31,651 bases of DNA from a virus. The notes under the pieces were generated by a model that saw only the letters and a program-made list of their open reading frames with translations, searched no databases and was not told the DNA's origin. Both the position numbers and the translations under genes were made by a program. This document shows positions 1-31,651 of the stretch, one piece after another. The stretch's first letter is position 1, and each line of letters begins with the position of its first letter. The stretch covers positions 1 to 31,651 of IMG/VR virus record IMGVR_UViG_3300047557_003679. The stretch is one strand, 5' to 3'.

Positions 1-1
1 G

Positions 2-1228
2 TTCAAGAACGGTGTTTTAAATATTGAAACGCGGCAGATTTCCCCGTTCAGCAGGGAGCTGTACATGACACAACAGCTTCCATATGATTACGATCCATTT
101 GCCACATGCGAACCAATCATTAAATGGTTGAAGGAAACACAGGAAAATAATTGGGGTCGCACCCAGGTTCTGAGGGCATGGCTTCGAGCTGTGCTGTTAA
201 GTCACTCTGAAATCCAAAAGTTTGTTGAGATTGTCGGCCCAGGTAAATCGGGTAAGTCCACCTACTCCAACCTGGCACATGCACTGGTGGGGGATGACAA
301 TGCCATGATCTCCTCGCTGGAGCATCTGGAGAAGAACCGGTTTGAAACCGCCAACCTCTACAAGAAAAAGCTTCTGCTCTTCAATGATGTGGAGCGGTAC
401 GGCGGATCGGTTTCTGTGCTCAAAGCAATTACCGGTCGTGACTTAATTCGTAATGAACGCAAGTTCCAAGCTGGGAGCCAGAAGCCGTTTAAGTTCAATG
501 GCCTGGTCATGATCACGGCTAACGAACCTATTCAAACAACTGACCCAACTTCTGGTCTTGCCCGTCGTCGTCTAACCATTCCTTTTGATAAACCGTTTAC
601 TGGCACCAGTGCTGAGCAACGGACACTTATCGACATGGATGATAAAGGTCGTCCGTTCGGTGAGTTTGCTTCTCTGCTGCCAGGGCTTGTAAACTGGGTG
701 CTCGACATGAGCGAAGCGGAGATGCGGGAATACTTGATGGAAACAAATAAGAAGGTTGACTTTTTTGCCAAGCATCACCGTGAACAGATCCTTAAATCCA
801 ACCAGATTCTTGATTGGATGAGCCACTGTGTGGTATTTGATCCAGGTGTTTCAACTCCTGTGGGCCTGGCCAAAACAGGTGCAGGTGGTACAACGTATGT
901 GTACAACAACTGGGACAAGTGGCTCTATGCCAGCTACTGCGAATTCTCCCGTGGCAGCAATGGTAACATCCTTGGTCGCAGCCGTTTTGAATCCCTACTG
1001 ATGGACGTATGTATTCACCAGCTTGGGATCAACGTGTACAAAATGAACACCAACAGGGGGCTGCGTGTTAATAACCTTGCTCCTCGTGCATCCAACCCCA
1101 CCAAATACGAGAAGTATCCGTCAATCGTGGAAGTGGGTCTCAACAAAGAAGAGTGGCAACAATTTTACGGAGATGTTCTGACAAGGAAGACTAATGCAAA
1201 AATGGAAATAGTTGAAGAAGATTTTTGA
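2..1228 (+). CDS. DNA primase-helicase, D5-like SF3 helicase domain (5' partial)
   Basis: The reading frame is open to the left edge, and the residues before the ATG at 65 (FKNGVLNIETRQISPFSREL) match the segment that precedes the helicase in phage D5-like primases. The ATG at 65 is therefore internal and the true start lies outside the window. Superfamily 3 helicase motifs are visible: Walker A GPGKSGKST at nt 236-262, Walker B LLLFNDVE at nt 371-394, a sensor-type MITANE near nt 510-527, and an arginine-rich LARRRLTIPF that may supply the arginine finger. Family knowledge: these proteins unwind DNA at the phage replication fork, and a primase domain usually sits upstream of what is seen here. 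The stop overlaps the speD start by four bases, so the two are probably translationally coupled. Only the helicase half can be judged. Confidence 0.9.
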   Translation, partial: FKNGVLNIETRQISPFSRELYMTQQLPYDYDPFATCEPIIKWLKETQENNWGRTQVLRAWLRAVLLSHSEIQKFVEIVGPGKSGKSTYSNLAHALVGDDNAMISSLEHLEKNRFETANLYKKKLLLFNDVERYGGSVSVLKAITGRDLIRNERKFQAGSQKPFKFNGLVMITANEPIQTTDPTSGLARRRLTIPFDKPFTGTSAEQRTLIDMDDKGRPFGEFASLLPGLVNWVLDMSEAEMREYLMETNKKVDFFAKHHREQILKSNQILDWMSHCVVFDPGVSTPVGLAKTGAGGTTYVYNNWDKWLYASYCEFSRGSNGNILGRSRFESLLMDVCIHQLGINVYKMNTNRGLRVNNLAPRASNPTKYEKYPSIVEVGLNKEEWQQFYGDVLTRKTNAKMEIVEEDF

Positions 1229-1578
1229 GCAACGGACGCCATTTAATTCTGGATCTCTATGACTGCGATAAGCAGTTATTGGATGATTACCAGGGCCTTC
1301 AGTCCCTGATGGAGACTGCACTGCAGATGTCCAATGCCACGATCCTTCGTATATTTGGGGAAAGATTTCAGCCGCAAGGCGTAACACTTCTTGCTCTGCT
1401 GGCTGAATCCCACTGTTCTATCCATACATGGCCTGAGCTTGGTTATGCAGCTATCGATCTGTATACCTGTGGAGATACAACTAATTCTCATAAAGCTGCA
1501 GAGTTCCTCACAAAAAAATTAAAAGCGCAGATCAGTGAAGAGAAGGAGTTAATTAGATCGGTTACGCCTAGTAAATAG
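1225..1578 (+). CDS. speD: S-adenosylmethionine decarboxylase proenzyme (SpeD)
   Basis: This 117-residue protein has the length and motifs of bacterial SpeD. It opens with GRHLILDLYDC and contains LAESHCSIHTWPELGYAAID followed by TCGD. In the family the proenzyme cuts itself before a serine, giving a pyruvoyl cofactor. Here the site is between Glu61 and Ser62, and the catalytic His67 and Cys82 are present. It makes decarboxylated S-adenosylmethionine, the aminopropyl donor for spermidine. I place the start at the TTG at 1225, because it overlaps the primase-helicase stop (TTGA), has AAGAAG just upstream, and gives the normal family N-terminus. No ATG lies close by. speD is a known auxiliary metabolic gene of marine cyanophages. 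Here it sits directly behind a replication gene, which suggests polyamine supply for DNA synthesis or packaging (inference). Confidence 0.95.
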   Translation: MSNGRHLILDLYDCDKQLLDDYQGLQSLMETALQMSNATILRIFGERFQPQGVTLLALLAESHCSIHTWPELGYAAIDLYTCGDTTNSHKAAEFLTKKLKAQISEEKELIRSVTPSK

Positions 1579-1607
1579 GTATAGTAATTTCAGTCAATTA
1601 AACGGTA

Positions 1608-2852
1608 ATGACTGAAAACAAACCTAAACTTTTGTGGATTGGGGACATTGTCGCCATGACGGGTTTTGCCCGTGTCACAGAAAACGTACTCAGTCGTCTG
1701 AAAGATAAGTACGAAATCCATGTCCTGGGTTGCAACTGGCATGGTGACTACACTCCGCTCCAGGAGGAGTATCGGATGTACCCAGCATCCAATCGATTCC
1801 AGCAGGCACCTTTTGGTGAAGATCGTATTCGTGAAGTAGTTGAGCGCGTACAACCAGATGTCGTCTTCACAATTAATGACAGCTGGATTATCAATGAACA
1901 GTGGCGCCGTATTGCTGATCTCCGTGATCCGCTCGGTTTTAAATTCGTGGGTTACTACCCCATGGATTCCTATGAGTGGTATGCAGCACTCGTAGATACT
2001 CTTAATGAATGGGATGCAGCTGTTTGCTACACGGAATTTGGTGCACAAGAAACTATTAATGCAGGTGCCACCAAGCCCATCACTGTCATCCCCCATGGTG
2101 TAACACGCGGTCAGTTCTATCCCAAGGACAAGCTGGAAGCACGTAAGGAACTGGGTCTGAATCCAGATGATTTCATTGTTTTCAATGGCAACCGCAACCA
2201 GTTCCGTAAACGTATCGACATCACCGTCAGTGCATTTGCCAAGTTTGCAGTCGGTCGTCCCAATGCAAAACTGTATTTGCACATGGGTCTTAAGGACCAG
2301 GGCTGGGACATCATGCCGTTGTTTGCACGTGAAATGATGCGGCAAGGTCTTGATCCCAACAACCGGATCATCATGACGACTCCCCATCCCCATCCCCCTT
2401 CGGTGCCGGTGGAGATGCTTAACACCATCTACAGCGCAGTCGATGTCGGCGTCAATACTTGCAAAGGTGAGGGATGGGGACTGGTCAACTTTGAGCATGC
2501 CGCCTGCCGCGTAGCACAAATCGTTCCAGACCATACGTCCTGTAAAGAAATCTTTGAGGGTGCAGGTCTCCTGATCCGCTCCCTCCATGCGGATGTGGAT
2601 ACCAACTTCGGTCGGATCATGCCGTGCCCAGACGACAACCATCTGGCTGAGCTTCTGGCAACGGTGTATGAGGATCGTGCGCTGCTCCAGAAGGTCGCTG
2701 ATGCCTGCTACGAGCGGGCAACGGAAGAGCGCTTTGACTGGGACACGGTAGCCGATCAGTTTGACGAGGTCTTCCAGGAGGTCATTGCACAGAAGGAAGA
2801 GGAACCAAAGATTGTCAAACCTAAGACAGGTAAGAAAAAGAAAAAAGCCTGA
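1608..2852 (+). CDS. GT-B family 4-type glycosyltransferase
   Basis: This 414-residue protein has the two-lobe layout of GT4 glycosyltransferases. An N-terminal Rossmann-like lobe (about 1-165, starting KLLWIGDIVAMTGFARVT) ends at IPHGV (161-165). A C-terminal lobe follows with FNGNRNQFRKRID (about 192-204) and the nucleotide-sugar loop KGEGWGLVNFEHAAC, whose Glu288 and Glu296 fit the E-x7-E motif. The last 11 residues are a lysine tail (KPKTGKKKKKA), unusual for the family and perhaps a nucleic-acid or membrane contact. Donor and acceptor cannot be read from sequence. It starts 30 bases after speD and ends at an intrinsic terminator, so it closes the first operon. Like the glycosyltransferases at 6976-8531 it may modify host or virion glycans (inference). 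Confidence 0.88.
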   Translation: MTENKPKLLWIGDIVAMTGFARVTENVLSRLKDKYEIHVLGCNWHGDYTPLQEEYRMYPASNRFQQAPFGEDRIREVVERVQPDVVFTINDSWIINEQWRRIADLRDPLGFKFVGYYPMDSYEWYAALVDTLNEWDAAVCYTEFGAQETINAGATKPITVIPHGVTRGQFYPKDKLEARKELGLNPDDFIVFNGNRNQFRKRIDITVSAFAKFAVGRPNAKLYLHMGLKDQGWDIMPLFAREMMRQGLDPNNRIIMTTPHPHPPSVPVEMLNTIYSAVDVGVNTCKGEGWGLVNFEHAACRVAQIVPDHTSCKEIFEGAGLLIRSLHADVDTNFGRIMPCPDDNHLAELLATVYEDRALLQKVADACYERATEERFDWDTVADQFDEVFQEVIAQKEEEPKIVKPKTGKKKKKA

Positions 2853-2858
2853 CCCTTC

Positions 2859-2879
2859 GCCCCCAACCGGGGGCTTTTT
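2859..2879 (+). terminator. Rho-independent terminator after the glycosyltransferase
   Basis: A perfect 6-bp GC stem (GCCCCC at 2859-2864 pairing with GGGGGC at 2869-2874) with an AACC loop is followed by TTTTT. It lies 6 bases after the glycosyltransferase stop codon and closes the first plus-strand operon. Confidence 0.9.
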
Positions 2880-2925
2880 CGTGCCGCATGAATCTCATGC
2901 TGAGACGCAAGTTGGATGGATGCGG

Positions 2926-3159
2926 TGCAGAGAAACAGAGAATAACCCCTTTTCCTTCCCCCCTAAAGAAAAATGACACTTTGGGATAGGGGTGTAATGC
3001 TTTCTGAGAATTTATATTTAAGGTATAAATGTTTGTTAGATTGTTTATGCGTAAGTGCGGTTGCTATTTATATATTCCTAGTTTTAATGACACTATTAAC
3101 CCAAAGTGTCATTTAACTGAGATAAAAGAAAAATTAACCTAATTCTCTGTTTTTCTGCA
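2926..3159. repeat. 234-bp imperfect palindrome filling the intergenic region
   Basis: The stretch 2880-3192 carries no convincing gene. It holds two nested inverted repeats with the same centre (3042/3043). The outer arms are 2926-2945 and 3140-3159 and match at 18 of 20 positions. The inner arms are 2971-2985 (AAATGACACTTTGGG) and 3100-3114 and are a perfect 15-bp match. The 25 bases between outer and inner arms are the same length on both sides, and further matches continue inward without any shift (GTGT.AT and CT..GAAT.TATA). AATGACACT also occurs as a direct copy at 3086-3094 and again at 3184-3192 just before the next start codon. It could be an origin, an operator array or a transcribed hairpin; the sequence alone does not decide. 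Confidence 0.8.
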
Positions 3160-3192
3160 CGCTGCTAGGCTGTTCTCAGTTTCAATGACACT

Positions 3193-3537
3193 GTGGCCCG
3201 CGACTCCATGCCACTGCCCTCCCTCTGGAGGCTCCATGAACTTTTCTCTCTATCGGACCAATACCCCTCTGGGTTGGCATGGAAGATTGCTAAGGCGGGC
3301 TACCAGAGGGGGGACCAGGCTGGCAGGCTGAACAAACGTACTGGTTACTACATGGTCGGGGTGGACAACAAGGTTTATCTCGCCCACCGGCTTGTGCAAT
3401 ACATGCGTACTGAAGAAGACTTAACTCGTTGCATCGTCCGACATTCAGCCGACAACACAGACAAAGACAATCGCAAGGAATTGATTGTCGTACGCAACAA
3501 GCCCGTTTACCTGCTGACTCCAGAGGATTTGAACTGA
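3193..3537 (+). CDS. HNH-associated conserved cyanophage protein
   Basis: This 114-residue protein contains AGRLNKRTGYYMVGVDNKVYLAHRLVQYM (about 43-71), the strand-rich segment that in HNH/AP2-type phage endonucleases comes before the catalytic His (YLAHR). RHSADNTDKDNRKEL then resembles the later part of an HNH domain. It has no zinc-binding cysteines, so activity is uncertain. The upstream in-frame stop is at 3166, and the start is either the GTG at 3193 or the ATG at 3208. I chose GTG because it abuts the last copy of the AATGACACT motif. A GGAGG at 3227-3231 serves an out-of-frame ATG and is ignored. Its stop overlaps the start of the next HNH protein (TGATG). The resemblance to cyanophage proteins is from memory. 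Confidence 0.7.
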   Translation: MARDSMPLPSLWRLHELFSLSDQYPSGLAWKIAKAGYQRGDQAGRLNKRTGYYMVGVDNKVYLAHRLVQYMRTEEDLTRCIVRHSADNTDKDNRKELIVVRNKPVYLLTPEDLN

Positions 3538-4199
3538 TGGCAAACCGTCACCAAAAACTTAAAGAAGCAGAGGTTGAATCTGGGTTCCGTTACCTGGCAG
3601 ACATTCAACACCTTTCGGATCACGTCCTTGAAAGCAATGGTTACTACAGGGGATTCGCTTGTCCCCATAACCATGTGATCAGAGATACGTCTCAGCACTG
3701 GTGTTATTTCTGTGTCAAAAAAATCCTGTCAAATGTCTGTGGCTTTGACATTAATTACATCCATACCGACTACAAAATCAAGTATCACAACCTCTGGCGC
3801 AAAATTAATATTCAAGACATGGACAATTGCTGGGAAATAAAAAATGATTCCGTTTATATTCCTAAGCGTGTTTGCTTACCCTCGTATCGTTCTTTTTACA
3901 GCAAACAAAAATCAGAAAATGTCACAATCCACAAAGCAATCTATCAATGTGCTTGGGGTGATATTGGTACTCATGTAGTAACACGCATATGCGGCAATCC
4001 GCTTTGTGCTAATCCTTTGCATCTTGTTTCCAGCTGGAATCGCCTTTTTCCTCCTGGCAACATCCATCCACTTATAACTGAATTTGAACCAGAAAAGCTA
4101 ATGCTTTACAGCAAACAAAAAGGCAATCCCATGATTATAGAAAAAACATTTAGAAGCACAATTGCAAATCCATTGGAACACAGAGAACCAGACGAGTAA
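3537..4199 (+). CDS. HNH (His-Me finger) endonuclease-like zinc protein
   Basis: The start at 3537 overlaps the previous stop (TGATG). The frame is open further upstream, but that part lies inside the previous gene and looks like shadow sequence. The 220-residue product has an N-terminal zinc cluster ACPHNHVIRDTSQHWCYFC (41-59). A second cluster, CGNPLCANPLHL (152-163), matches the zinc loop of His-Me finger homing endonucleases (C-x4-C-x-N-P-x-H-L). A candidate catalytic His is H132 in VTIHKAIYQCAWG. The family cuts or nicks DNA. In cyanophages I recall this protein as a widely conserved resident gene rather than a sporadic mobile one, so a role in DNA processing or host DNA breakdown is as likely as homing. 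Confidence 0.8.
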   Translation: MANRHQKLKEAEVESGFRYLADIQHLSDHVLESNGYYRGFACPHNHVIRDTSQHWCYFCVKKILSNVCGFDINYIHTDYKIKYHNLWRKINIQDMDNCWEIKNDSVYIPKRVCLPSYRSFYSKQKSENVTIHKAIYQCAWGDIGTHVVTRICGNPLCANPLHLVSSWNRLFPPGNIHPLITEFEPEKLMLYSKQKGNPMIIEKTFRSTIANPLEHREPDE

Positions 4200-4227
4200 A
4201 ATGTAAATAAGACAGCGCCCTACAATA

Positions 4228-4971
4228 ATGCGTATATCGCAATCACAAAGGCAACGCACAAAAGAAGATCCGCTAGTACTTGGTTCTTTTAATCAGCTGG
4301 CAATTCGCAGCTTAAAAGGAACACTTGGACCCAAAAACCAAGTCATTGGTCGCGCCGATACACGTTATACATCTAACGGTGGTTTTGGTGGGGGCGCATA
4401 CAATCACTGGTTCCAAGTAAATATTGAATCTCCTGGTTGGATTATTGTTGCCAAAGGAGGTCCCAGGCCCAAATACATTAATGTATCTACATATGATTTA
4501 AATTTAAATCCAATCCAGGGTCGTGCAATCTTTGACGCTGATAGCGTTACGCAAGAAACAGACGGAACTATTTATCATCCCTATGTTGGCCATGTTATGG
4601 GCCAGCAATCAGATTTGTATAATCAATTTTTTTCTAATCGTCTAGACAGAGGAGACGAAAGGTATTACACCCTAGAAACAGGTGCGTATTTAATATGCAT
4701 CTCCACTACTCGCAACGAACCCTTAGATTACGAAGTTGGAATTGTTGTTGAATTCCCAACAACAGGATTTGATATCTTAATGGAAGACTATAATTATTTG
4801 TTATACGAAGATGTTTTAGAAAGCTATGTAATTGCAGATACCACCGACGATTATGTCGAGTCCGATCGCCATTCACATTCTCTCTCTGATTGGGATGAAG
4901 CATGGCGCAGGGAACGACAAGAAGGTGTACCATTTCCTGACTACCTGGTACCGTTGACTACACAACCATGA
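4228..4971 (+). CDS. Conserved hypothetical beta-rich protein
   Basis: I do not recognise a named family. The 247-residue product has a basic start (RISQSQRQR), then glycine- and aromatic-rich beta-like sequence (FGGGAYNHWFQVNI, GWIIVAKGGPRPKYINVSTYDL). A segment RYYTLETGAYLICISTTRNEPLDYEVGIVV (about 148-177) resembles the strand pattern of pre-peptidase C-terminal (PPC) type beta sandwiches. The last 60 residues are acidic. There is no signal peptide or membrane segment. ATG 4228 follows AT-rich sequence (TACAATAATG) without a Shine-Dalgarno. Its stop overlaps the next start (ATGA). A similar protein next to an HNH pair occurs, as far as I remember, in other cyanophages. A virion or host-interaction role is a guess. 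Confidence 0.7.
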   Translation: MRISQSQRQRTKEDPLVLGSFNQLAIRSLKGTLGPKNQVIGRADTRYTSNGGFGGGAYNHWFQVNIESPGWIIVAKGGPRPKYINVSTYDLNLNPIQGRAIFDADSVTQETDGTIYHPYVGHVMGQQSDLYNQFFSNRLDRGDERYYTLETGAYLICISTTRNEPLDYEVGIVVEFPTTGFDILMEDYNYLLYEDVLESYVIADTTDDYVESDRHSHSLSDWDEAWRRERQEGVPFPDYLVPLTTQP

Positions 4972-5102
4972 TTCGTTTCTACAGCTGGTTAATCTGCAAA
5001 TTATTTAAACGTTGCGAAATAGAGTTGCCTTCAAAAACAAATTTTGAAATCTATTGTGAAGAAAATCCTTGGGCAAAAGAGTGTCGCATTTATGAAATCT
5101 GA
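4968..5102 (+). CDS. Small hypothetical protein, 44 residues
   Basis: An ATG that overlaps the previous stop (ATGA, 4968-4971) opens a 44-codon frame ending TGA at 5100-5102. The product begins MIRFYSWLICKLFKRC, a short amphipathic and aromatic stretch that could lie on the membrane, and ends CEENPWAKECRIYEI, with two cysteines eight residues apart. The tight overlap, balanced composition and the NPWA-EC-IY ending, which I recall from small cyanophage proteins, support it as real. Function unknown. Confidence 0.65.
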   Translation: MIRFYSWLICKLFKRCEIELPSKTNFEIYCEENPWAKECRIYEI

Positions 5103-5322
5103 TAATGAAAACCCGTTTGAAGCGACGGAAAAAGACTGGGAAGATTTCTTTTCAGACTGGGACATTCCTCAAGGTACGACTTATCCCGTGGATACGGACC
5201 CAGAATGGTTGTGTGTGGCTAGCCAGCATGGCCGTATCTCGCTCAAACCGTCAAGTGAACGATTGGTTGAATCGCCGCAAAAACAAACGAGCCCGCCACC
5301 TGGATACACATTTGACAGGTAA
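5092..5322 (+). CDS. Small acidic hypothetical protein
   Basis: The ATG at 5092 overlaps the previous gene by 11 bases. The frame is open farther upstream (to an alternative start at 5044), but that part lies within the preceding gene. The 76-residue product is acidic and aromatic at the front (NPFEATEKDWEDFFSDWDIP, then VDTDPEWLCVASQHGR). From about residue 46 it runs 95 bases over the next gene in another frame and turns Ser/Pro/Gln-rich, so the C-terminal third may be an accidental read-on. No family recognised. Confidence 0.55.
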   Translation: MKSDNENPFEATEKDWEDFFSDWDIPQGTTYPVDTDPEWLCVASQHGRISLKPSSERLVESPQKQTSPPPGYTFDR

Positions 5323-5536
5323 AGCGGGTAATATCTATCAGGCTTTGTCGGTTCGTGTTTTGCGTCAATGGATGGAATTGATTCCCCCTGGAGATTCAAT
5401 AACAATTAAATGCGAATCTGCAAAGCCCGAGAAACAATTTAAAACCTGGAAGAAATGGTTTGCAAAACATGAAGATTCTAGATGGGAAGTCCTAGAAGAA
5501 GAAAAAGGATTTTTCTTTTATAAACCCAGGGCCTAA
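5228..5536 (+). CDS. Hypothetical basic protein, 102 residues
   Basis: The frame is open from 5105, but the first 41 codons lie over the previous gene and look like shadow, so I place the start at the ATG at 5228. The product begins MAVSRSNRQVNDWLNRRKNK and continues LTGKAGNIYQALSVRVLRQWMELIPPGDSITIKCESA and KTWKKWFAKHEDSRWEVLEEEKGFFFYKP. It is soluble, basic at the N-terminus, with a predicted helix then strands. No Shine-Dalgarno is visible, and translation may be coupled to the overlapping frame. Function unknown. Confidence 0.65.
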   Translation: MAVSRSNRQVNDWLNRRKNKRARHLDTHLTGKAGNIYQALSVRVLRQWMELIPPGDSITIKCESAKPEKQFKTWKKWFAKHEDSRWEVLEEEKGFFFYKPRA

Positions 5537-5559
5537 AATAAAAGAAACGGGATTTGTTT

Positions 5560-5724
5560 ATGGACAAACTTAATCACTATTTTGAAATTGCACTGGCTCT
5601 TCACGCGCTGTGCTCGCTGATTGCGGCCACAACTAAAACGCCAAAGGACGATAATCTGGTCGGCAAACTGTACAAATTAATTGAAATTGGTGGCCTCGTG
5701 ATTGGTCGTGCCAAAATGCGCTGA
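5560..5724 (+). CDS. Small hypothetical protein, 54 residues
   Basis: ATG 5560 to TGA 5722-5724. The product is largely helical (NHYFEIALALHALCSLIAAT, then TPKDDNLVGKLYKLIEIGG) with one amphipathic or weakly hydrophobic helix at 7-24 and a basic end. Composition and a frame with no other candidate gene support it. It is the last gene of the first plus-strand block, and its stop directly abuts the stop of the convergent gene at 5725 with no room for a terminator. No function is known to me. Confidence 0.6.
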   Translation: MDKLNHYFEIALALHALCSLIAATTKTPKDDNLVGKLYKLIEIGGLVIGRAKMR

Positions 5725-5907
5725 TCAATCAGGTAACGCCTGAAACCACCACACTGTTCCGCCCTGCTCCTCTACCCATTTACGCGTGACGTAAGCCTCG
5801 TCCTTGGTTAACGTCACGCATTTCTTTTCTTCGCCAATTTCCCAGCACATATTCACGCGTATCTGGGGATCTCTTTTCTTTTTCACTTGCTTACAAGAAT
5901 TGCCCAA
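5725..5907 (-). CDS. Small hypothetical protein, 60 residues
   Basis: The 60-residue product is MGNSCKQVKKKRDPQIRVNM followed by CWEIGEEKKC, then an acidic helix and GGTVWWFQALPD. Two cysteines nine residues apart and a C-terminal WW pair are the visible features. The start at 5907 overlaps the end of the lysin gene by 25 bases; an internal Met at residue 20 is possible but would drop the RDPQIRVN segment, which looks conserved. It is the last gene of the minus-strand lysis and surface block. Function unknown. Confidence 0.6.
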   Translation of the reverse strand: MGNSCKQVKKKRDPQIRVNMCWEIGEEKKCVTLTKDEAYVTRKWVEEQGGTVWWFQALPD

Positions 5908-6995
5908 CCAGTGTTTGGCCCGTCACATTCCCAACGACGTAACCAATTTTTCTTGCTGTATTTAACTCCCTTTCCTTCGCTTGCTTTGTTACTGATATAG
6001 CCGCCATCAACCATATCTGCTTCGCCGTTGGGATCATTAAATACAAAAGAATCTTTTGTAAATCCAACGCAACAAGTCCAATGGCCGCCACCTGTAGGTC
6101 TGGTTATCGGTCCTTGATGTAACCATCCAACAGCAACCGGCCTGTTGTTACGAATTTCATTTTCTAGCAACGCAGCATTACCATTGGTAATAAACCTGGC
6201 ATTAAGTCCCAGGGATCTTAAAGCTGCGAGATGAGAATCTTTGTTGATTGTATCTCCATATTTTGCCCTGATTTTATTGTACTCATCGTCAGACTTAACC
6301 TTGCCGTAATATTCAGCAATCATGGCGCAAGTACTAGAAAAACATTCTCTGTACCCAGTGCCAGTCGTATTATCAAGCTGGTATTCGTAAGGAACATTTA
6401 ATATTTTTTCACTGATAACAACGCTTTGATTCTCGCCGGGTGTTTCTAGCTTTCGATCCATAATCTGAATTAGTTTCGTTGCATAACCTGGATCTGTTGC
6501 ATATCCTTCTTGGACCAATAAACGCGCACATTCATTTCTACTGGTTGCCCTGTTTACACCTTTGTAATTTTTAAAGTCTTTGTACCAACGATCTACTAAA
6601 TAACAAACACAGGTATATAAATCAGGGAAATCTAAAAACCCAGCCTTAATCGTGATCCATTGTCCATTAATAAACTCTTGCGTATTAACCTGAGTCCCGC
6701 TTCCTTTTAACCCAAAGAAATTATTCTTGCCAGATACATGCTCTCCCCAGCCAGATTCAAGTGCCCACTGAGCAGCTACAACTTCACTAAATTTTGCTCC
6801 AGCTTGTTTTGCAGCTGCAATAACGCCGTCCCAATTGTTCTCGTATTTAATAACCGGCTTTACTTCATTCCTATAGCGACGAGCAAATCCATCTCGCTGT
6901 TCTGGCGTCAAAGTGCCATCCAACCATTCCCAAGCAGTTACTTGGTGCTGTAATCGCTTGTCATATATTACTGCATTATTTAGATTGATTGACAT
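5883..6995 (-). CDS. Two-domain lysin: glucosaminidase plus C39-like peptidase
   Basis: The product (370 residues from the ATG at 6995) joins two peptidoglycan-active domains. Residues about 50-185 resemble FlgJ/glucosaminidase domains: VVAAQWALESGWGEH with the likely catalytic Glu80, then NNFFGLKG. Residues about 198-365 resemble peptidase C39-like (C39_2) domains: VPYEYQLDN, GYRECFSSTCAMIAEYYG with likely nucleophile Cys218, GGGHW with His305, and NDPNGE with Asp321. It would cut both glycan strands and peptide links. An in-frame ATG at 7040 exists, but it lies deep in the upstream gene. The start at 6995 overlaps that gene by only 20 bases and matches the usual N-terminus. No signal peptide is visible, so release would need a holin that I cannot identify. 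A virion-borne role is also possible, since it is encoded with the fibres. Confidence 0.85.
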   Translation of the reverse strand: MSINLNNAVIYDKRLQHQVTAWEWLDGTLTPEQRDGFARRYRNEVKPVIKYENNWDGVIAAAKQAGAKFSEVVAAQWALESGWGEHVSGKNNFFGLKGSGTQVNTQEFINGQWITIKAGFLDFPDLYTCVCYLVDRWYKDFKNYKGVNRATSRNECARLLVQEGYATDPGYATKLIQIMDRKLETPGENQSVVISEKILNVPYEYQLDNTTGTGYRECFSSTCAMIAEYYGKVKSDDEYNKIRAKYGDTINKDSHLAALRSLGLNARFITNGNAALLENEIRNNRPVAVGWLHQGPITRPTGGGHWTCCVGFTKDSFVFNDPNGEADMVDGGYISNKASEGKGVKYSKKNWLRRWECDGPNTGWAILVSK

Positions 6996-7677
6996 CTTCA
7001 AGTATTTTCCTGAAGTTTCCTTTATATACTTTAGGTCCAATATGCATGCATGTAGTTGTAGTATTTACCCAAATCTCAAAGCCCAATGCCTTTAGTTTTT
7101 CACATAAATAAATATCTTCTCCCATAAAAGCTTCACCAACAAAGTCATATTGACAAATATTTTTCAATTGTTTACCACGGAAAAATGTTTGGGTGCTGTT
7201 GTCGCTCAATGCTTTAAGTGCTTTTTGGCTTAGGTATAAACAACTTGTACTAACACGATCTGCTTTTACCCATTCAGCGGCTAAGGGCATCTCATTAAAG
7301 TAAATATCGTATTGTTCTTGATCAGCCTTTTTTACCGTTGGAATACATGCAACATCTTTATTGCTTTTGATAACAGAAATTAAGTTGTCAGCATCAACGT
7401 AAACGTCAGAATCAATAAAAAATAAACCATCAAAATTACCTTGAATAGCCGTCGTCAAAATTTCATTTCTTGCCATCGGAAGAATGCTTTCATACGACAG
7501 CAAAGAAATAGAAAAATCAATGTTGGCGGCAATGCCTTTCTTGGTTGCTTCATGTAAAGCAAAACAAAACCAGGCGTCCACTCGCCCATCAAGAGCAGGC
7601 GTGCCAATCAGTACACGCTTTGGTTGTTTTGTAATCTTGTTAGAAGACTTTGCCACTGGGTAAATCTTTTTTGCCAT
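6976..7677 (-). CDS. GT-A fold glycosyltransferase (family 2-like)
   Basis: The 233-residue product has the single-domain plan of GT-A transferases. It has RVLIGTPALDGRVD (21-34), LPMARNEI (66-73), the metal-binding FIDSDVYVDAD (88-97, with the D-x-D pair Asp89 and Asp91) and a C-terminal GEAFMGEDIYLCEKLKALGF (181-200) that matches the acceptor-side GED motif. Metal-dependent transfer of a sugar from a nucleotide donor is the family role, with specificity unknown. The gene overlaps the upstream glycosyltransferase by 70 bases and the downstream lysin by 20, so it lies inside one minus-strand operon. MHIGPKVYKGN near the C-terminus fits the last metal-binding histidine of the fold. Confidence 0.82.
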   Translation of the reverse strand: MAKKIYPVAKSSNKITKQPKRVLIGTPALDGRVDAWFCFALHEATKKGIAANIDFSISLLSYESILPMARNEILTTAIQGNFDGLFFIDSDVYVDADNLISVIKSNKDVACIPTVKKADQEQYDIYFNEMPLAAEWVKADRVSTSCLYLSQKALKALSDNSTQTFFRGKQLKNICQYDFVGEAFMGEDIYLCEKLKALGFEIWVNTTTTCMHIGPKVYKGNFRKILEDVNQSK

Positions 7678-8531
7678 GTCCAGTTCTCGTTATAGAACTT
7701 AATTTGCTCTGTTAACTTTAACTGATTTTTGGGTGACCAGTAGTCATCGATAACTTGGTTTAAAACACTAGCATAGTTATGCGCCAGGCGATCGTGATCA
7801 CTGTCATAACAAACAAAATCAGCGTATTCGCCACATGTTTCATATAGTGCTCCGTAATTTGTAACAACTGCCTGGCAACCGGCGCACATCGCTTCAATTG
7901 CTGCAATGCAAGAGGTTTCTTCAAACGTACTTGGATACGCAAAAATATGTGCGTCTTGCAAGGCTGTACGAATTTCTTGGTTGGGAGCGTATCCCTTGAC
8001 GTTAATTCCAGGGGTGTTTTTTAGTTCAGCAAACAGCCAATCAAACTTTCCTTCCAGGAATTTTGCAAAATGCTTTCCATAAATAATCGTGGATGAATAA
8101 ACATCCAATTCAATGTCATTTCGGTTTAGCAATCTGAATGCCTTAAGAAGAACATGCAGTCCCCTCCAGGGGGTAGAAGTATAGATAAGTTTTAACTTTC
8201 CTTTTGGCTTTGGCTTGTATTCAAACGTGGTAGTTGCGTTTTTAATTACAACCGATTTCCAAGGAGGCGTATTAAATTTTTCTCTAAATTTTTCATAGCA
8301 CCAGTGAGAGTCGTAAATAAAACAATCAATTTTATCTACAAAACTAGGACTGCGCATGCCCTGAACATTGTCCTGGTCGTAGCTAAGCTCTTGCAGCAAA
8401 ATATTCTTTTTATCTTGGGCAATAAATTCGGGCCTGCAAACAGAGACAATTAAATTGATGCCGGTAAAATCTAAATTGTTTTTTAGTGTTTCAACAAGGA
8501 TTTCTGTTCCGCCCTTGGGTGCATCAAGCAT
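7608..8531 (-). CDS. GT-B family 4-type glycosyltransferase
   Basis: From the ATG at 8531 the product is 307 residues. It begins MLDAPKGGTEILVETL, so the first beta strand usual in the family is absent, and an in-frame stop at 8550-8552 rules out a longer N-terminus apart from a TTG at 8540. The C-terminal lobe is clear: KLIYTSTPWRGLHVLLKAF (114-132), NVKGYAP, and the donor loop FEETSCIAAIEAMCAG, where Glu205 and Glu213 fit E-x7-E. It overlaps the FkbM gene by 8 bases and the next glycosyltransferase by 70. Such GGTE-starting transferases occur in marine phages as far as I recall. Substrate unknown. Confidence 0.8.
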   Translation of the reverse strand: MLDAPKGGTEILVETLKNNLDFTGINLIVSVCRPEFIAQDKKNILLQELSYDQDNVQGMRSPSFVDKIDCFIYDSHWCYEKFREKFNTPPWKSVVIKNATTTFEYKPKPKGKLKLIYTSTPWRGLHVLLKAFRLLNRNDIELDVYSSTIIYGKHFAKFLEGKFDWLFAELKNTPGINVKGYAPNQEIRTALQDAHIFAYPSTFEETSCIAAIEAMCAGCQAVVTNYGALYETCGEYADFVCYDSDHDRLAHNYASVLNQVIDDYWSPKNQLKLTEQIKFYNENWTWQKRFTQWQSLLTRLQNNQSVY

Positions 8532-9141
8532 TGCATTCAAACAGGAAATCTACCTGGAGCAGGTGGCCTTCCTGATCATACATAACATCAATAATATCCC
8601 GCAGGTTGTAACCACGCTTAGATAAATATCCAATTACTTTTCCAGCCAATGGAGCTCCCTCGTTATATTGCTGGATTGACGTTTCGAGCAACAAATATCG
8701 AGGTTTAGTTTCATCAATATATTTTTTACCACCTTTTAAAATATCAAGCTCTGCACCTTGTACGTCAAGTTTTATTAGGTCAAAACTTCTTAACTTTGTG
8801 TGTTCTCGCAAGTCATCAAGAGAATACATCCATTTTTTAATCACCAGGGGATCCTGGTAGTATGTTGTATTTTCTCTATATATTGAACTACCTGTTGTAC
8901 ACCGTTCCTCAGGTAGTGTATAAAAATCTACCTGTTTAGTTTCTTTGCCAAGTAAATAAAAATCTGTGTCAAATTCATAAAGATATTTGGCTTGGCGCTC
9001 ATCTCCCTCAATGCATTTTATGCATGCATCAGGGAACAACCGTTGCGCTAGCCGTGCAAAATCACCACGATAAGCTCCGACATCTAAAACACTTTTAACA
9101 GGGTGCTTTAGAAGCCGGAGCCGACGTTCAAAATTATTCAC
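8524..9141 (-). CDS. FkbM-family S-adenosylmethionine-dependent methyltransferase
   Basis: The 205-residue product carries the SAM-binding motif KSVLDVGAYRGDFARLAQ (16-33), an acidic motif II (CIEGDERQ, 43-50) and the FkbM signature FDLIKLDVQGAELDILKGG (120-138). The family usually methylates sugars, so a glycan decorated by the two neighbouring transferases is the natural substrate (inference). The start is a GTG at 9141 with AAGGA just upstream. It heads a run of three overlapping glycan genes placed between the tail fibre genes and the lysin. Confidence 0.87.
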   Translation of the reverse strand: MNNFERRLRLLKHPVKSVLDVGAYRGDFARLAQRLFPDACIKCIEGDERQAKYLYEFDTDFYLLGKETKQVDFYTLPEERCTTGSSIYRENTTYYQDPLVIKKWMYSLDDLREHTKLRSFDLIKLDVQGAELDILKGGKKYIDETKPRYLLLETSIQQYNEGAPLAGKVIGYLSKRGYNLRDIIDVMYDQEGHLLQVDFLFECNA

Positions 9142-9150
9142 GTTTCCTTA

Positions 9151-9462
9151 TCAGGAAAGCGAAGTAATATCGAACGAATCGTCGCGGGTTTCAGTAGGAG
9201 TGCCAGTCATGCTGCCATAAAAGCTGTCAAACACCATGTCAAGATGCACGGTATTACACAGATCTAAAAGCTCGGCTTTTGTGAAATCCGTTGGTTCTTT
9301 ATCAAGATACTCAACGTCGGCTTCACAGCCAAAATCTTTGTTTAAGCCGTTGCAGCTGTAAATAACAGTCAAATCCCACTTTTTAACTTTGCCGTTAGTT
9401 TTAACGGTGGGGATAGCCTTGGACAGGGCTTTGGTAGCACCAATAGCATTAATAAAAGTCAT
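9151..9462 (-). CDS. Hypothetical protein between fibre and methyltransferase
   Basis: The 103-residue product begins MTFINAIGATKALSKAIP, then has a beta-rich middle (KKWDLTVIYSC), a cysteine pair (SCNGLNKDFGCEADVEYLD) and an acidic Ser/Thr-rich end (TRDDSFDITSLS). No family recognised. It follows the large fibre gene by 42 bases and precedes the FkbM gene by 9, so it is in the same operon. Its place directly after a fibre suggests a small virion protein or fibre assembly factor, but this is only positional. Confidence 0.65.
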   Translation of the reverse strand: MTFINAIGATKALSKAIPTVKTNGKVKKWDLTVIYSCNGLNKDFGCEADVEYLDKEPTDFTKAELLDLCNTVHLDMVFDSFYGSMTGTPTETRDDSFDITSLS

Positions 9463-9504
9463 TTGTCAAACTGTTTTTCTCAATTATAGCAGGGCCAAGG
9501 ATGC

Positions 9505-12500
9505 TTATGATTTTCCCTGGACAAAAATTTCTAACTGTTCAATTCTATCAGAAAGCTCTTGAACAGCTTTTACAAGAATTGGATATGTTTTCATAGGATC
9601 AGCCTCCCACATGTCTGGATTGTCTTTATGCACTAAACGGGTATATTCAGTTGTTTTAAATTTAGTTTCAACTTCGTCTAATTCTTGGGCAATAAAACCA
9701 AAATCTTTTTTGCCCTTGCGTGAACCATCCCGAGCAGCCCAATCAAATTGTACAGGGCGAAGCTCTTTAATAAACTGAACGCCAAATGCCAAGTCTTTGA
9801 TATTTGTTTTATCGCGGCGATCTGATAATGTTGAAATTGTTGTGTCTGCGCAGCGAAGATTGACTACATCTGCGTTGCCAAGTGTAAATTCACCTGTTAC
9901 AGTAGTTGCGCTTGCTTGAGCATTGTTACCAATACAGGTGTTGTTTACACCTGTTGTAATGGTTTCACCAGCAAGATGACCCAGTGCCGTGTTTCCTGTT
10001 CCAATTGACACGCTATCTAAAGCGCTTGTTCCAATAGCAACGTTATTAATACCAGAAGTCGCAACAACCAATGCGTCCCGACCAACAGCAACGTTATTAT
10101 TTCCTGTTGTTATTCCAGCAGCAGCAAAATATCCAACAGCAACGTTCCCACTACCAATACTATTAGTGCCTAGCGCACCATGACCAATAGCAGTATTCCT
10201 GTCTCCGGTTGTATTTGCGTCTAAACTGCTGCCGCCAACAGCAACATTTTCTTTTCCTATTGTGTTTAGCAATAAAGCATTTCTGCCAATTGCAACGTTA
10301 CTAATTCCAGTTGTATTGTTTTGAGCAGCACTTCTTCCAATTGCAACATTATCGACTCCTATTGTATTTCCATTTAATGCAGCACGACCTATGGCTACAT
10401 TACTAAACCCTGTTGTATTCGAATATAAAGCAAGTGTGCCAATAGCAGTATTAAAACTGCCCTCTGTATTAGTTAGTAATGATTGATGACCAATTGAAAC
10501 ATTAGATTCGCCTGTTGTATTTGCAGCTAATGCGCTGCGACCAATGGCAACGCTAGCACTTCCAACGTTAGCGCTTAAAGCAGAAGCACCAATTGCAATA
10601 TTGTCATTTCCGGTTGTATTTAAATCAAGCGCTAAATAACCAACTGCAACATTAGTAGCGCCTGTTGTATTTGCAGTCAGTGCATTGCGGCCAACAGCAA
10701 CATTTTGAGAGCCAATCGTCGTGTTTTGTAATGCACTAACACCAATTGCAACGTTTTCAGCGCCACTTATATTCGCTCCCATTGCACTTACGCCAACAGC
10801 AACGTTATTTGATCCCGTTGTATTTGCAAGCAACGCAACGCGACCAACGGCAACGTTAGTTGATCCCGTTGTGTTTGCAGCTAATGCATTATTACCAACT
10901 GCAGTATTACCTATTCCTGTTGTATTTGCAAGCATTGTATTGGCGCCAACTGCAGTATTATTTACGCCTGTTGTATTTGCAAATAATGCATTAGTGCCAA
11001 GAGCAGTATTATTTCCACCTATTGTGTTTGCAGGTAATGCGCTAGTGCCAACTGCAGTATTACTGTTTCCAGTTGTATTTACAGATAATGCACTATTACC
11101 AACAGCAGTATTATTTCCACCTATTGTATTTGCGGTTAAAGCACTACTGCCAATCCCAACATTGTTGACCCCACTTGTATTTGCATCTACTGCATATATA
11201 CCAATACCAATATTATTGTTTCCTATTGTATTTACTAATAAGGCATTTGAGCCAATTGCAACGTTATTTACGCCTGTTGTATTTGAACCTAAAGCAGCAG
11301 TGCCAATTGCAATATTATCGGTTCCAATTGTATTTGCGTCTAATACATTTAAACCAATACCAATGTTATTGCTTCCTGTTGTATTTAACAATAATGCACT
11401 TGGGCCAATTGCCACATTATTTACACCTGTTGTATTCGCATTAAGCGCTAAATAACCAACTGCAACTTGGCTGCCAACTAAACTGTTTTCCAGGCAGCCT
11501 CTGCCAACTGCAACGTTGTTGTTTCCTGTTGTGTTTGTAAATAACGCATAAGTGCCTAGTGAAACATTGTCATTGCCAACTGTTGTACTAGTACCTGCTA
11601 AATGACCAATCGCAACATTGTTAGCACCAGTAGTAGTGTTTGCGAGACTACTTGCACCAACAGCAATGTTATTAACTCCTGTTGTAGACGTATTCAATGC
11701 AAAATAACCAACAGCTACATTATTATTTCCTGTTGTATTTGCGTCTAATGCATTTGTGCCAATAGCAACATTAAATCTGCCAATTGTGTTTACAGCAAAT
11801 GCACCGTCGCCAATGCCAATATTGTCAGTACCTGTGGTATTTGAAGTTAATGCATTTACGCCAATAGCAATATTATTGTTTCCTGTTGTATTTGCAAATA
11901 ATGCATTATTGCCAATTGCAATATTATCGTTTCCTACTGTATTTGTGTATAAACCTTGATAGCCAATTCCAAGATTAGAAGAGCCAAATGTTGTAGAAAA
12001 GAGTGCCTGAGTGCCAATTGCAATAGACGGTGAATTTGTAAAATTAGATGAATGTGATTTTAAAGCTTCTGATCCAATGCCAATATTATTGGTTCCCGCA
12101 GTTGCGTTTAAACTGCCAGAACCAATACCAATATTGTTAACACCTGCTGTACTGCCACTAAGAGCATTAAGACCAATAGCAATATTATTGCTTCCTGTTG
12201 TATTTGAAGCTAATGCACTACTGCCAATTGCAATGTTTACAGTACCTGTTGTATTTGCAAGTAATGCATTGTTGCCAATTCCAATATTACTTGCGCCTGT
12301 TGTATTTCCAATTAAACCAGAAACACCTATAGCTATGTTATTGGCGCCCGTTGTATTAGAACTTAAAGCATCTGCGCCAACAGCAACATTTCTGGTTCCA
12401 ATAGTATTTGAATCTAGTGCATTATTTCCAACGGCAACGTTCAGCGTTCCTGTGGTATTAAAATATAATGCATAAGCACCAATAGCAGTATTAGATGAAC

Positions 12501-13557
12501 CATTGGCAATGCCTACTCCCATGGCAGACGCACCTACTGCCGTATTGCCAGTTGAAACAATAGAAAGCAGTAAAGCTGCTGCGCCAATAGCGGTGTTATC
12601 TAGTCCAGTGGTATTAGAATTTAATGCGCGATGACCGAAAGCGGTATTAGTGCCTCCTACTGTATTTGAATAAAGTGTTTGATAACCGATTCCATTATTG
12701 CCTCTTCCAGTTGTATTTGAAAAAAGTGATTGATAACCAATTGCAAGATTAGGAACATTAAAAAGAACTCCGGATGTTTGGCTTCTTAAACTGTCGGCAC
12801 CAATTGCAATATTATGATTAGCGGCAGTTGCCGTGCTTAATGCATTTGATCCAATAGCAATATTGTTACTACCGGTCGCATTCAGAAAAGATTTATAACC
12901 AATGGCAACATTATCCGTTCCTGTTGTATTGGCTTTACCAGCTTGATAACCAATAAAAGTGTTATTAACTCCAGTGGAATTTAAACCGGCCTCAAAACCA
13001 AGGCTTGTTTCAAAAGGTGTCCCGGTTTGCGTAACACCACTTAAATTATTTATACTTGTCCAACTCGTCGTGCCATCACTATTGGTAGTTAGTGCATCTC
13101 CGGATGTACCTGTTGTTGCAGGAAAACTATACAAACCATAGGGACGGATGTTTCCGCTTCCGGTGATAACCGTTACATTGCCTGAAGCAATATAAGATTG
13201 CCCGGAAATAGTTGTTCCATTTACATTTGTAAAATTACCAGTGGCTGCATTAACAGTAATACCAGTAATAGAGGTGCCTGTTAAAGAAGTAAATGTGCCG
13301 GTAGTAAATGATGCAGTAGTACCCTGTGTTGTAGTACCTGTTAAAGACGTAAAACTGCCAGTAACACTAACAATGTTTATTCCGCTAATACTATTTCCGG
13401 TTAAAGATGTAAAATTCCCCGTGGTTCCCTGAATATTTTCACCCGTAATCGTTGCGCCAGAAATGCGCGACGTGAATGTACCGCTGATTCCAGTAATTGT
13501 ATTTAAAGAAAAATTATTACCGCTAGAAGAGTCGTAGGTGCTGTATTTAATGGCCAT
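9505..13557 (-). CDS. Giant tail fibre with YadA-like repeats and S74 chaperone domain
   Basis: This 1350-residue protein has three parts. Residues 1-115 hold TGxFTSLTG-type repeats shared with the next fibre. Residues about 121-168 are a linker also shared with it (RPYGLYSFPATTGTSG, DGTTSW). Residues about 185-1215 are some sixty tandem 17-residue repeats of the form NTTGxNNxAIGxxALxx, like the left-handed beta-roll heads of trimeric YadA-type adhesins. The end (from about 1243) is an intramolecular chaperone of the endosialidase type (peptidase S74). It has LSDRRDKTNI, with the likely self-cleavage serine near 1245, then PVQFDWAARDGS, GFIAQELDEV and a final coiled coil. After trimer folding the chaperone is released in this family. 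The start ATG overlaps the stop of the upstream fibre gene (TGATG). It is a likely receptor-contact fibre. Confidence 0.9.
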   Translation of the reverse strand: MAIKYSTYDSSSGNNFSLNTITGISGTFTSRISGATITGENIQGTTGNFTSLTGNSISGINIVSVTGSFTSLTGTTTQGTTASFTTGTFTSLTGTSITGITVNAATGNFTNVNGTTISGQSYIASGNVTVITGSGNIRPYGLYSFPATTGTSGDALTTNSDGTTSWTSINNLSGVTQTGTPFETSLGFEAGLNSTGVNNTFIGYQAGKANTTGTDNVAIGYKSFLNATGSNNIAIGSNALSTATAANHNIAIGADSLRSQTSGVLFNVPNLAIGYQSLFSNTTGRGNNGIGYQTLYSNTVGGTNTAFGHRALNSNTTGLDNTAIGAAALLLSIVSTGNTAVGASAMGVGIANGSSNTAIGAYALYFNTTGTLNVAVGNNALDSNTIGTRNVAVGADALSSNTTGANNIAIGVSGLIGNTTGASNIGIGNNALLANTTGTVNIAIGSSALASNTTGSNNIAIGLNALSGSTAGVNNIGIGSGSLNATAGTNNIGIGSEALKSHSSNFTNSPSIAIGTQALFSTTFGSSNLGIGYQGLYTNTVGNDNIAIGNNALFANTTGNNNIAIGVNALTSNTTGTDNIGIGDGAFAVNTIGRFNVAIGTNALDANTTGNNNVAVGYFALNTSTTGVNNIAVGASSLANTTTGANNVAIGHLAGTSTTVGNDNVSLGTYALFTNTTGNNNVAVGRGCLENSLVGSQVAVGYLALNANTTGVNNVAIGPSALLLNTTGSNNIGIGLNVLDANTIGTDNIAIGTAALGSNTTGVNNVAIGSNALLVNTIGNNNIGIGIYAVDANTSGVNNVGIGSSALTANTIGGNNTAVGNSALSVNTTGNSNTAVGTSALPANTIGGNNTALGTNALFANTTGVNNTAVGANTMLANTTGIGNTAVGNNALAANTTGSTNVAVGRVALLANTTGSNNVAVGVSAMGANISGAENVAIGVSALQNTTIGSQNVAVGRNALTANTTGATNVAVGYLALDLNTTGNDNIAIGASALSANVGSASVAIGRSALAANTTGESNVSIGHQSLLTNTEGSFNTAIGTLALYSNTTGFSNVAIGRAALNGNTIGVDNVAIGRSAAQNNTTGISNVAIGRNALLLNTIGKENVAVGGSSLDANTTGDRNTAIGHGALGTNSIGSGNVAVGYFAAAGITTGNNNVAVGRDALVVATSGINNVAIGTSALDSVSIGTGNTALGHLAGETITTGVNNTCIGNNAQASATTVTGEFTLGNADVVNLRCADTTISTLSDRRDKTNIKDLAFGVQFIKELRPVQFDWAARDGSRKGKKDFGFIAQELDEVETKFKTTEYTRLVHKDNPDMWEADPMKTYPILVKAVQELSDRIEQLEIFVQGKS
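9912..13005 (-). repeat. Tandem 51-bp coding repeats (17-residue beta-roll units)
   Basis: About sixty degenerate 51-bp units encode NTTG/NTIG-x-NNxAIG-xxALxx. Spacing is nearly strict at 17 residues, with a few irregular units near the start (for example around the FNVPNLAIG and NFTNSPSIAIG segments). The opposite strand shows long open frames across this block, which are a by-product of the repeat and not genes. Confidence 0.88.
13054..13197 (-). repeat. Paralogous fibre linker module, copy in 1350-residue fibre
   Basis: This segment encodes SGNVTVITGSGNIRPYGLYS and continues through FPATTGTSG to DGTTSW. It is a diverged copy of the module at 13838-13980 in the adjacent fibre gene, pointing to duplication or recombination between the two fibres. 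Confidence 0.8.
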
Positions 13558-16142
13558 CAGTCAATTACCCAACCTTGAGACGGATTTACGTAGATCAACC
13601 TAAAACGAGCGTTTAAATCGTCTACTTGTAAGTCATCAGCTATACCCATTATATTACTTCCGTTTCTCAAAATAAGACCTGTTGTTATATTGCTTCTGTT
13701 TACAATTCCGACATAAATTCCAGTAGCTGGCGACAAAGGAAGAGTGACAGAAGCCCCACTAATTAAAACATGATAAGCATTTGATGTAGCTGTTACATCG
13801 CCTGAAATAATAACGGTTGTTTCATTTTTAGTGACTAATGTCCAGCTAGTTGTTCCATCTCCATTTGTGGAAAGAAAATAACCAGATGTTCCGGTTGTAT
13901 TAGGAAAACTGTAAAGACCATATGGCCTTACGTCTCCACTGCCAGAAATAACAAGAACGTTTCCACTTGCGTAGTAATTACCACCCGAAATAACACCAGT
14001 AGTAAAAACACCGCTACCAAAAATACCGCTGCCGCTAACAAGGTTGTTTCCGGTTGTGGTTTCCGTGAAGTTTGCAACTGTAAAGTTACCGGTTGTTGCC
14101 GTAACAGTTACTGCTTCAATTAACAATCCTGTGATATAAGTACCAGAAACTTGAGAAGTAAATGTTCCACTTACACCTGTAATATTTCCAAAACGTCCAA
14201 TATTGCCTGTTACTATTGCACCAGAAACAAATGGACTTTCAATTCGGGTACTACCGGTAATGTAATTGATGGTCGCATTTTCGCCAACAATATTAAAACC
14301 AGAAAGCTGAGAGGTGAACGCCCCTGTAACACCAGTAACTCTTGTACCAAGGATTGTGTTTCCAGTTAGGGTTGCGCCTGATACTGTATTTGTAAATGTG
14401 CCTGCAACTCCCGTAATATTTGTAAAGTTAGCAGCGCTTCCGGTAACGTTTGTACCTGATAAAGTCCCAGTAAAAACACCAGTGCTTCCGGTTAACGTTG
14501 TAAACCGACCGGCGTCACCTGTGATAACAGCACCTGATACGCGATCTGTAAATGTCCCAGAGACTGCATTTACATTTGTAAAGTTTCCCGTTGCCCCTGT
14601 AAATGTTGCACCTGAAAGCAGATCAGTAAATACTCCAGTTGCTCCAGTAACACTGGTAAACCGGCCAACATTTCCAGTGACAGTTGTTCCAGATAAATTA
14701 GTAAATACTCCGGAAACAAATGTACCCGTTGTGCCGCTAATGCTGTTTCCAGTAATTGTTGCTCCCCTGATAAAAGTGAATACACCAGTGGTGACATTAA
14801 CGCGTCCAAGGTTTCCTGTAGCCCCTGTAATTGTTGCGCCAGAAATTAAACTCAGGCCAAAAATTTGGCTGCCTGTTAAATCACCAAATACGCCACTAAT
14901 ACCAGTTACTGTTGCGCCAGAGATGGTTCCACTGACGGTCAGTGATTGAGATATAGTGCCGCTTCCACTGATCGATAAATTACCCGAAGCAACAATGTTG
15001 CCTGTTGTATCAATCGATGGAATAGAAATAGTATTTGTGAAAACACCAGTCTGGGCTTCAATTCGTTGGAATAAACCAGTAATACCCGTTACGGTTAAAC
15101 CAGAAACACGAGACGTGAATACGCCAGTGGTGCCGGTAATATTTGTAAATCGTCCAGTGTCTCCAGTGACAACAGCTCCAGAGACAGAAACCGTGAATAC
15201 ACCTGTTGTTCCTGTGACCGATGTAAATTGACCGACGTTACCGGTAACAACAGCGCCAGAAACTTGTGTTGTAAAAGTCCCGTTTACTCCAGTTAAGTTA
15301 TTAAATAATCCCGTTGCACCTGTAATTGTTGTACCCGAAAGCTGAGTAAACGACCCGCTGACGCCAGTAAGACTTGCAAATAAACCGGTAGCACCGGTGA
15401 TTGTTGCACCAGATAAACGAGTTGTAAAAACTCCACTTACACCGGTAATATTTGCAAACTGACCGGCATCACCGGTAATCGTTGCACCAGAAAGCCGAGT
15501 AGTAAATACGCCGCTTACGCCAGTTACATTGGCAAATCGACCTGCGTCACCAGTAACAACCGCCCCGGAAACCTGTGTTGTAAACGTGCCATTTACACCG
15601 GTAATATTGGTTCCGCTAAGACTTGAAAAGAATCCTGTAGCGCCAGTAATTGTCTGTCCGGTAAGGCTGCCAAAGCTTCCCGTCGCACCTGTAATTGTTG
15701 TCGTATTAATACGAACAAAAGTACCGGTGCCAATTGTTTCATTGGCTACAATTAAGTTATTAAAATTTCCAGTGGCAGAGTTAACGTTTACAGCCTGGAA
15801 CGTCTGCCCCGTAAACGTGGTACCACTAACAAGAGCATTAAACGTTGCTCCGCTGTTTACAACTAAATAAGCAAGAGTACCCGTTCCAAGAACGTTAATG
15901 ACTTGGGGTGTAAAATTGCCGCTAACAGCAAGATTGCCTCCAACACTAAGATCACCCCCAAGTGATCCCCCTGTTAATTGAAGGTAATAATTATTTAAAT
16001 ACTGCTTTGTCTGGTTAAAAGTTAGCTTCTTATTTTTTAAACCTGGATCAACTTCTGCTATATCAACAACCATTAAAAGATCGTCGTCATTGATATTTGA
16101 CGACGAAATAGCAGGTAACTCGGTGATCCGCCTATTAGCCAC
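13557..16142 (-). CDS. Tail fibre protein with 26-residue TG-rich repeats
   Basis: The 861-residue product opens with RRITELPAISSSNINDDDLL, the kind of N-terminus many phage fibres use to attach to the tail. Residues about 90-690 are Gly/Thr/Ser-rich repeats of roughly 26 residues (for example DAGRFANVTGVSGVFTTRLS) that vary around FTxxVSGAxxTG. The linker module RPYGLYSFPNTTGTSG follows near 720-765. The C-terminal 90 residues are a compact beta domain (HVLISGASVTLPLSPATG, GIADDLQVDDLNARFRLIYV, GWVID) like those that close other cyanophage fibres. No S74 chaperone is present, unlike in the downstream fibre. Its stop overlaps the start of that fibre gene, so the two are co-expressed and probably co-assembled. 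Confidence 0.85.
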   Translation of the reverse strand: MANRRITELPAISSSNINDDDLLMVVDIAEVDPGLKNKKLTFNQTKQYLNNYYLQLTGGSLGGDLSVGGNLAVSGNFTPQVINVLGTGTLAYLVVNSGATFNALVSGTTFTGQTFQAVNVNSATGNFNNLIVANETIGTGTFVRINTTTITGATGSFGSLTGQTITGATGFFSSLSGTNITGVNGTFTTQVSGAVVTGDAGRFANVTGVSGVFTTRLSGATITGDAGQFANITGVSGVFTTRLSGATITGATGLFASLTGVSGSFTQLSGTTITGATGLFNNLTGVNGTFTTQVSGAVVTGNVGQFTSVTGTTGVFTVSVSGAVVTGDTGRFTNITGTTGVFTSRVSGLTVTGITGLFQRIEAQTGVFTNTISIPSIDTTGNIVASGNLSISGSGTISQSLTVSGTISGATVTGISGVFGDLTGSQIFGLSLISGATITGATGNLGRVNVTTGVFTFIRGATITGNSISGTTGTFVSGVFTNLSGTTVTGNVGRFTSVTGATGVFTDLLSGATFTGATGNFTNVNAVSGTFTDRVSGAVITGDAGRFTTLTGSTGVFTGTLSGTNVTGSAANFTNITGVAGTFTNTVSGATLTGNTILGTRVTGVTGAFTSQLSGFNIVGENATINYITGSTRIESPFVSGAIVTGNIGRFGNITGVSGTFTSQVSGTYITGLLIEAVTVTATTGNFTVANFTETTTGNNLVSGSGIFGSGVFTTGVISGGNYYASGNVLVISGSGDVRPYGLYSFPNTTGTSGYFLSTNGDGTTSWTLVTKNETTVIISGDVTATSNAYHVLISGASVTLPLSPATGIYVGIVNRSNITTGLILRNGSNIMGIADDLQVDDLNARFRLIYVNPSQGWVID
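13838..13980 (-). repeat. Paralogous fibre linker module, copy in 861-residue fibre
   Basis: This segment encodes SGNVLVISGSGDVRPYGLYS and continues to DGTTSW. It matches the module at 13054-13197 residue for residue at most positions. Confidence 0.8.
14072..15872 (-). repeat. Degenerate tandem repeats of about 78 bp in the 861-residue fibre
   Basis: Around twenty-plus units encode variations of GDAGRFANVTGVSGVFTTRL followed by SGATIT. The two clearest neighbours (near residues 200-255) are nearly identical, showing recent unit duplication. Other units are shortened or shuffled. Confidence 0.75.
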
Positions 16143-16157
16143 CTATTAAACCACAAA

Positions 16158-16179
16158 GCCTATAAATTGAATTATAGGC
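16158..16179 (-). promoter_or_regulatory. Hairpin upstream of the fibre genes, with embedded TATAAT
   Basis: A perfect 8-bp stem, GCCTATAA (16158-16165) against TTATAGGC (16172-16179), has a 6-base loop. On the minus strand the 5' arm reads GCCTATAAT, which contains an exact -10 hexamer. No good -35 is present about 17 bases upstream. It lies between the 124-residue gene and the fibre start at 16142, so it could be a promoter with operator symmetry or a weak terminator or processing hairpin. Confidence 0.4.
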
Positions 16180-16193
16180 GACCCTTATTTAGG

Positions 16194-16568
16194 TCATTTC
16201 ACTTTGATTTCAATAGATGGCAGAAAATTAGACGCAAAGTTCCAGGCTGCTTGAATGCCTAGCACACTGCCACAAGACAATGCAAAAATAAGAATTAATT
16301 CTGCAACCGTTAAATTACGACGCACATAAACAACTTTTGGTGGTGCGAATTGAGGCTGTGGTTGCTGGAGCTGATTTCCAAGAGCAGCACGCTGTTCCAT
16401 GTACTGCTGAATAGCATCCTGCTTGGCCTTGGCTTTGAGAGCTGCCAGGATTTCAGGGGTTAGCTCTGGCTGCGTCAGGGGTGGCTCCGGGAGGGAAGGC
16501 GAGGAAGGTACGGAGGGAGGCACAGGCTGTGATTGTTCTAGTCCCTGGAAATTTTGTTGAGCTTCCAT
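16194..16568 (-). CDS. Proline/glutamine-rich protein with one transmembrane segment
   Basis: The 124-residue product has a Pro/Ser/Gln-rich front (residues 1-37), a charged helix (38-65: ILAALKAKAKQDAIQQYMEQ), a second Gln/Pro stretch, then a basic patch (VVYVRRN) before one hydrophobic segment at about 88-110 (LILIFALSCGSVLGIQAAW) and a short tail. This suggests a membrane protein with a cytoplasmic N-terminus. It heads the fibre and lysin block, so a holin-like or spanin-like job is possible, but one TM segment and no signature motif do not prove it. It is divergent from the HTH gene, 45 bases apart. Confidence 0.65.
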   Translation of the reverse strand: MEAQQNFQGLEQSQPVPPSVPSSPSLPEPPLTQPELTPEILAALKAKAKQDAIQQYMEQRAALGNQLQQPQPQFAPPKVVYVRRNLTVAELILIFALSCGSVLGIQAAWNFASNFLPSIEIKVK

Positions 16569-16613
16569 TTATCAGCAAAAAATTTTCTTATACACTAGCA
16601 TTTTGACAAATGC

Positions 16614-17045
16614 ATGGGCGAAATGAAGTACGGATTAAGGAAAGGACTTGAAGATATTGCGGGCGAGCTAAAGGGAATCAGGACAGTGCTTAATTCCATC
16701 TGGCACAGCCACTACAAAAATGATGAATCCCTGGCGCTAAATCCAGAAGCGTACGCAGATGAATACATTTCAACAGAAGAATGCGCAAAAAGGCTAAACA
16801 TATCCGATCAAACAATTAGAAATTGGATTGCAATTGGAAGGAATAAAGGCGATAAAGGATGGAAAGAAGGAGTGCATTATGTTAATGTTGCCGCAGACTC
16901 AGGGAAAAAAGCTATAATTCGTATTCCATGGAACGCATTGGTTCAATCGTTCGCCAAAAATCGTAAAACACAAGAGCAAGATTTTTGGAAGCATTCGGGC
17001 CTATACAGGTCTAGTACCCCAGGAAAATTAGAAAATGACACATAG
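16614..17045 (+). CDS. Helix-turn-helix DNA-binding protein
   Basis: The 143-residue product has an N-terminal helix (1-45) and a helix-turn-helix of the excisionase/MerR-like type at about 50-75 (EYISTEECAKRLNISDQTIR, then NWIAIG). A wing-like GWKEGVHYVNV and a basic C-terminal segment (KNRKTQ) follow. It probably binds DNA as a regulator or recombination accessory. It starts a short plus-strand operon, and the next gene overlaps it by 11 bases. TATACA at 16589-16594 upstream could be a -10 element with no clear -35. An alternative ATG lies at 16623. The same kind of domain occurs in the lone gene at 25215-25415. Confidence 0.72.
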   Translation: MGEMKYGLRKGLEDIAGELKGIRTVLNSIWHSHYKNDESLALNPEAYADEYISTEECAKRLNISDQTIRNWIAIGRNKGDKGWKEGVHYVNVAADSGKKAIIRIPWNALVQSFAKNRKTQEQDFWKHSGLYRSSTPGKLENDT

Positions 17046-17496
17046 GCTCGCTGGGATTGACATTAAATCCGTAACAATTAAAAACCACAAAGAAATTTTA
17101 CCGCTTTCTTTGGTAAAACAAATTGCGGATTTTCTTCCTCCCGAAGGGTCTTTTGATGATGGTTGCCTTCGTCGCTATCTAGAAAATATTTGTGCCTATG
17201 AAGAAGAAGACGCCAATTCAAACATGACATTAGCCAATAGATTGCGGCTTGCTTTTAAAGACATGCAGCCCGATACAATCTGTGGAAAATTTCCCCAGGC
17301 AGAACTTCCGCTTAAAAGGAGGCTTCGTTGCGTCGCTGAATATCTTATTCGTTCCGGTGAGTTTGACAAGTTAAAAGACAACAAAGGCAAACTGGTAAAA
17401 AAAAGAGGCAATTTAGGAAAGCTTGTAGTTATTTACAAGCCACTACCAAAACTATTAGAATCTCTATCCAGGCAAAACTTATTAGAAAATGAATAG
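17035..17496 (+). CDS. Hypothetical protein of the HTH operon
   Basis: The 153-residue product begins MTHRLAGIDIKSVTIKNHKE. It has mixed charge with a helical middle (MTLANRLRLAFKDMQPDTIC) and basic stretches (LPLKRRLRCVAEYLIRSGEF, then KGKLVKKRGNLGKL) that could form a winged-helix-like DNA-binding fold. No membrane segment. It overlaps both neighbours (11 and 8 bases), so translation is coupled. I do not recognise a family. Given the HTH gene upstream and the Dam-like and dCTP deaminase genes downstream, a DNA-related role is plausible but not shown. Confidence 0.65.
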   Translation: MTHRLAGIDIKSVTIKNHKEILPLSLVKQIADFLPPEGSFDDGCLRRYLENICAYEEEDANSNMTLANRLRLAFKDMQPDTICGKFPQAELPLKRRLRCVAEYLIRSGEFDKLKDNKGKLVKKRGNLGKLVVIYKPLPKLLESLSRQNLLENE

Positions 17497-17875
17497 ACGG
17501 GAAAAATTAATTGCTTCGGTAATTGGTCCAGAGCTAGATGATACAAAAGCCAAAATGCTTGATGCAACCATCAAGTTAATTCTTGGCGACATGGGAGAAC
17601 ACTACTGCAAAATGTGGGAAGCAGAAGGCCCTGGTGTCATGGTCTTTCAGCCAAAAAACAAAGAAAGGTCGATGTTCTATTGGACACTCAAAGAAATTCA
17701 TTCTGCAGAAGAATCGTGTGAACGAGAGAATAATGGCGACCTAGCAGAAAGTTTTAGGCGGATTCTCCAAGCTGCGCAAAAAATTGATCCAGTAGAAAAA
17801 GCTGGATACGTCATTAACGACGAAGAAGGTATCCGATATTTTGAAATTGATTACAACCAGGCTTCTGAAAGGTAA
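17489..17875 (+). CDS. Hypothetical acidic protein of the HTH operon
   Basis: The 128-residue product is acidic and helical (ELDDTKAKMLDATIKLILGD, EIHSAEESCERENNGDLAES), with a short strand-rich middle (GPGVMVFQPKNKERSMFYWT). ATG 17489 overlaps the previous stop by 8 bases, and its own stop shares one base with the next ATG (TAATG). No known family. It has no catalytic-looking motif. Confidence 0.65.
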   Translation: MNRREKLIASVIGPELDDTKAKMLDATIKLILGDMGEHYCKMWEAEGPGVMVFQPKNKERSMFYWTLKEIHSAEESCERENNGDLAESFRRILQAAQKIDPVEKAGYVINDEEGIRYFEIDYNQASER

Positions 17876-18465
17876 TGGGACTACAAGACATCTACAAAAG
17901 CAGCAATGAAGATTTTGAATTGATCACTAATTATGACCTGATTGCTTGCGCTAGCGAATTACTTGGTGGCATTCAACTGGATCCAGCAAGTTCCAAAATT
18001 GCAAATGACCATGTAAATGCAGAAACCTTTTTTACTCCAAGTGACGATGGTTTAAATGCACAACAGTGGTTCGGACGTGTTTACTTGTTTCCGCCAAGTG
18101 GGGCGTACTTCTGGGATGAAAGGAATGAACGCTGGAAAAAAACAAGGGCTTCATCCCCAACCTTGACATCTTCACACGCTGTATGGTTCCGAAAACTTTA
18201 TAAAGCTTGGTGGAGTGGTGAAATTGAACAGGGCTTGTATTTTAGCAACTGTCCCGACATGTTTCGTTACGAACAAAAACTGTTTGATTTCCCGGTCTGC
18301 ATCCTGAAGACTGCTCCTTCTTTGCTAAAAAACACAAGTAAAGGAATTGGATACCACAGGACCTGTACCTCGTTCTTGGTTTATCTCCAGCCAAAAGACA
18401 ACTGCGCAGAAGCCACGGAAAAATTTCTTAAAATTTATTCCTCTCGTGGTCGAGTCCTGGTGTAA
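17875..18465 (+). CDS. Dam-like phage adenine methyltransferase homologue, motif IV altered
   Basis: The 196-residue product follows the plan of phage Dam-type N6-adenine methyltransferases (PF05869-like). It shows GGIQLDPASSKIANDHVNAE (31-50), then FFTPSDDGLNAQQWFGRVYL (52-71). In the family the next residues are NPPY, which bind the target adenine. Here they read FPPSG (72-76), so the first and last motif residues are lost. A later segment (TSSHAVWFRKLYKAWWSGEI) matches the helix after motif IV. It may therefore bind DNA without methylating it, or use a changed active site. The start overlaps the previous stop (TAATG). dCTP deaminase follows 31 bases downstream. Confidence 0.68.
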   Translation: MGLQDIYKSSNEDFELITNYDLIACASELLGGIQLDPASSKIANDHVNAETFFTPSDDGLNAQQWFGRVYLFPPSGAYFWDERNERWKKTRASSPTLTSSHAVWFRKLYKAWWSGEIEQGLYFSNCPDMFRYEQKLFDFPVCILKTAPSLLKNTSKGIGYHRTCTSFLVYLQPKDNCAEATEKFLKIYSSRGRVLV

Positions 18466-18470
18466 TTCCC

Positions 18471-18476
18471 TATACT
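18471..18476 (+). promoter_or_regulatory. Possible -10 element upstream of dcd
   Basis: TATACT lies 20 bases before the dcd ATG, in the 31-base gap after the Dam-like gene. The region 16-18 bases upstream has no convincing -35, so this is weak evidence for an internal promoter. Confidence 0.3.
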
Positions 18477-18496
18477 GATTTGGATTGCTGAAAATC

Positions 18497-19084
18497 ATGT
18501 CTGTCCTGGCCGATTGGGAAATCAAAAAACTTGCAGAAGAAGAGGAGATGATTACTCCTTTTTCTGATCGTTTAATCAGCCAAAAAGACAACAAAAAAAT
18601 TCTCAGTTATGGTTTGAGTTCTTATGGCTATGACATTCGCCTCTCGCCAAAACAATGCTTAATTTTTGGCAAGGTACAAGCTGGTGATTGCGACCCCAAA
18701 AATTTTGATCCAGAAATTCTGAAGCCTGCCGAATTACTGGAGGATGAGAAAGGGCAATATTTCCTTCTGCCTCCATACGGTTATTGTCTTGGTGTGGCCC
18801 AGGAACGGTTAAAGCTTCCCCGTGATGTGACCGTGGTTGCAGTCGGTAAATCAACCTACGCCCGTTCTGGAATCCTGGTAAACATTACCCCTGCAGAATC
18901 TGGATGGGAAGGTTATCTAACCCTGGAAATCAGTAACTGCACAGGGCTGTTCAATCGTATTTATGCAGACGAGGGCATCACCCAACTTCTGTTTTATCGT
19001 GGTAATCCCTGTGAAGTTACTTACCAAGACCGTAAAGGTAAGTATCAAAACCAGGAAAAAGAAGTTGTCTTTTCTAAGGCTTAA
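18497..19084 (+). CDS. dcd: dCTP deaminase
   Basis: From the ATG at 18497 the protein is 195 residues, the usual size. It starts MSVLADWEIKKLAEE as the family does; a TTG four codons upstream is open but unneeded. Signature segments are SYGLSSYGYDIRL (37-49), GKSTYARSGILVNITPAESG (117-136) with the Ser/Arg pair of the active site, and LTLEISN (141-147) with the likely catalytic Glu144. The C-terminal GKYQNQ is typical of the deaminase. It converts dCTP to dUTP on the way to dTTP. I cannot tell from sequence whether it also acts as a dUTPase. It is the last gene of its plus-strand operon, and its stop overlaps the convergent gene by 4 bases. Confidence 0.93.
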   Translation: MSVLADWEIKKLAEEEEMITPFSDRLISQKDNKKILSYGLSSYGYDIRLSPKQCLIFGKVQAGDCDPKNFDPEILKPAELLEDEKGQYFLLPPYGYCLGVAQERLKLPRDVTVVAVGKSTYARSGILVNITPAESGWEGYLTLEISNCTGLFNRIYADEGITQLLFYRGNPCEVTYQDRKGKYQNQEKEVVFSKA

Positions 19085-19452
19085 AACGGTGAGCCAAAAT
19101 TAGAAAGAGGTTTGTTGGCGTAATTAGTTCCACCGCCTCTTCCAAAGGTATCACCGAGACTCGGGAGCGCAGAACCATCGATGTTCGCTTCCGTTCTCGG
19201 TGTTTTTCCTTTAATAGTCGGCTCGTCAATAGAAGCTTTTACTTTGTATTTGCCAGCGGCTTTTGCTGATTTTAAAAACTTTGCAACACGGCCCTGATCA
19301 TCGTTAATTCCTTCAACGGAATCACGCGCCTCTTCGTCAACCCGTCGCATGTCTGTGTCATACGCCTGTTCAGGACGTAAATCAGAAACTTCCGCACCGG
19401 ATGTACCGGATTGCTGGCGGCTGTCGTAAGTAGATCTGTACACATTTGCCAT
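19081..19452 (-). CDS. Hypothetical protein, 123 residues
   Basis: A hydrophilic protein that begins MANVYRSTYDSRQQSGTSGA, has an acidic middle (DTDMRRVDEEARDSVEGIND), a basic segment (VAKFLKSAKAAGKYKVKAS) and a Gly/Asn-rich C-terminus (FGRGGGTNYANKPLSNFG). Low complexity at both ends suggests disorder, as in small virion proteins. It is a single-gene minus unit between two plus-strand genes, convergent with dcd (stops overlap) and divergent from 19494 (41 bases apart, AT-rich). No family recognised. Confidence 0.62.
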   Translation of the reverse strand: MANVYRSTYDSRQQSGTSGAEVSDLRPEQAYDTDMRRVDEEARDSVEGINDDQGRVAKFLKSAKAAGKYKVKASIDEPTIKGKTPRTEANIDGSALPSLGDTFGRGGGTNYANKPLSNFGSPF

Positions 19453-19493
19453 GATAATATTGTAGTTGAAGATATATAAACCACTTATATTCC

Positions 19494-19844
19494 ATGCACG
19501 GCGCAGCAGGATTTTTAGATAGCTTCGTGCAAGACGAAGTTAAGTGTCGTTGTCTGTCTTTAGAAGATTTTGGCGCTCCATTAGACAACGCAGAGAACGA
19601 TGTTCCGCTGTACGATATGTACAATCGCGGATTGGTTGCATGCGAACAAGGTCTGGAACGGCAGAATTTACAGCTGGAGGGGATGGAGCGTCCCGGGAAG
19701 ACGGGCTATATTCCGAGCGTGGAAGAGGCGGGGATGTACCCAGGGACGCTTCCAATGCCGAAGCAGAAGCTGGTGGATCTGCCCCCAGCGGACGCCACAG
19801 CAGCGGTAATGGAGTCGAAACGACGCCGTGGTTTGATCCGGTAG
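19494..19844 (+). CDS. Hypothetical protein upstream of, and possibly frame-fused to, DUF3310
   Basis: ATG 19494 opens 116 codons: MHGAAGFLDSFVQDEVKCRC, then LYDMYNRGLVACEQGLERQN and an Ala/Pro-rich end LVDLPPADATAAVMESKRRR. Composition looks coding throughout, and better than the overlapping frame, at least up to about 19815. It then stops at 19842-19844, while coding character moves to the next frame, which contains the DUF3310 domain. The ORF may be a separate small protein or the front part of a protein joined by a -1 shift. AT-rich sequence (TATATA, TTATAT) upstream could hold a divergent promoter. Confidence 0.6.
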   Translation: MHGAAGFLDSFVQDEVKCRCLSLEDFGAPLDNAENDVPLYDMYNRGLVACEQGLERQNLQLEGMERPGKTGYIPSVEEAGMYPGTLPMPKQKLVDLPPADATAAVMESKRRRGLIR

Positions 19845-20128
19845 ACATCCAAGATTGTCCTGGTGGCGTTTGCCCTGTACCATGGGCAACGATTCCTGAA
19901 CGCCCTGTGCTCCAAGAAGATACGGTGAATCATCCATCGCACTACGTTGATGGAGCAATTGAATGTATTGAAGCAATTGAAGCTGCTTTAACCGACGAAG
20001 AATTCCGTGGTTATTGCAAAGGCAACTGTATTAAATATATTTGGCGTGAGCGCCATAAAGGCGGTACAGAATCCCTGAAGAAAGCTCGGTGGTATCTGGA
20101 TCGCCTTATTGCGTTAGACGAAAACTAG
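19544..20128 (+). CDS. DUF3310-domain protein with uncertain start
   Basis: The C-terminal part (from about 19916) encodes NHPSHYVDGAIECIEAIEAA, then FRGYCKGNCIKYIWRERHKG and ESLKKARWYLDRLI, the complete DUF3310 domain. This small helical domain of unknown function is common in phages near nucleotide and replication genes. The segment before it (PWFDPVDIQDCPGGVCPVPW, from about 19826) also looks coding. Between 19544 (GTG) and about 19815 the frame is Arg/Ser-rich and reads as the shadow of the 19494 gene. In this frame there is no ATG, GTG or TTG between the ATG at 19640 and the domain. The limits given are the open frame. Expression may need a -1 frameshift from 19494-19844, a rare start, or the sequence may carry an indel. 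Its stop overlaps the convergent NblA-like gene. Confidence 0.7.
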   Translation: MSLSVFRRFWRSIRQRRERCSAVRYVQSRIGCMRTRSGTAEFTAGGDGASREDGLYSERGRGGDVPRDASNAEAEAGGSAPSGRHSSGNGVETTPWFDPVDIQDCPGGVCPVPWATIPERPVLQEDTVNHPSHYVDGAIECIEAIEAALTDEEFRGYCKGNCIKYIWRERHKGGTESLKKARWYLDRLIALDEN

Positions 20129-20412
20129 AACGGTTGTAGTTCGTCATCATCTTCGTCGTCGTCTGCCATGCAGGCGGCGGCGAGTTCTGCTAGTTCAAGA
20201 TCAGTTGGAACATCAAAATCCAATTGAATATTTTCGTCTGCCAGAATTTCCTTAACTGCTTGCCATTCCATCATCCGCTGGTAGTAGAGATTCAGTAATG
20301 CGGCATGCAGCTCTTCCCAAGTCATTTCTTGGGCTTGGAGTTCTGCTTTACGCATAGAGAACTGAAGCTCCAGGGGAAGCTCAAATTCTTTGGGCGTAAC
20401 AGACCTCTCCAT
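20125..20412 (-). CDS. nblA: NblA-like phycobilisome degradation protein
   Basis: From the ATG at 20412 the product is 95 residues (a TTG four codons upstream is also open). Residues 12-58 (LPLELQFSMRKAELQAQEMT, then LLNLYYQRMMEWQAVKEIL) align without gaps to what I remember of cyanobacterial NblA (LSLEQQFSIR, Q-Q-M, L-LYEQM, ELL), about one third identical. NblA is a small helical adaptor that brings phycobiliproteins to the Clp protease. Usual length is about 60 residues; here an extra C-terminus of about 35 residues ends in an acidic run (MADDDEDDDELQPF). NblA genes are known from some cyanophages, such as Microcystis phage Ma-LMM01. It lies just downstream of the lysozyme gene on the same strand, 29 bases away, so expression with lysis genes is possible. 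The assignment rests on my reading, not a search. Confidence 0.7.
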   Translation of the reverse strand: MERSVTPKEFELPLELQFSMRKAELQAQEMTWEELHAALLNLYYQRMMEWQAVKEILADENIQLDFDVPTDLELAELAAACMADDDEDDDELQPF

Positions 20413-20441
20413 CACAGTGACCAATCTTTGGTGATTTTATT

Positions 20442-21107
20442 CTACTCCCAGTCTTCAGCGAATACAGCTTTTTCTTCAGCTTCGGTTAATTCCCAAGGAT
20501 CTTCTTCCAGGCTGTAGTTGTTGGCAAAGTCAGCCAAGACGTAAGGATTGATGGCTTCTTCCAGGTGTCTAATTGCTTTTACCTGATGCGGAGCAGCTGT
20601 GTAATCCCGGAAAGCTTTAAGAAGAACTGCTGTGGAACTCCAGGGACAGCTGTTTACTTCTGCAAGAAAAAGTTTGATCTCCTCTCTGCGTCGATCAATC
20701 AAACTTCCAATAACACGATAGTTTTCATCAAAGATCCATCGAGAAATTTCGGCTGCAACACCATACCAATTTTCATTAGCAATGCAATCAATCAACTCGC
20801 TGTACAAGAAAGATTGCCAGCCAATGGAATGAATAAAAGAAATGAGAGCCTCACGCATAGAGGCGTCCAAGATTAAATTAATCGTATCTAATTTCTTGTC
20901 AATAATTTCAAGTTCATGTGCTAAATATTGCAGCGCTTTTTGCTTTGTGCATTTTTGTCCTGCACACACAGGAACACCATCTGGATAAACCTGGGTGCCA
21001 TACCCAATGGTATATGGAGCGCCCCCGGTTTCTGGATCAGGGTATGCAGATTCGCTGTACCCCTCATATTTACAAATAAGCTGAATTGCTTGCTTATTGT
21101 TTTTCAT
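20442..21107 (-). CDS. Phage lysozyme (GH24, T4-like endolysin)
   Basis: The 221-residue product starts MKNNKQAIQLICKYEGYSES and has the GH24 triad: Glu15 in KYEG, Asp24 in YPDPETG and Thr33 in PYTIGYGT. These give the Glu-x8-Asp-x8-Thr spacing of this family. It hydrolyses the bond between MurNAc and GlcNAc. The lysozyme fold ends around residue 150, leaving a helical C-terminal extension of about 65 residues with an acidic end (TEAEEKAVFAEDWE), longer than T4 lysozyme (164). There is no signal peptide. A 9-bp hairpin sits directly against the start codon and leaves no visible Shine-Dalgarno, which suggests translational control. Confidence 0.9.
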   Translation of the reverse strand: MKNNKQAIQLICKYEGYSESAYPDPETGGAPYTIGYGTQVYPDGVPVCAGQKCTKQKALQYLAHELEIIDKKLDTINLILDASMREALISFIHSIGWQSFLYSELIDCIANENWYGVAAEISRWIFDENYRVIGSLIDRRREEIKLFLAEVNSCPWSSTAVLLKAFRDYTAAPHQVKAIRHLEEAINPYVLADFANNYSLEEDPWELTEAEEKAVFAEDWE

Positions 21108-21133
21108 GTGGGGACACTAATTAATGTCCCCAC
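21108..21133 (-). promoter_or_regulatory. Hairpin abutting the lysozyme start codon
   Basis: A perfect 9-bp stem, GTGGGGACA (21108-21116) against TGTCCCCAC (21125-21133), has an 8-base AT-rich loop. On the minus strand the stem ends at the base just before the lysozyme ATG. Neither side has a run of T, so it is not an ordinary intrinsic terminator. It could block ribosome entry, mark an mRNA processing site or protect a 3' end. Confidence 0.7.
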
Positions 21134-21143
21134 TATAACTAAT

Positions 21144-21266
21144 TTATTTCCCTTGGCCGCGACTTAACTTTCGACCGTGGCTGGGCTTGGAGTTACGGCC
21201 TTGGCCTTGGCGGGTGAGCTTGGGCTTGGCTTCGATTCGGATTGTGGTTGACTTGGGTTTTGCCAT
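21144..21266 (-). CDS. Small basic protein, 40 residues
   Basis: ATG at 21266, TAA at 21144. The product begins MAKPKSTTIRIEAKPKLTRQ and ends SHGRKLSRGQGK: very basic, Gly/Arg/Lys-rich and without hydrophobic segments, as in small nucleic-acid binding proteins. I recall close relatives (MAKPK..TIRI.AKPK.TRQG) in many cyanophages, which supports it although it is short. It lies between the HNH gene and the lysozyme gene on the same strand. Function unknown. Confidence 0.75.
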   Translation of the reverse strand: MAKPKSTTIRIEAKPKLTRQGQGRNSKPSHGRKLSRGQGK

Positions 21267-21282
21267 GGAACAAAAGCAGGCA

Positions 21283-21759
21283 TCACCACTTTACGCGGTC
21301 TGGGTGGTGCCGTCGCCTGTTGTTACATTGTTCAACGTGAGTGGCCCACCTAACGTTCCCCTTTTCATAGTGCCCCCAGGGATCAATCCGATCTAAACTT
21401 TTCCCTTCTGGACGCTTTCCCAACTCTTCCCAAAACTCTTCAAAATTTTTAAATCGAAACTCAACGTGTCCATACGCATTTGCATGGTTTTCTTGTACAC
21501 GTTTTTTTGCTCTACAATAACTTTTCCAAGCGCCTACTTTTTCTGGATCGTATTTGGGCGATCTGTTTTTTATGTTTAATTTGCGACCTTTAAAAGCGCA
21601 AGATCGACACGTCCATTCCTTGCCTTTTCTATTGAACTGATCTATTCGTATTTTTGAAGAGATTGAGCATATTGTGCAAATTACGTCAACATAGTTCCAG
21701 CGTGCAGCAGGCACTGTATTAAAGCATCTGAGAGAACTATACCACTTAAGATCATCCAC
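21283..21759 (-). CDS. HNH homing-type endonuclease, apparently inserted
   Basis: The 158-residue product has an N-terminal zinc ribbon (CTIC at 28-31 and CRSC at 51-54) and a C-terminal HNH domain of the phage homing type: SLDRIDPWGHYEKGNVRWAT (121-140) with Asp123, His130 and Asn135, then EQCNNRR. The frame starts at a GTG (21759) inside the preceding gene. Its last codons, DRVKW then TGA, repeat the natural end of that preceding gene. It therefore seems to have borrowed the stop codon of the gene it entered. No space is left for a group I intron around it. Likely role: DNA cleavage for its own spread. Confidence 0.82.
   Translation of the reverse strand: MDDLKWYSSLRCFNTVPAARWNYVDVICTICSISSKIRIDQFNRKGKEWTCRSCAFKGRKLNIKNRSPKYDPEKVGAWKSYCRAKKRVQENHANAYGHVEFRFKNFEEFWEELGKRPEGKSLDRIDPWGHYEKGNVRWATHVEQCNNRRRHHPDRVKW
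21286..21300 (-). repeat. 15-bp direct repeat at downstream edge of HNH insertion
   Basis: CCACTTTACGCGGTC (plus strand) encodes DRVKW on the minus strand, here at the end of the HNH protein. It matches 21756-21770 at 14 of 15 bases, with 470 bp between copies. Confidence 0.85.
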
Positions 21760-22055
21760 TTCACGCGGTCGGCCCAGTATGCTGCAGACATTTTGCCTTT
21801 TTTAATATTTGATGCATGGCGTGCTTTGAAGGACTCACGACGTTTCCGGTATGACTCTGATTCACCTTCCTTCTTTGGACTGCCCTGGACTCCCTGCTGG
21901 CCAAAACGGATGATTTTTTCCTGGCCACCTTCACAGGCTTTAACAATATGACTTTTGGTGGGATGACCAGGAGTTTTTTGTGGCTTATTACAAGCCATTT
22001 CAGATTTTTGATAACGCTTAGAAGCAGCAGCTGCTTTTTTTGCTTTTTCAGACAT
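21681..22055 (-). CDS. Conserved basic cyanophage protein, 3' end altered by insertion
   Basis: The 124-residue product begins MSEKAKKAAAASKRYQKSEM and continues KTPGHPTKSHIVKACEGGQE and FGQQGVQGSPKKEGESESYR, ending its conserved part at KGKMSAAYWADRVKW (residue 100). Relatives I remember from cyanophages end exactly at ...VKW. Here 24 further residues (MILSGIVLSDALIQCLLHAG, then TMLT) are read from the start region of the HNH gene, and they give the protein a hydrophobic tail it should not have. It is Lys/Arg/Gly-rich and probably binds DNA or sits in the virion. Whether the altered protein still works cannot be told. Confidence 0.8.
   Translation of the reverse strand: MSEKAKKAAAASKRYQKSEMACNKPQKTPGHPTKSHIVKACEGGQEKIIRFGQQGVQGSPKKEGESESYRKRRESFKARHASNIKKGKMSAAYWADRVKWMILSGIVLSDALIQCLLHAGTMLT
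21756..21770 (-). repeat. 15-bp direct repeat at upstream edge of HNH insertion
   Basis: CCACTTCACGCGGTC encodes the DRVKW that should end the conserved basic protein. It is the partner of 21286-21300. The pair brackets the HNH gene. Confidence 0.85.
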
Positions 22056-22060
22056 GTCAA

Positions 22061-24721
22061 TTATTTAAAGAAAGAGGTAAATTCTCCAAGGATTTGCTCG
22101 CCTGATTTTGATTTGTAATTGGGAATGTATTCTTCCTCATCATCTGAGTCTAAGCTAAAAAATCCAGTTGATTTTTTAGTTGTTGTAAATACATCTTCGT
22201 CATCTTCCGGGAAAAGACTGGAGACGCTGCTCAGCTGTGCATAGGGATCACTAAAATCAAATCCTGAAAAACTAAACTTTTCTCCTGTACCGGCTTTGGT
22301 TAACATTTCCTGCTCGCTTCTATCTACGTCTGGAAATAACTCCTCGTAAAACTCATCTTCATCGCCTTTGTATCCGGCATCCCTAAACATTTTGTATAAA
22401 GCTGTTTCTGTTTTTGCTTCTCCACTTTTGTAATCCTCTTCTCTTTCAATGTATGTCAAGCCAAGTCGTTTTTGTGTTGGTTTTTTATTGCGCTCATTAA
22501 GATATTTAATTTCTTGTCTAATACGTGTAGCCGATCCAGTTTGCAACACCTCCTTGATATAGTCCTTTAAGTCATCAATAGTACCTTTAAAATCTGTTAA
22601 ACCGTAACGTTCAAGAATTTCTTTCATTTGTTCGTTATCATTTGGATCCACTCCCTTTAAAACTTCATCCGCAAATTCATCTGGTGTAATAAATTGACCG
22701 AATACAGTTGCAGATTCCAAAGCTTCATCTTTAAGCGCCGGAAGAATATCGCTAAAAATATATGAATTTACAGCACCGGCTGTCAAAATGTCCTTGGCGC
22801 CATCGTATCCTTCTTTAAAACCTTTAACTTGATAATGCAGCTTGGCAAAAGCAGCTTTGTCATTTAAATCAACACCATAGCGGTATGCTTGCGATGCCCA
22901 ATATTCATCGCCGTTTTTAGCATCCTCCCAATCTTTTGCAACTGTTTCCGCTTGAGTTGTGTAATCTTTTTCTAAATAGGTATTGCCTGTTGGATTGAAA
23001 TAAAAGTCAGGGTCAAAATATTTATCGTCAGTTCTTTTAAGCTCATCAAGGTAAGCCTGAGCCCTTAATTGGGCAACCTGTGTAACCGCATTCAGCATGT
23101 CCTGCGTCTGGAAGGGGTTCTGCTCTTCTTGCCGAACATCCAAATATTCGACGAATTCATCCATTGAACGAGACGTATCAAAACGTGGCACCAAGTATTT
23201 ATTAATAAATTCTTTAGCAAAATCAGCATCTATCTGTACTTTTTTTTCAACCTCATCAACGGTATATCCAAGCTCTAAATCCGTGGAATATTTGGTTTTA
23301 AGCTCATCGTCAAACCACTTCTGCCAGTTATAACTAACTGCATTCCCAACTCCCGTCAACTTACTCAGGCTTGTTTCCAGGTCTTCACTTACGTCTTTAT
23401 TGCTAATAAAACCAAGCATTCCACCTATACCTGTATCTCCCAGAAGCGAATTTGAAATTGTCTCGTTAACACCCATGATTTCGCTAAATGTACCAAGTCC
23501 ACCAAAAATATCAAACATTGCTTCTTTTGCTTTTGCTTCTTTAATTTTGGCGACAGCATCTTTTAGTACATTTTGAGTTAAAGCACCAAATTTTTTAACG
23601 TCAATAATTGCTTTCTCGCCAACAGCTTCATTGATTGCGTCTTCAAGATCTGTAATGCCAGTAGAAGCGCCCGCATTCACGTTGTAAGCAAGATTAACTT
23701 GTTTGTCTTGATCTCGGTCTGAAAGGCGAAAAAGAACAACAAATTCGTCTTTTTCACTTGGGTCTAAATAATTTTCTTTTGCTAATTGAGACCAATATTC
23801 ATCTCCTTCTTTTGCTTTTTCCCACTCAGCTGCAACTTCTGGAATTCCAATAATCCTGTCAACATAACTTTGATTATCTACGCCAAGTTGCTTATCTCTC
23901 ACTGCTTGAATATCGTCGTCTGTTGGTTTCTTTTCGATGTATTGATTAACATGTTCTTTTTCTTCAGCAGCATTACCCCTGAGGCCAGATGCTTTGCCTG
24001 TATTTGTGTAATGACTTAAATAAAATCCTTCTTCGCCATAACGCTCTGTGACATCAATATCGTCATTATCAACATACTTTTGCCAGTCTGCTGCAACTGT
24101 AGGATTTGAAGTTTTGTAATAATCCGGATCAAAATCTCCGTAAGGAGGCTTGGATCCTAGTGCCGTATCCCAGGTTTGTAGTTTTTCTGTTCTATAAAAA
24201 TTTTTAAATTGCTCTTCTAGTCCGTCTATACCTAGCTTCCTTAACGTGTCACGTTGCTGGACATAATCGCCACCTTGCGTAGATCCAATAACAGATTTGA
24301 TGGTTGGAATGGAATTATTGTATTTATCTACTTCTGTGTTGTATGGTTCAATAATTTCTTTATTAATTTTGTCATTATTTGCGGCAACATCATAAGCGTC
24401 TTTAACGCCACTAGCTTCACGTATATATTTTTCCATTGCTTGGTATATATAACCATTAGAATTTGCTCCTCGGAATGCAACATTTTGAACATCGCCTCCA
24501 ACTCTATCCCAAAGATTTGCCTCTAAAGGTCCTGTTACAGCTCCAGATTTTGTTGCTTTTGGATCTTGGTAAGTACTTATATTTGCGCTTGTAACAACGC
24601 CTCGCGTCATATAAACATTTAAGTAATAATTCGTGTTTGGGTAATTAACCTCTTTAAGTTCCTTTTTTGTTTTGTTTTCTAGTGTCCACTTTTTTGTTTG
24701 AATGTCGTATGAAATGGTCAT
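22061..24721 (-). CDS. Large virion-type protein with repeated FDP-YY modules
   Basis: The 886-residue acidic protein has no named family that I recognise. It contains three related segments: 197-250 (FDPDYYKTSNPTVAADWQKY, then YLSHYTNTGKASGLRGN), 289-340 (IPEVAAEWEKAKEGDEYWSQ) and 569-645 (FDPDFYFNPTGNTYLEKDYT, then VAKDWEDAKNGDEYWASQAY and HYQVKGFKEG). The pattern FDPxYYxxxNPxVAxxW...HYxxxGxxEG resembles repeats found in secreted cyanobacterial proteins. A glycine-rich apolar patch lies at about 404-440. The C-terminal 70 residues are acidic and Ser-rich (PEDDEDVF, SLDSDDEEEY). There is no signal peptide. Size, repeats and late-gene context suggest a tail or internal virion protein. Its start follows the upstream HNH stop by one base. 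Confidence 0.72.
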   Translation of the reverse strand: MTISYDIQTKKWTLENKTKKELKEVNYPNTNYYLNVYMTRGVVTSANISTYQDPKATKSGAVTGPLEANLWDRVGGDVQNVAFRGANSNGYIYQAMEKYIREASGVKDAYDVAANNDKINKEIIEPYNTEVDKYNNSIPTIKSVIGSTQGGDYVQQRDTLRKLGIDGLEEQFKNFYRTEKLQTWDTALGSKPPYGDFDPDYYKTSNPTVAADWQKYVDNDDIDVTERYGEEGFYLSHYTNTGKASGLRGNAAEEKEHVNQYIEKKPTDDDIQAVRDKQLGVDNQSYVDRIIGIPEVAAEWEKAKEGDEYWSQLAKENYLDPSEKDEFVVLFRLSDRDQDKQVNLAYNVNAGASTGITDLEDAINEAVGEKAIIDVKKFGALTQNVLKDAVAKIKEAKAKEAMFDIFGGLGTFSEIMGVNETISNSLLGDTGIGGMLGFISNKDVSEDLETSLSKLTGVGNAVSYNWQKWFDDELKTKYSTDLELGYTVDEVEKKVQIDADFAKEFINKYLVPRFDTSRSMDEFVEYLDVRQEEQNPFQTQDMLNAVTQVAQLRAQAYLDELKRTDDKYFDPDFYFNPTGNTYLEKDYTTQAETVAKDWEDAKNGDEYWASQAYRYGVDLNDKAAFAKLHYQVKGFKEGYDGAKDILTAGAVNSYIFSDILPALKDEALESATVFGQFITPDEFADEVLKGVDPNDNEQMKEILERYGLTDFKGTIDDLKDYIKEVLQTGSATRIRQEIKYLNERNKKPTQKRLGLTYIEREEDYKSGEAKTETALYKMFRDAGYKGDEDEFYEELFPDVDRSEQEMLTKAGTGEKFSFSGFDFSDPYAQLSSVSSLFPEDDEDVFTTTKKSTGFFSLDSDDEEEYIPNYKSKSGEQILGEFTSFFK

Positions 24722-24722
24722 G

Positions 24723-25085
24723 TTAACTTGCCAAACCGAAAGAATTTACTTGATAAACAAAAATATCAATGGGTTCTTGTTTTACCCAAGCATCAATTCT
24801 ATCCATTTTAGCCTGAGTAAAAAACTCTTGTTTTTCATACCATTCCTGAACTTTACTGCTTGCCTTAGAAGTATTGCAACGACGGCAAGCAGGAACAAGA
24901 TTGTTTCGATTACTTGAACCAGAACGAAATCTTGGGACTACGTGATCCAGGGATGTTGCTTCATCTTCACAATAAGCACACCTGTAGTCCCAGGCTTCAT
25001 AAATTGATTGGCGGTAGCGTTTCTTTGCAAGTTTAGGTGTTAGTTCAATTAGCAGGGCGAGAGGATCTTGCTCGCTGTTGAACAT
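24723..25085 (-). CDS. HNH endonuclease
   Basis: The 120-residue product is a classic HNH (PF01844-type) domain: YEAWDYRCAYCEDEATSLDH with CxxC at 36-39 and catalytic His48 in LDHVVPR, then NNLVPACRRCNTSK with Asn62, CxxC at 67-70 and Asn71. Helical segments flank it. Such proteins nick DNA, and in many tailed phages an HNH protein assists terminase in packaging. Here it is tied to a virion-type gene (one base between stop and start), which favours a packaging or resident role over a mobile one. It is the first gene of a minus-strand block, divergent from the HTH gene at 25215. Confidence 0.87.
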   Translation of the reverse strand: MFNSEQDPLALLIELTPKLAKKRYRQSIYEAWDYRCAYCEDEATSLDHVVPRFRSGSSNRNNLVPACRRCNTSKASSKVQEWYEKQEFFTQAKMDRIDAWVKQEPIDIFVYQVNSFGLAS

Positions 25086-25127
25086 AGATTTATTGTCGTT
25101 ACCTTATTTTAATTTGCCCATATTTCC

Positions 25128-25157
25128 TTGAAATATAAAAAGATTAAAACATATTAC
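25128..25157 (+). promoter_or_regulatory. Possible promoter for the lone HTH gene
   Basis: In the AT-rich 129-base gap between divergent genes, TTGAAA (25128-25133) is followed after 18 bases by TATTAC (25152-25157), a weak -10. The transcript would carry a leader of about 50 bases that contains a 12-codon mini-ORF (25163-25201). Nothing else is visible in the gap. Confidence 0.3.
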
Positions 25158-25214
25158 AATTCATGGCTGGACGTGGTGAGGCCGTTACCTTAATTGTGTA
25201 GCCACATTCTTTCA

Positions 25215-25415
25215 ATGGCAGCGCAGTCTCAGTGGGTGTCCGTCCAAAAAGCAGAAGAGCTTTTGGGGATTGACAAGCGAACCCTGTTCAAGTACAGGGA
25301 TAACGGCACTCTCAAGCTCGGTCCGCACTACGCCGCATTTCCGGAAACTCGCTCCAGGGACACGTATCGCTGGAACGTAAAAGCAGTTCAAAAAGAACTA
25401 GCAAAAATTAACTGA
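25215..25415 (+). CDS. Small helix-turn-helix DNA-binding protein
   Basis: From the ATG at 25215 (the frame is open to 25194 but the ATG is better placed) the product is 66 residues. It has a helix-turn-helix of the excisionase or MerR-like type (WVSVQKAEELLGIDKRTLFK, 7-26), then a wing (LGPHYAAFPETRSRDTYRWN) and a final helix. It is related in plan to the 143-residue HTH protein at 16614. It stands alone on the plus strand between minus-strand virion genes and has its own terminator, so it is a one-gene unit, as expected for a small regulator. Confidence 0.78.
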   Translation: MAAQSQWVSVQKAEELLGIDKRTLFKYRDNGTLKLGPHYAAFPETRSRDTYRWNVKAVQKELAKIN

Positions 25416-25423
25416 AGCACACA

Positions 25424-25444
25424 GGCCACGCAAGTGGCCTTTTT
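25424..25444 (+). terminator. Rho-independent terminator after the lone HTH gene
   Basis: A perfect 7-bp stem, AGGCCAC (25424-25430) against GTGGCCT (25435-25441), has a GCAA tetraloop and ends in TTTT. It begins 8 bases after the HTH stop and touches the stop of the convergent structural gene, so it may also slow transcription from that side. Confidence 0.85.
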
Positions 25445-27009
25445 CATGACGCAGGTTTTTGATCAAGACTTGGAACATATTCATTACCATCCTTATCAAT
25501 CATGACAAAATTTTCCATGACAACTAAATCAGCTGGAATATTAAAAAGCTTTTGCATCATTGGCATCATCATTGGCGATTGACAGTTGTATGGCGGTACA
25601 TCCATCTTTGACAATGTTTTGCGTGTCATCATTGCCGCACGTGATTCAAGCTGATCGGATTCCGTTTGATCTACTAACTTCTGCTCCCAGGCTGCCATCG
25701 ATCCGATGCCTACAGGAAAATCGGATGGCTCTGGTGGAAACGTTCCGTCTTTAAACTTGAGTGCATAGATGTGTTTGCAGTATCTAAACTCATCCAAAAG
25801 CGGTGTCCAGTTGTCACTAATAGCAGTAATTTTTCCATTGGCTGAACTGTAATCGTCATAGCCTGGCATACTTTCTGCCGCAGATCCCGGCAAGGATGGT
25901 TCTGCTGGCGTTGATGTTTTTCTTAAATAAATTGCACCAAAGTCTCTATAGACGCCAGGATTATCACGGTTAACATTCTGTCCCTCTTGGACTGATCCAC
26001 CCTGCCCCAGGGACACTGGATAGCCTGATGGAGCGTAAACCGTCATACGTCTATTGACTTTTGCACTGGTCATAGCACTGTTGTCTACCGTGCCACTCAG
26101 TGTTGTGATCTCATTTCTTCCTGGTTTAATATTTGCAATCCCTGTACGCGGGAAAACTTTCTTTGTTGTATCTCCCCCTATTTCAGTAAACGCATAATCA
26201 CGACGCGTAAAATCTTGGCAAGAACAACAAAAACGCGCACCAGTAATTAAAAATCTCCCTGGTGTAAAGCCTACGGGAGATGGAGTTAAAAGCTCTTTGT
26301 CCGGTGAAACATAAACAGAACCTGCCTTGCGAAACTTCAGAATTCCCGTCGTTGAACCGGTGTTCACAAGCACGGCCTGGACATAGCCATAACGTTTTTG
26401 TGTCGCTGGATTAATCGTGTCGGCATTAATGATTGGCCCGTCTTGCGTAATTACACGATCTTCAAGAATCTCAGTTGTAATGGGAGTGATGCCAAAAGGA
26501 CCGCCGCCAATCTGAACAAAGAAAGGAGGAGGAAGACGGTTGGATGCGCTCCAGGTACCGGCAAGTTTTACATACCAGTAATCTGCATCTTCTGTAACCG
26601 ATTCAATAAATAGTTTCTGGAGAGATACAGGGTCTGTGATTTTGTCACAACGCAAGGAACCTGCATAGCGCCAGCCAGCCCAATGCATTCCAAGCTCTTT
26701 ATCTTTTGTAGGAAAGCCTACAAAAGCACCAGAAACTGTTGGTTGTGGGTTCTCAACAGAGCCGGAAGTTGTACTAGAAACAGGAATTGTATATTTAAAC
26801 GGATAAGAAAAGTCGTTGTCGTAAACGTTTGCTGTGGCAAGTTCATAACCACGGCGCCAACGAGACCAGGCTGATTCCCTGTTGGCGGTGGTAATTGAAT
26901 CAGGGACGCCGCCTTTAGAAAATTCAGTACGAATCGGTGTCAGGCGAAATGGATCTTTATCTATTGCTTGACCAAAAGATCCAAAAGCATCCCCGGTTTT
27001 TGGCTTCAT
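25444..27009 (-). CDS. Probable virion structural protein, 521 residues
   Basis: No catalytic motif or membrane segment is visible. The protein is beta-rich with many Gly/Pro/Thr turns (FVQIGGGPFGITPITTEILE, KAGSVYVSPDKELLTPSPVG). A cysteine cluster lies in its middle (ITGARFCCSCQDFTRRDYAF), and a Met-rich stretch near the C-terminus (NCQSPMMMPMMQKLFNIP). ATG 27009 follows the stop of the upstream structural gene by 2 bases. Size, composition and position in the structural run point to a tail or baseplate-type protein, and I recall similar proteins in cyanophages. The CCSC cluster is unusual for a phage protein made in the cytoplasm. Confidence 0.68.
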   Translation of the reverse strand: MKPKTGDAFGSFGQAIDKDPFRLTPIRTEFSKGGVPDSITTANRESAWSRWRRGYELATANVYDNDFSYPFKYTIPVSSTTSGSVENPQPTVSGAFVGFPTKDKELGMHWAGWRYAGSLRCDKITDPVSLQKLFIESVTEDADYWYVKLAGTWSASNRLPPPFFVQIGGGPFGITPITTEILEDRVITQDGPIINADTINPATQKRYGYVQAVLVNTGSTTGILKFRKAGSVYVSPDKELLTPSPVGFTPGRFLITGARFCCSCQDFTRRDYAFTEIGGDTTKKVFPRTGIANIKPGRNEITTLSGTVDNSAMTSAKVNRRMTVYAPSGYPVSLGQGGSVQEGQNVNRDNPGVYRDFGAIYLRKTSTPAEPSLPGSAAESMPGYDDYSSANGKITAISDNWTPLLDEFRYCKHIYALKFKDGTFPPEPSDFPVGIGSMAAWEQKLVDQTESDQLESRAAMMTRKTLSKMDVPPYNCQSPMMMPMMQKLFNIPADLVVMENFVMIDKDGNEYVPSLDQKPAS

Positions 27010-27011
27010 CT

Positions 27012-27785
27012 TTAGAAGAAACCACCCTGTGCATAAACGTGAGCACCTGGGGTGTAACCAGAAATATTCGGACCGTCAGGGAAAACACCAACGTAAATGC
27101 GGTCGCCTCGCTCCAGGTAGATACCCTTGTTACGCAAAGGTGCCGTAGTACCTAAACCTGTTGTGTTACCAGCCTGTGGCATGGGATAGGCAAGTTGAGG
27201 CATTGCATCAGCACAATCAACTTGACCACTGTTGGCAGGGATTGTTTTAGAGAACAGAACACGGTAGTCACCACTACCAGGAATTGGAGTGGTTGTACCA
27301 CGGGTGTGGTAAAACACAAAGGTTACTGCTGGCTGATAACCGTAGTTAGAGCCGTTGTAAGCAAAACCACTAGCACCAGAAAACACAAGACTGGTATTAA
27401 CACCTGTCAGTGTAGTTGCACCGGTATATGTGTAATAACCGTAGCCGCTCATAGGAGCGGTACCAAGAACACCAGTATTTTGAATGAAAACAATCTGGCC
27501 GCTGCTAAGAGAAATTACAGTGCCAGACGTACCAGAACTAATTGTGTAATCCGGGTCACGATATTTGTCGTTGCGGACAATAGTAATGGAATCAACAACT
27601 CCACCATTGTTATTGTCTTCGCTTAATTCAGCGTCCATATCAACCAGGATGGACGGGGCTTGGCCACCCTGAACAAACAAAGTATTGCTAGAAGAACTAC
27701 CAACTGTTTGAGTGGTAACCCGTACAGAGTCAAATAACGGGCGATCACTAAATACAGGCTGTTTATTTGTGGATGTTGACGCCAC
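27012..27785 (-). CDS. Probable virion structural protein, 257 residues
   Basis: The 257-residue product is Gly/Ser/Thr-rich and beta-like (TQTVGSSSSNTLFVQGGQAP, GYGYYTYTGATTLTGVNTSL), with alternating hydrophobic residues and no motif for an enzyme. A start at the GTG at 27785 gives MASTSTNKQPVF, and AGGT lies 8 bases upstream. The end, IYVGVFPDGPNISGYTPGAH, resembles outer virion or tail proteins. It sits directly upstream of the 521-residue protein (2-base gap), so the two are probably made together. Confidence 0.68.
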   Translation of the reverse strand: MASTSTNKQPVFSDRPLFDSVRVTTQTVGSSSSNTLFVQGGQAPSILVDMDAELSEDNNNGGVVDSITIVRNDKYRDPDYTISSGTSGTVISLSSGQIVFIQNTGVLGTAPMSGYGYYTYTGATTLTGVNTSLVFSGASGFAYNGSNYGYQPAVTFVFYHTRGTTTPIPGSGDYRVLFSKTIPANSGQVDCADAMPQLAYPMPQAGNTTGLGTTAPLRNKGIYLERGDRIYVGVFPDGPNISGYTPGAHVYAQGGFF

Positions 27786-27821
27786 TATTTTTACCTATGT
27801 TTTCTCCCATTATAAATGAAA

Positions 27822-28076
27822 TCAACTAACCATTTGGGCAAATGCCACAAAGTCGGCAGGAAGCTTCATTTCCCTTTGCGCAAACCCAGAAGGATTTTGA
27901 GAAAGCGCATAAAATTCTTCAAGGTATTTTCCGGCGATATCTGATCTAGGTCTGAATTTAATCTGCTTACTTAACTCAGATTCCAAAATGGAAGAAATAG
28001 GGGCGTCCCCATAGGCGCCCCTTCGTACATCACCCGGCAAATAATCTGTATCGACGTAATCAGCAAAACGTGCCAT
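27822..28076 (-). CDS. Small hypothetical structural-region protein
   Basis: The 84-residue product begins MARFADYVDTDYLPGDVRRG and is mostly helical after residue 28 (SILESELSKQIKFRPRSDIA, YLEEFYALSQNPSGFAQREM). Its ATG directly follows the stop of the transglycosylase-like gene (TAGATG). No family recognised; a connector or tail-completion role is only suggested by place. Confidence 0.6.
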   Translation of the reverse strand: MARFADYVDTDYLPGDVRRGAYGDAPISSILESELSKQIKFRPRSDIAGKYLEEFYALSQNPSGFAQREMKLPADFVAFAQMVS

Positions 28077-28751
28077 CTATCGCATAGCCCCAAAGAGAGT
28101 TGGAATGAGTCCACCGCCCGGCAATAAATTCTGTAATGCAGTCTGAACAAACATCTGAGAAAGAGATTTCTTTTCCTCAGATCGTCCTAGATCAACACCC
28201 AGGATTCCAGATAGCACAGAAGAAACTGGAGCAGGAGGTTGGGCTTGCGCTGGTGCAGGAGCAGGCGGTCTAGGTGCTTGTGCAAGCATTCCACCGTCTT
28301 GTGGAATATCGCCTAACACTCGTCGTGCATTGGCGTAAAGATCACCACCTTTCCGAAAACGAGAAAGCGCACCAGAAACGGATGTTCCAAAAGAATCTTT
28401 GGCATTTAAAGAAACATTTGGATTTCCACCCAGAACAGTTGCATACGCACGAGCAATACCCATGCCAGGTTTAAAGCCACGGTCTGCAAAGTACTGCATA
28501 ACTTTTGGCATTTGACCAGCACGTGTTTGCGGTCCTTCAATCCCATAAAGGCGTTGTTCATTTTGACCGAACTGGATTAAACCTCTATGGCGACCACCGG
28601 CGCCACCCACGATATTCGGGTCCATATTTGGCCCTGATTCCAGGGACAAAAATGCACCAAATTCGTAGGGATCCAGGCCCAGTTTCCTGGCGCCTTGGAT
28701 AATTGCCATGCGTTCTTCATGGGGAAGAATGCCAACGCGTGGTTTACTCAC
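28077..28751 (-). CDS. Transglycosylase/lysozyme-like virion protein
   Basis: I start it at the GTG at 28751, since GGGGAGG lies 8 bases upstream and the upstream gene stops just before. An open frame reaches 28817, but that part overlaps the neighbour. The 224-residue product has a lysozyme-like core: YEFGAFLSLESGPNMDPNIV (29-48) with the likely catalytic Glu38 or Glu39 region, then GLIQFGQNEQRLYG (57-70). This fits the ES...GLxQF pattern of lytic transglycosylases. An Ala/Pro-rich linker (RPPAPAPAQAQPPAPV) follows, and then a helical tail. It would open the cell wall during DNA entry as a virion part (inference from context). Confidence 0.72.
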   Translation of the reverse strand: MSKPRVGILPHEERMAIIQGARKLGLDPYEFGAFLSLESGPNMDPNIVGGAGGRHRGLIQFGQNEQRLYGIEGPQTRAGQMPKVMQYFADRGFKPGMGIARAYATVLGGNPNVSLNAKDSFGTSVSGALSRFRKGGDLYANARRVLGDIPQDGGMLAQAPRPPAPAPAQAQPPAPVSSVLSGILGVDLGRSEEKKSLSQMFVQTALQNLLPGGGLIPTLFGAMR

Positions 28752-28753
28752 TG

Positions 28754-29512
28754 TTACTGCCTCCCCTTTAATCGCAACATCTCCCGGTAAGCAAGCTCCG
28801 GATTGGCCTGAGCCCACTTCTGAAGATTCTCCGGAGTCATTCCAGCTGCACCACCCAGGGCTTGGAGTTCGCTCACCAGGTTTCCTTTCTGTATCATGCT
28901 CCTACCCAATTGCTGCTGGCCCTCATAGAAGGAAGAAAGAGGGACACTTGTAGGAGCAGCGTACTGCTGAGCAGCATTAAGTACTTCCTGAGACAGTGAG
29001 CGGTTAAGAACATTTTGACGTTGTGCGGGAACACCGGCCCCGTTTGACATCACCGCTGCCCCTGGTGGAGGAGGTGCAGCAGGAGGTGTCGCTTGTCCGG
29101 CTTGCACTGCACCAGAAAAACCGGTCAGTGGTTGGTCCGCCGCCCCTGGAGGAGGCTGACGAACATCACTATAGGTTCTTTGCCAGCCAAGGTCTGGACC
29201 ACGCCATTCAACTTCGTTTCCATTTAATGTTGCCAGCGTTCCCACAGGACGGCGTTTTGCAAGTTCTTGTTTTTCCCACTGACGCAAGTAATCGCCTGTT
29301 GTTGGGATACCAAAGATATTTTTTAGTGGCTGCTGTAAAACGTTTGATCCTTGTATCAAAAAATCAACGTTAGACGCTCCGGCAAGGCCGCCAGATAACA
29401 AAGAACCCAAACTAATTTTCCCTGGACTCCGTAATGCTTGTGGAATGTTACGCGCAGATGCTTTCCCTAATGGGGCAAGCAGGCTACCAACACGACCAAA
29501 AAGACCCCACAT
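28754..29512 (-). CDS. Hypothetical Pro/Gly-rich virion-region protein
   Basis: The start at 29512 overlaps the upstream stop (TAATG). An in-frame codon three residues earlier is less likely. The 252-residue product begins MWGLFGRVGSLLAPLGKASA, with apolar residues in the first 50 (GSLLSGGLAGASNVDFLIQG), then a charged middle (YLRQWEKQELAKRRPVGTLA), a Pro/Ala-rich linker (ATPPAAPPPPGAAV) and a helical end (AGMTPENLQKWAQANPELAY). No known domain. An amphipathic front and a flexible linker next to a transglycosylase-like protein would suit an internal virion or DNA-ejection protein, but that is inference. Confidence 0.62.
   Translation of the reverse strand: MWGLFGRVGSLLAPLGKASARNIPQALRSPGKISLGSLLSGGLAGASNVDFLIQGSNVLQQPLKNIFGIPTTGDYLRQWEKQELAKRRPVGTLATLNGNEVEWRGPDLGWQRTYSDVRQPPPGAADQPLTGFSGAVQAGQATPPAAPPPPGAAVMSNGAGVPAQRQNVLNRSLSQEVLNAAQQYAAPTSVPLSSFYEGQQQLGRSMIQKGNLVSELQALGGAAGMTPENLQKWAQANPELAYREMLRLKGRQ
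28760..28766 (-). promoter_or_regulatory. Strong Shine-Dalgarno that fixes the GTG start at 28751
   Basis: On the minus strand GGGGAGG lies inside the 3' end of the upstream gene, 8 bases before GTG 28751. It is one of the few strong ribosome sites in the window and decides the start of the transglycosylase-like gene. Confidence 0.8.
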
Positions 29513-29973
29513 TATCGGCACACCTCACGAAGATAAATACGAGAGCCGACAGCGGTATCAGCAGGACCAGGTAAAGCCTGAATAAATTCAGCGCCAGAGC
29601 GTTCGTAACGGTAACGCGCCTGGAAGGGATCTTTGTAGTTTGGAACGTAAAGGATGTTAGCTAGACGATTGGTTTCGTAAAGATAAATTTCGTCCCAGAC
29701 CTTGAGCGCTTCCCTAGCATTGCTAGAACGAATCGTACGGTCAACGTCACCAGCAATGCTTTCAAGACGAGTAGAAGGCGAAGTGGCAACCTCTGTCTTT
29801 TTTTCAGCCGTATCACAACGGCCTAGCTGAATAATAATCTTGTCGTAAAAATAGGAATCAGGTACGGTATTCAGTGCTTCTTCCAAACGGGCGTAATCAC
29901 CCGCTGGCACAGAAACAGTAAAATAACCCAGGTGATACCTGACCCTACTTTTATCAAAGTCAGAAAGCTGCAC
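29512..29973 (-). CDS. Hypothetical structural-region protein, 153 residues
   Basis: The start is a GTG (29973) with AGGA 9 bases upstream. The product begins MQLSDFDKSRVRYHLGYFTV and has a regular helix and strand mix (GDYARLEEALNTVPDSYFYD; LESIAGDVDRTIRSSNAREA), then LYVPNYKDPFQARYRYERSG and a C-terminus SRIYLREVCR. It looks soluble and compact. Its stop overlaps the next gene (TAATG). I recall similar proteins in cyanobacterial phages without a firm function; a head-to-tail connector is a fair guess from size and place. Confidence 0.65.
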   Translation of the reverse strand: MQLSDFDKSRVRYHLGYFTVSVPAGDYARLEEALNTVPDSYFYDKIIIQLGRCDTAEKKTEVATSPSTRLESIAGDVDRTIRSSNAREALKVWDEIYLYETNRLANILYVPNYKDPFQARYRYERSGAEFIQALPGPADTAVGSRIYLREVCR

Positions 29974-30012
29974 GGCTTATTCCTGTTATCAATTCATTAT
30001 AAATTAAAAAAA

Positions 30013-30750
30013 TCAACCCAATAATCCACTCAGATAATCTGCAGTTGCAGCACCTTGCCCCTGCAAATACGGCTCTTGTTGAATAAAGCGAGAAAGAAAA
30101 GAACGTTGCGGTGTAAATGCTTGTTGCATTACACCAGCAAGCAATGCATCTTTCAAGCTTGGTTCTTTTTCTTTTGGTTGTTGATATTGGGTGCCATAAA
30201 CAAAAGCTTCAACAATATCCCTGGTTCTTTGATCATTTGTATTGGTTTGCGTGGTAGCTGGTGCGCCGGGGAGAACAGGAGCTGTTGGTACAGCAGTCGA
30301 TCCAACGGCAGCAGCTTTACCGGGTCGCGTATGAAGTAATCTAATTTCGTATGGATTTCCCTGCGGATCTGAAACCATTAAAGACCCAAAGCCGTGATCA
30401 GGTCGATAGCTTCCATATCCCTTGTAAGCAATAGGAGTTCCTGCTCCTACACCAATGTCAATGCCCTGGTGAAAACTAGATGCACCTGCGGTTGGTGCAG
30501 TGCGTGGACCAAAGCGAGAAGTAATAGGAAAATTCCATTTCCATCCGCCTTTAGTTTGTTGTACCAAAGGGACTTTATCTTGTCCAATTAAAATATTTTG
30601 GGCTACCGTTCTGATTGATTCTGGATTAATTGCGCGACCTTTATTTTTTCCAAATTGAGGATAAAAACGAAGGTCAAGATGGTCCCCTGTTCTGGGAAAC
30701 GGATCTTCCTTTGCTGTAGCAACAACACCAGCAGGAATAAAGCCAGCCAT
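30013..30750 (-). CDS. M23-peptidase-like virion protein, atypical motif order
   Basis: I start at the ATG at 30750; an open frame reaches 30861, but that part runs through a terminator hairpin. The 245-residue product has FPRTGDHLDLRFYPQFG (18-34), then FPITSRFGPRTAPTAGASSF (74-93), HQGIDIGVGAGTPIAYKGYG (94-113) and EIRLLHT (135-141). His94 and Asp98 fit the first zinc motif of M23 peptidases (HxxxD). The usual later HxH motif (as in HLHF) is missing, and the protein turns Pro/Thr-rich after residue 145. HLDLRF at the N-terminus may be its counterpart in permuted order. It may cut wall cross-links during infection, or it may only bind wall. Confidence 0.7.
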   Translation of the reverse strand: MAGFIPAGVVATAKEDPFPRTGDHLDLRFYPQFGKNKGRAINPESIRTVAQNILIGQDKVPLVQQTKGGWKWNFPITSRFGPRTAPTAGASSFHQGIDIGVGAGTPIAYKGYGSYRPDHGFGSLMVSDPQGNPYEIRLLHTRPGKAAAVGSTAVPTAPVLPGAPATTQTNTNDQRTRDIVEAFVYGTQYQQPKEKEPSLKDALLAGVMQQAFTPQRSFLSRFIQQEPYLQGQGAATADYLSGLLG

Positions 30751-30769
30751 TATCTTTTTATTTCTTATT

Positions 30770-30801
30770 TTAAAACAACAAAACCCCTGGTTTCCCAGGG
30801 G
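30770..30801 (-). terminator. Rho-independent terminator between HhH and M23-like genes
   Basis: On the minus strand a 7-bp GC stem (plus 30784-30790 CCCCTGG against 30795-30801 CCAGGGG) is followed by TTTTGTTGTTTT. It lies after the HhH gene and about 30 bases before the M23-like start, so it separates the capsid-end operon from the downstream virion genes or attenuates it. Confidence 0.82.
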
Positions 30802-30821
30802 CCTTGAGTTGGAGATGAGCT

Positions 30822-31232
30822 TTAGACACGTACCAGGTTTGCAGAAAGAACTGCATCCCAATCAACACGTTTGATTTGCCTTAATTGCTCCAGAGAATTG
30901 AACCTCTCACCCGATAAGGACATTTGAAGATCTTTGATTTCTCGGGCAGTCTTCAAACCAATACCCTTGATGTGATCTGCGATCATTTGGGCGGTGGCTG
31001 AATTGATATTAAGGCGCGTGTCGGGAGGAAAGCTGCGTGGATCTTCGTTTGCAGCTTTGTCTTTAATCTGAAGAGTTTTCACCTTTTTGGTGGCATCTTC
31101 ATCAGGAGACAACTCATTTTTGTAAGCGGTATAAAGGCGACCGTCCTGGTCTTCAACCATGTACCAGTCGCCGTTATCCCATTCGCTTACAATTTTGACA
31201 CGGGCTCCGGTCTTTCTGTGCTGATAAAGCAT
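30822..31232 (-). CDS. Helix-hairpin-helix DNA-binding protein
   Basis: The 136-residue product has a beta-rich front (KTGARVKIVSEWDNGDWYMV, then GRLYTAYKNELSP), rather like a small KOW or SH3-type barrel. A ComEA-like helix-hairpin-helix pair follows: LNINSATAQMIADHIKGIGL (73-92), then KTAREIKDL and SLEQLRQIKRVDWDAVLSAN. HhH domains bind DNA without sequence preference. It sits between a capsid-type gene and virion genes, so a role in DNA packaging or connector completion fits, but a regulatory role is not excluded. A hairpin ends one base before its ATG (see 31234-31256), and a terminator follows the gene. Confidence 0.8.
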   Translation of the reverse strand: MLYQHRKTGARVKIVSEWDNGDWYMVEDQDGRLYTAYKNELSPDEDATKKVKTLQIKDKAANEDPRSFPPDTRLNINSATAQMIADHIKGIGLKTAREIKDLQMSLSGERFNSLEQLRQIKRVDWDAVLSANLVRV

Positions 31233-31233
31233 A

Positions 31234-31256
31234 GGGATCAGTAATTTTCTGATCCC
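31234..31256 (-). promoter_or_regulatory. Hairpin abutting the HhH gene start codon
   Basis: A perfect 8-bp stem, GGGATCAG (31234-31241) against CTGATCCC (31249-31256), has a 7-base AT-rich loop. On the minus strand it ends one base before the ATG at 31232. There is no T run and no Shine-Dalgarno. It has the same layout as the lysozyme hairpin at 21108-21133. Confidence 0.7.
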
Positions 31257-31268
31257 AGTTTAACGCAA

Positions 31269-31651
31269 TCAGCTGACAGTACGACCGAGAAGATAGCCGT
31301 CAATATCTTCGTAACCAGGAGCGTCATCAGGCTGCACGTAGCAGACTTCAACGACGAGGTAACCAGTGCGACCCGCAGCGGAATCAGCATCAGAGATGTA
31401 GATACCACCAGAGGTGCTGGTGTCGTTAGCAGCGCCCTTAGCGAACACCTTCAGGGTGGTGCCAGTGGTAGCGGCGTAGTAGAGCACACCACCCGACACA
31501 CCGGCAGCGCCAGTAGCGGTGATGAAAGGATTAGTACCGAAGGCTTGGGTACCACCAGAGAAGTAAATCTTGGTGGCGGCATCACCCGACACGGTGGAGG
31601 TCAGGTTGGCCTGGATCGGACCTTCGCCCACACCCGAAGCGGCAGTAGGAC
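31269..31651 (-). CDS. Capsid or decoration-type protein (5' partial)
   Basis: The frame is open through the right edge (PTAASGVGEGPIQANLTSTV at the front of what is visible), so the GTG at 31631 is internal and the start lies outside. About 126 residues are seen, Gly/Ala/Thr-rich with alternating hydrophobic residues (KIYFSGGTQAFGTNPFITAT, GVLYYAATTGTTLKVFAKGA). It has no catalytic motif, and ends GYEDIDGYLLGRTVS. The codons favour GCC, ACC and GGT much more than neighbouring genes do, the mark of a very abundant protein. Major capsid, decoration or tail tube protein are all possible. A hairpin lies 13 bases after its stop. Confidence 0.68.
   Translation of the reverse strand, partial: PTAASGVGEGPIQANLTSTVSGDAATKIYFSGGTQAFGTNPFITATGAAGVSGGVLYYAATTGTTLKVFAKGAANDTSTSGGIYISDADSAAGRTGYLVVEVCYVQPDDAPGYEDIDGYLLGRTVS

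Follow-up and report, generated by a model that had tools for sequence, protein, structure and literature searches.

A divergent NblA-like protein with a conserved acidic tail in cyanophages of the S-EIV1 lineage

The stretch of viral DNA analyzed here (IMG/VR record IMGVR_UViG_3300047557_003679, positions 1 to 31,651; hereafter, the window) encodes, on the minus strand at 20125..20412, a protein of 95 amino acids (plus the stop codon) that we interpret as a divergent NblA carried by phages of the S-EIV1 lineage, most likely an adaptor for proteolysis of the NblA type, with a probability of roughly 0.55. The gene is supported by an open reading frame, a Pfam match and homologues. The protein encoded from the ATG at 20412 to the stop codon at 20125 is MERSVTPKEFELPLELQFSMRKAELQAQEMTWEELHAALLNLYYQRMMEWQAVKEILADENIQLDFDVPTDLELAELAAACMADDDEDDDELQPF. 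The mechanical open reading frame call offered an alternative start upstream, a TTG at 20424. However, the beginning of the protein, M-[ED]-R-S, is conserved across the family, so that the ATG at 20412, which the preliminary description of this DNA had also chosen, is the right start.

Phage-borne nblA genes are already known from Microcystis and Planktothrix phages, from marine cyanopodoviruses and from a few myoviruses. For the S-EIV1 group, a survey table of photosynthesis genes includes only hli and ptoX (PMC5332604). An S-EIV1-like prophage is present in Synechococcus elongatus UTEX 3055, and the paper describing it refers to nblA only in connection with other phages (PMC9239245). The literature consulted, from which the first description of S-EIV1 and Nadel 2019 were absent, yielded no mention of nblA in this group. 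The conserved acidic tail is absent from any described NblA and is new. A very common freshwater lineage appears to carry an nblA gene that has so far been filed as hypothetical; if this gene is functional, dismantling of the antenna by phages of freshwater picocyanobacteria would be far more widespread than recorded.

Relationship of the protein core to NblA

The Pfam scan matched residues 11–57 of the window protein to positions 1–47 of the NblA profile (PF04485; E = 5e-6) with a score of 27.3 bits, the curated cut-off being 25 bits, and NblA was likewise matched by 24 of the 24 family members scanned (E ≤ 1). The family profile in turn found the Anabaena NblA crystal sequence 1OJH (E = 3.3e-4), with residues 10–58 of the window protein aligned without gaps to residues 5–53. 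Comparison of the family profile with 13 NblA sequences by hhalign yielded a probability of 87% (E = 4.5e-6, 50 columns), and in a profile-profile rerun against these 13 NblAs the score was 31.3, compared with 19.0 for the best of 200 column shuffles. The preliminary description had proposed an ungapped alignment to the NblA core at about one third identity and a profile search against PF04485 as a check. The alignment was reproduced by both PF04485 and 1OJH, the search result lay above the cut-off, and the estimate of identity was accurate: over the 47 columns of the core, the window protein shares 34% identity with the NblA of Anabaena, 28% with that of T. vulcanus, 26% with that of Ma-LMM01 and 19% with that of PaV-LD. 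Between the NblAs of Anabaena and PaV-LD, identity over the same core is only 15%; the window protein is as close to Anabaena NblA as accepted NblAs are to one another. The likeness to cyanobacterial NblA (Anabaena, 1OJH; T. vulcanus, 2Q8V/2QDO) extends over an ungapped core of 47–49 residues with an LxxExQF start and an arrangement of a short helix, a turn and a long helix.

This arrangement was recovered by structure prediction. In the AlphaFold2 monomer model (26 sequences), helices are predicted at residues 14–29, 32–59 and 71–83, with pLDDT values of about 87–90 in the core, whereas the two termini score low. The NblA core, residues 10–58 (20239..20385, minus strand), which is delimited by PF04485, 1OJH, hhalign and the AlphaFold model, encompasses the first helix, the turn and the second helix. 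A control model of a PaV-LD-type NblA has helices at 8–22 and 26–53, that is, the same predicted layout with an offset of six residues. Both monomer models show a short helix, a tight turn and a long helix.

A small helical protein could resemble NblA by chance. The window protein is indeed short and helical, its score is only 27 bits, and neither Foldseek (PDB and BFVD) nor VIA-align retrieved an NblA entry for its model. However, the structure search likewise missed NblA for the PaV-LD-type control, so that this miss is uninformative, whereas the Pfam matches are family-wide and the profile match is ungapped and passed the shuffle control; a chance resemblance is therefore extremely improbable. 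Passing the curated cut-off, the profile-profile match and the predicted helix layout together support the relationship of the phage protein to NblA. No PHROGs family was assigned to the protein. When Anabaena or PaV-LD NblA served as the query against phages and plasmids, nothing except PaV-LD itself was found. Weak PDB matches to HRD1 were rejected because they derive largely from the acidic stretch.

Gene order and phage lineage

The NblA-like gene closes a leftward block, from 31631 to 20125, that includes presumed virion genes, an HNH nuclease gene and a lysozyme gene. The latter (PF00959; 20442..21107, minus strand) lies directly upstream and is separated from the NblA-like gene by a gap of 29 bases, in agreement with the preliminary description, which had placed the two genes together. 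On the other side, a convergent gene for a protein with a C-terminal DUF3310 domain (PF11753; 19544..20128, plus strand; a mechanical open reading frame that may begin later) runs toward the NblA-like gene, and the stop codons of the two genes overlap in the sequence CTAG at 20125–20128. No promoter signal above chance was found near the NblA-like gene, and neither an RNA family nor a tRNA was found in the 31,651 nt of the window. Late expression is probable, given that the gene stands at the end of a block with genes for virion proteins and lysis.

Several other genes of the window were recorded. A gene for S-adenosylmethionine decarboxylase (PF02675; 1225–1578, plus strand), which is annotated in S-EIV1 too, suggests phage-borne polyamine synthesis. 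At 5883–7040 (minus strand), a glucosaminidase domain is joined to a cysteine peptidase domain of the C39/C70 type in one protein. Two adjoining, very long proteins of low complexity, rich in TG/NTTG repeats, are encoded at 9505–13557 and 13557–16142 (both minus strand), and the end of the protein encoded at 9505–13557 looks like a fibre-chaperone region of the S74 type.

A first scan of IMG/VR yielded 186 relatives of the NblA-like protein, and a profile scan of the same database yielded at least 563 stretches encoding relatives. The sole isolate with the gene is Synechococcus phage S-EIV1, the host of which is a Synechococcus. Its protein AHV82245.1, annotated as "hypothetical protein", is a direct ortholog with 70% identity in the core and an acidic tail ending in PF, encoded right after lysozyme; it differs from the window protein in its length (106 compared with 95 residues) and in its longer acidic tail. 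In a survey anchored on the lysozyme gene, the NblA-like gene adjoined lysozyme in 32 of 34 loci; the other two loci end inside or at the lysozyme gene, so that the order is kept in all 32 informative loci. When the S-EIV1 SSB gene was used as the anchor instead, four of six contigs carried the NblA-like gene, and the two that lacked it are fragments, 49 and 32 kb long; an S-EIV1-like SSB gene was present on all 11 of the large contigs that had been chosen for carrying the NblA-like gene. The window gene is that of a freshwater cyanophage of the S-EIV1 lineage, and its phage origin, as given in the preliminary description, is supported. The single match among genome contigs was to a "Euryarchaeota" MAG (L083); this contig is phage-like, with the same order of lysozyme and nblA.

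One contig, IMGVR_UViG_3300042503_000838 (125,842 bases), encodes, besides an S-EIV1-like nblA, a second NblA of the classical type (L264 1435–1689, minus strand; VELTLEQQF...VFKWAH). This contig (G009) exceeds its relatives in length by about 42 kb, and its classical NblA was left out of consideration as probably belonging to a podovirus sequence joined to it.

The acidic C-terminal tail

Cyanobacterial NblA proteins are 63 aa long on average (PMC4103541), close to the value of about 60 residues given in the preliminary description. The window protein has 95 residues, although the usual length is a common trait of NblA and not a strict definition of it. The additional residues form a C-terminal extension, residues 59–95 (20128..20238, minus strand), that has a net charge of −15 over 37 residues. 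The long acidic extension noted in the preliminary description is therefore real, but it is more than an acidic run. The run itself (DDDEDDDE, residues 84–91; 20140..20163, minus strand; delimited by alignment) is preceded by a conserved helix, residues 71–83 (DLELAELAAACMA; 20164..20202, minus strand), seen in the AlphaFold model and the alignment, and followed by the C-terminal tip LQPF (20128..20139, minus strand), which resembles the C-terminal tip of SSB.

Among 77 distinct full-length members of the family, the tail residues P69, T70, E73 and L77 are invariant (77/77), and the helix follows the pattern PTD-EL-ELAAAC. PF or PY forms the very end of 69 of the 77 proteins, and in the remaining eight (D/N)PF is followed by two or three further residues. 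The net charge of the tail ranges from −11 to −19 across the family. For the 77 distinct homologues, pN/pS was 0.16 in the core and 0.24–0.38 in segments of the tail, values that indicate constraint qualitatively rather than its exact strength because synonymous sites are near saturation. The tail is conserved in sequence as well as in charge and is not a random acidic stretch. AT-rich relatives (L083, L219–L224 and L227–L229; L224 has 28% GC) keep the order of lysozyme and nblA, but in place of the terminal PF their proteins have PFAPA, PFEPV, PFESV or PFTPA.

An acidic run followed by a terminal Pro-Phe is also the pattern of the SSB C-terminal peptide, DDDIPF, which is described as binding many DNA-handling proteins (PMC5872125), and it is common to the SSBs of the lineage itself. 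The SSB of S-EIV1 ends in DMTDEPF, and all 17 SSBs checked from the S-EIV1 lineage have a terminal PF (17/17), in most cases preceded by acidic residues. This comparison does not include the AT-rich subgroup with PFxPA ends, the SSB genes of which were not found on their short contigs. The NblA-like protein, in contrast to SSB, lacks an OB fold, with the tip LQPF in most members. The tail might bind the same kind of pocket as the SSB tip. However, SSB binding pockets recognize the terminal Phe, and PF is strictly terminal in SSB, whereas eight of the 77 NblA-like proteins carry residues after it, which argues against a strict requirement for a free terminal Phe.

The tip also bears on the possibility that the protein is derived from NblA but has an unrelated role, in the timing of lysis or, via the tip, in interactions with DNA-handling proteins. 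The invariable proximity to lysozyme and the acidic-xxPF tip shared with the lineage's SSBs, together with the wide range of partners of the SSB peptide, would fit such a role. Against it stand the members with residues after PF and the retention of the NblA sequence and helix layout in the core, and no membrane helix is apparent that would befit a holin; on balance, we find an unrelated role quite unlikely. A combination of both properties, in which the NblA core and the SSB-like tip would couple Clp proteolysis to proteins that recognize SSB tails, is a long shot as well. If such coupling existed, host proteins that partner with SSB could, for example, be delivered to Clp, or breakdown of the antenna could be linked to phage DNA synthesis.

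The antenna side of the core and the putative function

NblA reportedly binds ClpC via a motif close to its N terminus and phycobiliproteins via a motif close to its C terminus (PMC4103541). In the window protein, the N-terminal motif is LELQF, compared with LEQQF in NblA, that is, L, E, Q and F are kept and the first Q is replaced by L. At the other end, Bienert et al. reportedly found in 2006 that Anabaena NblA depends on Leu51 and Lys53 for binding of phycobilisomes or phycobiliproteins, a functional trait that is not part of the Pfam definition of NblA. The position matching Leu51 is I or L in 77 of the 77 family members. In contrast, none of the 77 has a basic residue at the position matching Lys53, which is occupied by A, E, D, N, Q or S, whereas this position is basic in the NblAs of Anabaena, T. 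vulcanus, PaV-LD and Ma-LMM01 and in a podovirus-like NblA on another contig. With the Lys53 equivalent lost and the N-terminal motif partly kept, the part of the core that has changed most is the end expected to touch the antenna. The family also differs from cyanobacterial NblA in the invariant residues W32, R46 and E49 and the nearly invariant W50 (74/77), which are not NblA hallmarks, in addition to the acidic, PF-tipped tail. The loss of Lys53, the change from LEQQF to LELQF and the non-hallmark residues W32, R46, E49 and W50 all count against an NblA-type adaptor.

Nevertheless, we favor this assignment on the strength of the PF04485, 1OJH and hhalign matches, the helix spacing and the activity of other phage NblAs, as well as of the Synechococcus host of S-EIV1 and the lysozyme-linked position. 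The NblA of PaV-LD degrades phycobilisomes in Synechocystis (PMC4103541), and the phage NblAs tested so far all lower the phycobilin content (PMC9602691). Given that PaV-LD NblA is active in spite of its low identity to the Anabaena protein, sequence distance alone is no bar to phycobilin loss. Bleaching by the window protein is inferred. Under this scenario, the gene would be expressed late, alongside the genes for virion proteins and lysis; an NblA dimer would be built from the helix-turn-helix core; and the conserved LxxExQF start of helix 1 would dock the dimer on ClpC, the Clp chaperone of the host. Phycobilisome proteins would in turn be unfolded and broken down by the host Clp protease, which would free amino acids and lower light absorption during virion assembly. 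This scenario includes the late dismantling of the host antenna proposed in the preliminary description, an interpretation that the results support in part. With helix 2 no longer ending in the antenna-binding basic residue, the tail, with its short helix, acidic run and PF tip, may take over or alter the contact with the substrate, for example, by binding basic linker proteins.

Among the nearest precedents are the NblAs of PaV-LD (a Planktothrix phage; 54 aa) and Ma-LMM01 (a Microcystis phage; 79 aa), which are likewise phage-borne, have the same helix spacing and are known or expected to cause phycobilisome loss. Both score higher against PF04485 (45–52 bits compared with about 28 for the window protein), still have a basic amino acid in the Lys53 position and have no acidic tail. 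Furthermore, nblA of Ma-LMM01 is an early gene, which counts against a late NblA adaptor in the window.

The same changes would also be compatible with a Clp adaptor that has been retargeted, with the core bringing in ClpC while the altered end of helix 2 and the tail select another substrate, for example, a host regulator, a defense protein or a replication protein. The partial retention of the ClpC-side start of helix 1, the loss of the phycobilisome-side lysine in 77/77 members and a tail conserved in sequence as well as in charge point in this direction. However, all phage NblAs tested so far act on phycobilisomes (PMC9602691), and the sequence suggests no substrate, so that we regard retargeting as unlikely. 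Alternatively, the protein could be a brake on bleaching, pairing with the host NblA or with ClpC without being able to bind phycobilisomes, so that the antenna stays intact during infection. The missing antenna-binding lysine would fit this role, as would the operation of Synechocystis NblA as an NblA1/NblA2 heterodimer (Baier 2014, as cited in PMC7966870), but no known phage NblA acts in this manner and the late position fits breakdown of the antenna at least equally well; we consider such a brake very doubtful. The loss of the lysine combined with a conserved acidic tail represents a clean natural experiment on the choice of substrate by NblA.

The NblAs of marine cyanopodoviruses, S-TIM5 and S-SCSM1 are likewise divergent and were found by remote homology (Nadel 2019; PMC9602691). 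With the profiles used here, S-TIM5, Syn5, P-GSP1 and S-CBP2 gave no match, and P-SSP7 and S-RIP1 gave weak matches. The NblA candidate of P-SSP7, a Prochlorococcus phage, is a 103-residue open reading frame with a weak NblA-like match (L240 1453–1764, plus strand); it has a C-terminal extension of its own, which differs in sequence from the tail of the window protein. This open reading frame overlaps the next one and adjoins an exonuclease-like gene.
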